From: Bacteroidia bacterium
Lineage (GTDB): Bacteria > Bacteroidota > Bacteroidia > Chitinophagales > JAUHXS01
DNA: 64,000 nucleotides
Direction of reading: 5' to 3'
Assembly: GCA_030426955.1 (NCBI GenBank)
Contig: JAUHXS010000004.1
Span: 124,001 to 188,000, forward strand
The notes beneath the pieces are model-generated. The model was not told the origin of the DNA and did no database searches. It was given only the letters and a program-made list of their open reading frames with translations. Within the stretch, counting starts at the first letter, position 1. Each line of letters begins with the position of its first letter. Shown here in pieces: positions 1-64,000 of the stretch. Both the position numbers and the translations under genes were made by a program.

Positions 1-1
1 A

Positions 2-259
2 TTGCTAGACTCGCTAAGACAAAACAAACCATTTGCTATTATTACTGTAGAGGATATTACTAGCTTTAAAAACAAAGTAAAAGTTTATTATAAACCCGTA
101 GATAAGCGAACCAAGATGCAATCAGATACTCAAGGGAATCCTATGAAGTATGATACAGATAGGTACTACGCAATTCTAAATAATGATAAAACACTCGTTG
201 TGATTCAAGATCAAATTTTTAGGAACTTGCTACTTCCCGCTTCTGTTTTTTATGAATAA
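2..259 (+). CDS. C-terminal end of an unidentified protein, cut by the left window edge
   Basis: The reading frame is open from the first bases of the window to a TAA stop, giving about 85 residues of what is probably a longer protein. The fragment is hydrophilic and mixed in charge, with no membrane segment, signal peptide or motif that I recognise. It faces sprA convergently, with only a short hairpin-bearing spacer between the two stops. The first leucine codon could be read as a TTG start, but nothing supports it, so the true start probably lies outside the window. Function unknown. Confidence 0.6.
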   Translation: MLDSLRQNKPFAIITVEDITSFKNKVKVYYKPVDKRTKMQSDTQGNPMKYDTDRYYAILNNDKTLVVIQDQIFRNLLLPASVFYE

Positions 260-290
260 ATAGAGCAGTCGTTTAGGCTTTTATTTATTC
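254..290. terminator. Hairpin between convergent genes, possible bidirectional terminator
   Basis: GAATAAATA is followed by its exact reverse complement TATTTATTC about 20 bases later, with GAGC and GCTTT extending the pairing imperfectly inward. It lies between the convergent stops of the left-edge gene and sprA and overlaps the first stop codon. The stem is AT-rich and the U-tract is weak, so this is position plus symmetry, not a strong terminator. Confidence 0.35.
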
Positions 291-291
291 T

Positions 292-3200
292 TTATGGTGT
301 AAGTGTAAATCTAATTGTCGTTCCCATATTCACATTTGTAGCTGGAAATGCATTGGAAGTTGCAGGAACACTTCTTCTCCAATCTACAAAAAGCCTGACA
401 TTAATACGCTCATTTACTACATAATCCACAGATGGATTTAAAGAATACATCGTAACACCTCGTGTTGGTTCTGCTATGTTTTGATCTAACTGATAAATAA
501 TGGTTAAATTATCTCGAACAGAAAAGTCTAGTCTCATGTTGAGGTCGTTCTTAAGCACAACTTGCTCTTTTTTCTTGTTTTTAATTGGAAGTTTTAATCC
601 TTTATAGCGATATCCAATACCTATGGTAAACTCACTAGACTTAGTTTCTGACAATTGGTAATTCAAGAAACTCATGTTTAACCTTCTACTCCTCTTGATA
701 TCTATCCTATTGGTCATTTTATTCTTCCACGTTATATTTATTCCCAGCAATGGAGAAAACTGTTCTGAAATGCTTATTTGTGGCACTTCAAACACAGCCA
801 TATAGTTCCCTGAAATGGGATCCTTTATATTTTGATTTCCATTCTCATCTTCGCCATATTGAAGATTAGTAACATAGCTACCCATGGTAAATTCAGAACT
901 ATAATTATGTGTAATATTAATACTAGAAATATATTCTTTTATGAAAGGAAGCTTGCTTAATCCATTATATGAAATTCTCCAATTAGGCAGCGGAATTGCT
1001 CTAAACAACTCATCCAACCTTAAAGGAAATGTAGATGCGTCTAACCCTCTATATGCTGATAGAAATGCTGGAATTAATACATCTTGTGAGTAAGCTCCAT
1101 AGCCTTCATAGTAATTGGCGTCAGATATTGAGTCTCCGATGGTGAAGATACCGTTAGAATTAGGGTTTTGTTCTGCTAGTCTTTGAGCTATAACAGCCCT
1201 ATTATTCTCAAACTGTTTAAAGGCTATAGATATACCCGTTGCAGGATCTCTTTTGTCAAAAGCAGTTCTAAATGTATTAGTTGTCATAGAAAAGCTTCCT
1301 GCATCGTAAATGCTAAGCGGGTTATATAGACCCAAAGAATCTATTTCAAAAAACTCTGAATGATTAAAAGTTCTATTTTTCTTGAAGTCCAAGTTTACTT
1401 TGAAGTCTTTAATAGGCTCAATAGTTGATCTAATCGTCATATTTTTACTTTCGGTTTGTGCGATCTGATACGCTAAGTTATTTGATGTCTGTAACCATTG
1501 ACTATTATCCACCAACCAATCATTGTCAGGTTGATAGCCTGTGATAAAATTCCAACCAGGAGCCATTTGTTCATTCCAATTCATTCCTAAGTATTCAGAT
1601 TTGGGAGCAAAGCCTGGCAGTAGAGTACTTCTGTCTTCGGAATAATTGAATGAAATGGTTTCAACTCCAGTAATTAGGTTGCCAAAAAAATCAACTACCT
1701 TATTAGATTTTTCTTCTTCTTTTTTCTTTTTACTACTACTTCTTCGCCTTCGAGATCTTGATGTTTGAGCATACTTTTTGAGAAACTTAACCTTGCTATA
1801 CAGCGTATTCATTTTAAAATCAACATTGACTTGCTGATTTTGTCCATTCTGAATGGTATTTCCGATGGAATCGGCAGTAAATGGTCTTACCGTAAGCCAG
1901 TCATATGAAGAACCATATTTTGTTCTAACATTAATCCAGTCAAGTGCTTTAACGTTTTTTAAAGGAAGCGTATAGCTAATATTTGCCGTATGGTTATAAT
2001 GCGTATTCCTGCCAAATTTTAATAAGTTCGTTTTTATTGAATCTCTTTTTTCATCTGTATCAATTTTACCAAAAGGCTCATCAATTCTTGCTTTGTTTAT
2101 AGCATTGAAATCAAAAGTAATTGATTTCATCGGCTTATATTTTAGACCATAAAATCGATCCCACGTAAAGTATTTATTATAAGTTGATGGAATTTCATAG
2201 TCCTCATTTAGCTGAGGTCTTAATTTTAGTTCTCCAAATTGCCTGTTTAGCTCCGTTCTGAAACTAAGACTGTTGGGTAATAGATTAAAATTGAAATCTT
2301 TGATCAACCCTAAGTTTTCGTTTCGAATCTTTTTAAAAGGCTCTATAAAATTTGTTTTAGGTGAAAATCCATAGGTCATGCCAACTTTGTATCTCCTCGT
2401 TAAATCTTGTTCAATGGTTGGGTTACGGCTAAAAGTTTCTGTAAAAGCATAGGTAAAGCTTAAGTTTTCTATATCATAAATATGAGATTTCGCTGAGCTA
2501 TTCGTCTTTGTCTTTTGAACATTTGTAAAGTTGATACTCTTTATTTTTGAATACGTTTGAGCTATTTCCTTTAAACTATCCGCCTCTGAGACAGTTTCTG
2601 CATTATCCAATATTTTCTCAAATAATACATCAGATTGAAAAGGGTCAAACCTAGGATTACTAAAAGACTCAGATATTCCTGCATACATAGGTAATTTAAT
2701 ACCTAGAGATTGAGGCAAGAAGCTTCCTAGTCTTAAATTAGTTGCTATATCATATTGGTAGAAGTTATCTTGACTTCGTTGTGCTAGCTGCTGCTCTAGT
2801 CCTCCCCAACCAATTGTATGAAAGTTCCCAGATACAGTAAGATTTCCTAAATCTGCTAGTTTTATATCTGCTCTACCTAGTGCAGCCCAACCTCCTTGTT
2901 CAAAAAAGCCTTCTAGTCTCAATTCGTTAAACCAAACTTCAGAGCAAACTGAAAAACCATCATCATCAGGGTCAGTAGTGCCAACCTTAGGGTTTCGAAC
3001 ACCAAGCATGGCAACCTGTGTCTGTCCCAAATCTGGATTACCAACAATCGTAACATATCGGCCTAAGTCATCTTGAATTGTAAACGGAAGATATATTGGG
3101 TGATTTGCATCTTTTCTCAGCTGTTTCATATTAGTCAACAATTCAAGCTCAATGTTCATTTCATTACTACTAGGCCAAACAACTGATTTGTCTCCTGCAA

Positions 3201-6200
3201 TATCATTATTATATCGCCCCTCTGGGGTAATTACCAATGGAATTTCATACTCATAATAGTTAGCCGTAAAATCTGAGCCAAGCCTCATAAAAGCATTAAT
3301 ATCTCCATCTCCTAATGGAGTTTCTTCTATAACGGATTCAGCATGGATAAACATTCTAATTCGTTCAAAATTTCTAATATCCATGTTGAGTGTTTTAAAA
3401 GCTGCTCTTGCATCCCCATCTACTAAATCACAAGTCTTTATCGATAATGACTGTTCATTTAAGAAGATAGTCTGTGCTGTCTGGCCACCTAACGTTTGCT
3501 CTCTAAAGATATCATTAGGTATAACATAGTTAACTGGTTCCTTTGCTCCATGCTCTTCCAAACTCACTGAATTAACATTAAACTCAGTGTTTTCATTTTC
3601 TTCATTTCCAATTACCTCTCCTGGTGTTAGTAATGAGGTATGCCTTCTCCATTGATTCCTTAATAGGTCTATACTTGCAAAGCGACAAATAACAGTATCT
3701 TGAAAGCCCGTTAGAAACATCCTGATAAAACGAATAGATCTAAACCCTTGTATATTACCCACTCTATCTTGAAACTCCTCAATAGGGATTCTAAACTGAT
3801 ACCAAGTTTCCCGTGATACATTGCCATTAGGAAATTCCACCATTGTATCTCGTCTATTGACGATAAAGTTTTCTCCAACATTTAATTTATCAGGCGTAAG
3901 GTCAATTCTATACTGATAATATTCCTCTGATTCATTCAAGGTATTGTCATTGTTAAGGTCTTCGTTATCGGGTAAGTTTGTGCCAGCAGTTGAAAAGTTT
4001 TGTTGTCCATCATTTATCGGAGAATTGCCTTCCATTCCATTAAAATCTACATATCTAGACCGAACAGGAACTTGACTGTTGTCATATTCTTCGTCTCGAT
4101 AGTGTTTGTAATTATCATTTGATGGGTCTGTACTAATTTCATTAAAAACATTTGCGTTAACAACTGTTTGAATTTTATTTAAATAGTTCGCATAAAAAGT
4201 TTTTTCTCCAACATCATCCAATCCATCCAATCCTATATCTTGGTTTACTCTGGCTTCTGGGTCGCTATCAAATGCGTTTACGATCGACTGATTGTTAGGA
4301 ACTCTACCCCATATTGTAGTGTCAAGGTTGGCAGTTAAGTCACTCTCATCTTTAGGCAAACCATTTTCAAATTGTCTTCGGGAATCTTTTAATATATCTT
4401 CAGATACATTACCAAGATTGATATATAGTTCTCCTCCTGAATGGTTTGGGTTTTCTAAAAATGGATCCATCATCCAAAATTCAATAAATTCAACATTGGA
4501 TGTTTCAAAGTTGGTATTGAATATTTGCCTCATAATGCCACCCCATCTTTGTTCTGGGTTTTGAAGTGTTCCATCAGGATTCACACCATCCGTTGTAAAG
4601 TTATATGGACCTCTTTGTCTAGGAAAAAGTGTTAAATCTAGTGTTCTAATAATATTGGGTATCCCAGGATTTATAATACTTCTTTGTGGAAATATATCTT
4701 GCTCTAGAATTTCACGTACATAATGACTTGATCGAAAATCAGGATTATTTTTGATGTATTCTGGAATGTTAGGATCATTCTGCCTGACTAATGATGGCTC
4801 AATGCTATACCAGGCTAATTTTGCTCTATTATAGCCGTAAGACAATGTATCAAATACTGATGCTTCTGGAAACAAAATATTTCCATTTTCGTCTACAGCA
4901 CCTCGAGGTGTACTGGCAAGCTTCCAACTTGTATTGGGAAATTTCAAGTCAGTAGTTGTAGTGGTTCCCTCAAAATCATCAATATAAGCAGTTCCGTCTT
5001 TACCTACTGCTCGACCATGTCCAGGTTGTAATCTTGCAACTTCTCCAGTTAAGCTTACGCTAGATACTGCTTTTGTAGATATAAAAGGTAATTTATCAAT
5101 TGCTCTAGTCAACCACGGTGTCTCCTTTTTATATTGACCATCCAATCCGTAAACGGTATTGGATATGGGATCATCTCCAACATTAACTTTTTGTGTCCAA
5201 GGACGCTCTGTTAGTTTTAAGATAGTTGCACCTAATGTTATATCATCATTGATCCAATAATCTAATCTCGTACCAAACATAGTTTTCCTGTTAAACCCAA
5301 ATAAGTCATTACTTTCAAAGGAGACGTTAACAGGAGTCCCAGAGTTTAAAATTCCTTCATTAATAATTTTAAGTCGTCCAATATTATAATCGACCGTATA
5401 ATCTACTCCTTCTTGTAATACTTGTCCTCCTGCTGTAACTTTTACAGATCCTTTAGGGATATTAAATGCTCCCAGAGAGATGTCTGATGATACACTTGAT
5501 TTGTAGTTTCCTTTGATCAAGTATCTGTTAAATTCAGGGTATTGTTGTGCAACAAATTGTGTTGAATCGTAAAGCTGATTATAAACATACTTTTTTGAAA
5601 TATTTTGTTGCCTTTGATCTGGTCCAAATGCCTCGGCTAAGTTATCACCAAATGGCTCTAATACTGGAAATATTACTCGACCATTATTAGAAAGTATGGT
5701 AACCCCTTCTATAAAGTCAAAACGACCATCGGGCATATTATCACCCTGATTGTTGAGCTGATCTAAGTTAAGTAAGCTAATAATGGGTACTCCTTGTGTT
5801 TGTTGACCTTCGGGCAAAAATCTTCTTTCTCCTCCTCCAGGATCAAGATAGACCACATTTAAATTAAAATCTTCTGGGCTAATCCGATATCCTCCAATAG
5901 AATATATGTTTTTCATCATCAAATCCCACATGGGGAGCTCTGGTCGAAAAGAAGTGCTTTTTAACATCTTTAATAAAAGCATTTGAGGTGTTCCTGTTCC
6001 TTGTGGAATATCCTGAGCAAATTCACCAACTTGATAGGTTTCGCCATTATAGGTGTATTCGTAGGCAACTCCTAATACTTCGTCTGCATTTAACGTCAGA
6101 TTCAAAGAAATAAAACCAAGCTGTTTGTTGAGTGTATATTCAGATTCGCTTAGTTTTCTTGCAAATGTTTTTTCAAAATCTTGAACCTGTTGTAACCCAA

Positions 6201-7491
6201 ATGTATTTTCAAGTGTAGAAACAACCGTATTAATAGATCGAACTCCAGAGTTCGCAATAAGCTTAGGATACAAATCATTGGAATTTTTAGGTACGTCTAT
6301 TGAATAGGCATATGGCAAATTCGATCCATTTGTAGAATTAATCACATCACTTCTATATGGTGCATTTTCACCTAAGTCCATCAATGTTACCACATCTCGA
6401 GCATCTTGTGCATATCCTCGCCTATTAGTTACCCATACTTCTATCTTCGTAATATTAATCTGAGAACTTATAATGGGCAACGTAGATAAAGCCTGATTAT
6501 AGTTATCTCTAAAGTAATGTGATAAGAAGTAGTGCCTATTTGCATCATAATTATCTGCTTCTACCGAGAAATCTTGCCGCTGTGCTCCACCTTGAATCTT
6601 GATATTTTCTACATCACTTTTCTTCTCAGATAGAATGCTGGTAACAGTTAGTCTACCAAATTGCAACTGAGTTTTAAGTCCAAATAGATTTTGCCCCCCA
6701 TCAATAAGAGAGCTACTTAGTGGAAAGCTGATATAACCGGCTTCAATACTTTTTATGATAGCATCCTCATCGCCCTCGTATTTTAGCTTAAGTTGGTTTT
6801 CAAAATTGAATGTAGCCTTAGAGCTATAATCAAAGTTGACTGTCATTAGCTCACCTATCTTACCCTGAACATTCATTCGAATGTCCATATTAAAATTAAA
6901 AGCACCGTATTTTCTTGCCCTTTCGTTTAAGCTGGGGTTTTGGATGTTTTGGTATTTCCAGCCAAAGGTCAAGTCCACATTTCCCTGAGGTCGAATTTCT
7001 ATTGCGTCACTACCAAATATTCTGTCTCCCCCCTCGGGTTCTTCGTATTGTAACTTAGGAGCTTTGTTTTTTGAATTAATTAAGTTATTCGCGTTTGCTA
7101 GCTGTTGCCAATATTGTTGCTTAGATTGCTGAGCTTCATAGTCCATATACTCCTGAAAAGACATTTTACTAGGATTTCGGTAAAAATGCTTGCCAATTTT
7201 TTCTTCAATGACATATTCATCTTGCTCAGGATCATATTCAATATTTTTTTCTATGATCTCAGGATCATCAAAGTCTAAAGGATTATGATTTCTGTCGTCA
7301 TTTAAGTAATCTCTTTGACGATCTTGGATAGGGTATTTTAGTTTGTCATCATCGGTTGAGTCTACTGGAGCAAAGAAAGGATCATAGAAACCAAGCATTT
7401 TGGATCTGCCTTGCTTGGAAGCCGATAATACTCCTAAGGTTATACCAAAGAATAATAATGAAGCCCTGAATAAATCCCTATTACCAGACAC
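292..7491 (-). CDS. sprA: SprA, outer-membrane translocon of the type IX secretion system
   Basis: SprA (Sov in Porphyromonas) forms the very large outer-membrane beta-barrel through which T9SS cargo leaves the cell; it is also required for gliding in flavobacteria. The 2399-residue length matches the family. The N-terminus is a probable signal peptide with hydrophobic core LLFFGITLGVL, followed by an acidic region and long barrel-like stretches with alternating aromatic residues. Segments such as GGQNLFGLKTQLQFGRL near residue 270 are characteristic of the family. A strongly basic then acidic low-complexity patch (RRRRSSSKKKKEEE) sits near residue 1915, probably in a loop. The start is GTG, 20 bases after the ruvA stop, so the two are probably cotranscribed; linkage to ruvA and maeB is common in flavobacteria. 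Its cargo is abundant in this window. Confidence 0.96.
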   Translation of the reverse strand: MSGNRDLFRASLLFFGITLGVLSASKQGRSKMLGFYDPFFAPVDSTDDDKLKYPIQDRQRDYLNDDRNHNPLDFDDPEIIEKNIEYDPEQDEYVIEEKIGKHFYRNPSKMSFQEYMDYEAQQSKQQYWQQLANANNLINSKNKAPKLQYEEPEGGDRIFGSDAIEIRPQGNVDLTFGWKYQNIQNPSLNERARKYGAFNFNMDIRMNVQGKIGELMTVNFDYSSKATFNFENQLKLKYEGDEDAIIKSIEAGYISFPLSSSLIDGGQNLFGLKTQLQFGRLTVTSILSEKKSDVENIKIQGGAQRQDFSVEADNYDANRHYFLSHYFRDNYNQALSTLPIISSQINITKIEVWVTNRRGYAQDARDVVTLMDLGENAPYRSDVINSTNGSNLPYAYSIDVPKNSNDLYPKLIANSGVRSINTVVSTLENTFGLQQVQDFEKTFARKLSESEYTLNKQLGFISLNLTLNADEVLGVAYEYTYNGETYQVGEFAQDIPQGTGTPQMLLLKMLKSTSFRPELPMWDLMMKNIYSIGGYRISPEDFNLNVVYLDPGGGERRFLPEGQQTQGVPIISLLNLDQLNNQGDNMPDGRFDFIEGVTILSNNGRVIFPVLEPFGDNLAEAFGPDQRQQNISKKYVYNQLYDSTQFVAQQYPEFNRYLIKGNYKSSVSSDISLGAFNIPKGSVKVTAGGQVLQEGVDYTVDYNIGRLKIINEGILNSGTPVNVSFESNDLFGFNRKTMFGTRLDYWINDDITLGATILKLTERPWTQKVNVGDDPISNTVYGLDGQYKKETPWLTRAIDKLPFISTKAVSSVSLTGEVARLQPGHGRAVGKDGTAYIDDFEGTTTTTDLKFPNTSWKLASTPRGAVDENGNILFPEASVFDTLSYGYNRAKLAWYSIEPSLVRQNDPNIPEYIKNNPDFRSSHYVREILEQDIFPQRSIINPGIPNIIRTLDLTLFPRQRGPYNFTTDGVNPDGTLQNPEQRWGGIMRQIFNTNFETSNVEFIEFWMMDPFLENPNHSGGELYINLGNVSEDILKDSRRQFENGLPKDESDLTANLDTTIWGRVPNNQSIVNAFDSDPEARVNQDIGLDGLDDVGEKTFYANYLNKIQTVVNANVFNEISTDPSNDNYKHYRDEEYDNSQVPVRSRYVDFNGMEGNSPINDGQQNFSTAGTNLPDNEDLNNDNTLNESEEYYQYRIDLTPDKLNVGENFIVNRRDTMVEFPNGNVSRETWYQFRIPIEEFQDRVGNIQGFRSIRFIRMFLTGFQDTVICRFASIDLLRNQWRRHTSLLTPGEVIGNEENENTEFNVNSVSLEEHGAKEPVNYVIPNDIFREQTLGGQTAQTIFLNEQSLSIKTCDLVDGDARAAFKTLNMDIRNFERIRMFIHAESVIEETPLGDGDINAFMRLGSDFTANYYEYEIPLVITPEGRYNNDIAGDKSVVWPSSNEMNIELELLTNMKQLRKDANHPIYLPFTIQDDLGRYVTIVGNPDLGQTQVAMLGVRNPKVGTTDPDDDGFSVCSEVWFNELRLEGFFEQGGWAALGRADIKLADLGNLTVSGNFHTIGWGGLEQQLAQRSQDNFYQYDIATNLRLGSFLPQSLGIKLPMYAGISESFSNPRFDPFQSDVLFEKILDNAETVSEADSLKEIAQTYSKIKSINFTNVQKTKTNSSAKSHIYDIENLSFTYAFTETFSRNPTIEQDLTRRYKVGMTYGFSPKTNFIEPFKKIRNENLGLIKDFNFNLLPNSLSFRTELNRQFGELKLRPQLNEDYEIPSTYNKYFTWDRFYGLKYKPMKSITFDFNAINKARIDEPFGKIDTDEKRDSIKTNLLKFGRNTHYNHTANISYTLPLKNVKALDWINVRTKYGSSYDWLTVRPFTADSIGNTIQNGQNQQVNVDFKMNTLYSKVKFLKKYAQTSRSRRRRSSSKKKKEEEKSNKVVDFFGNLITGVETISFNYSEDRSTLLPGFAPKSEYLGMNWNEQMAPGWNFITGYQPDNDWLVDNSQWLQTSNNLAYQIAQTESKNMTIRSTIEPIKDFKVNLDFKKNRTFNHSEFFEIDSLGLYNPLSIYDAGSFSMTTNTFRTAFDKRDPATGISIAFKQFENNRAVIAQRLAEQNPNSNGIFTIGDSISDANYYEGYGAYSQDVLIPAFLSAYRGLDASTFPLRLDELFRAIPLPNWRISYNGLSKLPFIKEYISSINITHNYSSEFTMGSYVTNLQYGEDENGNQNIKDPISGNYMAVFEVPQISISEQFSPLLGINITWKNKMTNRIDIKRSRRLNMSFLNYQLSETKSSEFTIGIGYRYKGLKLPIKNKKKEQVVLKNDLNMRLDFSVRDNLTIIYQLDQNIAEPTRGVTMYSLNPSVDYVVNERINVRLFVDWRRSVPATSNAFPATNVNMGTTIRFTLTP

Positions 7492-7511
7492 TAAAAATCT
7501 ACAGATTAAGA

Positions 7512-8099
7512 TTACATATTTTTCAATGCAAGCTTTATCAGTTCTTCAACAGTTATATCAGTTGTGGTTGACTGCAAAGCTTTTTGTATGGATTTTTCCG
7601 CCGCAGGCTTAGAAAATCCAAGCATTACTAGTGCAGATAACGCTTCATCTTTAAAAGTATTGTGTGAATTAGAGGTATTTGTTGAAATATTTTCCTGTCC
7701 TTGAAGCACCTTATCTTTTAGTTCAAGGATCAGCCTTTTAGCAGACTTCGGCCCAATACCTTTTATGCTCTGAATGACGGCAACATTTTCTTGAACGATA
7801 GCTTGTTTGATTTCCTCTGGAGGAAGTGATGATAATACCATTCGAGCAGTATTAGGACCGACCCCAGAAACAGAAATTAATTGGGAGAAAAGAACTTTTT
7901 CTGACTCTTCTGCAAAACCGTAAAGTGTGTGGGCATCTTCTTTAACATGCAAGTGAGTAAGTACTTTATATGATTTTTTGTCCTGAATTACCTCATAAGT
8001 ATTTAAACTTATGTTAACGTGGTAGCCAATTCCATTAGCTTCAATGATAATGTAAGCAGGAGATTTAAAAGTTAGATTTCCTTCAATGTAAGCGATCAT
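7512..8099 (-). CDS. ruvA: Holliday junction branch migration protein RuvA
   Basis: RuvA binds four-way DNA junctions as a tetramer and loads the RuvB motor for branch migration in recombinational repair. The 195-residue length is normal. The N-terminal OB-fold begins [19 protein letters not shown]. Two helix-hairpin-helix motifs are visible, [16 protein letters not shown] and [16 protein letters not shown], each with the GxGxxxA core that contacts the DNA backbone. A flexible linker leads to the C-terminal RuvB-binding domain ([21 protein letters not shown]). The ATG overlaps the maeB stop in an ATGA arrangement, which suggests translational coupling, and sprA follows closely. No ruvB or ruvC is in the window. 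Confidence 0.97.
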
Positions 8100-10378
8100 T
8101 TGTTCTTTTCTTTTACTTGTGCATCTACTACAGCAATAGTTACCATATTCACTATTTCTCTTACAGAACTACCTAGCTGCAATATGTGGACAGGCTTTTT
8201 CATCCCAACCAATATCGGACCAACTGTTTCTACATTGCCCAGTTGCTGCATGAGCTTATATGCAATGTTTCCCGCAGATAAGTTAGGAAATATAAGAGTA
8301 TTGGCTCCTCCGTTGACTAAATCTGTAAATGGATAATTTTCCTTCAATAATTCAGGGTTTAGCGCAAAATTTGCTTGCAATTCGCCATCTACCATAAGAT
8401 CAGGATAGTCATCTTTCAAAATTTCAACTGCATTTCTTACTCTTTTTGCTCCTGCACCATCAGATGATCCAAAGTTTGAATAGGACAACATGGCCACTCT
8501 TGGGTGAATATTAAACTGCTTTACGGCCCTTGCAGTTAAAACAGCAATTTTTACTAAATCTTCGGTAGTAGGATTTCTGTTTACTGTTGTATCTGCAAAA
8601 AAGATAGGACCTGTTTTTGTCAAAATAATATACATACCTGCAACCTTTTGCAAGTCGTCGTCTGTTCCTATCATTTGTAAAGCTGGTCTTATAGTATCTG
8701 GGTAGTTTCTTGTTAAACCAGATATTAGCGCATCAGCTTCTCCAACCTCTACCATGGCACTACCAAAGAAGTTGCGCTCTCGCATGATCTTTTTAGCTTC
8801 AAAAGGCGTGTATCCCCTTCTTTTTCTCTTGTCAAAAAGTATTTCTCCAAACTCTTCCCTCTTTTTGGCCATTTTATCTGATCTTGGATCTATTATGGTA
8901 ACATCATCTAGGTGTTCCAACATATTTTCCTTGATCAGTTCTTTTATTTTCTTTTCATCGCCAAGCAATATAGGTTCGGCAATACCTTCATCTCTCACTA
9001 CTTGCGCCGCTTTTAAGATTTTATGATGGTCTGCTTCTGCAAAAAGCACCTTCTTAGGATCTTTTTTGGCTTTATTCGTCATGATTCTCATCAACTGATT
9101 ATCAAGACCTAGTCGTTTTGCTAAATCTAACTCATAAGCCGCCCAATCTTCAATTGATGACTTGGCAACACCTGTTTGCATGGCAGCCTTTGCGACTGCT
9201 GGTGCAATCACGGTTAACAACCTTGGATCATTGGGTTTGGGAATAATATATTCCTTACCAAAAGAGAAACTATTTTCTTTATACGCCACGGCGACGGATT
9301 CAGGAACAGGCTCCTTAGCCAGCTTGGCGATGGCTCGAACGGCTGCTAATTTCATTTCTTCATTGATTTCAGTAGCTCTAACATCTAAAGCCCCTCTAAA
9401 TATGTATGGAAATCCAAGCACGTTATTCACTTGATTAGGAAAATCTGATCGGCCAGTAGCCATAATGATATCTTTTCTAACACTTGTTGCGTCGTTATAG
9501 CTGATTTCTGGATCTGGATTTGCCAATGCAAACACGATAGGCTTTTTTGCCATGGACTTGACCATCGCTTTAGAAACAATACCACCTCTGGATAACCCCA
9601 AAAAAACATCGGCTTTCTTGATAGCATCTTGTAATACTTTGTCTTTTGTATCAACAGCAAATTGTTGCTTATATTCATCTAAATCTTCTCTATCCTTGCT
9701 AATAACCCCTTTGCTGTCCAGCATAATCAGGTTACGTTTCAGTACTCCAAGCCTTTGATATAGTTTTGCACAAGCCATGGCTGACGCCCCTGCTCCAGAG
9801 ACAACAACTTTTACTTTGTTGATTTTTTTACCGACCAACTCCAATGCATTCAATAAAGCTGCTCCTGAAATAATAGCGGTGCCATGCTGATCATCGTGCA
9901 TCACAGGAATATTCATCTCCTCTTTTAACCTACGCTCTATCTCAAAAGATTCAGGTGCACTTATGTCTTCCAAATTGACACCACCAAAAGTAGGTTCTAG
10001 GGCTTTTACCACATTTACAAAATGATCTACATCTTTAGCATTTACCTCAATATCAAAAACGTCTATATCTGCGTATATCTTAAATAGCAGGGCTTTCCCT
10101 TCCATTACTGGTTTAGAAGCTTCAGGACCTATATCTCCAAGTCCTAGGACTGCCGTCCCATTGGAGATAACAGCAACAAGATTGCCCTTAGCTGTATATT
10201 TATAAACATTGTCTTGTTTCTTGGCAATCTCTTTACAAGGTTCTGCTACACCAGGAGAATATGCTAATGCTAAATCTCGCTGAGTTTTGGTGCTTTTGGT
10301 GGGAATTACTTCTATCTTTCCTGGAGTGCCCGAGGAATGATAGTCTAAGGCATCCTGCTTCTTGATTCGTTTCAACAT
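8096..10378 (-). CDS. maeB: NADP-dependent malic enzyme with C-terminal phosphotransacetylase-like domain
   Basis: The protein catalyses oxidative decarboxylation of malate to pyruvate, giving NADPH. At 760 residues it has the two-part architecture of the MaeB class: a malic enzyme half (about 1-425) and a phosphotransacetylase-like half (about 430-755), which in MaeB proteins is thought to act in allosteric regulation by acetyl-CoA. The catalytic half shows [10 protein letters not shown] near residue 40, HDDQHGTA near 160 and the dinucleotide-binding [15 protein letters not shown] near 190, followed by [10 protein letters not shown]. The second half contains [11 protein letters not shown] and [20 protein letters not shown], typical of Pta. 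It is first in a minus-strand run with ruvA and sprA and starts at an ATG. Confidence 0.96.
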
Positions 10379-10403
10379 AATAATCTAAATTACAAAAGTA
10401 AGG

Positions 10404-10988
10404 TTAGTTTTTAATGCTCGTCAACATATAAGCTAGCCGAACACTAAATAAATTATTGAAGAGATTACGTCTTTGGTATTCTCCAATGCTAAATATCGAA
10501 TATCCGTACCGTAGATTAAAGGAAAGTTTTTCGGTTAGCTTAACAGTTCCGTCCAATAAAATGGTAATGTCTTGTCTCGCTAAACTACTTTGCAATGGTG
10601 AACCATTGATGGATATTTCTTCTTTTACCAATGTGCCAATACCTAATCCTGCCCCGAAACTTACTTTACCTTTATCATGGTAATTAAATAGAATAGGGAC
10701 TTCGGCATAATTTAATTTAAACTTTGTTGGTGTAATGACCACTCCAGCAACAGGCACAGAGCTACTTCCTTTTTGAGCAAAAAGGATCTCAAAGTTCAAC
10801 GAAAATTTATCATTGAAAAACCAATGTGCTCCGCCACCAACATTAAGTCCAAATTTGTTAAAACCCGCAATATTATCTCCATCTACCTGAGCCATATTAA
10901 TGCCACCGATTAGTACGGCTCTTATATCTTGAGCATTAACTTGCGTTAAGAATAAAAGAGCTAAACTGATTGATAAAAAAAGGCGCAT
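10404..10988 (-). CDS. Small outer-membrane beta-barrel protein (PorT-like family)
   Basis: A 194-residue exported protein with signal peptide MRLFLSISLALLFLTQVNAQ, which has the NAQ cleavage site common in Bacteroidota. The mature part alternates polar and hydrophobic residues with many aromatics (GAHWFFNDKFSLNFEILFAQ; LSFNLRYGYSIFSI), as expected of an 8-10-stranded barrel of the porin-like or PorT-like group. It lies 25 bases upstream of maeB on the same strand, so the two may be cotranscribed. The specific function cannot be read from the sequence; PorT itself is a T9SS component, but this resemblance is only at superfamily level. Confidence 0.75.
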   Translation of the reverse strand: MRLFLSISLALLFLTQVNAQDIRAVLIGGINMAQVDGDNIAGFNKFGLNVGGGAHWFFNDKFSLNFEILFAQKGSSSVPVAGVVITPTKFKLNYAEVPILFNYHDKGKVSFGAGLGIGTLVKEEISINGSPLQSSLARQDITILLDGTVKLTEKLSFNLRYGYSIFSIGEYQRRNLFNNLFSVRLAYMLTSIKN

Positions 10989-11036
10989 TGGAAAATTTTA
11001 GAAATATGGGGTTATTAGTATATTTAGCTAAATGTT

Positions 11037-11315
11037 ATGATCAAATATACAGCCAATAATTTAAAAAAATTAGAAAGCCTGTTTAACAACATTGGCTATA
11101 TTATCCGATATGAAAAAGGACGGTTTCAATCTGGGTATTGTATCTTGGAGGATAAGAAAGTGGTTGTAGTGAGTAAATACTTTATGACAGAGGCAAAAAT
11201 GAATTGTTTGTTGGACATTTTATCTGAAATCAGCTTTGATGAAGAAAAGCTAGATGGCAAGGATTTACAGTTTTATAACCAATTAAAGGAAGAGGAAATA
11301 ATTAAGACCAATTGA
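11037..11315 (+). CDS. Small conserved protein of unknown function upstream of an MBL hydrolase
   Basis: A 92-residue soluble protein with no signal peptide or membrane segment. The central stretch GYCILEDKKVVVVSKYF looks like a beta-hairpin pair, followed by a helical acidic tail. The stop codon overlaps the start of the next gene (TTGA), which indicates translational coupling with the MBL-fold hydrolase. Proteins of this size and pattern are frequent next to MBL hydrolases in Bacteroidota genomes, but I know of no assigned function. It is divergent from the barrel gene at 10404-10988. Confidence 0.75.
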   Translation: MIKYTANNLKKLESLFNNIGYIIRYEKGRFQSGYCILEDKKVVVVSKYFMTEAKMNCLLDILSEISFDEEKLDGKDLQFYNQLKEEEIIKTN

Positions 11316-12073
11316 AAGTTACATTTTTAGGTACAGGCACTTCACAAGGTGTTCCAGTAATTGGCTGTCCTTGTAAAATATGTCACTCTGATAACTCAAA
11401 GGACAAAAGATTACGCACTTCTGTTTTGGTAGAGGTAAATGATACCAATATTGTTATTGATACTGGGCCTGATTTTCGTCAGCAAATGTTAAGAGAAAAT
11501 ACACAGTACTTAGACGCAGTTGTTTTTACCCATGAACATAAAGATCATACAGCTGGGTTAGACGATGTAAGACCGTTTAACTTTAAGCAAAAAAAACACT
11601 TAGATGTATTTGCGACTGAACGTGTTCAAAAATCTTTAAAACGTGAATTTGCTTATATTTTTGAGAATCATACCTATCCAGGAATTCCACAGATAAAATT
11701 GCAACCCATAAATAATAAGCCTTTTAAAATAAATGGTACGTCAATTATTCCTATTGAGGTCCTTCATTATAAGTTACCAGTACTAGGATTTCGGATAAAC
11801 GATTTTGTTTATATAACGGATGCAAATTACATCTCTGAAGAAGAAAAGGAAAAAACTAAAAATGCTAAAGTTCTGGTTTTAAATTCACTTCGAAGAGAGC
11901 ATCACATTTCACATTATACCTTTGATGAGGCGCTTAAACTCATTGAGGAGTTACAACCTGAGCAAGCTTATTTAACACATATTAGTCATCAATTGGGATT
12001 GCATGATGAAGTAGAAAAAGAATTACCAACAAATATCAATTTGGCTTTTGATGGGTTAAAACTAGAGTTATAA
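11312..12073 (+). CDS. MBL-fold metallohydrolase, PhnP-like
   Basis: This is a metallo-beta-lactamase-fold hydrolase of 253 residues. The metal-binding signature HEHKDH lies at residues 74-79, and further ligands fit IDTGPDF near 50, ITDAN near 170 and THISHQLG near 222. Three cysteines at 19, 21 and 24 (CPCKIC) match the structural zinc site of PhnP-type phosphodiesterases. PhnP hydrolyses cyclic phosphodiesters such as 1,2-cyclic ribose phosphate, but no phosphonate genes are present here, so the substrate is unknown. The start is TTG and overlaps the stop of the preceding gene; no ATG is better placed before FLGTGTSQG. The epimerase gene follows directly. Confidence 0.9.
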   Translation: MKVTFLGTGTSQGVPVIGCPCKICHSDNSKDKRLRTSVLVEVNDTNIVIDTGPDFRQQMLRENTQYLDAVVFTHEHKDHTAGLDDVRPFNFKQKKHLDVFATERVQKSLKREFAYIFENHTYPGIPQIKLQPINNKPFKINGTSIIPIEVLHYKLPVLGFRINDFVYITDANYISEEEKEKTKNAKVLVLNSLRREHHISHYTFDEALKLIEELQPEQAYLTHISHQLGLHDEVEKELPTNINLAFDGLKLEL

Positions 12074-12074
12074 G

Positions 12075-12476
12075 ATGAAAAAAATAGAACATATTGGTAT
12101 TGCTGTAAAAAGTATAAAAGATGCAGACCAACTTTTTGAAAGGCTTTTAGGCACTTCAAGCTATAAACTAGAATCTGTTGATTCAGAGCACGTAGATACC
12201 TCCTTTTTTAAAATCGGAGCGTCCAAAATTGAGCTATTAGAAGCGACCAACCCTAATAGTGCTATTGCCAAGTTCATAGAAAAGAAAGGAGAGGGTATCC
12301 ACCATATTGCTTTTGAGGTTGAAGATATTCATGCAGAAATGGAAAGATTAAGAAAAGAAGGATTTCAGCTTTTGAACGAACAACCGAAAAAAGGTGCAGA
12401 TAATAAATTGGTTTGCTTCGTACATCCAAAATCTTCTAATGGTGTTTTGGTAGAGTTGTGTCAGGAGATAAGGTAG
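12075..12476 (+). CDS. mce: Methylmalonyl-CoA epimerase
   Basis: A 133-residue vicinal-oxygen-chelate protein that interconverts (2R)- and (2S)-methylmalonyl-CoA, a step between succinyl-CoA and propionyl-CoA. The N-terminal KKIEHIGIAVKSI supplies the first metal histidine, EGIHHIAFEVEDI the second, and the C-terminal VLVELCQ the glutamate ligand; the two VOC repeats are complete and the length is normal. It begins one base after the stop of the MBL hydrolase, so it is probably expressed from the same transcript. The mutase genes it would serve are not in this window. Confidence 0.93.
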   Translation: MKKIEHIGIAVKSIKDADQLFERLLGTSSYKLESVDSEHVDTSFFKIGASKIELLEATNPNSAIAKFIEKKGEGIHHIAFEVEDIHAEMERLRKEGFQLLNEQPKKGADNKLVCFVHPKSSNGVLVELCQEIR

Positions 12477-12494
12477 CTTTTAAAATATTACTAC

Positions 12495-12526
12495 CCCCAA
12501 CGAGTGCAACCTCGGTGACGTTGGGG
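12495..12526. terminator. GC-rich hairpin after the epimerase gene
   Basis: CCCCAACG and CGTTGGGG form a perfect 8-base inverted repeat around a 16-base loop, starting 18 bases after the mce stop. It is the most GC-rich element in the 210-base gap before the next T9SS gene. No run of T follows it, so it may be an RNA or DNA structure other than an intrinsic terminator. The rest of the gap, to 12686, holds no gene that I can see. Confidence 0.4.
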
Positions 12527-12686
12527 AACTAGGTGGTGGAATGTTCGTACAATGGCTTGAAATTGTATTTGCAATGGATTATTCAAATGTTTAACTTTGT
12601 CGTAGTTATAAGGCGATGATATATGTATTTTGTTAGCAACCAGGCAGCAGCGTACTATTTAGCAGTCCTCTACTAAACGAATAGAA

Positions 12687-15600
12687 ATGAAAATACTTAG
12701 CTTAATCTCTTGTCTCATAATTATGATAAGTTTTTCCGCCTTTGGCCAGTGGAATACAGTATCTTCACCGACTGAGTTTAACTTATATGGAGCATATTTT
12801 TGGAATGTGGATACAGGATTTATTGCAGGCTCTGGACTGTATAAGACAAGCAATGGTGGGAGTACATGGGTGGAAGCAATAGTAGATCCAATAGATACCT
12901 TTCTTTATAGACACTCAGTTTTTAGCGCTATAGAATGTCCATCTGAAACCAAGTGTTATGCCTCTGGATGGCACTTTTGGGATAATGATGGAATCGTTAT
13001 GAAATCTGAAGATGGGGGAGAAAATTGGGAAGTATCATTTAAGGGAGGGTTATTTGGAAGGGGATTAAATAGTATTTGTTTTATCGATGAAAACATTGGG
13101 TTTGTCGCTGGTGACGGGGGGTGGAGAATGAAAACAACAAATGGCGGAAACAGCTGGACAACATTGAGTTCAATTACTAATCACGATCTGCATACTATTC
13201 TGTTTTTTAACTCTAATCTAGGTTTCTCTGGTGGGGATAACGTTATTCTAAAAACAACTAATGGGGGGACATCTTGGACTACTTATAATATCCCGAATGA
13301 ATCTATTAGCCAATTTCAATTTATTACCGCTTCTAAAATATATGCTATTGGTAGTAAACTTTACAAAACTGAAGATGGAGGAGATAGCTGGTCAGTTGTT
13401 AATGATCAGTATGGGAGGGATTTAAAAATTTTTAATGACTCAACAGGATTTATTCTTGCAAATAACAAGATTGTTAGAAGTATTGATTCGTTTGTAACAT
13501 GGGAAGATCAACCTTCTTCTCAAAGTATTAGCTTGCAAGACTTTCATTGGGTAGATCAATCAAACTGTTATGGCGTTGGCTGGGATGGTAGAATTATTAA
13601 GACAACTAATGGAGGGGGAGCTCCTATTCCTTTTGTTGAATTCTCTCCAGAAGCCCTTCAGTCTTGCCCAGATAGCACAATATCCTTTTATAATCATGGA
13701 GTTTCAAGTTATAATTGGGAGTGGTTTATTAATGGTATTTCAATTGCAAGCACTTACAATAGTAGCTATAATTTTTCTTCTACAGGGGAATATTCGGTTT
13801 CTTTGATAGGATCAAATAGTTACTTTTCTGATACTTTTGGATTAACCATAACTATTAATGATCCCCCAATTGCAGATGCAGGAGTAGATTTAATTCTGTG
13901 TTATGGAACCCAAGATCAACTTAATGTGTCTGGAGGAACAGGGTCAGGGACTACATATAGATGGGAACCTTCAATAGGACTTGATAACGTAAACATTGCT
14001 AACCCAACTGTAAATGTAAATCATACAACTGTATATTCAGTAACTGTTACAAGTAGCTCAGGATGCAGCACAGTTGATAGTATTGTGGTTTTTGTTGAGG
14101 ATAGCATTGAAGGGGAGCACTGGGAGGCAGAAGATACAGTATTTACACAGGAAACAATGGTAATTGAATTTACAGGACCCAATATCGGATATATTTATTG
14201 TGATGGAGGGAATGTATTCAAGACGTTAGATGGAGGTCAGTCTTGGACACAACTAATTGCAAATAGTGGAACTAGTCTGTCTGATATTCAGTTCTTTAAT
14301 CCAGAATTTGGATATATTGGAGCTAGGCATCTTTACAAAACATTTGATGGTGGAAAAACATTAATTGATGTATCTCCACCTGTTTTCAATGGATATAATC
14401 GTTCAATACACTTTATCAGTCCAGATTCTGGGTACGTAATAACAAAAAACGGTCTAAATCATCATTTTATACATATGACGACTGATGGAGGTCAGTCCTG
14501 GACCGAAAAGTATTTTTATCATTTTCGATTATTTGATATTTTTTGCGTGGATATGGATACATGTTATTGTACTCATAACTCCAATACGAGCGGTTCTCAA
14601 AAGGGAAGAATTTTAAAAACCAATAATGGAGGAGAGGATTGGTTTTGGTTAGACTTGCCAGGTAATAATGGTTGGCTACATAACATTGAGTTCATATTAC
14701 CTAGCACTGGTTTTGCTGTTGGAGGTATTGGAGAGGTTTTAAGGACCCTTGATTATGGGAAGACCTGGCAAATCTATAATTTACAATCTCATAATACTTT
14801 CCTTCATGCTTTATGTTTTACAGATAAAGACACTGGTTATATCGGGGGAAATGGCCAATGGTTTAAAACGGTTAATGGTGGTGACTGTTGGCAACCTATG
14901 GGAGAACTTCCCACTACGCTTGTAACCTATGATATTGAGTTCCCATTAAACAATGTTGGTTATGCAGCAGCAACAAATGGGTTTAACATAGGCAAAATAA
15001 TTAGCACAAAGCCAATAAAAATGATAGATTTCAAATTAATTGATCCTACTCCTTGTGTTGGAGATTCAATAGCACTATATAACTATTCTGTCGGTTATAC
15101 CTCATATCAATGGTTTGTAAATGATATCTTACATGATACATCAATGCATTCTGGATTCGTATTTGATTCTGTTACCTCGTATAAAATAAGCTTGGTTGGC
15201 TTTACTGGTTCTGCTTATGACACTATTCACAATTTTTTCATGGTAGATTCTTATCCAGTCGGAGAGATATTACAAGGTGACTCCATTGCAATATGTGATA
15301 CCGTAGCTTTATCTGCAACTCCTGGGTATAATTATAAATGGTCAACGGGTGAAAATCTAGATTCAGTGAATGTGTCAGAAGATGGTGAAGTATTTTTGAG
15401 CATATCTACAAATAATGGTTGTACCATTTGGGATACTATTGTGGTATTTGACATATCACATAAATATACAATCGGAGCTTATCCTAACCCAGTATGTGCA
15501 ACCGATAGCATCTATATGGCGGCAAGTCCTAATGTGGGGCATGGCTTTGAAGATGATATTTTTTCTTGGTCTCCTGATTATAATATTCAAACTACTACGA

Positions 15601-18557
15601 ATAGCCAAGTTTACGCAAACCCAGATACGTCAACTCTATATACACTAACAGTTTATGATACTATTACTGGCTGTTTCACATCTAAAGAAGTATTTGTTGA
15701 GGTAAGAGATACCCCGTGTTGTTTCGAAGGCCCCTACTCAGTAGGAGACTCATTATCTGACTTTACTAGTTTGTCAGAAGCTTTAAACTTGTTGTCATCT
15801 TTTGGAATATGCGGTTCCGTTTATTTGAACATTAAGTCTGGCGTTTATAACGAAAAGGTATTACTTCCTGAGATTGATGGAGCTTCATCGGTAAACAGAA
15901 TCTTTATTCAGTCAGAAGAACTTGATCCCGATAGTGTTGTGTTTCACTATAACTCTGCAAGTTTGTCAGATAATTATGTATTTCGATTTTTAAACGCTGA
16001 TTATTATACTGTTCAATATCTTACTTTTGAAAAGCTTGGATCTAACAAATATGGATGTTGTATCTCATTCCAATCAAACTGCACAAATAATGAAATAAAG
16101 TACTGCTCTTTATCAGGTCAAGGGGGATTCGGATCATCAGAGGATGATGATAACGTGATATGGGGAAATGGTAGTAATATGTTTAATCTAATAGCAGATA
16201 ATAGTATTCATAGTGGAGCAAATGGAATTAAGTGGGAAGGGTCAATACTTGATTCAAATAATGTTATTAGTGGGAACTTGATTTCAGGACAATTATTAAG
16301 TTGCATTGATATAGATAGATCACATAACTTGACTATATCACAAAACGATCTAGAAATTACCTCAGTGTCTTCTTTCAATTATATTCTAGATTGCAATACT
16401 CTGACAGGAAAGTTTGTGATTGAAAAAAATAGAATAACTTCTCTTTCGAATGCTAAACCTGGAATTAACATCCACAACTCACATGGAAGCGCTTTGAACT
16501 ATGGAATAGTAAAGAATAATTTTGTACAGACTTATAGGGATTGCATTCTAAATGATGATTCGTATTTCGTCAAATACTATTTTAATACAGCTAAGACAAG
16601 TACTACATCATCTAGCACGAGCTGTTTTAACTTAACGGGATATGGCTCTGATGACATAATAATAAAAAATAATATTTTTGATGGTGGTTCTTATGGAAAA
16701 AGCATGTCTGTATTTCTTAGTCAAATTAGCTATGAGTCTGATTTTAATTGTTTTTGGGGTACTTCATCTTTATTGTTCAGGTACATAGGAACTCAATATG
16801 AAGGGTTGGAAGAATGGAGAACCGTCACAGGAGAAGATGCTAATTCTATATTTGCTTTCCCTGAATATGTTTCTTCTTTAGATCTTCATATAACGTCCGT
16901 TTATCTTAATGAAGCTGGAACTCCTCTGACTTCTGTAACTGAAGACATAGATGGGAATTCAAGAGATCTTGTTAGTCCAGATATCGGTGCTGATGAATTT
17001 TTTCCTTTAGCGATGGATGTAGGTATTGAGGCATCCAATGAATTAAGCTCAAAAACGTGTGAAGGAAATCTTCCATTGTCAATTTGGATTAAGAATCATG
17101 ATAATATTGATCTTACATCAGTAGTGATTCAAGCAAGTATAAACTCAATCCAATTAGATACAATGTGGACAGGTATTCTGCCGTTTAATGATTCTACCTT
17201 GTTTCATTTGACAGATATTGACTTAGTTGATACTGACACGTATAATATTGAAGTTAATTCAATTTATCCTAATAGCAGATTGGATACAATAGAATACAAT
17301 AATGACATTCATTTGACTTTATATCCTCAGCCTGATGTGTCAATTTTTATAGATACAAGTTTATGTGATGGGGATAGTATCTTCGTAAATGGCAATTGGC
17401 GAAAAGAAGCAGGAATCTACATGGATTCTTTTATAACAACTTCTACTTGTGATTCAATCATAAACTATAGCGTTTCATTAATCCCTCAGATATCAGATAC
17501 TTTCTACTTACAAGCTTGTGATAGCGTCATATGGAATAATAAGGTCTATTATAATAGTGGTATATATACCGACACATTGGTAAATACTAATAACTGCGAT
17601 AGTATAGTATCCTTAGACCTAGAAATAGATACAACAATAAGGTATTTACAAGGGCATATATATACAAGTACTGGTAGTACATTATCAAATAGTTTAGTTT
17701 ATCTAGTGGAATTGAGTATCAATGACAGTACTTTAAGTTTTACTGACTTAACGCAAACTGACATAAATGGCAAATATATGTTTGAGACCTCTGCTACCAA
17801 TGTTTATCTAAAAGCAGTACCTGATTCTTTGACTTATCCTAACCAAATGCCGACATATTACGACTCATCTTTGACTTTCTTAGGTGCTTCGGAGATTGAA
17901 TTAATGTCTTGTGATACCATAGAAATCAATTTAAAAACAATACAAGGTGTTAACCCAGGCGGTCCGGGCTTCATTGGAGGAAAAATAAGTGAAGGAGCAG
18001 GAAAGGTAAATAGTTGCGATGGTACACCAATTACTAATCTTACATTGTTTTTAATTAGTAATCAAGATCAACCTGTTGCATACACTACCACAAATGGCAA
18101 TGGTGAATTTTCATTTGGTAATATTCCTCTTGGAACTTATGAATTATGGGCAGATCACCCTCAAATAGATAACTCAGAAGCACCAATGATAACGTTAGAT
18201 AATGAGAATCAGCAATTGGGTGAGTTGGAACTAAAGTTTACAGCTAATAAACTAGAATTATGTGAGGAGGTTTATATTGCTCAACTTATTGAAAATAGCA
18301 CTTGGATGATCTATCCTAATCCTTACACAGGACAAACGAACATTGCATATTCTATTTCTCAGAAATCTAATGTATCACTAGAGTTATTTAATACGTTAGG
18401 AGAAAAGATAAAAACTCTAGATCAAGGTATTAAATCAGCTAACTCTTATATCTATCCTTTCAGTGCAAAACAACTCGATTTTGCATCAGGAGTTTACTTT
18501 GTAAAACTCACCGTTGGAGATCAGATTTATACGAAGCGGTTGGTGGAGTTGGAGTAA
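12687..18557 (+). CDS. Very large T9SS type A cargo protein with Ycf48-like propellers and a parallel beta-helix
   Basis: A 1956-residue secreted surface protein. After the signal peptide (MKILSLISCLIIMISFSAFG) come about 300 residues of BNR/Ycf48-like propeller blades with repeated KTTNGGTSW-type motifs, two Ig/PKD-like domains, then a second propeller array (about 480-770) and more Ig-like domains. Residues about 1010-1430 read as a right-handed parallel beta-helix. A CARDB-like segment, two short cysteine repeats (CDSIINYSV and CDSIVSLDL) and two carboxypeptidase-regulatory-like domains follow. The end, from about residue 1872, is a Por secretion tail beginning WMIYPNPYTGQTNI and finishing GVYFVKLTVGDQIYTKRL. 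It is probably exported through SprA and anchored or released at the surface. No catalytic domain is evident; adhesion is likely but inferred. The last 100 bases are duplicated downstream. Confidence 0.92.
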   Translation: MKILSLISCLIIMISFSAFGQWNTVSSPTEFNLYGAYFWNVDTGFIAGSGLYKTSNGGSTWVEAIVDPIDTFLYRHSVFSAIECPSETKCYASGWHFWDNDGIVMKSEDGGENWEVSFKGGLFGRGLNSICFIDENIGFVAGDGGWRMKTTNGGNSWTTLSSITNHDLHTILFFNSNLGFSGGDNVILKTTNGGTSWTTYNIPNESISQFQFITASKIYAIGSKLYKTEDGGDSWSVVNDQYGRDLKIFNDSTGFILANNKIVRSIDSFVTWEDQPSSQSISLQDFHWVDQSNCYGVGWDGRIIKTTNGGGAPIPFVEFSPEALQSCPDSTISFYNHGVSSYNWEWFINGISIASTYNSSYNFSSTGEYSVSLIGSNSYFSDTFGLTITINDPPIADAGVDLILCYGTQDQLNVSGGTGSGTTYRWEPSIGLDNVNIANPTVNVNHTTVYSVTVTSSSGCSTVDSIVVFVEDSIEGEHWEAEDTVFTQETMVIEFTGPNIGYIYCDGGNVFKTLDGGQSWTQLIANSGTSLSDIQFFNPEFGYIGARHLYKTFDGGKTLIDVSPPVFNGYNRSIHFISPDSGYVITKNGLNHHFIHMTTDGGQSWTEKYFYHFRLFDIFCVDMDTCYCTHNSNTSGSQKGRILKTNNGGEDWFWLDLPGNNGWLHNIEFILPSTGFAVGGIGEVLRTLDYGKTWQIYNLQSHNTFLHALCFTDKDTGYIGGNGQWFKTVNGGDCWQPMGELPTTLVTYDIEFPLNNVGYAAATNGFNIGKIISTKPIKMIDFKLIDPTPCVGDSIALYNYSVGYTSYQWFVNDILHDTSMHSGFVFDSVTSYKISLVGFTGSAYDTIHNFFMVDSYPVGEILQGDSIAICDTVALSATPGYNYKWSTGENLDSVNVSEDGEVFLSISTNNGCTIWDTIVVFDISHKYTIGAYPNPVCATDSIYMAASPNVGHGFEDDIFSWSPDYNIQTTTNSQVYANPDTSTLYTLTVYDTITGCFTSKEVFVEVRDTPCCFEGPYSVGDSLSDFTSLSEALNLLSSFGICGSVYLNIKSGVYNEKVLLPEIDGASSVNRIFIQSEELDPDSVVFHYNSASLSDNYVFRFLNADYYTVQYLTFEKLGSNKYGCCISFQSNCTNNEIKYCSLSGQGGFGSSEDDDNVIWGNGSNMFNLIADNSIHSGANGIKWEGSILDSNNVISGNLISGQLLSCIDIDRSHNLTISQNDLEITSVSSFNYILDCNTLTGKFVIEKNRITSLSNAKPGINIHNSHGSALNYGIVKNNFVQTYRDCILNDDSYFVKYYFNTAKTSTTSSSTSCFNLTGYGSDDIIIKNNIFDGGSYGKSMSVFLSQISYESDFNCFWGTSSLLFRYIGTQYEGLEEWRTVTGEDANSIFAFPEYVSSLDLHITSVYLNEAGTPLTSVTEDIDGNSRDLVSPDIGADEFFPLAMDVGIEASNELSSKTCEGNLPLSIWIKNHDNIDLTSVVIQASINSIQLDTMWTGILPFNDSTLFHLTDIDLVDTDTYNIEVNSIYPNSRLDTIEYNNDIHLTLYPQPDVSIFIDTSLCDGDSIFVNGNWRKEAGIYMDSFITTSTCDSIINYSVSLIPQISDTFYLQACDSVIWNNKVYYNSGIYTDTLVNTNNCDSIVSLDLEIDTTIRYLQGHIYTSTGSTLSNSLVYLVELSINDSTLSFTDLTQTDINGKYMFETSATNVYLKAVPDSLTYPNQMPTYYDSSLTFLGASEIELMSCDTIEINLKTIQGVNPGGPGFIGGKISEGAGKVNSCDGTPITNLTLFLISNQDQPVAYTTTNGNGEFSFGNIPLGTYELWADHPQIDNSEAPMITLDNENQQLGELELKFTANKLELCEEVYIAQLIENSTWMIYPNPYTGQTNIAYSISQKSNVSLELFNTLGEKIKTLDQGIKSANSYIYPFSAKQLDFASGVYFVKLTVGDQIYTKRLVELE

Positions 18558-18585
18558 GGCTTATAAATCCATAAGGTGCTTTTCT
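18485..18585 (+). repeat. Copy 1 of a direct repeat spanning a T9SS tail and the ATPase 3' end
   Basis: This stretch covers the last 24 codons of the type A cargo gene and the last codons of the convergent ATPase gene. It recurs in the same orientation 1388 bases downstream, with a handful of substitutions and one single-base indel. In this copy both genes are intact. Confidence 0.85.
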
Positions 18586-19721
18586 AGAAAAGTTTTTATA
18601 TCACAAACTATAATATTTTCTTTCAAAGGATACTCATCGTTATTTGGAGTAATAATATAATTTCGTTTTGTCTTAAGGTCCTCAATACCGTTAATCAGAC
18701 CTTTTGTTAGTTTAGGAGTGCTGGAATATTTTACTTCTATTGAGACAATAGGTTTTAATGATCGAGTTAAAACAATGTCAATTTCAGTTCCTGCATGTGT
18801 TCGATAAAAATATAAATCAATGTCCTCTGGTTTCTCTGCTCTAATTTGTTGTAGCACATATGACTCAAATGATGCTCCTAAAACGGGCATACTCAGCAGT
18901 TCATCAAAACTATTTATTCTCATCAGTCGATGTAAAAGCCCAGAGTCAGAGATATATACTTTGGGAGATTTTACAATACGCTTTTTAGCATTGTATGAAA
19001 AAGGAGTTAATTTATTTACCATAAAAGTTCCTTCCAAAAAGTCTATGTACTTATTTATGGTGTGGTTGGTTAAACCCAGTGAATTTCCTATGGCACTTGC
19101 ATTTAGTAAAGAAGCACTCTGCCAAGAAAGCATTTCCCAAAGTCTTCTAGTAACGGAGGGATTTGCAGATAATCCTAATAATGGCAAATCTCTCTCAATA
19201 TAGGTTTTAATAAAATCATCCATCCATCGTATAGACTGTTTTTTACTCTTTGATAAGATGCTCCCGGGAAACCCTCCATAAAAGAAATGATCAGTTAATG
19301 ATACTTTGTCAAGCTCTAAAAGAGAGAATGGCTTAAGCTCTATATATCCAATTCGCCCCGCAAGAGATTCGGAGCTATCGCGAATTATATCAGGCGTTGC
19401 CGAACCCAAAATGATAAATCGAAGTGGAACTCTATGATTGTCTACCATGGAACGAATAATGGGAAAAAGCTCTGGTCTTATCTGGACTTCGTCAAGAATA
19501 ATACATTTCTCCTGATTTTGTTCAAAATACAACTCTGCTTCTTGTAACTTTTGGAAGTCTGAAGGCCTCTCAAGGTCGAGATAATAAGTCTCTTTCTTTA
19601 AGGTTTTTGCAAACTCTTTGACTAATGTTGTCTTTCCAACTTGTCTCGGACCTAAGATTCCAATTACTGGATAAAAACCTCCTAGCTCTTCAAGTTCTTT
19701 TATATATTTTCTCTTAATCAT
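18561..19721 (-). CDS. AAA ATPase with C-terminal DUF4143 domain
   Basis: A 386-residue ATPase of the AAA_14/DUF4143 type. The Walker A motif GPRQVGKTTL lies near residue 25, Walker B CIILDEVQ near 95, and a sensor-like IILGSATPDII near 127. A winged-helix-like segment (SASLLNASAIGNSLGLTNHTINKYIDFLEGTF) precedes a PD-(D/E)xK-like end containing EIDIVL and SIEVKYSS. Members are widespread and variable in Bacteroidota; their role is unresolved, with a nuclease-like fold and a restriction-like or regulatory function proposed. The gene is convergent with the T9SS gene, 3 bases apart, and is flanked by the direct repeat described separately. It starts at an ATG directly after a dyad element. Confidence 0.92.
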   Translation of the reverse strand: MIKRKYIKELEELGGFYPVIGILGPRQVGKTTLVKEFAKTLKKETYYLDLERPSDFQKLQEAELYFEQNQEKCIILDEVQIRPELFPIIRSMVDNHRVPLRFIILGSATPDIIRDSSESLAGRIGYIELKPFSLLELDKVSLTDHFFYGGFPGSILSKSKKQSIRWMDDFIKTYIERDLPLLGLSANPSVTRRLWEMLSWQSASLLNASAIGNSLGLTNHTINKYIDFLEGTFMVNKLTPFSYNAKKRIVKSPKVYISDSGLLHRLMRINSFDELLSMPVLGASFESYVLQQIRAEKPEDIDLYFYRTHAGTEIDIVLTRSLKPIVSIEVKYSSTPKLTKGLINGIEDLKTKRNYIITPNNDEYPLKENIIVCDIKTFLEKHLMDL

Positions 19722-19758
19722 CCTTGAAATTTGGAATTTAAATTTCCAATATTCAAGG
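19722..19758. promoter_or_regulatory. Nested dyad immediately upstream of the ATPase start, possible operator
   Basis: CCTTGAA and TTCAAGG form perfect outer arms, and TTGGAA and TTCCAA form inner arms around an AT core (TTTAAAT), directly abutting the ATPase start codon. The position is right for an operator or a leader structure. Because the ATPase carries a winged-helix-like segment, autoregulation is possible, but that is inference. Confidence 0.45.
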
Positions 19759-19870
19759 TAAATATATCATTTTAAATGTAAAAATTTGCTTAAACTTAAT
19801 TTTATTTTGAAGGGTTAGGGTGCTTCCAATGAATGTCAATTTCTTGGATTTTAGTTCAAAAATCGGCTTT

Positions 19871-19972
19871 ATATCAGGAGTTTACTTTGTAAAACTCACC
19901 GTTGGAGATCAGGTTTATACGAAACGGTTGATGGAGCTGGAGTAAAATTTAAAATTCATAAGGTGCTTTTCT
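19871..19972 (+). pseudogene. Orphan T9SS tail fragment plus remnant of the ATPase 3' end (copy 2 of direct repeat)
   Basis: The plus strand encodes ISGVYFVKLTVGDQVYTKR and a few more residues before a stop, nearly the same as the C-terminus of the 12687-18557 cargo protein. Just beyond the stop, the minus strand reads EKHLM, the C-terminal residues of the ATPase. No signal peptide, start or body of either gene is attached. The stretch 19759-19870 before it shows nothing recognisable. It is therefore a broken duplicate of the whole convergent junction, not an independent gene. Confidence 0.8.
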
Positions 19973-20057
19973 GCGAGCTTATCAAAAATTAAAACCTTCT
20001 AAAACCTCACAAATCTGGAAACTATAGCATCAGCGTGGTTTTCAACAAATCAGAGAT

Positions 20058-20083
20058 TTATTATACCCATTCGGGTATAATAA
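20058..20083. promoter_or_regulatory. HipB-type operator O1
   Basis: A palindrome with perfect 11-base arms (TTATTATACCC and GGGTATAATAA) around ATTC. The core fits TATACC-N6-GGTATA, shared with two further sites downstream. It resembles the E. coli HipB operator plan (TATCC-N8-GGATA) in layout, though not in exact spacing. The most probable ligand is the HTH protein encoded at 20166. Confidence 0.75.
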
Positions 20084-20097
20084 ATTAACCATATCTA

Positions 20098-20119
20098 TAT
20101 TTATACCTGATCGGGTATA
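20098..20119. promoter_or_regulatory. HipB-type operator O2
   Basis: The 18-base core TATACCTGATCGGGTATA starts at 20102. The 22-base element is the exact reverse complement of O3. Its centre lies 40 bases from that of O1 and 41 from that of O3, close to four helical turns, so bound dimers would sit on about the same DNA face. Confidence 0.75.
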
Positions 20120-20142
20120 TTATCAAAAATTATATATATATT

Positions 20143-20164
20143 TATACCCGATCAGGTATAAATA
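20143..20164. promoter_or_regulatory. HipB-type operator O3, abutting the hipB start
   Basis: TATACCCGATCAGGTATA followed by AATA is the exact reverse complement of O2. It ends one base before the hipB ATG and occupies the place where a ribosome binding site would normally lie, so a bound repressor would cover the start region and the mRNA has little or no Shine-Dalgarno sequence. Confidence 0.75.
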
Positions 20165-20165
20165 C

Positions 20166-20378
20166 ATGGGAGAATTAAGTCAGTTTGTAAAAGAAAGGAG
20201 AAAACTACTAGGTCTCACTCAAGAAGATTTATCTTTTAAAGCAGGTGTGGGATTACGGTTTATTAGAGAGTTAGAGCAGGGCAAAGAATCACTTATGATG
20301 GATAAGATTAACCAAGTGTTATATCTTTTTGGGCATCAATTAGGACCAGTACAAAAGCATCATAATGAAGAAAGCTAG
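20166..20378 (+). CDS. hipB: HipB-like HTH antitoxin/repressor
   Basis: A 70-residue Xre-family helix-turn-helix protein of the HipB/Y4mF type. The HTH is clear: RRKLLGLTQEDLSFKAGV, then LRFIRELEQGKESLMMDKI. It should bind the three TATACC-N6-GGTATA operators upstream, repress its own operon, and form part of the antitoxin complex. It overlaps the next gene by 14 bases, so the three genes are a coupled operon. No C-terminal extension is present, as in many short HipB proteins. Confidence 0.88.
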   Translation: MGELSQFVKERRKLLGLTQEDLSFKAGVGLRFIRELEQGKESLMMDKINQVLYLFGHQLGPVQKHHNEES

Positions 20379-20694
20379 AGTTTATATGTATGGCCAATTG
20401 GCTGGTATGTTATCAGAAGATGAGCACGGTTATCACTTTAAATATGATGAATTATACCTCAATACTGAAAGTTCTGAACCCATTAGTTTAACGCTTCCAC
20501 TAGATACAAAAGAATACCAGAGCAATATACTTTTTCCTTTTTTTGATGGGTTAATACCTGAAGGATGGTTATTGGATATAGCTCAGAAAAGCTGGAAGCT
20601 AAACCCAAGAGATCGTATGGAGATTTTATTACATACCTGCCAAGACTGTATAGGAGCAGTATCAATTGAAGCAATAGCTGAGCATGAAAAATAA
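20365..20694 (+). CDS. hipS: HipS-like protein (separate HipA N-terminal domain)
   Basis: A 109-residue protein equivalent to the N-terminal subdomain 1 of HipA (couple_hipA), encoded as its own gene. The sequence ISLTLPLDTKEY, then FPFFDGLIPEGWLLDIAQ, followed by CQDCIGAVSI, matches the family core. In characterised HipBST systems (E. coli O127) the HipS protein is the antitoxin that neutralises the HipT kinase, with HipB helping and giving autoregulation. Position and size match that plan. It overlaps both neighbours (14 and 11 bases). Confidence 0.85.
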   Translation: MKKARVYMYGQLAGMLSEDEHGYHFKYDELYLNTESSEPISLTLPLDTKEYQSNILFPFFDGLIPEGWLLDIAQKSWKLNPRDRMEILLHTCQDCIGAVSIEAIAEHEK

Positions 20695-21643
20695 ATGTCT
20701 ATACTGTTATAATGAACTATCTTCTTTGGAATTGAAATCGGAAGCAGGAAAGAGCAGGTTTCATGAAAGATGTTGTAAAAAGTTTTTTGGGAAATCGACT
20801 CCACCTATAATTGGCTTTACAAAAGATCAATTACTTGAATTAGCGGAAAAAGTAGTTAAGTCACAAAAAACGGTTACAGGAGTTCAACCCAAACTCTCTT
20901 TAGGAATTAATAGAAATCATAATATTCCAGATAGACTTACTATCGTGGGCTTATGGGGAGAATATATCCTCAAACCCCAAAATGAAATGTATCTAAAGCT
21001 TCCTGAAAATGAAGACTTAACGATGCATTTAGCTGAGTCTTGCAAAATCAAAACCGTCCCACACTCACTTATTAGGATAAAGTCTGGTGAACTCGCCTAT
21101 ATCACAAAACGGGTTGATAGGCAAAATAACAAGAAGATTCCCATGGAAGATATGTGCCAGTTGACTGAGCGATTGACGGAGCATAAATACAAAGGGTCAT
21201 ATGAACAAATTGCCAAAGCAATTAAAAAGTATTCTATCAATCCTGGATTAGATATTATTGATTTTTACGAATTAGTCCTATTTAGCTTTCTCACGGGGAA
21301 TAACGATATGCACTTAAAAAATTTCTCCCTTCTTAGGTCTAAACTGGGCTTCCAACTCTGTCCAGCATATGATTTGGTTGCTTCTGAACTTGCTGTTAAA
21401 ACGGATGATGAGGATCTTGCTTTAACTCTGAATGGAAAAAAGAATAAGATAAAAAAAGCAGACTTTATAGCAGCTATGAGAGCAAGTAATATAGACGAGA
21501 AAGTAATTGACAATATTTTCCGAAAGTACAGTGAACTTAGCAAGGGCTGGAGTAAAATAATTAATCGGAGTTTTCTAACATCTGAGTTAAAGACTGAATA
21601 CAAGGAATTGATTAATAAAAAAGTCGCGCAGATAGAACTATAA
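20684..21643 (+). CDS. hipT: HipT-like serine/threonine kinase toxin with N-terminal zinc-finger-like motif
   Basis: A 319-residue HipA-fold kinase without the N-terminal subdomain, which is the preceding gene. The glycine-rich loop region TGVQPKLSLGI lies near residues 64-74, the catalytic GNNDMHLKNFSLL near 205, and the metal-binding AYDLVASE near 227, so the active site appears intact. HipA phosphorylates glutamyl-tRNA synthetase and HipT tryptophanyl-tRNA synthetase; the target here is unknown. The first 35 residues carry CLYC and HERCC, a probable zinc site seen in related Bacteroidota proteins but absent from E. coli HipA. The loop has one serine in place of the paired autophosphorylation serines of E. 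coli HipT. Confidence 0.87.
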   Translation: MKNKCLYCYNELSSLELKSEAGKSRFHERCCKKFFGKSTPPIIGFTKDQLLELAEKVVKSQKTVTGVQPKLSLGINRNHNIPDRLTIVGLWGEYILKPQNEMYLKLPENEDLTMHLAESCKIKTVPHSLIRIKSGELAYITKRVDRQNNKKIPMEDMCQLTERLTEHKYKGSYEQIAKAIKKYSINPGLDIIDFYELVLFSFLTGNNDMHLKNFSLLRSKLGFQLCPAYDLVASELAVKTDDEDLALTLNGKKNKIKKADFIAAMRASNIDEKVIDNIFRKYSELSKGWSKIINRSFLTSELKTEYKELINKKVAQIEL

Positions 21644-21737
21644 GTAATAATGTATTAAAAAGTATCTTGACTAGCTAAGTTGTAAGATTTTGGTGCTTTT
21701 CCAGTAGCTATATCTATCACGTTAGTATGTGGTCAAA

Positions 21738-24700
21738 TTACCGTGCCAGCAATACAGTACCATGTTGTGCAATGGTTTCATTTAATAATGATGTAAATTC
21801 CACTTTATAAGTAAATACTTGAGAGCTAGCTTCTTTTTTAGGACCTAGCCATTTAAAATTAGGATCTAGAGATTCAAAGACTAACTTACCCAAATTGTTA
21901 TATAAGCTAATTTTAAAGGTTTTTAAATTCTCAGACTTAACTCTAAAAAAATCATTTTCACCATCATCATTAGGTGTAAAGACGTTAGGAATAAAGAGAT
22001 AGTCTTGTCGACAATCCATAAAAGTAGCTTCCAAAGTATCACTGGAATTAACACATCCATTGTTATTCAACATTACCCAGTATGTCCCAGGTATTTCTAC
22101 TTGAATTGATTGTGTAATAGCTTCATTAGACCAATTAAAAACAGTGCCTTCTGGTTGATCTCCTGCATCTAGAACTAAAGGCAACTCTTGGCAAGCTACA
22201 GTATCATCACCTATTTCAACGATTGGGTATTGATAAACATGAAGCGTCACGGTAACTGAATCAGGATATCCACAGCCTTCAATAACAACACCATAGGAAA
22301 TAGTTTCATCCGGGCTTGCTATAGGGTTTGGAATATTAACATCAGATAATCCGGTTGGGGGAGACCATGAGTATGTCGTCCCTCCTTCAGCCAACAGTTG
22401 AATGCTTTCTCCCACGCATATTGAAATATCTGATACAGCATTGCCCTCAACTGAATCAATCATAGTAATTGAAGCTACCTGACTATCTACCCGACATTCT
22501 TTAAAAATGTAAACGGTATAATCAACGGAGCTATCAATTATGGCCAATGGCATATTAGATGTATCGTCATCAAGCTGTGAAGAAGGTTTCCATAAATAAT
22601 GATCTCCTCCAGATATATAAAGATGAACAGAGTCGCCGTAACAAACCGAAGTATCTGTTATTGTCATATACGATGTATCTCGTGCAAATCTTGCAATATA
22701 GCTATCGTCAGATGCAGCTGAAGTAGCGTCATAGTATGCATTGCCAAATTCTTTTAATGGCAGAGATGAATCTGCTCCCCAAACCTCTCCTGTGAGCCAG
22801 ATACTTTGATCGAGCTTATTAATGGTTATTGCATTTCTCAAATCACGTCCTGAGCTTCCAAAATATGTTGCCCATTCTAATTCTCCATCTGGGTAAAATT
22901 CTGTAATAAAAAAATCGCGGTCACCGTTAAGCGTGTCGTCATAATAAGCCCCTTTCTCTGGATCTTTAGTAAAAAGATCTGTACTTATGGTCTGAAACAA
23001 AACAAAAACATGGTTACAATCACCTATTGCTATACGAGATTCGTAATAACAGTCCTTGTCACTTCCTCCATATAGGGTTGCCCATAGCCTATTCCCTGCA
23101 TTATCAAACTTTAGTACAAAAGCATCAGATGAGCCAGAAAGAGTACTATCATAATATGTTCCAGCATCTTGACTTGGGAAATTAGCCGATTCGGTTAGCC
23201 CAGTTATATACAGATTCCCTTCCTCATCCGTCGCCGCACCAAAGCCTTGATCTTTTTCATCACCTCCATATAACGTTGACCAGACGAGGTCTCCATTGTT
23301 GTTGAATTTTGAAATAAAAACATCTGAAGAGTTCATCCCTTTTGTATTGTCAAAATAGGTTCCCGTATCTTCTAAAGGAAAATCATTGGAAGAAGTCCAA
23401 CCAGTTAAAAATATATTATCGTCTCCATCAGTTGTAATATATGATCCTTGATCAGTACCACTGCCTCCCCAGAAAGTACTCCATTCCAAATCTCCAAAGT
23501 TGTCAAACTTCATTACAAAGGCATCTAATCCATTGTTTATCGGATCAAAGTAAGTTCCAGTATCCTTCAACGGAAAATCGGGTGAGGCTGTGAAGCCAGT
23601 AATAAAGACATTGTTTTGGTTATCTGTTGCAACCGACTCAATCCAATCGTCTGTATTTCCTTGACCAGCAATATAAGTTCCCCATAAACGATTTCCTTGA
23701 TTGTCAAACTTAGCAATAAATGCATCTCCGCCAAAAAGCGAAGTACCTCCATAGGTATTATCAAAATAGGTTCCTGCATCAAAAACAGGAAAGTTTAGAG
23801 AGTTTGTAAATCCAGCAACAAATATATTCCCATTGGCATCGGTTGCAATCGCTTCCCCTTGGTCCAGATTGCTTCCGCCATACAAGGTGGCCCATTTGAT
23901 TACCCCTTTATTATCAAGTTTTAATATTAATACTTCTGTATTGCCATTCTGTATGCTATCAAAGTAAGTCTCATTATTTACAAGTGGTATATCGGAAGAA
24001 CCATTGTACCCCGTAATAAACATATTACCATTTGCATCTCCATCTATAGCAAGGGTTCCAATAAGCCCATTACCTGTGTAATAAGTAAACCAAGTTAAAG
24101 GCGGGTCAATTACTACCGTTTGATTTGAGGGAAGCTTTTCCGCTTTAAAAGATAGATGGTAAACATTTTTTTGTGGTACACCTATGTCAAAAGTCTGATA
24201 GTTATCTCTTTGACTTATTAGATTGTAAGAACAGTTAATCGGCTCTTTGGAACTTTGATTGTAGGTATACAATCGTCCATCTTGTATCGAGCCCATTGGA
24301 GTAGATATATGAATGTTATCCGATTTAATATTCATAGTACCAGCTCCCTCGTATAACAATTGAATGTCTTGTATATTTGATTCTGGATGAAGCACAAAGT
24401 CATATTTCAATCCATTCTCTGACATATACATTACCCAGTCTATTTTAGGGTAGATATCTTTAACAATTAATTTTCGATAGCTTTTTATATGCGTAATTCC
24501 GTCTTGACAATGACTTAAGTAATAGTTTTTTTCAATGATTGCTGGGCTAAATTCTTGAATATTACTTTTTCGAATATCTGCTCCTAAGAGATTCATATCA
24601 AACCTAGACCAAGTTTTTATGAACTTATCTTTTTTTGACTTATGTTCCTTTGATCCTTTTTGCTCGTCTTCATCTTCGTGAATTTCTTCTATTGTTACAA

Positions 24701-24947
24701 ATAGGTAGCTAAGTCCTTTTGAGGTTAGTAAAATATTTATTTCATCAGAACTAGCTTTATACAATACTTCAGGAAGTAAATCTCCCTCAACGTTAATGAA
24801 CTGACCTCTGTTTTCTTCAAATAAAAAGGGCTGGCTAGGCATATTAATTGAGGCATCAAGACTAGATGAATACAGTATACCCCGATTAATCAATCCTAAG
24901 AGAAAAATGAGAGTAATCTTTTTAAATGAATTTGAATAGCAGATCAT
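21738..24947 (-). CDS. T9SS type B protein with DUF7948 and SBBP propeller repeats
   Basis: A 1069-residue secreted protein. A hydrophobic N-terminal segment (ITLIFLLGLINRGIL) serves as signal peptide. Residues about 38-290 form a domain of the DUF7948 kind (FEENRGQF, LSYLFVTIEE) with a charged insertion rich in K and E. Residues about 295-700 hold at least seven SBBP-type blades with the pattern DANGNIFVAGFT, then FPVFDAGTYFD. Two Ig-like segments follow, the second with SICVGESIQLLAEGGTTYSW. The C-terminal 85 residues (YLFIPNVFTPNDDGENDFFR onward) are a CHU_C sorting domain, marking it for T9SS export. It is convergent with hipT. A role in surface adhesion or gliding is plausible but unproven. 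Confidence 0.9.
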   Translation of the reverse strand: MICYSNSFKKITLIFLLGLINRGILYSSSLDASINMPSQPFLFEENRGQFINVEGDLLPEVLYKASSDEINILLTSKGLSYLFVTIEEIHEDEDEQKGSKEHKSKKDKFIKTWSRFDMNLLGADIRKSNIQEFSPAIIEKNYYLSHCQDGITHIKSYRKLIVKDIYPKIDWVMYMSENGLKYDFVLHPESNIQDIQLLYEGAGTMNIKSDNIHISTPMGSIQDGRLYTYNQSSKEPINCSYNLISQRDNYQTFDIGVPQKNVYHLSFKAEKLPSNQTVVIDPPLTWFTYYTGNGLIGTLAIDGDANGNMFITGYNGSSDIPLVNNETYFDSIQNGNTEVLILKLDNKGVIKWATLYGGSNLDQGEAIATDANGNIFVAGFTNSLNFPVFDAGTYFDNTYGGTSLFGGDAFIAKFDNQGNRLWGTYIAGQGNTDDWIESVATDNQNNVFITGFTASPDFPLKDTGTYFDPINNGLDAFVMKFDNFGDLEWSTFWGGSGTDQGSYITTDGDDNIFLTGWTSSNDFPLEDTGTYFDNTKGMNSSDVFISKFNNNGDLVWSTLYGGDEKDQGFGAATDEEGNLYITGLTESANFPSQDAGTYYDSTLSGSSDAFVLKFDNAGNRLWATLYGGSDKDCYYESRIAIGDCNHVFVLFQTISTDLFTKDPEKGAYYDDTLNGDRDFFITEFYPDGELEWATYFGSSGRDLRNAITINKLDQSIWLTGEVWGADSSLPLKEFGNAYYDATSAASDDSYIARFARDTSYMTITDTSVCYGDSVHLYISGGDHYLWKPSSQLDDDTSNMPLAIIDSSVDYTVYIFKECRVDSQVASITMIDSVEGNAVSDISICVGESIQLLAEGGTTYSWSPPTGLSDVNIPNPIASPDETISYGVVIEGCGYPDSVTVTLHVYQYPIVEIGDDTVACQELPLVLDAGDQPEGTVFNWSNEAITQSIQVEIPGTYWVMLNNNGCVNSSDTLEATFMDCRQDYLFIPNVFTPNDDGENDFFRVKSENLKTFKISLYNNLGKLVFESLDPNFKWLGPKKEASSQVFTYKVEFTSLLNETIAQHGTVLLAR

Positions 24948-25023
24948 TAATCTTGTAAGTATAATGAAATGCTAAAAGACAAAAATTAAATCTTCCTAGA
25001 ATGTTTTAAATTCACATTAGCCA

Positions 25024-25045
25024 AACCAATTTTAATAAATTGGTT
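25024..25045. other. Perfect hairpin in the gap between two type B genes
   Basis: AACCAATTT and AAATTGGTT are exact complements around a 4-base loop. The site lies about 45 bases past the stop of the upstream gene on the minus strand and about 75 bases before the start of the next. It may end transcription of the lamin-tail gene or be an operator; the sequence does not decide. Confidence 0.35.
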
Positions 25046-25077
25046 GCGTGATTCTTACCACACAAAATGTTAGGAAT

Positions 25078-25099
25078 CAAAATCATCTCTATGATTTTG
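25078..25099 (-). terminator. Hairpin overlapping a stop codon
   Basis: CAAAATCAT and ATGATTTTG pair perfectly around CTCT, and the stop codon of the lamin-tail gene lies inside the stem-loop. There is no clear U-run on the minus strand after it, so a terminator role is weakly supported. Confidence 0.3.
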
Positions 25100-27662
25100 T
25101 CATAACCCCACAAGCAAATTTGTAAATCTGATTTCCTTTCTCAACATGGAATAATTTGACAAGAAAAATGTAAACCCCATCTACTACTATTTTCCCTTCC
25201 GAATTGGTTCCGTCCCAAATAAAGAAGCCTTTGTTGTCTAATGAGTTGCTTTTCACTAAATGATGAATATAATTGCCATCGATATCAAAGATTTCGATAT
25301 TGAGAACGTAGTTAGGTTCATCAACATGATAATGAATATTCAATAAATCATTATATCCATCACCGTTAGGAGAAATTACATCTGGCTCTAGGAAAAAAAT
25401 TTGATCAATATTAGAGGTAGTAATGATGGTAGAGTTTGAGTAAGTTGGGGTAGCAAACCCTGCTGTTGAAGTAGCAGAATGCCAATTATTTTGATCTTGC
25501 GTTGGTGCGTTATGAGATAGTCGCTCTAAAGAAACACCATCAACAACATCCAACAAAGGTAAATGCATATCTTCGCTGTATGCAAACTCATCTAAAATAT
25601 TGCCTTTTTTGTCCAACAAAACTACATTTCCTGTGTCGTCAGGGTAGGAGGGTAAACTAGTAGTAACGATCAAATCCCGATTCGGCACATAATAGGAGCT
25701 GATTAGTTCATCGTTATTTTCAGTTAATACAATATGATCTTGGGGGAAGAAAAGCCAACTTTCTTCTGATGGAATAATAACCTGATCAATAGCGCCATTA
25801 TCACCTCGATTGGCCATTCGAATATCTTTTAAATCTAAAATCTTATCTGATTGATTATAAATTTCTACAAAATCTTCTCCTCCAGTTTTAGGATTTGGTA
25901 GAATCTCATTAATAATAATGTCAAAGCTATCTGCTGGTTCCGAAATACCAAAACGATGCAGGTCTGATGAAATTAAGTTCCCTGAGCAATCAGATAAACT
26001 ATCTAATCGCAAGGTGTATATCACTTTGCTTTCTAGCTCGGGTGACAATATAAGCTTGAGTATAGTAAAAGAATCTAGAATACTGATTGTTTGTACTTCA
26101 ATGTCATTTGGCGAAATGTTAAAATACTCATAATTGTTAAGCACCTCAGGATCGAGCTCTTCACTAAAAGTGAGTTGAATAGTTGAACTATCTAGCACAA
26201 AAAGCTTGGATAATTTCGGTGCAGTAATATCAGGATTGACATCCTGAACTGAGTTAATCTTTCCCGGAGTACCACCTAAATTGTTCTCACTACTTTTCCA
26301 GTTGTTTTCTCCTTCACATGGATTTAGCGGATCAATCATCTCAAGTGACCATCCTCCTAATTTTTTTAAATTATCATCATGCCAGTTTTCAGCATATTGA
26401 ACCTTGTGAATGGTCTGTCCGTTTTCATCTCTTAAGGTGATGATGTCTCCAGAATTATTAAGTGATGGCCAGCTACTCAGTGGTAATGTTTTGCCATGTA
26501 ATTGATACAAGCTGTCCGCATCAGCAGGACAAAGAATTAAGAAACTATCAGGCGCAATAATAACCTTAGGTAAAATAACTGTTGTTGTTTGATCGCTTAT
26601 CTTCCAATCTCCTAGATTTATATCATGGTGTGTTGTATTATGCAATTCAATAAACTCATGCTCTGGCAAACCTATTTGTGGATCCGGATCTGCAAATAGT
26701 TCGTTGATGACGATCTCGTAAGGATCAGTATAAAATTTTGTAAAGCTGATTACAATACTGGTATCATTACCATTCAAATCAAGGACGTTAGTCATGGTTA
26801 ATTCATAGTGAATTTCATCTACAAAATCATTTTGAAATTTAATAAATACTGTATTTGTAACGGAATGAAAATATACTGTGTCGATAGTGCCTAATGAAGG
26901 AGAGAGAATAAAATTGTTTAATTCAAGCGTTGAGCTATCGAGCGTTTCGTTGAAATAAACGAATAATGAATTATTACCAACTATTTCAAAACTATCGACT
27001 TTGGGAGCAACAGTATCAACTCTAATGGAACCAACATAGATATCATCAAAATAAAATTTATCAGCACGACTGGCAGTATGTTTGCATGATAATCCAAAGT
27101 ATTTTGAAGATTTGTAAGTGCTATCAACTATACTATCCTGCAAAACATAGTTATTTAGTGTTGCTGAGGTATCTAGAAATACAAACCATTTCGAAAGCTC
27201 ATTTCGAATAATTTTGAGTTTAAAAACATTATTACTTTTGGATAGTGTCCCATCAAGCCCTGATAGGATTGCGCTTGTAGCAATGCTGTCTTGACGTATT
27301 AAATTAACCGCATCAGAACTACCACTTTCTCCAATTTCTAAGTAATATCCTTTAAAATTGTCAGACAAAGTAGTTGTATCTGAAGCAAGAAAGACTTTTA
27401 ATTGATTGCTGGATGAGGGAGAGAATTCCAGATTAACCCAAAGTTCCCACTCAACACTTTCTAGAGCAATATCATTTGCAGTATAAATGATTGCTTCATT
27501 AGTAAAAGCACTGTCTTGCAATTGTAACTGTTGATTTCCATTGATGCCAAATCTACTTGTATCGCCTAACCAATTTGTAAGTGCATTGCTCGAAAAGTCC
27601 TGATTGATTTGAGCAGTCAGAAAAATTGGCAAGGTGAGAAAGAAAAAGCTGAGACGCATCAA
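25089..27662 (-). CDS. T9SS type B-like surface protein with two lamin-tail domains
   Basis: An 857-residue exported protein with signal peptide MMRLSFFFLTLPIFLTAQ. The first 200 residues resemble a concanavalin-like beta-sandwich (NQLKVFLASDTTTL, YYLEIGESG). Two bacterial Ig-like domains of the SbsA type follow, each marked by a YFNETLDSSTL or TFSEELDPEVL motif. Each precedes a lamin-tail domain: INELFADPDPQIGLPEHEF near residue 318 and INEILPNPKTGGEDFVEIYN near 583. The last 100 residues (PDVISPNGDGYNDLLNIHY onward) are a CHU_C/FlgD-like sorting domain. Lamin-tail domains in bacteria occur in secreted enzymes and adhesins; no enzyme domain is visible here. It ends 9 bases from the start-side neighbour mlaF gene on the same strand, but is expressed downstream of it. 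Confidence 0.88.
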   Translation of the reverse strand: MMRLSFFFLTLPIFLTAQINQDFSSNALTNWLGDTSRFGINGNQQLQLQDSAFTNEAIIYTANDIALESVEWELWVNLEFSPSSSNQLKVFLASDTTTLSDNFKGYYLEIGESGSSDAVNLIRQDSIATSAILSGLDGTLSKSNNVFKLKIIRNELSKWFVFLDTSATLNNYVLQDSIVDSTYKSSKYFGLSCKHTASRADKFYFDDIYVGSIRVDTVAPKVDSFEIVGNNSLFVYFNETLDSSTLELNNFILSPSLGTIDTVYFHSVTNTVFIKFQNDFVDEIHYELTMTNVLDLNGNDTSIVISFTKFYTDPYEIVINELFADPDPQIGLPEHEFIELHNTTHHDINLGDWKISDQTTTVILPKVIIAPDSFLILCPADADSLYQLHGKTLPLSSWPSLNNSGDIITLRDENGQTIHKVQYAENWHDDNLKKLGGWSLEMIDPLNPCEGENNWKSSENNLGGTPGKINSVQDVNPDITAPKLSKLFVLDSSTIQLTFSEELDPEVLNNYEYFNISPNDIEVQTISILDSFTILKLILSPELESKVIYTLRLDSLSDCSGNLISSDLHRFGISEPADSFDIIINEILPNPKTGGEDFVEIYNQSDKILDLKDIRMANRGDNGAIDQVIIPSEESWLFFPQDHIVLTENNDELISSYYVPNRDLIVTTSLPSYPDDTGNVVLLDKKGNILDEFAYSEDMHLPLLDVVDGVSLERLSHNAPTQDQNNWHSATSTAGFATPTYSNSTIITTSNIDQIFFLEPDVISPNGDGYNDLLNIHYHVDEPNYVLNIEIFDIDGNYIHHLVKSNSLDNKGFFIWDGTNSEGKIVVDGVYIFLVKLFHVEKGNQIYKFACGVMTKS

Positions 27663-27670
27663 CGTGTAAT

Positions 27671-28429
27671 TTATTTCACGTAGTGTTTTCTAGCTTCTTT
27701 TAGGAACTCCGACGAAAAAATGAAGTTTTCCAGTCGTTCGTTTTTTGCGGTCATTAAATCCTTGCTTGTTCCCTCCCAATGCTTTTCTCCTTCAAACATA
27801 TATAAAATATAATCTCCGATTTGCATCACGGAGTTCATGTCATGCGTATTGACAAAAGTGGTAATATTATACTCTTGTGTAATTTCTTGAATCAGTTTAT
27901 CAATCACAATAGATGTCTGAGGGTCTAAGCCAGAGTTTGGCTCATCACAAAACAAATACTTTGGATTTTGAACGATAGCCCTAGCAATCCCTACTCGTTT
28001 CATCATACCACCACTTATCTCAGAGGGATATAATTTATTAGCTCCCTTGAGATTAACTCTTTCCAAACAAAAGTTTACTCGATCTTTCTTTTCCTTTTCG
28101 CTCATATCCGTAAACATGTTTAAGGGAAAAATAACATTCTCTTCAACGGTCATGGAGTCGAATAGTGCATTTCCTTGAAAAAGCATCCCAATCTCTTTGC
28201 GTATAGCTTTTCTTTCGTTAATGTTCATTTTGGAGAAATTCTCATTGTTATAAAAAACGCCTCCACTATCTACCTCAAACAGACCAACCATGCATTTCAT
28301 CAATACGGTTTTCCCAGAGCCACTTGTGCCGATTACTAAGCTCGTTTTTCCAGGCTCAAATGTAGCAGAGATATTTCTTAAGACTTCTTTGTCTCCAAAA
28401 GATTTAGCGATATTTCTAAGCTCAATCAT
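27671..28429 (-). CDS. mlaF: ABC transporter ATP-binding protein, MlaF-like
   Basis: A 252-residue ABC ATPase with all motifs: Walker A GTSGSGKT near residue 33, Q-loop MLFQGNALFDSMT, signature SEISGGMMKRVGIARA, Walker B YLFCDEPNSGLDP and the switch histidine in VNTHDMNS. The methionine-rich signature and the permease partner place it in the MlaF group, which powers phospholipid movement between the membranes to keep the outer leaflet asymmetric. It starts directly after the permease stop (no gap), so the pair is coupled. The MCE-domain partner is not adjacent. Confidence 0.9.
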   Translation of the reverse strand: MIELRNIAKSFGDKEVLRNISATFEPGKTSLVIGTSGSGKTVLMKCMVGLFEVDSGGVFYNNENFSKMNINERKAIRKEIGMLFQGNALFDSMTVEENVIFPLNMFTDMSEKEKKDRVNFCLERVNLKGANKLYPSEISGGMMKRVGIARAIVQNPKYLFCDEPNSGLDPQTSIVIDKLIQEITQEYNITTFVNTHDMNSVMQIGDYILYMFEGEKHWEGTSKDLMTAKNERLENFIFSSEFLKEARKHYVK

Positions 28430-29167
28430 TTATAGTAGTAATTCAGCTAATAGGTAATCTGCAAATAAGATAAGGATACAACTAAAAACCACAGCTCGTG
28501 TACTTGATTGCCCAACCTCTAGTGAACCACCATCTGTAAAATAACCTTGATAAGCAGAGACTGAAGTGATGATGAAAGCAAAAGTAACAGCCTTGACCAT
28601 ACACAATATCAAATTAAGTGTTCTAAAAGAATCCCTAGCACCAATACTAAACTCTTCTGGAGTGAGAATGCCTGTTAATGAACCTGCCAGTACACCTCCA
28701 TAAATCCCCAAAAATGCTGCAATAATAATCAAGCATGGAATAATTAAAACAGCAGCAATTATTTTAGGGCCAATTAAATAACTTGGTGTATTTACACCCA
28801 TAATTTCCAACGCGTCTATTTGCTCTGTGATGCGCATACTGCCTAACTCAGATGCCACACTAGAACCAATTTTTCCCGCCAATACCAAACAAGTAATAGT
28901 AGGTGCTAATTCTAAAATAGTTGAATCACTGACAATGGTTCCGATAACAGACCTAGCAATTAATGGTGAAATGAGCTGATAGGCGGTTTGAACTGTCGTC
29001 ACTGCACCTATAAATACGGAGATAATAGCTACAATGCCCAGAGAACCGATACCAATTTCATTCATTTGTCTGATGGTCTCACGCCAGTAAATGGAAACCT
29101 TTTCAGGCTTAACGAACAAGCTTTTGAGTAATAGAATATACTTTCCGAAATGGTAAAAAAGATTCAT
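28430..29167 (-). CDS. mlaE: MlaE-type ABC transporter permease
   Basis: A membrane protein of 245 residues with five or six hydrophobic segments. The MlaE-family core is visible: IGSLGIVAIISVFIGAVTTV, then the conserved GKIGSSVASELGSMRITEQIDALEIMGVNT and VSAYQGYF. It forms a dimer that binds MlaF and handles lipids at the inner membrane. I chose the ATG giving MNLFYHFGKYILLLKSLF; an extension to a TTG at 29212 is possible but adds 15 residues that do not look conserved. It is divergent from the SDR gene at 29266. Confidence 0.9.
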   Translation of the reverse strand: MNLFYHFGKYILLLKSLFVKPEKVSIYWRETIRQMNEIGIGSLGIVAIISVFIGAVTTVQTAYQLISPLIARSVIGTIVSDSTILELAPTITCLVLAGKIGSSVASELGSMRITEQIDALEIMGVNTPSYLIGPKIIAAVLIIPCLIIIAAFLGIYGGVLAGSLTGILTPEEFSIGARDSFRTLNLILCMVKAVTFAFIITSVSAYQGYFTDGGSLEVGQSSTRAVVFSCILILFADYLLAELLL

Positions 29168-29265
29168 ATAGTTTCCCGTTTCAAATACGGTAAGAGCATA
29201 AAAATAAGCCAAAATATGTACTTAGTCAAAGCCATAACAGATAATCTAAAATTTATTTAATTTTA

Positions 29266-29985
29266 ATGAATATGGACGAAAGAAAAAAGATAGTCGTAAC
29301 AGGGGCAACTAAAGGAATTGGCCGAGCCATTTCCATGCAATTTTCGCGGGAAAAATTCGATCTAGCGATTTGCAGTAGAAGTTTTGAAGAACTTGAATTA
29401 TTCAGAAGTGAACTTCAAAAGATTGATAATAAAATAGATATCCTTTATGATGTTTGTGATGTTTCAGATAAAAATATGCTGAAAGGCTTTGCCGATAAAA
29501 TTAAAAAGAAATGGAATAGATTAGACATTTTAGTAAACAATGCTGGTGTTTTTATTCCAGGGAAAGTTCATGAGGAGGAAGAAGGGGCATTGGAAAAAAT
29601 GATAGAAACGAATTTATATAGCACTTATCATTTAACAAGGTATTTACTCTCCCTAATGATGCCGCATAAATCAGGGCATATATTTAACATATGTTCAATA
29701 GCAAGCATCATGGCTTATGAAAATGGTGGTTCCTATAGCGTTTCAAAATTTGCCATGCATGGACTGTCAAAAGTACTTCGCGAAGAGATGAAGCCTCATG
29801 GTGTAAGAGTAACTTCTATGTTACCAGGCGCTACTTTGACAAACTCTTGGGAAGGTGTTGATTTACCTGAAGAACGCTTTATGAGAGCTGAGGATGTTGC
29901 CTCTCTTGTTTACGACGTATATAAAATTAATGATAGAACCAATGTAGAAGAGGTTGTTTTAAGGCCGATTCTGGGAGATATTTGA
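29266..29985 (+). CDS. Short-chain dehydrogenase/reductase
   Basis: A classical SDR oxidoreductase of 239 residues. The NAD(P)-binding motif TGATKGIGRAI is at the N-terminus, NNAG follows near residue 90, the catalytic serine lies in ICSIAS, and the YSVSK pair gives the catalytic tyrosine and lysine near residue 155. The substrate cannot be read from sequence. The N-terminal RSF after the second strand hints at NADPH preference, which is only a suggestion. It stands alone, divergent from the mla pair, and is followed by a 183-base gap in which I see no gene. Confidence 0.92.
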   Translation: MNMDERKKIVVTGATKGIGRAISMQFSREKFDLAICSRSFEELELFRSELQKIDNKIDILYDVCDVSDKNMLKGFADKIKKKWNRLDILVNNAGVFIPGKVHEEEEGALEKMIETNLYSTYHLTRYLLSLMMPHKSGHIFNICSIASIMAYENGGSYSVSKFAMHGLSKVLREEMKPHGVRVTSMLPGATLTNSWEGVDLPEERFMRAEDVASLVYDVYKINDRTNVEEVVLRPILGDI

Positions 29986-30168
29986 TGTTAATAGGTTTAT
30001 AGTTTAATTATAACAGAACAGAAGTTTGAATCTAGGGGCATAGATTTAAGAGCAACAGTCATTAGCTATATTCCAAGTACTTTGGGCTAATGGCTTTAAT
30101 ATTTAGAACTTGCAACCTATCTTCCAGCTGATTACCTAAAAAACGCAAACGCTTAATGTTGATGTTCC

Positions 30169-32643
30169 TCATTCCTGAAAATAAACCCTTTTCACTCTTC
30201 TCGAAATATTTGTAAGTAGCTCATATGGGATCGTACCTGCAATATCAGCCAGTTCTTCTATATTGGGCTGTTGACCAAAAATAATTACTTCATCCCCTTC
30301 GCTAACATCAGTTATATCTGTAATATCAAGCATCGTCATATCCATGCAGATATTTCCAATAGTAAATGCCTTCTTACTATTAATCAACATATAGCCATTT
30401 CCATTTCCAAACCTTCTATCTAGTCCATCTGCATAGCCAATATTCACTGTTGCGATTTTGGTTTCCTTCTTTGTAACAGCTGACCTGCCATATCCTACCC
30501 CCTCGTCTTTGTTGACAGTTTTTATCTGAGCAATTGTTGACTTTAAAGTACTAACGTTTTGCAACTTAGTCTTTAATTTTCCTGTGATATCAATTCCGTA
30601 CAAGCCAAGCCCTAGCCTAACCATATCAATTTGTATATCAGGAAAATTGACAATTCCCACTGAATTCAAAATGTGTGTAATAAATGGATATTTTATAGAC
30701 GCTTTTATTTTGTTTACCATTTCAGCAAATAGCGCTATTTGCTTTTCCGAATATTTCCTTTGCCCATCATTATCACTGGTTGCCAAGTGTGAGAAAACGG
30801 ACTTAATCTTCACTAGCTCTTTACTCTTATTCAATTCTGGCATGAGATAACTCAAGTCTTCTCTAGAAAAGCCCAAACGATGCATGCCCGTATCCAACTT
30901 AAGGTGAATAGGAAAGTTATTAATCTGTTTTCCCTTTGCAAACCTCAATAATTCTTTAAAAGTACTCATGCTATATATCTCCGGTTCCAAATTATATTGC
31001 AATAGCTTTTCCAGGGAGCTAACGACAGGATTCATTACCATTATTGGCAATGTTACTCCTGCATTTCTTAACTCTATTCCCTCATCGATATAAGCTACCG
31101 CCAAATAATCTATATTATTAAACTTTAAGAGATTGGCAATTTCATAGCTTCCACTTCCATAAGAAAATGCTTTAACCATTACCATCATTCTAGTAGATGG
31201 CTTCAAAAGACTTTTATATACTTTTATGTTATGGGAAATTGCATTTAAGTCAACCTCCAAATAAGTATTGTGGGTTTTCTGCTCTAATAATTTGCCTACT
31301 TCTTCAAACCTGAACCTCCTAGCACCTTTTAATAAAATAGCTTCATCCCTAAAAGTGAACTCATTTATTTCCGCAAGTAGATCTTTAGTTGTTGCATAGA
31401 AACTTACTTTTTCAATGCCTCCAAATAGTTCCTTATAACTACTTAGCTGCTCTCCAACCGCAATTAACCGATAAACTTTCTGCTCTCTTATTAACGCTGC
31501 AATTTGTTGATATAAATCTCTTTCATCCTCCCTACTCTTTTGCACATCAGATAATATAATTGCCTTTTTTTGGTGTCTGTTTTGTTGGTTTAGAAAATCA
31601 AGCGCTACTTTTATTGATTCAAGATCCGAATTATAGCTGTCGTTTATTAGTGTGCAGTTATTAATGGCATCCACTAACTCAAGTCTCATACCCACAGGTG
31701 CTAGTCGCTGCATCCTTTTCTGAATTTCAGATGGGTTAACCTTAAAATGCAACATTAGCAACCAGCAGTGAATAGCATTCTCGATGGAGCCCTCATCAGT
31801 AAATGGTATTTGAATTGATATTGACTGCTTCCCAAAAGTTGCATTAATAATAGTCTGAATATGATCGGTTTTAATATCTTGTATTTTCAGATCTGCTGAA
31901 TGCTCCTTTGCCCAACTAAGTGTTTTAAATGGATATCGGGACTTGACAATCTCATTATGAATTATAGTATGGTCCTTACAATAAAGCACCAATTCACTTT
32001 GCTTAAAGAGTTTCAGTTTCTCTTGCACTTTTTCTGCACGATCCATAAAACCCTCGTCATGAGCTTGACCAATGTTGGTAAAGATCCCTATGCTAGGATC
32101 GATTACCGTTTGCAGCTTTTCCATTTCCCCGACTTGTGATATTCCTGCTTCAAATATTCCTAAATCATTTTCTTTGGATATCTGCCAAATTGATAAAGGA
32201 ACTCCAACTTGAGAATTGTAGCTTTTGGGGGTTCTCACGATATTAAAGTCCTCTAGTAGTAGTTGCGCCAACCATTCCTTAATAATAGTCTTTCCGTTAC
32301 TCCCTGTAATACCAATAATGGGAATTGTAAAATTATTTCTATGCACCCGAGCAATGTCTTGCATAGCAACTAATGTATCTGTTACTTTAATAAAATGGGC
32401 ATCTTGATGCATCTCTGGAGGTAAGTCGCTAACTACAAATGATCGTACTCCAGCTTCATAACAGTTTTTAATATAATCATGTCCATTTGCATGGCTAGTC
32501 TTAATCGCAAAAAAAAGTGTTTGCGAGGCATTAATGATCTTTCTACTATCAATCGCCAGATTTGAGATTATGGTATTTCCATCACCTTGTATCAAGGAGC
32601 CATTGGCAAACTGGGCAATCTCGTTGATGGAATAACTGGTCAA
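30169..32643 (-). CDS. murF: Bifunctional MurF ligase / alanine racemase
   Basis: An 824-residue fusion that provides two steps of peptidoglycan precursor synthesis. Residues about 1-450 are UDP-MurNAc-tripeptide:D-Ala-D-Ala ligase, with the ATP motif GITGSNGKTIIKEWL near residue 108, GQAHDEGF near 195 and NDSYNSDL near 340. Residues about 455-824 are alanine racemase, which makes the D-alanine; the PLP lysine is in MVMVKAFSYGSG near 490, and MVRLGLGLYGI and NICMDMTMLDIT are conserved. The fused arrangement is typical of Bacteroidota. It starts at an ATG and has no close neighbour, with gaps of about 200 bases on both sides. Confidence 0.95.
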   Translation of the reverse strand: MTSYSINEIAQFANGSLIQGDGNTIISNLAIDSRKIINASQTLFFAIKTSHANGHDYIKNCYEAGVRSFVVSDLPPEMHQDAHFIKVTDTLVAMQDIARVHRNNFTIPIIGITGSNGKTIIKEWLAQLLLEDFNIVRTPKSYNSQVGVPLSIWQISKENDLGIFEAGISQVGEMEKLQTVIDPSIGIFTNIGQAHDEGFMDRAEKVQEKLKLFKQSELVLYCKDHTIIHNEIVKSRYPFKTLSWAKEHSADLKIQDIKTDHIQTIINATFGKQSISIQIPFTDEGSIENAIHCWLLMLHFKVNPSEIQKRMQRLAPVGMRLELVDAINNCTLINDSYNSDLESIKVALDFLNQQNRHQKKAIILSDVQKSREDERDLYQQIAALIREQKVYRLIAVGEQLSSYKELFGGIEKVSFYATTKDLLAEINEFTFRDEAILLKGARRFRFEEVGKLLEQKTHNTYLEVDLNAISHNIKVYKSLLKPSTRMMVMVKAFSYGSGSYEIANLLKFNNIDYLAVAYIDEGIELRNAGVTLPIMVMNPVVSSLEKLLQYNLEPEIYSMSTFKELLRFAKGKQINNFPIHLKLDTGMHRLGFSREDLSYLMPELNKSKELVKIKSVFSHLATSDNDGQRKYSEKQIALFAEMVNKIKASIKYPFITHILNSVGIVNFPDIQIDMVRLGLGLYGIDITGKLKTKLQNVSTLKSTIAQIKTVNKDEGVGYGRSAVTKKETKIATVNIGYADGLDRRFGNGNGYMLINSKKAFTIGNICMDMTMLDITDITDVSEGDEVIIFGQQPNIEELADIAGTIPYELLTNISRRVKRVYFQE

Positions 32644-32860
32644 ATCTTTTTATTAAAACAGGTGTTCTCGAACGTTTTAAATTTACACAGAACTGATGAG
32701 AAAATTATATATGAAATGTATGCACCGTTTAAAACCCAATAATTATTAACACATATATCTCAAAAGCAGACATATACAGCAAAAATCATCCAATTAAATT
32801 AGAATTTTGACTATCCTTTTAATTTGAATTTTAGGATTAAACGTTTAATATTACCACGTT

Positions 32861-34072
32861 ATGCGATTCTTCATACACCTTTTGGTTGCTGTAATTTTTA
32901 GCACTACTTCATACTGTCAAAATGAATTTAATTGGTGTATGAATAAAAGTCAAGCCACACCGACTTCTAAAACAATGAACGATTTGGTGCGACAAATATC
33001 GGCTTATCAAAAAAGCTCTGTTGAGGTTATAATACCTGTTGTATTTCACATCATATATAATACCGATGCAGAAAACATCCCCGATTCTGTGCTCATGCAG
33101 CAATTAGATATAATAAATGAAGACTTTAATCTTTTAAATGGGGATACTAATAGTGTTCGAAGTATCTTTAGTTCAATAATTGGGAATCCTAGAGTAAGCT
33201 TTTGCCTCGCCAATATTGATCCTGACGGATTTGAGACAAGCGGTATTAACAGATCTGAGACAAATTTGCAGGAGCTTACAGTTGCTCAAATGAAATCAGC
33301 GAATACCGGAATAAAAGGCTGGCCTGCAAATGAGTATCTCAATATCTGGATCGCAGATGTAACAGAAGGCATTCTTGGCTTTGCCAATGCACCCTGGGAT
33401 AGTACACCACTAAAGAGAGATGGCATTGTATTAGATTATACAATTGTAGGGAAAGGTAATACTGAGAAAGGAAGGATTTTGACTCACGAAATTGGTCATT
33501 TTCTAGGATTATACCACCCTTTTGACAACAACTGTGAAGAGATCAGCTCTGGAAATTGCGACAGCCTTGGAGACAAGGTTTGCGATACTCCTCCTCAGTT
33601 ACTATCTTATAACTGTAATGATGACAGCCAAAATACTTGCACCGAATCAACAGATGATCAGCTAGATAATTGGGAAAATTACATGGGCTATGCTTCCGGA
33701 GGATGTCGTGTCATGTTTACCCAAGGTCAAGTGGATAGAATGAATGCCTTTCTATCTATTGAACCGAGAGCCAGCCTTGTATCATCTAATAAATGCAGCT
33801 CGTTTACAGGTCTAACTTCTTTTAATAAAGAAATATTGACCATATACCCTAACCCTAGCAGCGGGATCTTTTATATTGCAAGCACTTTGAGTTCGGTCAA
33901 TGATTATAGAATTGATCTATTTGACCTCTCAGGTAACATGGTCTATCAAACTAATTTTAACAAGAATAATAAAATGTTAGACATTTCAGTATTACCCAAG
34001 GGAATATACGTTCTTACCATAACTATTAATAGTGCTAGTATTCCCGCACATAGAAAGGTAATTATTAAATAA
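32861..34072 (+). CDS. Secreted M43 (pappalysin-like) metalloprotease, T9SS type A
   Basis: A 403-residue secreted zinc protease. After the signal peptide (MRFFIHLLVAVIFSTTSYCQ) comes an M43 catalytic domain with extended zinc motif HEIGHFLGLYH at residues 209-219 and the downstream Met-turn region NYMGYASGGCRVMFTQGQ. Several cysteines around CDSLGDKVCDTPP should form disulfides. The last 75 residues, starting TIYPNPSSGIFYI, are a Por secretion tail, so export is by the T9SS. M43 proteases such as cytophagalysin and ulilysin cleave extracellular proteins. It is preceded by a 217-base gap without a gene. Confidence 0.93.
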   Translation: MRFFIHLLVAVIFSTTSYCQNEFNWCMNKSQATPTSKTMNDLVRQISAYQKSSVEVIIPVVFHIIYNTDAENIPDSVLMQQLDIINEDFNLLNGDTNSVRSIFSSIIGNPRVSFCLANIDPDGFETSGINRSETNLQELTVAQMKSANTGIKGWPANEYLNIWIADVTEGILGFANAPWDSTPLKRDGIVLDYTIVGKGNTEKGRILTHEIGHFLGLYHPFDNNCEEISSGNCDSLGDKVCDTPPQLLSYNCNDDSQNTCTESTDDQLDNWENYMGYASGGCRVMFTQGQVDRMNAFLSIEPRASLVSSNKCSSFTGLTSFNKEILTIYPNPSSGIFYIASTLSSVNDYRIDLFDLSGNMVYQTNFNKNNKMLDISVLPKGIYVLTITINSASIPAHRKVIIK

Positions 34073-34144
34073 TTTTTACTCCCCTGTAACTTTTTGGATT
34101 GATCATTGTCTTATGGATAGTTAAGAACCATAAAACAATAAATC

Positions 34145-34567
34145 ATGAAAAAAATAACAATCAATTTAATCATAATAACATTCGCTTTTTTTGCTACTAG
34201 TTGTCAAAAAGAATACGATTACTTAAAGGGACCCAAGAAAAAAACATTATCATTTGGCATCAGTCAACTGCCCAATTCTTCATCAGGGGCTCAACTATAC
34301 CTAGGTGATACCGTGGACATATTAGTTGGTACCTTCAGCTCTTCATCCTCCAATGTATCTTGTGGTGCCCCTGACTTATTAAGTGTTGAAGTAAGTATCA
34401 ATTATAACTATCCCATCATATTATCGGATGATTCAGGTAAAAGAGATACTATTGGAAAAATCTTTATAGGATACTCTGCTGACCCAATAACAATTTCAGA
34501 TTACAGAGATAACTCTAACTATACAGTTGAGTCAAATAGTGACAACTGTGTTGCCATTCAACTTTAG
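34145..34567 (+). CDS. Small lipoprotein of unknown function
   Basis: A 140-residue protein with a lipoprotein signal peptide: a hydrophobic core (LIIITFAFFATSC) with a lipobox cysteine at residue 20. The mature part is rich in serine and aspartate with beta-strand character (VEVSINYNYPIILSDDSGK). I recognise no domain. It lies between the M43 protease and a surface protein, just upstream of an ECF sigma factor, and may be cotranscribed with those genes. Confidence 0.75.
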   Translation: MKKITINLIIITFAFFATSCQKEYDYLKGPKKKTLSFGISQLPNSSSGAQLYLGDTVDILVGTFSSSSSNVSCGAPDLLSVEVSINYNYPIILSDDSGKRDTIGKIFIGYSADPITISDYRDNSNYTVESNSDNCVAIQL

Positions 34568-34598
34568 AAAATTTTAATAACAAATAAAAATCATAATC

Positions 34599-35261
34599 AT
34601 GAAACATATAAAGTATTTAACAATCTGTCTTAGCCTATTTTTCCTGAATACATTTAGCTATGGACAAGAACAGACAACAAATTCAGTTCACTTAATAAAA
34701 TTCAGTCCTTTTCATCTTGCGCATCATACCTTTCAAGCAGGCTATGAGTTCCAATCATTATCAAAAAACCTAGGAATTGATTTGAATTTTGGGTATATGT
34801 CCTATAATCGGTCATACAGCCATGAAAGCGAATCGATCAATGGAGCAAATATTGAGCTACAAGTGAGAAGATACCTAGCAGATAAGATGGAATTGCGATC
34901 AGATCGAAAAATTAATATAAACCCATTTTATACTCCTTATTTATCGCTCCATTATTATAATTCTATGTCTGACTATACTTACAGTGTTGCTGAAGATTCC
35001 TTTCCATATAACTCTATTGAAGAAACCGTAACTAGCCATCTTGAATCATACTCAATAGGTGGCGGGCTACTTGTTGGAGTTCAATTAAAGCTTTTCAATA
35101 GCTTATATACCGATATATTTTTCGGAAGTGGAGTTAAATCAGCATTGATAAAGAACAAGCCAGTTGACGAAAATTATCATTATACTGGAAGTATACATTT
35201 TAATCCAACTTTGAACGGCATTATTGGAAGAGCCGGCTTTAGACTAGGAATTATTTTCTAA
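34599..35261 (+). CDS. Probable outer-membrane beta-barrel protein
   Basis: A 220-residue exported protein with signal peptide MKHIKYLTICLSLFFLNTFS followed by YGQ. The mature chain has alternating aromatic strands (LGIDLNFGYMSYNRSY; PYLSLHYYNSM) and ends with GRAGFRLGIIF, whose terminal phenylalanine is typical of outer-membrane barrels. No enzyme motif is visible. It is 31 bases after the lipoprotein gene and 38 bases before the sigma factor gene, so these four or five genes are probably one transcription unit. Confidence 0.75.
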   Translation: MKHIKYLTICLSLFFLNTFSYGQEQTTNSVHLIKFSPFHLAHHTFQAGYEFQSLSKNLGIDLNFGYMSYNRSYSHESESINGANIELQVRRYLADKMELRSDRKININPFYTPYLSLHYYNSMSDYTYSVAEDSFPYNSIEETVTSHLESYSIGGGLLVGVQLKLFNSLYTDIFFGSGVKSALIKNKPVDENYHYTGSIHFNPTLNGIIGRAGFRLGIIF

Positions 35262-35299
35262 CGAAAAAAGATTACTTTGAAGCTTTAAAGAATGCATTC

Positions 35300-35779
35300 T
35301 TGAATAGAAAAGAGTACAACAATTGTGTAAAGGAATATGCGGATGGCTTGTATCGCTTTGCTCTAAAAAACCTCAGGAATGAAGATGATGCAAAAGATGT
35401 TGTTCAAGAATGCTTTACGAAGTTTTGGGAAAAACACGAAAATGTAAGCTACGAAAAAGCAAAAAGTTATCTATTTACAAGCGTATACAACATGAGCATT
35501 AACTTATCAAAACGTAAATCTAGATGGCGAACTGAAGAAGCTGAAAATATTAACGAAATAAGCAGAGAAACAGACTTTGAATTGAAGGAGGCATTAGATA
35601 AAAGCATTGATCAACTCAAAGAACCTCAAAAATCTATATTATTACTAAGAGACTTAGAAGGATATAATTATAAAGAAATAGGAGAAATGATCAAGCTCAC
35701 TGAATCTCAAGTAAAAGTATATTTATTTAGGGCACGGCAAAAAGTAAAAGAACAAATCAAAGCATTAAATTTAGCTTGA
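35300..35779 (+). CDS. ECF-type RNA polymerase sigma factor
   Basis: A 159-residue group IV sigma factor. Region 2 is seen in YADGLYRFALKNLRNEDDAKDVVQECFTKFW split across the N-terminal half, and region 4 in ILLLRDLEGYNYKEIGEMI with the DNA-recognition helix after it. The only reasonable start is TTG (giving MNRKEYNN); there is no in-frame ATG upstream although the frame stays open into the preceding gene. The stop overlaps the start of the next gene (TGATG), which encodes its likely membrane regulator. Targets are unknown; the adjacent lipoprotein, barrel and protease genes are candidates. Confidence 0.92.
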   Translation: MNRKEYNNCVKEYADGLYRFALKNLRNEDDAKDVVQECFTKFWEKHENVSYEKAKSYLFTSVYNMSINLSKRKSRWRTEEAENINEISRETDFELKEALDKSIDQLKEPQKSILLLRDLEGYNYKEIGEMIKLTESQVKVYLFRARQKVKEQIKALNLA

Positions 35780-36741
35780 TGCAACATATTAACAAGGAAA
35801 ATATAGAACAGTACTTTTTTGACTTTGTGGAAGGCAACCTCAGCAAATCTCAGCAAAAAGAATTAGAACAGTTTGTCCTAGAAAATCCTGAGTTTAAGCC
35901 TGACTTTGATGCATGGAAAGCAAGTGTTTTACCTGATGAAAAAATTGTTGCACCTGATTTTAGTGATTTGATAAAAAAACCTTGGTATGCTAACTGGCTT
36001 AATTTTGGTATGATTTTAGGAGGCACCATTCTGATTGGAACTACATTATTTTTACTTCTATCTGAGGAATCAAAGAATGATATATCTAAAAAATTGTTGA
36101 TTAAGAAAGGGCAACCCAACAGTACCATAGATCAATCGTCCACTGAAAATGAGAAGAAGATAAATGAAGAAGAGCAAATAACTCCTCAAGTTTCTGTAAT
36201 GCCTAAAAAGAGTTCTAAATTGCAAAAAAAAGACAACAAAGGAATAACAAATCAAGTAACAAAGACTAATGTTGAAGGCATCAATAAAGATTCAGTTGCG
36301 GTTGCTTCCAAAAGTGAAAGGGTTCTGAAAAAGATAGAAAAAGAAACTTCATCGGACAGCTCAAATATGAATACAAAAGAAATACAGGACTTATCTAGAA
36401 TTGAAGAAAATCTTATTGAGCCCATTGCTCCTGAAAACTTAAACTTGTTTATAAAAGAAAACTTTGAGTATCCTGAAGCTGCTATAGAAAAGGGGATTGA
36501 GGGTATTGTTCAAATCGAGTTTTTAGTAAATACTGATGGATCAGTGTGTTGTGTCGAAGTTATTGATAGTATCAGCTCAGAATGTGATTCTGAAGCCAAA
36601 AGAATTGTTGAAATGTTACCAGATTTCACTCCGGCTTATAAAAACGATGAGCCTATTAGCTACATCATGCAACTGAGTTTTCCTTTTGAACTAACCCCAA
36701 AACAAAGAAAAAAGGCTAGAAAGGGAAACTATAGAAATTAA
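35779..36741 (+). CDS. Anti-sigma-like membrane protein with C-terminal TonB domain
   Basis: A 320-residue single-pass membrane protein. The first 75 residues (IEQYFFDFVEGNLSKSQQKE) resemble the cytoplasmic sigma-binding part of Bacteroidota anti-sigma factors. One membrane segment (FGMILGGTILIGTTLFLLL) follows near residues 80-98. Then comes a long charged K/S/E-rich periplasmic linker and, from about residue 230, a TonB C-terminal domain (EYPEAAIEKGIEGIVQIEF, then VNTDGSVCCVEVIDS). It is translationally coupled to the ECF sigma factor. The likely role is to hold the sigma factor at the membrane and respond to an outer-membrane partner, but energy transduction as in TonB is an alternative. 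Confidence 0.8.
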   Translation: MQHINKENIEQYFFDFVEGNLSKSQQKELEQFVLENPEFKPDFDAWKASVLPDEKIVAPDFSDLIKKPWYANWLNFGMILGGTILIGTTLFLLLSEESKNDISKKLLIKKGQPNSTIDQSSTENEKKINEEEQITPQVSVMPKKSSKLQKKDNKGITNQVTKTNVEGINKDSVAVASKSERVLKKIEKETSSDSSNMNTKEIQDLSRIEENLIEPIAPENLNLFIKENFEYPEAAIEKGIEGIVQIEFLVNTDGSVCCVEVIDSISSECDSEAKRIVEMLPDFTPAYKNDEPISYIMQLSFPFELTPKQRKKARKGNYRN

Positions 36742-36779
36742 CTAACTTTGATGCTTTGTCAGCAAAATAGTTACGCCTT

Positions 36780-37340
36780 ATAATACGCTTAGCCAATTCA
36801 GAAGATATAAGCTCAATCAAACAGATTGCAGATATTCAGCTAGGTAATAATTATTTATCAGAAGTTGATTTAAAAAATCATATCAACAGTAAGACTACAT
36901 TGATACACATCTACCAGCAAAAAGATATAATAATTGGCTTTTCTATTGGACACTTTTGTAATTTCAATCAATTAGTCGAATTTCTTTTCATTAATCCTCA
37001 ATGGATAAGATCAAGCTTTAGTGAGACAAAACGATTCTTTTATCGTAAGGTTATTTGCACAATGCCAGAATTTGAGCACCAAGGTATAGCACACCAACTA
37101 GTAAAACAAAGTATTGAATCTGTTCAAAGTAAGTGTGATATCATTTTATCCATTTGTTGGAACAAAAGTGGTGTTGCTCCATTTGGAAAAATTTTAGAAG
37201 CGTTTAACTTTGAGGTTATAAAAGTATTTAATGAATATTGGAAACAAGATAGCATTGACAAAAAGTATCTCTGCGCTATATGTGGAACGCCACCTTGCCT
37301 TTGTGATGCTACACTTTATGCTTTAAACATAGTAGGCTAG
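36780..37340 (+). CDS. GNAT acetyltransferase with cysteine-rich tail; start codon non-canonical
   Basis: A GNAT-fold acyltransferase. The acetyl-CoA motif A is visible in CTMPEFEHQGIAHQLV. The first standard start in frame is TTG at 36900, but the frame is open for 40 more codons upstream and encodes IRLANSEDISSIKQIADIQL, which is the normal first strand and helix of a GNAT. No ATG, GTG or TTG exists in that stretch, so initiation at ATA (36780 or 36783) or loss of the original start must be considered. The tail holds four cysteines (C165, C168, C173, C175 in CAICGTPPCLC), a possible metal site. It ends one base before the PP-loop gene and belongs to a three-gene operon. Confidence 0.8.
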   Translation: MIRLANSEDISSIKQIADIQLGNNYLSEVDLKNHINSKTTLIHIYQQKDIIIGFSIGHFCNFNQLVEFLFINPQWIRSSFSETKRFFYRKVICTMPEFEHQGIAHQLVKQSIESVQSKCDIILSICWNKSGVAPFGKILEAFNFEVIKVFNEYWKQDSIDKKYLCAICGTPPCLCDATLYALNIVG

Positions 37341-37341
37341 G

Positions 37342-37995
37342 ATGTTAAGTTACAACAAGACTAAGTTCAACACCATTATTCCCTTTTCAGGAGGCATTGA
37401 TAGTACGGCTGCTCTGTACTCTACTTTAATAAAAAATCCTGATAAAAAGTACTTGGTTTTTCATATTGATATAATTAATGCAACTAGCGGCAACCGATAT
37501 ATTTTGGAAAAAAAAGCGGTGCAAAATATTTTAACCTACCTGCTAGAAAATAGTATCAGTAATTTTTGCTTTAAAAGTCTAAGTATAGATTACTCCAATT
37601 TTGATATTCCTTTAGTATGGGATAGTGAGGTAGTTAACTTTATGGCAGCCATGATCGTACAAGACAAACCTGAAATTGAAGAATTCATAGAAGGTGCTAT
37701 CTGGGATGACTATCAGGAAGAAGGATTTAAAGAACGTTTAATGAAAATAGCATCTATATTTTATACTTGTTCAGGTAGAACAGAAAATGATTTCAAATTT
37801 TCCTTCCCCTTAAAGAATTTAAAAAAACATGAAGTAATGCGACTTATTCCGCATGAATTATTGAAAGTAACATGGTCATGTCGATATCCCGAAATTGGAT
37901 TACCGTATACACTGGTTAGATGTCACAAGTGCCCCCCTTGCAAAATAATAGACAACGCTTTTAAGCAACACCCAAATGAATTTCCAATGTTATGA
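37342..37995 (+). CDS. QueC-like PP-loop ATPase with zinc motif
   Basis: A 217-residue PP-loop (adenine nucleotide alpha-hydrolase) protein. The PP-loop SGGIDST lies at residues 16-22, and a cysteine set at 180, 194, 197 and 200 (C-x13-CHKCPPC) matches the zinc motif of 7-cyano-7-deazaguanine synthase QueC. QueC converts a carboxy-deazaguanine to preQ0 with ATP and ammonia; related QueC-like proteins act in the Qat and type IV CBASS defence systems. No queD, queE or queF is in the window, so a role outside queuosine synthesis is likely. The stop overlaps the SET-domain gene by 4 bases. Confidence 0.88.
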   Translation: MLSYNKTKFNTIIPFSGGIDSTAALYSTLIKNPDKKYLVFHIDIINATSGNRYILEKKAVQNILTYLLENSISNFCFKSLSIDYSNFDIPLVWDSEVVNFMAAMIVQDKPEIEEFIEGAIWDDYQEEGFKERLMKIASIFYTCSGRTENDFKFSFPLKNLKKHEVMRLIPHELLKVTWSCRYPEIGLPYTLVRCHKCPPCKIIDNAFKQHPNEFPML

Positions 37996-38339
37996 TTGTA
38001 AAAGAAGTAGATTTAATGAAAGGCCTTTTCAGCAGTAAAAACTATTCAGCCGGAGAAGTAGTATATATTCCTAAAGGAGAGATTTTAAGTCAGCCTACCA
38101 GAGAGTCCATACAAGTAGCTCCTGGAAGGCACATTAACATAAAGGATGAAGGTCAATTCATTAATCATTCTTGCAGACCCAATTGTGAAGTAAAGGGAGG
38201 AAAAGTAATCGCAATAAGACCTATAATTATAGGAGATGAAATTACATTTGACTACAATCATTCTGAAGACCGATTAAGTAACCCATTCATTTGTAACTGC
38301 TGTAATAGACTCATATCTGGAAGACTATCAGTACGATAA
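37992..38339 (+). CDS. Minimal SET-domain methyltransferase
   Basis: A 115-residue protein consisting of little more than a SET domain. KGLFSSKNYSAGEVVYIPKG is the N-terminal SET strand region, INHSCRPNCEV (residues 57-67) is the cofactor-binding motif, and GDEITFDYN (81-89) holds the catalytic tyrosine. A post-SET-like CNCC at 101-104 may bind zinc with a neighbour. SET proteins methylate lysine side chains; bacterial members are uncommon and their substrates mostly unknown. Overlap with the QueC-like gene indicates coupled translation, so the substrate may be a product or partner of the same operon. Confidence 0.88.
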   Translation: MIVKEVDLMKGLFSSKNYSAGEVVYIPKGEILSQPTRESIQVAPGRHINIKDEGQFINHSCRPNCEVKGGKVIAIRPIIIGDEITFDYNHSEDRLSNPFICNCCNRLISGRLSVR

Positions 38340-38423
38340 ATCAGAAAAACTGCTTTTGAACATATCATTTTAAGAAAAAAAAGTTTTTTATCCCTAATAC
38401 AAGCACTGTATTATTGATATAAT

Positions 38424-39398
38424 ATGAGAAAAGTTGAAATACTTTGTGCTTCCGTTTTGTTATTGGTTGCTTCTTCTTCAAAAGGGCAGAATTTAGTAAA
38501 CGATCCAAGCTTTGAAGCAATTACATGTGGCAACTCAGATCGTGTAGAACTAAATGCTAATGATTACCCTTGGTTTGCCCCAAATACTGGCAGTTCCGAT
38601 ATAAGGTGTGTAAATCCACGAACTGGTAACCAGCACGGTGGCTTTTCAGTAGTTGGTACAAAGTATGAATATTTATCTAGTAAATTGTTAGACACATTAA
38701 AAGCAAGTTGTCGCTATAGAGTAGAATTTTATTTAAAAACTGAAGACCCATCGTTTGATGCCATTGACTCCATAGGAATACATTTTTCAAAAGATTCTAT
38801 TTCAGAGTCATCAAGCCTTAACATAAATGCTCTCCCTCAAATTGCTACTAACGCAGAGGAAGGTATAAACAACTTTAACTATGAACTTTTTAGCGACTCT
38901 TTTGAAGCTAGTGGAGGAGAAGCATATCTGACAATAGGCAACTTCAACAATCCCTCTAATTTGTATACAGAAGGTAATTTAGGATTCAACTATTACTATG
39001 TCGATGACATCTCTCTTGTATTAATCGATTGTGATACCATAACGCCTCCCGATACCTCAGTATCTGATACAACAAACCCATCTGATACAACTTCAAACCC
39101 TACTGACTCTATTTTAAACCAGATCAATAAAGTATATATTCCAAATGCTTTCTCCCCAAACAATGATGGCATAAATGATTTATTAATTGTTCAAGGTGAA
39201 GGAATAAAAAGTTATCAGATAAATATTTTTGACCGGTTTGGCCTAAATGTGTTTTCGTCTAACAACATTAAAGAAAGATTTTCTGGAAAATATAAAGGCA
39301 AAAAATTAACAGCAGGAAGTTATAATTATGATATTATTGTGACTTATATAGATAATACAAGTGAAACGCTCATAGGTAATATAACGCTATTGAGATAA
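38424..39398 (+). CDS. T9SS type B secreted protein
   Basis: A 324-residue exported protein with signal peptide MRKVEILCASVLLLVASSSKG. The body (NLVNDPSFEAITC at the start of the mature chain, then a jelly-roll-like pattern ending YYYVDDISLVLIDC) resembles domains found in Bacteroidota surface proteins and carbohydrate-binding modules. A threonine/aspartate/serine linker with DTTNPSD-like repeats leads to a CHU_C sorting domain from about residue 237 (YIPNAFSPNNDGINDLLIVQ). It is convergent with the next gene, with one base between the stops. Its start is 84 bases after the SET gene, so it need not belong to that operon. Confidence 0.87.
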   Translation: MRKVEILCASVLLLVASSSKGQNLVNDPSFEAITCGNSDRVELNANDYPWFAPNTGSSDIRCVNPRTGNQHGGFSVVGTKYEYLSSKLLDTLKASCRYRVEFYLKTEDPSFDAIDSIGIHFSKDSISESSSLNINALPQIATNAEEGINNFNYELFSDSFEASGGEAYLTIGNFNNPSNLYTEGNLGFNYYYVDDISLVLIDCDTITPPDTSVSDTTNPSDTTSNPTDSILNQINKVYIPNAFSPNNDGINDLLIVQGEGIKSYQINIFDRFGLNVFSSNNIKERFSGKYKGKKLTAGSYNYDIIVTYIDNTSETLIGNITLLR

Positions 39399-39399
39399 T

Positions 39400-42174
39400 C
39401 TATTTTAAAATTGTTATTGTCCCACTTTTACTTAAAACCTCTTCCTCATAATCTTCTCCTATGAATGAATAAGTGTAAGTGCCCATTCTTGCAAAGCGAT
39501 TATTAATTTTTCCTTCCCATTTATTATTCTGTTCATTCAGAATATACATTCTCCTCCCCACTCTACTGTAGATAGTTAATTCCCAATACTTAAACCCTGA
39601 CGCAATAATTCGAAATTCATCCTGTAATCCATCGCTATTGGGCGAAAAGGCATTTGGAATAAAAAGCTCTGTACCAACCTGAACAAAAACAGAATCTTCA
39701 AAAGTACAATTGCTTACTGTATCTGTTATAACTACCTTATACCATTGACTTTCATCTATATCTACAAATGGATTGGGACAATTAGAACAACTTAAGCCTT
39801 CCACATCTATCCATTGATATAAATGTCCCCCTTCAATATTTATGCCAATAATTTGACCATTTTCTACAAATAATGTATCTCCTCCACTGATGTAAGCAGA
39901 ACTGGCTGCTATTACAATCTCCTTTTCGAATGTATCTGATGCACAAGACCTGTTGGCGTTGACAATTAGTTTTACTTGATAGTTTCCAGGCTCATTATAA
40001 ACATGATGAACACTATCCACTTCTGTAGAGGTCATACCATCTCCAAAGTCCCATAAATAATCCCCTTTATAAAAAGAACAGTCACCCGCATTAAGATAAT
40101 TTGTATTATCATGTAATGTTATCTGAGATGCCATACAAGCACTACTATCTATCTCAAAATCTGCTACTACAGAGTCACGATATATGACATTTAGAGGGAC
40201 AAAATTCTGCATACCCTTATATAGAGTATTAGTCTGTCCCATATCAACACCTACTGGTTGAAAGTCACATCCAATTCCATATATATTTGGATTATTAATA
40301 ACTGAAAAAGTATCTGTTGCATTTGCCTTGATATAAATCTTTCCATCAGCTGCTAGCTCAATAGTGGTATATCCTTTGTTATTAAAACCAGCACCATTAT
40401 GTATCAGCCTTGTCTTTGTCATATCTAATTCTTTTATGCTAGCCTGGTAAAGCTTGTTGCTATCGCCACTGTAATAGATGATAGCATTATCAGGCGAAAA
40501 TTCTATATCCCAGGTGGTACCTGTAGGAGCAAATATTACTTTCGGATTTGATAACTGTCCTGTATTTAAGTCAAAATCAAATATCCGGATTCTTGTAGGT
40601 ACATTATTCGCCTTATAACCACACCAAGTATTCTCCGCTATTGCAAAAAGTGAACCATCACGAGAAAAAGCACTGCATCCAAAAGTATTACAAATCTCAA
40701 AATTATCTACTCTTGGAAATGAACTCTCAACAGGTAAAGCAATACCTGATTCTGTTATCAAGTAAGCATAAAAATTATCGTAGCAAGCCGGAATCACGTA
40801 CCAATAGGATGCGTTACTGGAACAAGTTCTCAGTTGCCGAGTTACACCTGACTGACTTTCATGCATCACTCTATAGAAAGGAGCTTCTGAACATGGTCCT
40901 GTAAAAACAGGTGTATTTTTAGAAGTTGGAAGTACCCCACCTAACCCATTATCCAATGTCATATCTACCACAGCATAGTGATATCCCTGTGTAGAAGGCG
41001 AACCAGCATTAGTAAACCCACTATTGGTAAAAATATAGTACCGATCCTCATTTCCGGGCATGGGAATAATCAAACAACCTTGAGAAGAAGATGTAATTGG
41101 ATTTCCCTTTAAGGAATCCCCATTAAGCATTACTTGATGATTCCTATTATAAACTTTAATCCCATTAGTATAAAAAAGTAATTCCCCTGTTAAATGATCT
41201 GACATTGAAGCTACTGCTTCATAAGATATCATTGGTGAAACGTTATTGGATATATTTAAACTACCTGATGTAAAATCAAACACAGAACCCTCCCCAATTA
41301 CCCATTGATCATTCGACCTAGAAGAAATTAGATCGTTAGGGCAAACCTCAATAACCCGATCCCTTCTGTAAATACAACCTGTTGACTCATCTTTACCAAT
41401 CAATGTAACGTTTCTTTGCCCAGGATATTCAAAGGTATAGTTTACCCTTTCTCCAACAAGCTCTACTTCACCTCCTGAATCTATATTTTGAATATACCAG
41501 GTATATTCATCAGCAGTGCCTTCAGCGGAAAGGCTATATTCATTACACGGACAACTTTCTTCTGCAATGATGCCTTCTACCAGTCCAGTATCTGTAGAGA
41601 TCTCTATGATATCTGTAGCACTTGCGTTACAACCTCTTACATTTAACTCTAAAGTAACCTTATGTCGCCCAGGATAAGTGTAATCGTGCTCTGCTTCAAA
41701 TCCATTATACAGTGAACCGTCTCCAAAATTCCACACATACAAATCATCAGGGATCATAACATCAGGGGGGGTTATTGTACTCGTATTTTCAAAGGCTACC
41801 CCATACCCCTTGTCTGTTATACAATTAGAATTGTGTGTATAATTAAAATCAACTTCAGGATCAACAATACAAAAACCATATCGCGCAGTGTCTGTCTGTC
41901 CTCCTGATTTGGCAATTAACATAAAAGTATAGCAACCACTATCACTATAGGTATATTCTTTTTCCTCTAATTCTTGTTCATCAAAAGACTCCACAACACC
42001 ATCACCATAGTGGACTTCAAAATCATCACCGACCGCTCCTTCAATCCAAAAGTTAATTGTTTTATAGCACGTAAATGAATCTGTATTATCTATGACAGCA
42101 TCAACTCCTTGTCCCAATACCCCTAGGGAAAATGAACATAACACAAGAATTGTTATTATATGGTTTTGAATCAT
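39400..42174 (-). CDS. T9SS type B protein with PKD domains and a propeller-like domain
   Basis: A 924-residue secreted protein with signal peptide MIQNHIITILVLCSFSLGVLG. Three PKD-like domains occupy about residues 25-275, one with YVWNFGDGSLYNGFEAEHDY. Residues about 285-640 form a propeller-like region whose opening (NDQWVIGEGSVFDF, then LTGELLFYTNGIKVYNR) is shared with the protein at 59914-62499. Another PKD (YLWDFGDGMTSTEVDSVHHV) and an Ig-like domain precede a CHU_C sorting domain from about residue 838 (FIPNAFSPNSDGLQDEFRII). The domains are binding or structural; no catalytic motif is seen. Confidence 0.9.
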   Translation of the reverse strand: MIQNHIITILVLCSFSLGVLGQGVDAVIDNTDSFTCYKTINFWIEGAVGDDFEVHYGDGVVESFDEQELEEKEYTYSDSGCYTFMLIAKSGGQTDTARYGFCIVDPEVDFNYTHNSNCITDKGYGVAFENTSTITPPDVMIPDDLYVWNFGDGSLYNGFEAEHDYTYPGRHKVTLELNVRGCNASATDIIEISTDTGLVEGIIAEESCPCNEYSLSAEGTADEYTWYIQNIDSGGEVELVGERVNYTFEYPGQRNVTLIGKDESTGCIYRRDRVIEVCPNDLISSRSNDQWVIGEGSVFDFTSGSLNISNNVSPMISYEAVASMSDHLTGELLFYTNGIKVYNRNHQVMLNGDSLKGNPITSSSQGCLIIPMPGNEDRYYIFTNSGFTNAGSPSTQGYHYAVVDMTLDNGLGGVLPTSKNTPVFTGPCSEAPFYRVMHESQSGVTRQLRTCSSNASYWYVIPACYDNFYAYLITESGIALPVESSFPRVDNFEICNTFGCSAFSRDGSLFAIAENTWCGYKANNVPTRIRIFDFDLNTGQLSNPKVIFAPTGTTWDIEFSPDNAIIYYSGDSNKLYQASIKELDMTKTRLIHNGAGFNNKGYTTIELAADGKIYIKANATDTFSVINNPNIYGIGCDFQPVGVDMGQTNTLYKGMQNFVPLNVIYRDSVVADFEIDSSACMASQITLHDNTNYLNAGDCSFYKGDYLWDFGDGMTSTEVDSVHHVYNEPGNYQVKLIVNANRSCASDTFEKEIVIAASSAYISGGDTLFVENGQIIGINIEGGHLYQWIDVEGLSCSNCPNPFVDIDESQWYKVVITDTVSNCTFEDSVFVQVGTELFIPNAFSPNSDGLQDEFRIIASGFKYWELTIYSRVGRRMYILNEQNNKWEGKINNRFARMGTYTYSFIGEDYEEEVLSKSGTITILK

Positions 42175-42486
42175 TCATAATTTTACAAACTGATATCCAT
42201 TATAAATAAACCATTTTAATAAATAATCATATAGCGAATCAAACAACAAATATTCTAACTATTTGAATTTCAATTAATTTAAATAGTTAAAACTAGGCTC
42301 TTGAAAATAAACATGATTTAAAATCAGTATCTAATAGAAAAGCAATAATTTCAACTATTTGATAACCAAAATATTAAATCCATTTTATTATGCCTTGAAG
42401 TGTAATTTTTTATCCAAAAAAACTACACTTATTATTACTTTATCCTCAAAATGAACGATATTGTGTTTTATATTATGCAAACTGGT

Positions 42487-45400
42487 ATGTACAAGAAAAG
42501 CTATCTTTTAATTATTTCACTGATTCTCATTTTATTCGGATTCACTCATGCATCATCTCCAATTAATACAAGTAAAAGAAATTGGACAGTAAAAAAACTA
42601 TACAATGATGCTTTTATTGAAAACTTGGGGCAGTTCAAGCAAGAAGATTTTTTAAGCTCTGAAGAGATTCTCTATGTAACCAAACAAGATGGCTATCAAA
42701 TTATATTTACGCCTAGTGGTTTTAGCTATGTGTTTAGTGAAATAAATGAGGAACGGCAAGCATACTTGCTAAAAGAGTTCCAGGAAGAGCAAGAAGAAAA
42801 AAAATACATCAGCTCCCTTCCGATTCAAGAACAAAAGATGTTGCGGGAAAGGGAATTTTTAAAAGAACGCGAACTAAAGGCCATTAATATTTATGATAAA
42901 AAAAACATTAATATTATATGGAACAATGCATCTCCCAACGCAACGATTCAGGCAGAGCATCAGGATGGCGTATCTTATAACTATTCTGCTTCCACTTATG
43001 CAAGCAGCAAAAGTGTTGTAGGTAATCCTGTAAACATTAAAGCAAAAGGATATAAACAACTAACTTACCAAAACCTATACCCCAATATAGATATCTTGTT
43101 TTCGTTCCATCCCAATGGAGGTATTAAATACGATATCATCGTTCACCCTGGAGGTAATATCAATGATATTAGTATGGTATACGATGAAGCTACTAACATC
43201 GAAATAGCTGAGGGTAATCTATTATTTGGCAAAGGTATGCTTAATATGCAAGACCAAGCCCCAGAAACTTATCAAAATACTTCATCTGGCAAAGTAATGA
43301 TTCCTTCAAACTTTATTGTAAATGGGAATATGGTAAAATTTGACATTGGTACTTATAACTCCAATTTAGACCTTATCATTGATCCATGGCAAAGCCCTAC
43401 TAATTTTTCAGGTGCAAATAACTTGGGGCTACATATTAAAGCAGATAATGCTGGTAATGTTTACGTATATGGAGGAGGAAGCAACGGTGTCAACATTGAG
43501 GTTAGAAAGTTCACTCCTACAGGAGCTTTGGATTGGGTATACACACCAACTTGGGGCAATGCAGGAGGCTATGACTGGTTTGGGTCTCTAGAAGTAAATA
43601 AAAGCGCAGGGGTTTGTTATATCTCTACAGGATATAGTAAAATTCAGAGGGTTTTTGCTAACGGCACTATGGATTGGGAAAGGCAATACGGTATCGCTGA
43701 CTTCATAGAGCCATGGTCACTCACATACGACTGTAGAAGTGAAAGGATGTTGCTAGGTGGCACAGGCAATGGGATATCACAAGGTGCTATTGCAACTATT
43801 GACACCTTAAATGGAAATATTATTGAAACAGGTAACCTTTCATTTGCTGGCGAAATTAGAGCATTAGCCCCTTCTCCATTAGGAGGATTCTTCGTCTTAG
43901 GCTTAAATAATCTTGGACATATGTGTCCCGACTTACGTGAATACTATTCTTTGAATCATACGCACCAATTTGACTACTGGGGACCTGTTTTTGATAGGGT
44001 AACAACTCCTGGTACAAATAGTGGCATTGCTGGCGATACTTCTTACATATATGCCTCAAATGGCGATTCCATTACACAATGGGATATAAAAAATGGCACT
44101 TTCGTAAAAGCAATAAAGATTCCTGGTGGTGTTAGAGAAGAAAGTAGCGGACTCTTAGTAGATGATTGCGGCAATGTTTATGCTGGATCAAATCTTGGAG
44201 TTTTTAAATATGACAATACATTAACATTTATTGATTCTGTCTCTTTCGAAAATGGTGTTCACGACATTGATTTCGGTCAAGGAGGAGAGATTGTAGCGAC
44301 TGGTGTTGGATATGCGGCTTCTGTTGACTTAGCGAGCTGTGGTGCCTATACCTTTTGTTTTATAGACTCTTGTGATCCTATCCCATCTGGTGGATCAGAT
44401 ACAACAATTTGTGCAGGAGATACCCTTGAGCTACGTGCATCTGATGGAACCATTCAATTGTTAACTTTTTATAGTTGGGCCCCCGCAACGAATATAGATA
44501 GTCCAAACGCTCAATCAGTCAAAGTATATCCTACAACGACAACTACCTACATTGCTACAGTAACAACTTTTCCATTCTCAGTAACTAGAGATACTTTTAA
44601 AATTGAAGTGCAAAACCCACCAAGTATTTTCCCTCCAACGCCAAGAATATGTCCAGGAGATACTGTTGAGCTAACTGCAAGTGATAGCATGATTTCCTGG
44701 CGTCCTGATTACAATCTCTCTGCCGATACGGGAAATGTTGTCAAAGCATTCCCAGATTCTACGACTACTTATTTCGCATTTGCAGGGGATGACTCTACAT
44801 GTGCAGCCTCCGTAAAGGTAGTTACAGGGTTAATATTTACTCCCGTTGGCGCAAATATATGTGCTGGCGATACCGTTACACTTAATGCTATTGGAGCTGA
44901 CTCGATAATATGGACTCCAAACTACAATCTAGTGAATGATACAGGTGTTTCAGTAGAAGCTTTCCCTGATACAACCATTATTTATACTGCTTCCAAAATT
45001 GGTGATTCAACCTGTTCTGGTAATATTACAGTAACAGTTTTAGATACACTAATTGCAACGCCAGCAATCGATACTATTTGCAAGAATGATAGCATTACCA
45101 TTACGGTAAGTGGTTTTTCGAATTTGGTTTGGCAACCCAATTACAACCTAAGCAGTAGCTTTGGATCTGTCGTAGAAGCATTTCCAGATACCACTATTAC
45201 TTATCGCATAGAGTATTTATCGAACTCTAACTGTAATACAAACGTAACAATCCATGTAGATTCATTAGTTGCAATAGCAAGTAAAGATCAAATATGTGAG
45301 GGAGATACCGTTTTATTAACGACAAACGGGTTTATTGATAGTTTAATATGGTCACCTAACCTAAATTTAAGCTCTAATATTGGTGACTCAATTTCAGCGA

Positions 45401-46857
45401 TACCCAACAATACGATTACTTACACTGTTGCTGAACAAAATAATAGTAGCTGTAATAGTTCTGTTGCCATAACTGTTGTTAATCTAGTAAATAGTACAAT
45501 TTGTATAGGTGATACAATTACTTTAAGCCCAATAGGTTTAGATACTGTCATTTGGACACCAAACTATAACTTAACATCTGACACAGGTGTCTCAGTAGAT
45601 GCATTCCCAGATACCTCTACAATATATATAGCTAGTAGAGTTTCTGACTCTTTATGTTCTGGTTATGTATCAGTAACGGTTGTGGATACTTTGCTTACAA
45701 ACCCTATTAGTGATTCTATTTGTAAAGGAGATAGCCTTAGCTTATCTGCAATTGGATTTACAGACTTAATCTGGACACCTAGTAGTAGCCTTAACACTAA
45801 TGTAGGTCAGACCGTGGTTGCTTTTCCTGATACAACAACAACATATCATGTCATCTATCAACCCAATTCAAACTGTGATGCACATATTGCTATTCAAGTA
45901 GACTCCATAATAGTTACTGCCAGCGAACAACAAATATGCTTTGGCGACACCATCCTTTTAACTACCAATGGCATTTTTGATAATCTATTGTGGTCTCCAA
46001 ATCACAACCTAAATTCAATCTTAGGAGATTCTATTTATGCACGACCAGACACTTCTATCATTTATACTGTTATTGACTCCAATAATCTAAGTTGCCATAA
46101 TGCTATAGAAATACTTGTAACACATATCATAACAGATCCATCTAATGTTACCATATGTCTTGGCGACACAACTGCCTTAAGTGCATCTGGCGCCGATAGC
46201 CTGACTTGGTCTCCCAATAATAATTTAAATATTGATACAGGCATAAGTATTAATGCCTTCCCTACAGCAACTACTACTTATACTGTTGCCACTTCAATTG
46301 GAGGCAAAATATGTAGTGCGGAAGTAACGGTAAATGTAAATGATCTGCCAGATGTAGACTATTTGGTTCTGCCTGACTCTTGTATTTCATATAGAGTTCT
46401 CTTTTCCGAAGAGACAGACTTAATTCAAGGATGCGTTTGGGATTTTGGGGATGGCACAACTTCCACTATATGTGATCCTGACAAACAATATGCTAATGGT
46501 GGAGACTATACGGTACGACTTACCATAACAGATACAAACGGATGTACTGATTTCGAGGAAAAGATTATTTCACTGACTGAAAAAGATGCTTGTATTGCTA
46601 TACCTAGTGCTTTTTCCCCTACTGGAATAAATAACGTATTCAAGCCTGTCATATTCAGTGTAAAAGAATTACAATACTTCCGAGTATTTAATCGATGGGG
46701 AGAATTGCTGTTTGAAACCAATGATAATTCTGTTGGTTGGGATGGAACTTACCAAGGAATAGAACAGCCTGTTGGTATTTACATTTATGAAATCAGTGGT
46801 ACTGATTATAGCAATGAAGAGATTCTTTTGAAAGGAGGATTTACTTTAATAAGATAA
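42487..46857 (+). CDS. Large T9SS type B protein with DUF7948 and nine tandem Ig-like repeats
   Basis: A secreted protein of about 1456 residues. I prefer the ATG giving MYKKSYLLIISLILILFGF as signal peptide; an ATG at 42451 would add 12 residues. A DUF7948-type domain (ENLGQF, YQIIFTPSGFSYVFSE) with an E/K-rich helical insertion is followed by a propeller-like region to about residue 640. Nine Ig-like domains of about 72 residues follow, each with an ICxGDTxxL start and WxPNxNL core. Then come a PKD domain (CVWDFGDGTTSTICDPD) and a CHU_C sorting domain (AIPSAFSPTGINNVFKPVIF). The Ig array probably acts as a stalk. The gene tail is duplicated in broken form downstream. Confidence 0.9.
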   Translation: MYKKSYLLIISLILILFGFTHASSPINTSKRNWTVKKLYNDAFIENLGQFKQEDFLSSEEILYVTKQDGYQIIFTPSGFSYVFSEINEERQAYLLKEFQEEQEEKKYISSLPIQEQKMLREREFLKERELKAINIYDKKNINIIWNNASPNATIQAEHQDGVSYNYSASTYASSKSVVGNPVNIKAKGYKQLTYQNLYPNIDILFSFHPNGGIKYDIIVHPGGNINDISMVYDEATNIEIAEGNLLFGKGMLNMQDQAPETYQNTSSGKVMIPSNFIVNGNMVKFDIGTYNSNLDLIIDPWQSPTNFSGANNLGLHIKADNAGNVYVYGGGSNGVNIEVRKFTPTGALDWVYTPTWGNAGGYDWFGSLEVNKSAGVCYISTGYSKIQRVFANGTMDWERQYGIADFIEPWSLTYDCRSERMLLGGTGNGISQGAIATIDTLNGNIIETGNLSFAGEIRALAPSPLGGFFVLGLNNLGHMCPDLREYYSLNHTHQFDYWGPVFDRVTTPGTNSGIAGDTSYIYASNGDSITQWDIKNGTFVKAIKIPGGVREESSGLLVDDCGNVYAGSNLGVFKYDNTLTFIDSVSFENGVHDIDFGQGGEIVATGVGYAASVDLASCGAYTFCFIDSCDPIPSGGSDTTICAGDTLELRASDGTIQLLTFYSWAPATNIDSPNAQSVKVYPTTTTTYIATVTTFPFSVTRDTFKIEVQNPPSIFPPTPRICPGDTVELTASDSMISWRPDYNLSADTGNVVKAFPDSTTTYFAFAGDDSTCAASVKVVTGLIFTPVGANICAGDTVTLNAIGADSIIWTPNYNLVNDTGVSVEAFPDTTIIYTASKIGDSTCSGNITVTVLDTLIATPAIDTICKNDSITITVSGFSNLVWQPNYNLSSSFGSVVEAFPDTTITYRIEYLSNSNCNTNVTIHVDSLVAIASKDQICEGDTVLLTTNGFIDSLIWSPNLNLSSNIGDSISAIPNNTITYTVAEQNNSSCNSSVAITVVNLVNSTICIGDTITLSPIGLDTVIWTPNYNLTSDTGVSVDAFPDTSTIYIASRVSDSLCSGYVSVTVVDTLLTNPISDSICKGDSLSLSAIGFTDLIWTPSSSLNTNVGQTVVAFPDTTTTYHVIYQPNSNCDAHIAIQVDSIIVTASEQQICFGDTILLTTNGIFDNLLWSPNHNLNSILGDSIYARPDTSIIYTVIDSNNLSCHNAIEILVTHIITDPSNVTICLGDTTALSASGADSLTWSPNNNLNIDTGISINAFPTATTTYTVATSIGGKICSAEVTVNVNDLPDVDYLVLPDSCISYRVLFSEETDLIQGCVWDFGDGTTSTICDPDKQYANGGDYTVRLTITDTNGCTDFEEKIISLTEKDACIAIPSAFSPTGINNVFKPVIFSVKELQYFRVFNRWGELLFETNDNSVGWDGTYQGIEQPVGIYIYEISGTDYSNEEILLKGGFTLIR
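44647..46360 (+). repeat. Tandem Ig-like coding repeats with a three-domain higher-order unit
   Basis: Eight consecutive repeats can be aligned on their Ile-Cys codons at 44647, 44857, 45076, 45292, 45499, 45718, 45934 and 46153 (a ninth, divergent, repeat lies before them). Repeats at 44857, 45076 and 45292 match those at 45499, 45718 and 45934 best, each pair exactly 642 bases apart, and the repeat at 46153 again looks like the first type. This indicates duplication of a three-domain block. Confidence 0.85.
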
Positions 46858-46878
46858 CTTATTAAAGTTCTTCAAAAG

Positions 46879-47103
46879 CTAGCCTTGAAATCCATTACTT
46901 TTATGAGCTCCATCACAGAAAGGTTTATTATTACTAGCTCCGCATCTACATAAAGCAACTGCCGTGCCTAGAGATAAAATTTCATTGCCACTTTTATCTG
47001 TAATTTGAAAAGAACCTTTCACTAGAAATGGTCCGTTTTCAGTTGCATTAATTTCTGTTTGATCTATGCTTATACTCTTTTCTTTTTTTATAGATAACGC
47101 TGA
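46879..47103 (-). pseudogene. C-terminal fragment of a CDGSH iron-sulfur protein
   Basis: The minus strand encodes about 74 residues nearly the same as the C-terminal part of the CDGSH protein at 48921-49334; from LSIKKE to the end I count 11 differences in 72 positions. The motif CRCGASNNKPFCDGAH is intact and the frame is open, but there is no start codon and the N-terminal 4Fe-4S half is missing. It adjoins a T9SS tail fragment at 47102. It is a partial duplicate, not a functional gene. Confidence 0.88.
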
Positions 47104-47227
47104 TGGATGGGATGAAACCTATCAATGAGTAGAGCAACCTGTTGAAATCTACATTTATGAAATCAGTGGCACAGATTATAGTAATGAAGATATTACCTTG
47201 AAAGGAGGATTTACGCTGATTAGATAG
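47102..47227 (+). pseudogene. Orphan CHU_C tail fragment with internal stop
   Basis: These 42 codons repeat the last residues of the type B protein ending at 46857 (YIYEISGTDYSNEDITLKGG and on to TLIR), but a TGA replaces the GGA glycine codon at 47126 and nothing precedes the fragment that could be its coding body. It is a relic of a former T9SS gene. The remainder of the gap, 47228-47477, shows no gene. Confidence 0.85.
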
Positions 47228-47477
47228 TATAAGGCTCATTTACCTTCATAATAATTGCATTCTGCATATTTCTTTAGAAATTGAGTTTATCACATATAAG
47301 AAAAACCCTACAAAGCATAATAAGTTATCTAAAATCATTCTAAAGCCTTAAAATGCCTAGCTAGAAAGCGAATTTAACAAAGGGATTTACTTGTGTTATA
47401 ATTTTACATCGGATACCTTCGTGGATATAATTATACATGGATACACTAAGTTGTATCAAAAATAAATGCCTCTAATT

Positions 47478-48887
47478 ATGAATAAAAACAAGCTGATTTT
47501 TTCTATTACGTTATTAATTGCATCATCAACTAGCAATCTCGCTCAAAATAGACCAAGATTGCAACCAACTCCTATTCAAGCCTCTCCATCCAGCAAATTA
47601 TCGTCCAATAGAGATTCCAAACACTCCATACTAGCAAGGTCTGAATTTAAAGATCAGGCTACCAGACAATTAATTGACACCATGTATTTTGATTTTAATT
47701 TCAATGATAACCAAAAAGGAAATATTGAGTATGACGAATATGGGAACATTATTATGTATACACATCAAAAAATAAACTCATGGAACAATAGTTGGGAAAA
47801 AGACTATAGGTATATATTTATTTATAATAATGCTGGCGAAATACAATTTGAAATAACGCTAGACTGGAAAAACCCCTCCAATAGCTGGGATACCGTATAT
47901 AGGCATGAACATTCCTACAACTCAAATGGAATGTTAACTTCATCTGTTGTATCTAATTATTCAAATTCTACTGGTTGGACTTATGAAAGTCAAATTTTAT
48001 ATGAATATGACTTAGAGAATAATTTGATGGTTGAAATTTTTCAAGTTTATAATCAAGAATGGAAGAACCTCTTAAAGGATGAATATAGCTATGACAATAA
48101 TCGTAATATTTCCAAAAAAAAGAATTATGTATGGCTATCTCAGGAAGAGAAATGGGAATTAAGAGTTATTTATGAGCATAAGTATAGCAATGACAAAATA
48201 ATCTTGTTATACGAGTATCATTTTTTTCAGGATGATACTTCTTGGAGTAATACTAAAAAGACTGAATATAGTTACACTTTGGATAACCTTATATTAGAAA
48301 CTAAATATAAAGCACATTCAGATAATTCTGCAAACAGATGGTATCTCTTCTCTAAAACAGAAAATGAGTACGATAATTTTAATAATCTTACTCAAACTAT
48401 TTCATACCTTTATGAAGATTTAACGTGGATAAATTCTAGAATGACGTCATATGCATATGATCATTCTGTTAATCTAGATGATATTATATTTACTACATGG
48501 GAGCCTTCTACTTATGCTGTACATAGTAAACCTCTAGGATACTCTGATTATTCTTGGAACAATGGTAATTGGAATCAAACAAGTTCTACCTCTTATTATT
48601 ATATAGAGCAAGATATTAGCCTATACGATAATAGTGATATCAAGAATAATATTGATGTTACGATCTTTCCCAATCCCACTACAGATTATATTTTACTTAC
48701 AACAAACGCAAATCTATCAAACTTGATATACTTTGAGTTATTTGATATTCAAGGAAAAAATATTATCCCTAAAATGATACTTAAATCGCAACAAACATTG
48801 GATCTGAGTAATTTAGGAAACGGCATCTATGTATATAAACTAATGAGTAGTGATAAAACAAGACAGGGAAAACTCATAAAAGAATAG
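47478..48887 (+). CDS. T9SS type A secreted protein with YD-like repeats
   Basis: A secreted protein of about 469 residues with signal peptide MNKNKLIFSITLLIASSTSN; an ATG four codons earlier (47466) is also possible. The body consists of repeated strands of the form YEYDxxNNL and WENxxKxEYSY (for instance EYDNFNNLTQTISY and EYSYTLDNLILETKY), similar to RHS/YD-like repeats found in Bacteroidota surface proteins. The last 75 residues, beginning VTIFPNPTTDYILL, are a Por secretion tail ending in KLIKE. It faces the CDGSH gene convergently. No enzymatic signature is seen. Confidence 0.87.
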   Translation: MNKNKLIFSITLLIASSTSNLAQNRPRLQPTPIQASPSSKLSSNRDSKHSILARSEFKDQATRQLIDTMYFDFNFNDNQKGNIEYDEYGNIIMYTHQKINSWNNSWEKDYRYIFIYNNAGEIQFEITLDWKNPSNSWDTVYRHEHSYNSNGMLTSSVVSNYSNSTGWTYESQILYEYDLENNLMVEIFQVYNQEWKNLLKDEYSYDNNRNISKKKNYVWLSQEEKWELRVIYEHKYSNDKIILLYEYHFFQDDTSWSNTKKTEYSYTLDNLILETKYKAHSDNSANRWYLFSKTENEYDNFNNLTQTISYLYEDLTWINSRMTSYAYDHSVNLDDIIFTTWEPSTYAVHSKPLGYSDYSWNNGNWNQTSSTSYYYIEQDISLYDNSDIKNNIDVTIFPNPTTDYILLTTNANLSNLIYFELFDIQGKNIIPKMILKSQQTLDLSNLGNGIYVYKLMSSDKTRQGKLIKE

Positions 48888-48920
48888 AACGTATTAAGAG
48901 AGATACTCGCAAAACATAGC

Positions 48921-49334
48921 CTACCCTATAAACCCATTCCTCTTATGAGCTCCATCACAGAAAGGCTTATTATTACTCGCACCGCACCTACATAAAGCAA
49001 CTGCTGTGCCTGGAGATGAAATTTCACTACCACTTTTGTCTGTGATTTGAAAAGAACCTTTCACTAAAAATGGTCCATTTTCAGTTACACTAATTTCTGT
49101 TTTATTGATACTAGTGCTATTTTCCTTTTTAATAGATAAGGCTCCGGAGGGACAATGATTTACTACATGAGTTATTTTTTCAGCTGATGCCTTATTTATA
49201 TCTACCCAAGGCTTTTCTTTCGGTCGAAAAACCTCAGGTGCCCCTGCAACGCATTTTGCAGCATGAATACAAAGATGTGGTTGCCATACGACTGTAACAT
49301 CTTTATGCTTATATTCAATTACCTTTTTATCCAT
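48921..49334 (-). CDS. CDGSH iron-sulfur protein with N-terminal 4Fe-4S-like domain
   Basis: A 137-residue two-domain protein. The N-terminal half (residues about 5-68, with C22, C28 and C61 in HLCIHAAKC and NHCPSGAL) matches the small Fer4_19/YjdI mono-cluster domain. The C-terminal half has the CDGSH signature CRCGASNNKPFCDGAH, with cluster ligands C115, C117, C126 and H130, which binds a 2Fe-2S cluster. Such proteins are thought to act in electron transfer or cluster handling. It is 24 bases after the M42 peptidase gene. A truncated copy of its 3' half lies at 46879-47103. Confidence 0.93.
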   Translation of the reverse strand: MDKKVIEYKHKDVTVVWQPHLCIHAAKCVAGAPEVFRPKEKPWVDINKASAEKITHVVNHCPSGALSIKKENSTSINKTEISVTENGPFLVKGSFQITDKSGSEISSPGTAVALCRCGASNNKPFCDGAHKRNGFIG

Positions 49335-49358
49335 TGTTATACAATCAAAAAAGCGTTT

Positions 49359-50396
49359 TTAGTATTCCCAATTTCCTTTACCTAAATCTTCTAGACAATG
49401 GGTTAACAAATCTATAGACCTTTGAATATCATTCTTATGCGCAGTTTCTATTACTTGATGTACGTGTCTTGTTGGAATAGATATACAGCCCACTATTGCA
49501 CCATTTTTACCCATTCTTTGAATTCCTGCAGTATCCGTTCCTCCTCCAGTCAGTACCTCTGGCTGCCATTTGATTTTATTTTTATCGGCTGTTTCTTTCA
49601 TAAACTTGACCATTCTCGGATCACACACTACAGAGCTATCCATAATTTTAATAGCTGTTCCCTCATTCAGGGAAGTAATTTTCTCTTCTGGCTTAGCACC
49701 TGGCGTGTCAAATGCAATTGTAATATCTAAGCCGAAACCGAAATCTGGTTCTATCGTATGGGCAGCTACTGACGCACCTCTGATACCAATTTCCTCTTGA
49801 ACTGTAAATACAGCATAAACGTCATATGGTGTTTTCTTTAACTTCTTTAAAGTCTCGATTAAGATAAAAACAGAAAGCCTATTGTCTAGAGATTTGCAAT
49901 TGATGCAATCGCCCATTTCGATCAATTCACGTTCTCTAGTAATCGTATCTCCAATTGAGATATATTTTTCGACTTCTTTTTTTCCCATTCCCATATCAAT
50001 AAAGAAGTCCTTAAGCTTTGGCGCTTTATTGCGGTCCTCAGGATCCATGATATGAATAGGCTTACTACCCATCACCCCTACTAAGTCCTTTTTTCCATGA
50101 ACGATTACTCGTTGAGCAGTCAACGTTTTAGGATCAAATCCGCCTAGTGTATGAAAGTGTATAAATCCATTATCATCAATATGTTTTACCATGAACCCAA
50201 TCTCATCCATGTGCGCAGCAATCATTACTCGCTTGTCTTTTTTACCTTTTTTGATAGCAATTACATTACCAAGGTTGTCGATCTTTATCTCATCAACTAG
50301 TTTTTTAATTTCTTTAATGACAAGCTTTCTAACCCTATCTTCATGACCTGGAGCACCCGGCACTTCACATATTTCTTTTAATAATTTTACGTTCAT
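49359..50396 (-). CDS. M42 family metallopeptidase (glutamyl aminopeptidase type)
   Basis: A cytosolic di-zinc aminopeptidase of about 345 residues. Metal and catalytic residues fit IAAHMDEIGFMV near residue 65, SLDNRLSVF near 175, VQEEIGIRGA near 205 and AFDTPGAK near 230, with the last ligand in TRHVHQVIE near 318. These enzymes form large tetrahedral dodecamers that trim peptides. I chose the ATG giving MNVKLLKEICEVPGAPGHED; an upstream start at 50426 would overlap the HepT gene and adds ten unlikely residues. It follows hepT by 10 bases on the same strand. Confidence 0.94.
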   Translation of the reverse strand: MNVKLLKEICEVPGAPGHEDRVRKLVIKEIKKLVDEIKIDNLGNVIAIKKGKKDKRVMIAAHMDEIGFMVKHIDDNGFIHFHTLGGFDPKTLTAQRVIVHGKKDLVGVMGSKPIHIMDPEDRNKAPKLKDFFIDMGMGKKEVEKYISIGDTITRERELIEMGDCINCKSLDNRLSVFILIETLKKLKKTPYDVYAVFTVQEEIGIRGASVAAHTIEPDFGFGLDITIAFDTPGAKPEEKITSLNEGTAIKIMDSSVVCDPRMVKFMKETADKNKIKWQPEVLTGGGTDTAGIQRMGKNGAIVGCISIPTRHVHQVIETAHKNDIQRSIDLLTHCLEDLGKGNWEY

Positions 50397-50406
50397 AATT
50401 TTACAT

Positions 50407-50748
50407 TTATTTTGATTCAGAATCAATAATATCCCTAATGGAAATTTCCAACTTAGGAAGCTCCATTTCTATTATATTCCACACTATCTCATAGTCAACT
50501 CCAAAATAGTGATGGATTAATTTATCTCTAGTTCCAGCAAGCTCTTTCCACTCTACCTCAGAATATTGATACCTAAAGTCTTCAGGCAGTTTCTTTGTTG
50601 CTTCACCTATTATCTCTAAGCTTCTTATCACTGCTCTTTGCAGAAGCTCATTTTTCAAAAATGCCTCTTCAGTCAACCCACTAGTCTGCTTCAGAACAAA
50701 TACAATCTCGTCTAAAATATGCTTTAAAAAATCAAGCTGCGATAACAT
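50407..50748 (-). CDS. hepT: HepT-like toxin (DUF86, HEPN ribonuclease)
   Basis: A 113-residue all-helical HEPN protein. The catalytic Rx4HxY motif is intact at R74, H79 and Y81 (RDKLIHHY). HepT cleaves RNA and is paired with the nucleotidyltransferase MntA, which in characterised systems inactivates HepT by adding AMP units to the motif tyrosine. The gene overlaps mntA by 17 bases, so the two are coupled, with the antitoxin first. It lies in a minus-strand run between rluB and the M42 peptidase. Confidence 0.9.
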   Translation of the reverse strand: MLSQLDFLKHILDEIVFVLKQTSGLTEEAFLKNELLQRAVIRSLEIIGEATKKLPEDFRYQYSEVEWKELAGTRDKLIHHYFGVDYEIVWNIIEMELPKLEISIRDIIDSESK

Positions 50749-51043
50749 ACTCTATTTCTTGCATTATTTTAGGTCCAATGTAGGGGCTCATTGACTTGTC
50801 TGTTAATATTTCAACAGGTCTTCCAAGGATTTCTTCTAGGTTGAATGACAATGCCATAAAGTTCTTAAATGTCTTCTTTCCCACAACAAACTCAACTACC
50901 AGATCGACATCGCTACCATCTAATGGTACGTCTTTAACGAAAGAACCAAATATGCCTAATCTTTTTACGCCACATTCAAGCAGAAGGGCTTTATTAGATA
51001 ATAGCCTTTCAATTAAATCTTTTTTATTAGCTACTTTTGACAT
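50732..51043 (-). CDS. mntA: MntA-like minimal nucleotidyltransferase antitoxin
   Basis: A 103-residue nucleotidyltransferase with the GSx10DxD active site intact (G33, S34, D45, D47 in GIFGSFVKDVPLDGSDVD) and a third acidic residue likely further on. It should neutralise HepT by AMP transfer. I prefer the ATG that gives MSKVANKKDLIERLL; an ATG at 51070 would add nine residues that look unlike the family. It starts 35 bases after the rluB stop, so it is probably in the same transcript. Confidence 0.9.
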   Translation of the reverse strand: MSKVANKKDLIERLLSNKALLLECGVKRLGIFGSFVKDVPLDGSDVDLVVEFVVGKKTFKNFMALSFNLEEILGRPVEILTDKSMSPYIGPKIMQEIEYVIAA

Positions 51044-51077
51044 CGCTACAAATTTAAAGATTTTAAGCATTAAATCA

Positions 51078-51842
51078 CTATTGAAAATGCTTTAACCCTA
51101 TTACCTCCTTAGCGTGAAGCGTTCTATACTTTCCCTTTGGTAAATTTTTCTTCGTTAACCCCGCGTACATTACACGATCCAGCTTTTCTACCTGATATCC
51201 AAAATGCTCAAATATTCTCCTCACAATTCTATTACGTCCAATATGCAATTCCACCCCTAGCTCATTTTTCCCCTTTCCCTCAACAAAGCTGATCTCATCC
51301 ACCTCAACTTTTCCATCGGGTAAACGAAATCCATTTTTTATTTTATCAAAATGCTCCTGAGTAACATTTTTATCCAACGTAACATAATAAAGTTTTTTAA
51401 CACCGTGACTTGGATGACTGAGTTTCTTAGCCAAAGTACCATCATTAGTCAAAAGCAGTAAGCCAGTTGTCTGGCGATCTAGACGACCAACAGGATATAT
51501 TCTTTCTTTGGTGGCATTCTGAACTAGATCCATTACCGTTTTTCTGCCCTTTTCATCACTTGTGCTGGTAATGAAATTTTTTGGCTTGTTTAAAAGGATA
51601 TACACAAAATTCCTCGTCATTTTGATCGACTTACCTCTATACTCTACCTTATCTTTAGGCATTATTTTATGCCCCATCTCAAGCATTACCTCTCCATTGA
51701 CTTTTACTTGCCCAGCTTTGATTAAATCATCTGCCTTTCTTCGTGAGCAGATACCAGCATGAGCAATATACTTGTTTAGGCGAACTCCTTCATCGCCCTC
51801 TTGCTTTTTGTTTTTACTATTTCCTTTAAATTGTTTTTGCAT
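51078..51842 (-). CDS. rluB: Pseudouridine synthase, RluB/RsuA family
   Basis: A 254-residue enzyme that isomerises uridine in ribosomal RNA. A lysine-rich N-terminal tail precedes an S4 RNA-binding domain (VRLNKYIAHAGICSRRKADD, about residues 21-70). The catalytic domain contains the aspartate motif GRLDRQTTGLLLLTNDG near residue 117 and the RsuA-family HIGRNRIVRRIFEHFGY near 205. The RluB-type target is 23S rRNA U2605 in E. coli numbering; I infer this from the family, and RluE or RsuA specificity cannot be excluded. It is divergent from the PPIase gene. Confidence 0.93.
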   Translation of the reverse strand: MQKQFKGNSKNKKQEGDEGVRLNKYIAHAGICSRRKADDLIKAGQVKVNGEVMLEMGHKIMPKDKVEYRGKSIKMTRNFVYILLNKPKNFITSTSDEKGRKTVMDLVQNATKERIYPVGRLDRQTTGLLLLTNDGTLAKKLSHPSHGVKKLYYVTLDKNVTQEHFDKIKNGFRLPDGKVEVDEISFVEGKGKNELGVELHIGRNRIVRRIFEHFGYQVEKLDRVMYAGLTKKNLPKGKYRTLHAKEVIGLKHFQ

Positions 51843-51952
51843 GGAAGCTAAATATCGTAAAAGTAGATCGATTTATATAAACTTAAGCCTTAAACATAAA
51901 ACGATTTTTGTACCTTTATTAAAAATATTTAGTAATGTCAATTGCAAATAGA

Positions 51953-52978
51953 ATGAATAAATTTTTTGGAATCTTAAGTTTATTAATCGTTATGACTACA
52001 ACAGAATCATGTGACGGAAAAAGCAAATATGGTGATGGTTTATTCGCTGAAATCAAAACGCCTAAGGGACTTATCGTACTTCAGCTAGAATTTGAGAAAA
52101 CACCAATGACTGTGGGCAACTTTGCGGGATTAGCTATGGGACAAGTTGAGAATGATGATAAAGGCAAAGGAGAGCCTTTCTATGATGGATTAAAATTTCA
52201 CCGAGTGATTGCCGATTTTATGATCCAAGGAGGAGACCCAGCTGGAAACGGCAGTGGTGATCCAGGTTATAAGTTCCCAGATGAAATACATCCTGACCTC
52301 AAGCATACTGGTCCAGGGATCTTGTCTATGGCAAATGCAGGACCTGCAACTAATGGAAGCCAATTCTTTATTACTCATAAAGCAACTCCATGGCTGGATG
52401 GGAAGCACACCGTCTTTGGTCATGTTGTAGAGGGGCAAAACGTTGTAGATTCCATAGCACAAGGAGATATGATTGAAAGTATTGAAATTATAGCTTCTGG
52501 TAAAGATGCAAAGAAGTTTAAGAAAAAAGCTGGAGAAATATTTATGGAAAAGAAGGAATCATGGGCAAAAGAACAAGCAGAGAAAGTGAGAAAAATGCAG
52601 GAACAATTCAAAGCTGAAGTTAGCAAAGTAGCGCCTGATGCAGAGATGACAGAAAGCGGCTTAATGTATGTTATGACAAATGAAGGAGATGGAGATCAGG
52701 CTGTAGCCGGAAAAAATGTTTCAGTTCACTATAGTGGTTACCTTATGGACGGAACCATGTTTGACTCATCAGTTGAGCGAGGGCAACCTATTCAATTTCC
52801 TCTAGGAGCAGGCAGAGTTATTAAGGGTTGGGATGAAGGCATTGCGCTTTTAAAAGAAGGAGGAAAAGCTACTTTCTATATCCCTTCAAACTTAGGATAT
52901 GGAGAAAGAGGAGCCCCGCCAGTAATCCCTCCTGGTGCTACACTAAAATTTGATGTTGAATTAGTTGACGTACTTTAA
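51953..52978 (+). CDS. Lipoprotein peptidyl-prolyl isomerase with cyclophilin and FKBP domains
   Basis: A fusion of two different proline isomerase folds, about 341 residues. The chosen ATG gives [20 protein letters not shown], a lipoprotein signal with lipobox cysteine; an ATG six codons earlier (51935) also fits. The cyclophilin domain (about 30-175) shows [19 protein letters not shown] and [20 protein letters not shown] charged helical linker leads to an FKBP domain (about 235-341) with [18 protein letters not shown] and [17 protein letters not shown]. It probably assists folding of exported proteins in the periplasm or at the outer membrane. The cupin gene follows 11 bases later. Confidence 0.93.
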
Positions 52979-52989
52979 GTGCTTTTATC

Positions 52990-53361
52990 ATGAGCAATAA
53001 AGTCGTCATCAACGAAAAGTTGAACAAGATCAATGAATTTTATGTACCTAAGGTAGTAGGGGAGCTAAACAATCAATATGTTAAGCTAGTAAAACTCAAA
53101 GGTCCTTACGTAATGCATCACCACGAAAATGAAGATGAAATGTTTTACGTGATCAAAGGCAGTTTTACGATGGAATACAAAGACCATTCAGAAGTAATTA
53201 ATGAAGGGGAATTTGTGATCGTGCCAAAAGGAGTGGACCACAAACCAGTCGCAAGTGAAGAAGCCCACATTATGCTCTTTGAGCCCAAAGACACTTTAAA
53301 TACTGGCAGTTCAGAGAAGGGAGAATATACAATTGACTCTAAAGACTTAGAAAAAATTTAA
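52990..53361 (+). CDS. Cupin-domain protein
   Basis: A 123-residue single-domain cupin. The first metal motif is complete in MHHHENEDEMFYVIKGSF and the second in GEFVIVPKGVDHKPVA, so a bound metal ion is likely. Small cupins of this kind include isomerases, dioxygenases and sensors, and the substrate here is not evident. It is close behind the PPIase gene and is probably read from the same transcript. The downstream gene is convergent, with 9 bases between the stops. Confidence 0.9.
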   Translation: MSNKVVINEKLNKINEFYVPKVVGELNNQYVKLVKLKGPYVMHHHENEDEMFYVIKGSFTMEYKDHSEVINEGEFVIVPKGVDHKPVASEEAHIMLFEPKDTLNTGSSEKGEYTIDSKDLEKI

Positions 53362-53370
53362 TACTAAACG

Positions 53371-54879
53371 CTAGTTCTCTGAATAGCTTCTTAGTATTTT
53401 TTTCAAGTCTGTTTTTTTCATTTTACTCTCAATCCAAAAATCAAAGGGAAAATATTTATTCGTATTATTCCTATCCTCCCCTTCATATAAATTGCTACTA
53501 AGCTCTTTCCACTCTTTGATTTGGACGATATCGTTAGCAGTATTTTTCGTTTGTTTTTTTAAAAACTTGAGTATCTCAGTTTCTGCATGGTAACTTTTTT
53601 TCGACTCACGCAACGAGCGTAGAGCAGCATCTGCAAAATTTTCTATAATACTCCATTTGCCTAATTCAAATAATGTAATAACTCTAAGAACATAAGCTTT
53701 CAGTAAATTAGAGCTACTAAATTTGTGATGATTGATATAATCATTAATATAATCTAAAGCTTGTTCATGATTCTCATCAACTAAGTGAAAGAGGATCATA
53801 TTTAAAATTATTCTTGATCCAAACACTTCATTATAAGAGGATGCAATAAAGTTTTTCTTGATGTGTTGTGCTGCATCATCCACAATACTTTTTGCCTTGT
53901 CGGTTAATCCAGACAAAGCATAGTATTCAAGTTCATATGCATATACTAGCGTTAGAATTGTAATTCTCATGGGTAAAGAAGCCAAGTCTTTATCAAAAGA
54001 CTTAAGCCTATTCAACTCATCAAGAAAAACAGCTTGATCAAAGTGTTTGCTAGTATCTAATAGCTTTGATATAGATGTAACATATCCACCTGTTCTAGCA
54101 GATATATTTTGCTTGTCATCTTCTAAGGCATTAACGACAACCTTTATATTATTATAAGCCTCCTTATATTCCTGAAGGTAGTAATGATATGTAGCTCGCA
54201 TTGAATAATAATAATATTTTTCAAGAATGCTCTCTCCTTGAGGTTGTTCCATCTGAATTTGATGGATAAGTATCTCAAACTCTTTCTTTTGAGCTTCTGT
54301 TCTGATTTGACCATTTTTTGAAACAAAAAAAGCAACATCACTGTCAATTTTTCTAAATTGAACAGCATATTTAATGACACTTAACGCTTCAACAGACTCC
54401 TTATAAATCTTATCATATACTTTGGGGTTGCTATTTAGTCTGTCTGCAAGAACAACCTCAAGATTAATTATATCAAGAGCACAGGCATTTTTATCAATTC
54501 CATAAGCCATTTTTTTTGCTTTTTTTAATTGCTTATAGGCCTGCTCATACAGTTTTTTTCGATATAAAACATGAACATTTACTATCAATAGATATAGTTC
54601 ATAATGATGAGAGTCTTCACTATGAAAAGATCTAAGACTTTTTAATATTAGCTTATATAAATAATGTCGCGTAAAGCGTAATTGCTTTGCAAATGGCTCC
54701 CCTTTAAACACTGTTGCAATATCTCTCTCGTCAATTTTCAAGTTATCTAATACATCAAATAGGGCGATGTAATTATTTTTTTTACCCTTAATATGTTGTG
54801 ATGCAAAGACCTTGAAATATCTTTTCTCTGCTGAAGTCAATGCCTGAATAAGTAATAATAAGTCGGAAGGTTTGTTCAT
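53371..54879 (-). CDS. Large helical protein of unknown function
   Basis: A 502-residue soluble protein, mostly helical, without signal peptide or membrane segment. The opening SDLLLLIQALTSAEKRYFKV is a pattern common to a Bacteroidota-specific family of uncharacterised proteins. The middle contains TPR-like helix pairs (for example YYYYSMRATYHYYLQEYKEA and ALDYINDYINHH), which suggests a protein-interaction scaffold. No catalytic motif is visible. It stands alone on the minus strand, divergent from the T9SS gene run at 55074, with a 194-base AT-rich gap between them. Confidence 0.8.
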   Translation of the reverse strand: MNKPSDLLLLIQALTSAEKRYFKVFASQHIKGKKNNYIALFDVLDNLKIDERDIATVFKGEPFAKQLRFTRHYLYKLILKSLRSFHSEDSHHYELYLLIVNVHVLYRKKLYEQAYKQLKKAKKMAYGIDKNACALDIINLEVVLADRLNSNPKVYDKIYKESVEALSVIKYAVQFRKIDSDVAFFVSKNGQIRTEAQKKEFEILIHQIQMEQPQGESILEKYYYYSMRATYHYYLQEYKEAYNNIKVVVNALEDDKQNISARTGGYVTSISKLLDTSKHFDQAVFLDELNRLKSFDKDLASLPMRITILTLVYAYELEYYALSGLTDKAKSIVDDAAQHIKKNFIASSYNEVFGSRIILNMILFHLVDENHEQALDYINDYINHHKFSSSNLLKAYVLRVITLFELGKWSIIENFADAALRSLRESKKSYHAETEILKFLKKQTKNTANDIVQIKEWKELSSNLYEGEDRNNTNKYFPFDFWIESKMKKTDLKKILRSYSEN

Positions 54880-55073
54880 CTCATCAGAAGTTTAAAACCA
54901 ATTAAAATAGAATTGTGCCAGAATGCTAACTTTCAAATGAATCAAAACAATAATAATCAACATTTTACAACAAATAGAAATCTCTTTTATTTTACAAAAT
55001 AAAAAAAAATTGCAACATAGAGTTATTTTTTAACGTATATTAAGATTTGATCTCATTAACCACAACTAACATA

Positions 55074-58000
55074 ATGGTCTTAAGAACAATTTCGCTCTCC
55101 ATAGCTTGTCTCATCAGCATATTGACTTATTCTCAATCAAACAATTGGCTTATTACATCAGGAACTGGGGCTAATGAAATGCTCAGTTCAATGGTCGTTG
55201 CAGATACCAATGTCTTTATTTGTGGAACAGGCATGAATAATTTTTACATTTCAAATTACAATACACAAGGCGCCCTAAAATGGAGCAATTTTGGATCAGG
55301 AGACGCCCTGATGTCGCACATAACTTCCGATGCAAATGAAAATATTTATGTAATTGGATCCTTCAGCGATTCTATCGTAGTTTTTAAAGAGACCACCTTG
55401 ACTAGTGATACGACCTTTTACGGCTCTAGCACGTATAACTTCTTTGCACTTAAATACGACAAAGATGGTTCTTTACTTTGGGGAACGCACGGATCAGGGG
55501 AAGGCGAAAATTATGGTCATTCTATTGACTTTGCTAATAATTTTCTCCTCTTTTCTGGCTCTTTCGCAGATTCAATCAATATTTCAGATGGAACAACATT
55601 AATGACAGTTGATGCAGGTTTTAATTCTTTTATAGGAAAAATCGATACGGAAAATGGCAACATTGTCTGGATAAAACAAACTGGAGGAATTGAAGTCAAT
55701 TCTATTTCAACAGATGCAGAAAAGCACATCTTTACCACGGGAAGATTTGAAAATACAACTTCCTTTGACGGTATCAACATAACAAGCTCTAGCGCAGAAA
55801 ATGCTTTTGTTACAAAATATGATTCTAATGGTACGGCCATTTGGGCAGACGGATTCGGAGGTATTGGAGGCAGTGTAGCGCAAGGCAATGACCTCGGGTT
55901 AGATCAATATGGCAATGTATATCTAACAGGAAAGTACGTGAATGTCCTGAACATTGGCAACTTCAGTTTCACAGTGGCTAATGGCTCTGCATATGGTAGT
56001 TCCGACATTTTTATTGCCAAGTACAATACTTTGGGGAATGTAGAATGGGCGAAAATTGTAGGCGGAGGAGCACAAGATGAAGGCAATACTATATATGTAG
56101 ATGATCTTGGCAATATCGGCTTAGCAGGAAAAGTTAGACCCCCAGGTGGTGATTCCCTGATATTCATGGAACAGGATACATTAATAGGTTTCGGTAATAC
56201 CGACATTTTTGTTGCACAACTTAATAGCCATGGCGAATATACGACGGCTTTCTTAGTGGGAGGAGCAAGCAATAATGACGATGGCACAGGAGTTTATATC
56301 AATGACACTTCCTTTTACTTTGCTGGCAACTTTAATGGCGTTATTTATTTCCCTGGAGATACAGGAGTTACTTCAGGCGGAACGGATATCTTTCTTACCA
56401 GATATGAAAACGAAAGCAAAGTAACCAGTATAAACATGCATACAAAAGGTTTTTGCGAAAATCTAGCTCACGAAATATTTGTTAGCACACAAGGTATATT
56501 TAACCCTGGCAATATTTTCACGCTAACCTTATCAGACACATTAGGACAGTTTGATAATAATGATACTATTCATATTGGAAGTGTTAATGAAGAAAAAGGA
56601 CCTTTTAGCTTCATTTTTACGACAAATGGAAATCTACCATTTTCAGGGACGTATAAAGTCAAAGCTACTTCAAGCGCTCCAGCAAGGGAATATGTTTTAG
56701 ATGTAAATTATTTCCCAGTAAGTGTTTCACTGGGTAACGATACTATTATCTGTAATGGCGAGTCATTAAACATTTCATTACCAGCAGCAAACTACTATCT
56801 ATGGAATGATGAGAGCACAAGTAATATGTATAGTATCAACAGTGCAGGAACTTATTCTGTGCAAATAACAGACACAAACCTATGTAATAAGATTGATTCC
56901 ATTGAAGTTAACTATGTCGCTCCCAGAGATTTAATAGTCGAGTTTTCCCATATTTGTCAATGGGAAGATTCAAAAGATCAAATAGCAAACGAGGGTTTTA
57001 TATCTTATGAGTGGAGCAATGGTGGTGGAGTACTTGGTACAGAAAGAATATATCCAGCCACAGTAACCAATATGCTAACAATAGAAGCAATTGACAGTAA
57101 TAATTGTGTCCAAAGTGCAGCACAAAACGTTATTAAAGGAATTGTAGAAGAGGTAGATTTAGACGATGATCCCTTTTTCTGTGGCGACACTACCAATATC
57201 ATACTCAATGGGCCATCCAACTCATTTCTAGCGTCATACTTATGGCAAGACGGATCAACAAGCAGAAACTTTACAGCAACTGAGGTTGGTATATATTACC
57301 TGACCGCCACAGAGGATCAATCTCCAGGATTCAACACAGGCTGTGTGTCTAGCGATACTATAGAACTTATCTCTCAAGACAGTCTAGAACTTGAACTTGG
57401 TAATGATACCGCTTATTGCAACTATGATACCATCACTTTAAATGCAGGTAGCCTTGCCAATGAATATTCATGGTCAACTGGGGCAACAACCTCATCAATT
57501 ATTCCGCTCAACTCTGGAACCTACAGTGTCATGATCAATAATGCTTGTGGAAGCCTATTCGATACAATTGACATCACAATCAACAAACCTCCTGTTGTTA
57601 TCACAAGCGAGGACGTTACAATTTGTCAAGATGAAAGCACTACACTAGTTGCGTTAGGAGGCACAAGTTATCAATGGTCTCCTGCAAACTCTCTTGATAA
57701 CTCATCAACCTCAACGGTAGTCGCTAGTCCTGAAAACACAACAACTTATATGGTATCCGTAACAAATGATGTCAACTGCACTTCCGAAGAGACAATTGTG
57801 GTAACCGTCGATAATTGTACCAATTTGGATGCTTTTAATACATTCATACAACAAGTCAATGTTTTTCCCAATCCATCTATATCTGGACAATTTTCGCTAA
57901 ACATTACCTTGCCATACAACAACATTAATATCTCTATTTTAAATGCACTAGGACAAGAGGTCATTAGTGCTCAATACAATACTTACCTTGAGCTCATAAC

Positions 58001-58091
58001 GTTTGACGAAACACTAAGTCAGGGTATATACTTCATTCAACTAGAAATCGACCATCATAAACTAACTCAAAAACTAGTCGTTAAACGATGA
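55074..58091 (+). CDS. T9SS type A protein with SBBP-like propeller and Ig-like domains
   Basis: A secreted protein of 1005 residues. The chosen ATG gives MVLRTISLSIACLISILTYS as signal peptide; a TTG nine codons earlier is less likely. Residues about 20-450 carry SBBP-like blades (DANENIYVIGSF, DQYGNVYLTGKYV, ALKYDKDGSLLWG). Several Ig-like domains follow (SVSLGNDTIICNGESLNISL, then a cluster near 830 with TICQDESTTLVALGGTSYQW). The end, from about residue 925 (VNVFPNPSISGQFSLNITL), is a Por secretion tail. Its stop overlaps the next start (ATGA), so three T9SS genes form one run. The role is probably adhesion. Confidence 0.9.
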   Translation: MVLRTISLSIACLISILTYSQSNNWLITSGTGANEMLSSMVVADTNVFICGTGMNNFYISNYNTQGALKWSNFGSGDALMSHITSDANENIYVIGSFSDSIVVFKETTLTSDTTFYGSSTYNFFALKYDKDGSLLWGTHGSGEGENYGHSIDFANNFLLFSGSFADSINISDGTTLMTVDAGFNSFIGKIDTENGNIVWIKQTGGIEVNSISTDAEKHIFTTGRFENTTSFDGINITSSSAENAFVTKYDSNGTAIWADGFGGIGGSVAQGNDLGLDQYGNVYLTGKYVNVLNIGNFSFTVANGSAYGSSDIFIAKYNTLGNVEWAKIVGGGAQDEGNTIYVDDLGNIGLAGKVRPPGGDSLIFMEQDTLIGFGNTDIFVAQLNSHGEYTTAFLVGGASNNDDGTGVYINDTSFYFAGNFNGVIYFPGDTGVTSGGTDIFLTRYENESKVTSINMHTKGFCENLAHEIFVSTQGIFNPGNIFTLTLSDTLGQFDNNDTIHIGSVNEEKGPFSFIFTTNGNLPFSGTYKVKATSSAPAREYVLDVNYFPVSVSLGNDTIICNGESLNISLPAANYYLWNDESTSNMYSINSAGTYSVQITDTNLCNKIDSIEVNYVAPRDLIVEFSHICQWEDSKDQIANEGFISYEWSNGGGVLGTERIYPATVTNMLTIEAIDSNNCVQSAAQNVIKGIVEEVDLDDDPFFCGDTTNIILNGPSNSFLASYLWQDGSTSRNFTATEVGIYYLTATEDQSPGFNTGCVSSDTIELISQDSLELELGNDTAYCNYDTITLNAGSLANEYSWSTGATTSSIIPLNSGTYSVMINNACGSLFDTIDITINKPPVVITSEDVTICQDESTTLVALGGTSYQWSPANSLDNSSTSTVVASPENTTTYMVSVTNDVNCTSEETIVVTVDNCTNLDAFNTFIQQVNVFPNPSISGQFSLNITLPYNNINISILNALGQEVISAQYNTYLELITFDETLSQGIYFIQLEIDHHKLTQKLVVKR

Positions 58092-59917
58092 AAAGCCAAC
58101 TACAACTAGCAATTTTATTTGTTATTTTTTTTATTCATCACGATGCTGTTTTATCACAGAACAACAACTATTGTGAAAATCTTTATTTTTTTAGAGACGG
58201 TGGTACTCCAGGAATAATTGATGCAACAGTGCTTTCCTCTATAACGGGCTATCAGGATGGAGAGCAACTGACAGTAACAGATTTATGTACGCTTCCTGCA
58301 GGCAACAACAAAAATGGCCTCGCAGCCAACCCTGTTGATGGCAATCTATACTATCAAAGAATTTTGGGCGCTAACGACTTAAGAAGAATCAACCCCAATA
58401 ATTGTACCGACACTTATATCGGTGAGCTATGGAACGCTCTAGGCTGGACATCTAATACTGGTTGTTTTGATCATTTAGGAAGGTATTGGTGTATTCGCAA
58501 GCAACCTGGTAATGTATCTCGCTTGTTATGTTATAATAACATTATCTCTGGCCCACCTAACTTATTGTACAATTATAATATAACTGGATTATTAGACGCT
58601 CCTAACGGAGACCTCTCTTATAATTTCAAAGACTGTCTACTTTATATCGCCAATAATGATACCGTCCAGGCATTCGATACTATGGGGAATAAGGTACTTA
58701 GCATTGGTCCTGGTCTTAATGAATATAACATAACAACTAACTATGGTGGGATGACTGTAGGTATAGATGGGCACTTGTATGTAATGAATAATGCAGAAAA
58801 TGGAACAGGCAATCAAAGCTATTTGATCAGATTTAATACTGATTTAATGGTTTCAGAAGGAATTATCGATTCTATATTGCCTGGTGCTAATTTATCTAGT
58901 AGCGACATGGCGTCTTTTCCTTGTTCTAATATTGATGCTAACTTTGGTGTATCCACTAATTCTGGTTGTGCTCCATTTTCTCCAAATCTTATTGATTCAA
59001 GTATTGGGCTGATATCAAATTGGTACTGGGACTTTGGCGATGGGCATACGGACTCTGCACGCAACCCGAACCATACTTATGCCTCTTCAGGCAATTATAC
59101 GATTAGGCTCATAGCCACACCATTACCTAATACGTGTTATACAATTGAGCCAGATACTTTCTGGCTTGATGTAGAGGTGCTAAGTCCAGATATTAATATA
59201 ACCAACGATACCAGCATTTGCATAGGAAACTCTCTTTTGCTAAACGCTGAGGATGCAACACATTATATCTGGTCTCCATCAAAAGGCTTGGACGATCCAA
59301 CTAGCCCAACACCTACGGCATCTCCCAATAAGACGACTTTATATAAATTATCAGTGATAGATTCTCTTTTTTGTACAGCAAAAGACTCTGTATTAATTAC
59401 TGTAAATAATCCTCCTCTCGTTGATTTTCCTCAGTCTATTTCGGTAAATTCAGGAGGCAACGTGACCATTGAAGGAGACGCTAGTCACGATTATCTTTGG
59501 AATCCAGGAATTTGGCTCAATGATTCCACCATTTACAATCCAACTTTTACCGCAGGAGAATCTCAAATTTATTCAGTAACGGTAACCGACTCTAATGGCT
59601 GCTCTTCAACTTATAATATTAATGTTATAGTAATAAAAGAGGCAATGCTATACATCCCGAATGCATTCACACCAAATGGAGATGACCTAAATGATCATTT
59701 TAGGATAAATGCAACAGGTACAAGTAATGAGATACTCCGTATTTATGATAGAAGTGGAACACTATTGTATCAAACAAGTAACTTATCACAAGGATGGAAT
59801 GGGAAAAAAGATAATATACTTTATGCCAATGGTTCATATGTGTATCACTTTACTGCCAAAGCAACAATTGATGGCTCTATTATTGACAAAAAAGGACTTA
59901 TAGAATTAGTAAGATGA
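58088..59917 (+). CDS. T9SS type B protein with propeller-like, PKD and Ig domains
   Basis: A 609-residue secreted protein with signal peptide LAILFVIFFIHHDAVLS after a short start. Residues about 25-285 form a propeller-like domain (YCENLYFFRDGG; GLAANPVDGNLYYQRIL; VGIDGHLYVMNNA). A PKD domain (NWYWDFGDGHTDSARNPNHT) lies near 310, two Ig-like domains follow (SICIGNSLLLNAEDATHYIW is the first), and the end, from about residue 518 (YIPNAFTPNGDDLNDHFRIN), is a CHU_C sorting domain. It overlaps both neighbours by 4 bases, showing that the three genes at 55074-62499 are expressed together. Confidence 0.9.
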   Translation: MKSQLQLAILFVIFFIHHDAVLSQNNNYCENLYFFRDGGTPGIIDATVLSSITGYQDGEQLTVTDLCTLPAGNNKNGLAANPVDGNLYYQRILGANDLRRINPNNCTDTYIGELWNALGWTSNTGCFDHLGRYWCIRKQPGNVSRLLCYNNIISGPPNLLYNYNITGLLDAPNGDLSYNFKDCLLYIANNDTVQAFDTMGNKVLSIGPGLNEYNITTNYGGMTVGIDGHLYVMNNAENGTGNQSYLIRFNTDLMVSEGIIDSILPGANLSSSDMASFPCSNIDANFGVSTNSGCAPFSPNLIDSSIGLISNWYWDFGDGHTDSARNPNHTYASSGNYTIRLIATPLPNTCYTIEPDTFWLDVEVLSPDINITNDTSICIGNSLLLNAEDATHYIWSPSKGLDDPTSPTPTASPNKTTLYKLSVIDSLFCTAKDSVLITVNNPPLVDFPQSISVNSGGNVTIEGDASHDYLWNPGIWLNDSTIYNPTFTAGESQIYSVTVTDSNGCSSTYNINVIVIKEAMLYIPNAFTPNGDDLNDHFRINATGTSNEILRIYDRSGTLLYQTSNLSQGWNGKKDNILYANGSYVYHFTAKATIDGSIIDKKGLIELVR

Positions 59918-62499
59918 TATTAAAAAAACTATTTATCTATTACATAGCACTCTTCTGTTTACAGATCACGATAAACACCTGTTGTTCTGCGCAACCCTCT
60001 ATCTCTAAAGAAAGCAACATTTGGAAATTTGGGCCAAACCTAGGACTAGATTTTAATTTTGTTCCACCAAGTGTATTGATCGGAGGGGAAATAGGTATTA
60101 GTGAGTGCTCCGCATCTATTTCAGATACCAACGGAGCTTTATTGTTTTATACAAATGCCATGTCTGTTTGGGACCAAAATGACAGCACCATGCCGAATGG
60201 CATAGGATTGCTAGGACACCAAAGTACTAAACAAGGGTGTATGATAGCTCCTGTAATTGGCGATTCCTCTAGGTATTACGTCTTTTCTTTAGATGGACTT
60301 TGGACATCAACTGGAGCTGGACTCCATTACTCTGTTGTTGATATGGACTCTATAGGCAATGGAACATTGGGAAACCCATTAGGAGATGTAGTACCAAGTC
60401 TTAAAAATATCCATTTAGCAGATTCTTTATCTGAAGCACTTACTCTTGTAAGGCATTCAAATAACGTTGATTACTGGGTAGTGGTCAAAAACTTTTACGC
60501 TCCGCAGATACACTCTTTCCTAGTTACTTCTGCAGGGATTAGCGCTACACCAGTCACTTCCTCATTAAGCCAACATATAAATGGTAGCGTAAGCACTCTT
60601 TCGCCTACTATTGATGGCAGGAATCTAATACTAACTTCTTTGGCATTTACAGGCATTACCCAACTCTTGAATTTCAACAATTGTTTGGGAACTGTCACAG
60701 GAGATCAAGTAATCACAACTTCTCAAGGACAATATATTTCTTCTACTGTTTCGCCTAATGATTCTGTAATATATGTTTCTGATGGGGGATCTTTCTGGGT
60801 TTACGATAGATTTGCTGCAGATATTTCTGGTAGCGAACAGGTATATACTATGGCAGGAAATGCATTTAGTATGCAGCTCGCTCCTGATGGCAAGATTTAC
60901 GGAACAAGTACAGTTCTTCAACCAGAAGATACCTTTTTAACCGTCATCAATGATCCTAATAACATTAACAATCCAGATATTGTAGAGGATGGACTATCTC
61001 TAGAAGGAAATATGCCGAGCTTGAGTTTGCCCAATGTTTATATTAGCATTTTTGACTTTCCAGTCTTACCCGTAAAAGGTAAAATAAACACCCAAGATAC
61101 CGTATGTCTAGGAGATACCTTGTTCACTAATGGGGAAAGTGATTTTGATTGGGTAATTAGTACATGGGCTTGGAATTTTGATGATATCGCATCAGGAGTT
61201 AATAATCTTGATTCTAACCAAAATAGTTCCCATGTATTTTCTGACTCAGGGACTTATTCTATTCAACTAATTGTATCAGACTACTGTGATAAAAAAGACA
61301 CCGTAACGAAAAGCATCTACGTTTCTTTTAAGCCTGATTTATATATTGGCAACGACACAATAATTTGTTTAGGAGATACGATTCAGTCAATATCAAATGT
61401 TTCCGGAGGCAATCATAACTGGTCCAACGGTAGTAATGATACTTCCATTCAGATAGACGCCACAGGGCTATATATATTAGAAGTCTCTATTAATAAATGC
61501 ATATTAACAGATTCAATTAATGTACAAATAACTCCATCCGTCTTATCCTTAGATGATACCTGCATAATAGCAGGTCAAAGTGTTTTAATTGAAGTTAGCA
61601 CAGCAGATAGCAACAATGTGTATAGTTGGCATCCTAACACCTTTTTAAACGATTCATCATTAAAAGAGCCTACAACTACTCCTGACTCTTCTATTACCTA
61701 TGTCCTCACTGCCATTGATACGCTTGTAGGGTGTACGTCAACTACGTCTACTCAAGTAAATGTTTTCCGATACAATATCGTAAATGATACCAATGTGTGC
61801 TCAGGAACAAACTTTAACTTACCACTGACATCTACCCAAAATTATTCCTATGATTGGATACCATCAGATGGCTTATCAGATTCGAAAGGTATGTCTCCTG
61901 AAATACAAGGCATCAAGGATAACATAAAATATTATGTAACCATCGCAGATACTGCTTCTGGGTGCAGTGTGGAAGACTCCGTTAATTTAAATGTTCAAGA
62001 AACGCCTATTGTAGACCTAGGTAATGATACGTCAATCTGTGAAGGGCTTAGTTTGATTGTAAGTACTGGAAACGATGGCAGTACTGATTACGTCTGGTCC
62101 ACCGCAGACACGACATCTGCAATCATTATAAGCTCAGAAGGTATATATAATGTAATTGCAAAAAAAGGAGATTGTATTGCCAAAGACTCTATAACCGTAA
62201 CAGTAGATGATTGTAGTTTTGCAATAAATGCACCAAGTATATTTACACCTAATGGTGATAATTTAAATGATATGTTTTACTTCTATTATATAGGGGTTGA
62301 TGAAAGCAAGCCCATTTCAATGATTGTTCGCAATAGATGGGGTAATATAGTATATCAAACAAATGATATTAAAAATCCGTGGAATGGAATGCATAATGGA
62401 ACTCCTGCTAATATTGGACTCTATAATTATGAGCTAACTGCCTTTTCAATTCACGGCAATCAACATACTGCCAAAGGAAGCTTTGTTCTGACCCGTTAA
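59914..62499 (+). CDS. T9SS type B protein with propeller-like and PKD domains
   Basis: An 861-residue secreted protein with signal peptide LFIYYIALFCLQITINTCCS. Residues about 28-370 form the same propeller-like domain as in the protein at 39400-42174 (SNIWKFGPNLGLDF; GALLFYTNAMSVWDQ; GCMIAPVIGDSSRYYVFSLD). A PKD domain (WAWNFDDIASGVNN), then four Ig-like domains (for instance IICLGDTIQSISNVSGGNHN) follow. The C-terminal 85 residues (APSIFTPNGDNLNDMFYFYY onward) are a CHU_C sorting domain. It is last in the run of three T9SS genes and faces a membrane protein gene convergently. Confidence 0.9.
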   Translation: MILKKLFIYYIALFCLQITINTCCSAQPSISKESNIWKFGPNLGLDFNFVPPSVLIGGEIGISECSASISDTNGALLFYTNAMSVWDQNDSTMPNGIGLLGHQSTKQGCMIAPVIGDSSRYYVFSLDGLWTSTGAGLHYSVVDMDSIGNGTLGNPLGDVVPSLKNIHLADSLSEALTLVRHSNNVDYWVVVKNFYAPQIHSFLVTSAGISATPVTSSLSQHINGSVSTLSPTIDGRNLILTSLAFTGITQLLNFNNCLGTVTGDQVITTSQGQYISSTVSPNDSVIYVSDGGSFWVYDRFAADISGSEQVYTMAGNAFSMQLAPDGKIYGTSTVLQPEDTFLTVINDPNNINNPDIVEDGLSLEGNMPSLSLPNVYISIFDFPVLPVKGKINTQDTVCLGDTLFTNGESDFDWVISTWAWNFDDIASGVNNLDSNQNSSHVFSDSGTYSIQLIVSDYCDKKDTVTKSIYVSFKPDLYIGNDTIICLGDTIQSISNVSGGNHNWSNGSNDTSIQIDATGLYILEVSINKCILTDSINVQITPSVLSLDDTCIIAGQSVLIEVSTADSNNVYSWHPNTFLNDSSLKEPTTTPDSSITYVLTAIDTLVGCTSTTSTQVNVFRYNIVNDTNVCSGTNFNLPLTSTQNYSYDWIPSDGLSDSKGMSPEIQGIKDNIKYYVTIADTASGCSVEDSVNLNVQETPIVDLGNDTSICEGLSLIVSTGNDGSTDYVWSTADTTSAIIISSEGIYNVIAKKGDCIAKDSITVTVDDCSFAINAPSIFTPNGDNLNDMFYFYYIGVDESKPISMIVRNRWGNIVYQTNDIKNPWNGMHNGTPANIGLYNYELTAFSIHGNQHTAKGSFVLTR

Positions 62500-62506
62500 T
62501 CTTATA

Positions 62507-62923
62507 TCAAAACCTAAAAGACCAAGGGATAGATAATAGCATTACTATCAATGCTATTGTATAAAATATAAAAACTGACTTATACAGTTTTGCCCCTTCA
62601 AATTTTTTAAACTTAGCCTTTCCTACACTCAAAAGTCCTGTGGCTATAATCATTGCTACAGGATGTTCCAATGCATAAAATCTTAGTATTGACTCATCCA
62701 TATGTTCAAATCCCAAATATCTTTTATTCCAAAAGTACAGCACAAAACCGATGACTACTTGCAATTCAACTAGATAGACAGATCCAAAATACCAAATTCG
62801 CTCCTTCGTAGATGGCTTACCACTTCCTTGCCATTTTAGCAAGCTATCAACAATAGCCCATAATAAAAGCACCAAAATTAGCCATCTTAGTCCTGAGTGA
62901 GCGTGGATAAAAAACTGTTGCAT
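62507..62923 (-). CDS. Four-helix membrane protein of unknown function
   Basis: A 138-residue inner-membrane protein with four hydrophobic segments (GLRWLILVLLLWAIVDSLL; YLVELQVVIGFVLYFW; HPVAMIIATGLLSVG; FIFYTIALIVMLLSIPW). Histidines at 7 and 9 (FIHAHSGLRW) and in LEHPVAM lie at the ends of the helices in a way that could bind haem, but this is only a suggestion. Similar short proteins are common in Bacteroidota with no assigned role. It is 38 bases downstream of rnhB on the same strand. Confidence 0.8.
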   Translation of the reverse strand: MQQFFIHAHSGLRWLILVLLLWAIVDSLLKWQGSGKPSTKERIWYFGSVYLVELQVVIGFVLYFWNKRYLGFEHMDESILRFYALEHPVAMIIATGLLSVGKAKFKKFEGAKLYKSVFIFYTIALIVMLLSIPWSFRF

Positions 62924-62961
62924 ATTAATTATTTTATCACTCTAATATAGCAAGTATTCTT

Positions 62962-63564
62962 TCAAAAAAGTGTTTGTTGCTCGCCTAAAGGAAGTAACCG
63001 AAAAGATTTTCTATGATGCAAAGTAGCCCCATATTTTTTAATATTTTCACGGTGAACCTTTGTAGGATACCCCTTATTAGATCTCCAGTGATATTGAGGA
63101 AATGCTCTGTCTAGTTCTTCCATATATTCATCTCTGTAGGTCTTTGCTAAAACAGAAGCTGCTGCAATAGAAAGAAACTTCCCATCACCCTTTATGATAC
63201 AATGGTGAGGAATCCCAGGGTAGCTTTTAAAACGATTTCCATCTATTAACAATGATTCAGGATAAATTTTCAATTGATCAATTGCTCGATGCATTGCCAC
63301 AAAAGAGGCATTTAAAATATTGATTTCATCTATTTCTTTAGGATCAACCTTAGCAACTGCCCATGCTATTGCATTTTTTTCAATAATAGGTCTCAGTTCA
63401 TTCCTTTTAGCTTCACTCAGTTGTTTTGAGTCATTGAGTATATTATTTGTATAGTCCTTTGGCAAAATCACAGCAGCGGCAAAAACAGGACCAGCCAAGC
63501 ACCCCCGACCAGCTTCATCGCAGCCTGCTTCAGTAAAATTTTTATCTAAATATTTTTTTAGCAT
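62962..63564 (-). CDS. rnhB: Ribonuclease HII
   Basis: A 200-residue RNase HII, which removes ribonucleotides and RNA from RNA-DNA hybrids. The DEAGRG motif at residues 16-21 gives the first two catalytic acids, another lies in LLIDGNRF near residue 107, and the last in AKTYRDEYM near 143. The C-terminal [16 protein letters not shown] is conserved in the family. The length is normal. It is divergent from the gene starting at 63611. Confidence 0.96.
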
Positions 63565-63610
63565 CTAAATATGCAACAAATTTATATATATATCCGTAAT
63601 CATAATTAAT

Positions 63611-64000
63611 ATGATCCAACCTTCACAAGATACGATTGTCAGGCAAACATCTACAACCCAAATGTGGATTGAAAACGGAATATTATATTCCCAAGTTCGT
63701 AACTATGTAATCATCAATGAGGAAGATGCGATCGAGAATGATGCCTTAAGGCAGGAAATGTTAGATGGTCGTAGTATACCCATCTTGGTAGACATGAGAA
63801 AAATACGATTTATTAGTGAAAAGGCCAGAAGGCAAACAAAGAACTCTGCCGACAAGAATAATCTAAAAGTCATTGCTATTCTTGTCGAGTCTCAGATGAC
63901 CAAGCTATTAGGCTCTTTTGCACTAAAAGTCAACAGACCTAAGGTTGAAACAAAGCTATTTACAGATGAGAAACTGGCATTGCAATGGTTAGAAAGCTAC
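63611..64000 (+). CDS. STAS-like (DUF7793/SpoIIAA-like) protein, cut by the right window edge
   Basis: An open frame of 130 codons runs from an ATG to the end of the window without a stop, so the C-terminus is missing. The sequence has an N-terminal beta-hairpin (MWIENGILYSQVRNYVIIN), a helix, then the strand pattern IPILVDMRKIRFISEKARRQ and LKVIAILVESQMTKLLGSFA, and ends with ETKLFTDEKLALQWLE. This pattern matches small STAS or SpoIIAA-like proteins of Bacteroidota. It has no signal peptide. Function in regulation is possible but not shown. Confidence 0.8.
   Translation, partial: MIQPSQDTIVRQTSTTQMWIENGILYSQVRNYVIINEEDAIENDALRQEMLDGRSIPILVDMRKIRFISEKARRQTKNSADKNNLKVIAILVESQMTKLLGSFALKVNRPKVETKLFTDEKLALQWLESY

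Follow-up and report, generated by a model that had tools for sequence, protein, structure and literature searches.

A compact operon encoding a cysteine-tailed GNAT, a QueC-fold PP-loop ATPase, and a minimal SET protein: a possible small-molecule tailoring module

We analyzed three packed genes within a 64,000-nucleotide stretch of Bacteroidia DNA (the window), which encode a GNAT-fold protein, a QueC-fold PP-loop protein with an intact ATP motif and lost deazaguanine residues, and a minimal SET protein. The reading that we tentatively favor, and hold to be somewhat short of probable, is that the operon encodes a rare module that tailors an amino acid or an amine derived from one. In the order of steps that we infer, the QueC-fold enzyme would adenylate a carboxylate with ATP and couple it to an amine, forming an amide as in QueC/Cap9 chemistry. 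The GNAT, docked or stabilized by its cysteine tail, would acylate the amino group of the same intermediate, which, in the window organism, the small SET enzyme would then N- or S-methylate. Aureispira would instead rely on the LysA-type PLP decarboxylase domain of its GNAT to supply or trim the amine. A small amino acid or amine is suggested as the substrate because a LysA-like decarboxylase is fused to the GNAT in relatives; this fusion and the amino acid enzymes encoded beside SET relatives are the strongest pointers to a small molecule. With less confidence again, we consider it possible that the operon represents a new biosynthetic module, in which a remodeled QueC amide ligase and a cysteine-tailed GNAT work with lineage-specific finishers (the SET here and the PLP decarboxylase in Aureispira). 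If true, this would imply a new metabolite class and a role for QueC beyond deazaguanines. So far, the QueC scaffold has been linked to deazaguanine chemistry and, more recently, to the conjugation of proteins in phage defense; a clade that has kept the ATP site, has lost the deazaguanine residues, occurs in bacteria and phages, and is paired with a GNAT offers a testable route to a new QueC-fold reaction.

Operon layout and the cysteine-tailed GNAT

The features of the operon are as follows.

36780..37340, + strand: predicted GNAT-fold N-acyltransferase with C-terminal CAICGTPPCLC (ORF; structure model, pLDDT 82)
37272..37319, + strand: codons for the diagnostic, zinc-knuckle-like GNAT tail CAICGTPPCLCDATLY, residues 165-180 (alignments of relatives)
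37342..37995, + strand: QueC-fold PP-loop ATPase, phrog_1550-related, with a non-canonical substrate pocket (Pfam; model, pLDDT 91; alignments)
37387..37407, + strand: SGGIDST pyrophosphate-binding (PP) loop, residues 16-22 of the PP-loop protein (sequence)
37873..37941, + strand: WSCR...CHKCPPC four-cysteine (zinc-type) motif, residues 178-200 of the PP-loop protein (alignment)
37992..38339, + strand: minimal SET-domain methyltransferase, 115 aa, with a shortened post-SET cysteine loop (Pfam; tree; alignment)

The initial annotation had described three packed genes with spacings of +1 and -4, and the open reading frames bear this out: the GNAT stop codon (TAG, 37338-37340) is followed after 1 base by the ATG of the PP-loop gene (37342), and the TGA of the latter, which ends at 37995, overlaps the SET ATG at 37992 by 4 bases (ATGA). 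The motifs that it had named are also present, namely HQGIA in the GNAT, SGGIDST and Cys-180, Cys-194, Cys-197, and Cys-200 in the PP-loop protein, and NHSCRPN and GDEITFDY in the SET protein. The nearest neighbors of the operon encode an ECF sigma factor, a TonB-domain protein, and type IX secretion proteins, and inspection of the operon revealed no transporter or carrier protein gene within it. A consensus promoter and terminator scan returned matches near chance level. Recent transfer of the operon was rejected, as its genes give no composition signal (GC3 of 0.25-0.30 compared with a mean of 0.29).

The GNAT Pfam models scored below their cut-off on the product of 36780..37340 (20.1 versus 23.6 bits). 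Despite this, we assign it as a GNAT-fold N-acyltransferase on the strength of its structure model, which matched Naa60/RimI-type acetyltransferases with an E of about 1e-9 in a structure search, the closest folds being the N-terminal acetyltransferases Naa60, RimI, and Ard1. Its most diagnostic feature, missed by the initial annotation, is the C-terminal CAICGTPPCLC motif (CxxCGxPPCxC type), a putative zinc knuckle whose cysteines are invariant in all aligned relatives except one partial set. The window GNAT is 23-29% identical to homologues with the same cysteine motif and is a member of what we define here as the cysteine-tailed GNAT family, that is, a GNAT fold with a C-terminal CxxCGxPPCxC.

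The 5' end of the GNAT gene is irregular. No in-frame ATG, GTG, or TTG is found at the point where GNAT homology begins, and the first standard start (TTG at 36900) would cut ~40 conserved residues. Further upstream lies an in-frame TAG (36768), across which the profile match extends back, and an out-of-frame ATG at 36751 encodes MLCQQNSYAL, which resembles the homologue N terminus MHQTISYSLSF. Translation would begin either at an ATA at 36780 or at the ATG at 36751 with a one-base shift near 36777, and the reading frame in the window may be damaged or unusually started.

Fold, substrate pocket, and phage relatives of the PP-loop protein

The PP-loop protein scored 31.9 bits with the Pfam QueC model (cut-off 22), and the nearest solved structure to its own model (pLDDT 91) was QueC (E 9e-7, TM 0.59), with Cap9 (9nto) and tRNA thiolases also matched in the structure search. 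By profile, it is assigned to the poorly known family phrog_1550, phage proteins annotated as "QueC-like queuosine biosynthesis" (E 1.3e-17 over residues 10-209, nearly full length), and the nearest viral model was that of a Mycobacterium phage Muddy protein (TM 0.75/0.88, rmsd 2.2). SGGIDS is invariant in the alignment of its relatives.

Alignment with Escherichia coli QueC revealed that the ATP loop (SGGxDS), the four cysteines, and the equivalents of Arg-38, Glu-42, and Lys-165 are retained. The spacing of the conserved cysteines differs, reading C(x)13CxxCxxC in the window protein compared with C(x)8CxxCxxC in QueC, and the signatures YxQxHxxE, VPxRN, and YPDC are lost: Tyr-35 is absent, Arg-99-Asn-100 is replaced by Ser-95-Glu-96 beside Asp-94, the YPDC deletion takes away the equivalent of Tyr-131, and Tyr-189 is replaced by Arg-181. 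Tyr-35, Arg-99, Tyr-131, and Tyr-189 of E. coli QueC are essential for preQ0 by mutagenesis (PMC13329287), and both Cap9 and QueC recognize deazaguanine via the Tyr and Asp of the YPDC region (PMC13279940). The protein scored 16.4 bits with TIGR00364 (cut-off 150.3), no QueC above the family cut-off was found in the window genome or seven other genomes, and neither queD nor queE lies alongside the operon. Canonical QueC identity was rejected on the lost essential residues and the TIGR00364 score, and a de novo role in queuosine synthesis is not expected; the view of the initial annotation that this is a QueC-like enzyme outside queuosine synthesis thus holds. A deazaguanine substrate is disfavored by the YPDC loss and the lack of a canonical QueC in the genome, although two PTPS/QueD-type genes exist there. 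Because the VPxRN region reads WDSE in the Saprospiraceae clade of PP-loop proteins, the pocket appears acidic and would suit a cationic substrate better than carboxydeazaguanine.

The phage relatives of the PP-loop protein, in Muddy (gp16), FF47, and PIS136, are 18-37% identical to it; an initial search of viral sequences with the window protein alone gave no match. Most phage copies, which lie in head-tail operons, carry IP[RK][DN] in the pocket, in contrast to PxWDSE in the Saprospiraceae copies. In Muddy, FF47, and an IMG/VR contig (L003:4364-5579, L005:4349-5564, and L017:4954-6873, respectively), the gene lies beside a major tail/capsid-like gene in a head-tail operon, a placement suggestive of modification of virion proteins. 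Directly downstream of the PP-loop gene in Saccharomonospora phage PIS136 and a related contig (L002:5998-7457 and L015:5451-6913) is a gene for a RimK/Ddl-like ATP-grasp ligase. No cysteine-tailed GNAT accompanies the PP-loop copies in the phage records searched, and a search of the phage collection returned no GNAT and no SET matches.

Distribution of the GNAT-PP-loop pair and relatives of the SET protein

Within the order, we surveyed a 398-genome sample; beyond it, the search covered genome contigs (the matches listed), a sample of the phylum queried with the window sequence alone, and plasmid and phage collections. The PP-loop protein was found in 6 of the 398 genomes, and strong cysteine-tailed GNAT matches occurred in the same six and in G006 (80% complete), in which no PP-loop was detected; other GNAT matches were weak and tail-less. 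The G006 relative (L083:6680-7237) has its frame split near the C terminus. The co-occurrence of GNAT and PP-loop has a hypergeometric P of 1e-12 by genome and about 2e-4 by genus, the independent count being two genera because five of the six PP-loop genomes share one genus. Bacterial PP-loop relatives at 51-53% identity were confined, among the matches listed, to Aureispira-like Saprospiraceae. The two genes are adjacent in the window and in four Aureispira-group loci (L023, L024, L047, and L048); both were also found in G481, the genome of L023. They lie apart in G665/G483 and G770. The plasmid collection gave no PP-loop matches, and plasmid GNAT relatives (Aliarcobacter, haloarchaeal, and Pseudoalteromonas) had no PP-loop on the same replicon in a search run without a positive control.

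At the four adjacent Aureispira-group loci, the GNAT forms the N-terminal part of a ~600-residue protein, the rest of which is a fold-III, LysA-like PLP decarboxylase by Pfam in the two copies scanned (Orn_Arg_deC_N, E 1e-30 to 1e-32). This domain differs from a second, LysA-like copy at another site in the L024 genome, and its nearest solved relatives are diaminopimelate (DAP) decarboxylase and BtrK, enzymes of a type whose substrates are free or carrier-bound amino acids. In the window genome, the sole copy is a LysA-like one that is not fused to a GNAT, and the GNAT likewise lacks the decarboxylase in two Aureispira-group genomes in which GNAT and PP-loop are not adjacent. MccE of microcin C is also a decarboxylase-GNAT fusion with a fold-III decarboxylase, as in Aureispira P0001/P0002, but its domain order is reversed and no microcin C genes were seen.

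The SET protein scored 44.1 bits with Pfam SET (PF00856; cut-off 22.4) and contains NHSCxPN and GDEITFDY; its SAM-binding and catalytic motifs are intact by sequence. Compared with its relatives, both of its ends are shortened, and four residues are missing from the post-SET cysteine loop. The best-scoring PDB matches were histone methyltransferases over residues 54-104, and the sole non-histone PDB relative at E ≤ 1e-4 was BurB (residues 16-110, E 1.3e-5), a free-methionine S-methyltransferase (PMC12542666). BurB and small bacterial SETs encoded beside ATP-grasp or PLP enzymes share the minimal SET core, whereas the window SET is shorter, has the post-SET deletion, and has no ATP-grasp or decarboxylase gene alongside. 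SET matches occurred in 79 of the 398 genomes, mostly with a second SET-bearing protein of ~480 residues; the nearest SETs in the order are 38-41% identical, and in the tree the window SET is a long, loosely placed branch related to them.

SET relatives adjoin a DAP-decarboxylase-like gene (L012), racemase and PLP genes (L014), and Ddl-type ATP-grasp ligase genes (L129-L131). On the Sphingomonas plasmid L012 (5863-7601), the SET gene overlaps the DAP-decarboxylase-like gene in a BurB-like pairing. The three Chitinophagales-type loci (L129:4295-7348, L130:4367-7407, and L131:4484-7552) share a conserved operon of three genes encoding, in this order, a SET of ~165 aa, a Ddl-like ATP-grasp protein of 363 aa, and an ATP-grasp-SET fusion of ~480 aa. 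The SET query also matched a ~480-aa protein in roughly 60 of the 398 genomes, in most cases a few kb away from the short SET. Our literature search found no paper on a SET and ATP-grasp operon.

The initial annotation had treated the three genes as one linked set. The GNAT-PP-loop part of this linkage recurs, in a few close relatives from one group; recurrence of all three genes is not supported. No related SET was found in three Aureispira-group genomes searched directly with the SET query or in five PP-loop-bearing relatives from the order survey; because the SET is unmatched in these relatives, the full set of three has so far been seen in the window genome alone. A conserved three-gene operon was rejected, since no linked SET accompanies the pair in other genomes.

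Competing explanations for the operon

The main rival is modification of a protein, in which the QueC-fold enzyme would carry out a Cap9-like attachment to a protein N terminus or side chain and the GNAT and SET would acetylate and methylate the same protein; it takes this place because QueC-fold enzymes do so in CBASS and phage copies lie among virion genes. Cap9 conjugates a nucleobase to a protein N terminus, and a similar action has been proposed for QatC (PMC13279940). We nevertheless consider this rival unlikely. The likeness of the PP-loop model to Cap9, that of the GNAT model to N-terminal acetyltransferases, and the phage copies beside major tail/capsid genes or, in PIS136, a RimK/Ddl-like ATP-grasp gene speak for it, but the GNAT match is weak evidence because all GNATs share a similar fold, the operon encodes no candidate substrate protein, the deazaguanine-reading YPDC motif is deleted, and a decarboxylase is fused to the GNAT in relatives. 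The stepwise modification pathway of the initial annotation is accordingly narrowed by that fusion, a small molecule being the favored target and a protein a possible one. Counting against small-molecule tailoring are the phage relatives among head-tail structural genes, a setting compatible with protein modification; the SET, with its long branch, histone methyltransferase matches, and lack of linkage to the pair elsewhere; the missing transporter or carrier; the two Aureispira-group genomes with the pair apart and no decarboxylase; and the possibly damaged or oddly started GNAT frame. Next in rank, and improbable in our view, is a genuine GNAT-PP-loop pair with the SET as an unrelated passenger in the transcript. 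Its absence beside the pair in other genomes, its shortened ends, and its shorter post-SET loop would agree with a passenger, but the ATGA overlap suggests translational coupling and the SAM-binding and catalytic motifs are intact.

The remaining explanations carry little weight. The initial annotation had offered a defense or signaling module as an option. QueC-like proteins occur in Qat and type IV CBASS (PMC13329287, PMC13279940), and a PADLOC QueC model matched the window protein weakly (E 5e-4). Like the window protein, Cap9 and QatC have a QueC fold outside queuosine synthesis. However, the Y/FxQ(x)5E and YxDC motifs of Cap9 are absent, the QatC model scored 13.2 bits (cut-off 280), no CD-NTase, qatA, qatB, qatD, or effector gene accompanies the operon, its nearest neighbors gave no PADLOC matches, and relatives sit in housekeeping neighborhoods. 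We rejected a defense system on the PADLOC result and gene context and regard a defense or signaling cassette of the Qat or type IV CBASS kind as very unlikely. A decaying or chance-adjacent group of genes without a common function seems just as improbable; the irregular GNAT start and the uniqueness of the three-gene set would fit decay, but the motifs are conserved, the PP-loop protein keeps 51-53% identity across families, and it co-occurs with the GNAT. Least credible of all is that the PP-loop protein is the preQ0 synthase of the organism, with incidental neighbors: the Pfam QueC score and the two PTPS/QueD-type genes are outweighed by the replacement or deletion of all four essential residues, the TIGR00364 score, and the lack of queD or queE alongside. 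Elsewhere in the window, and far from the operon, we note a PDC-S09-type small protein with an MNT/HEPN-like partner (50407-51070) and a HipA-like pair (20365-21643), both of which are probable toxin-antitoxin modules.
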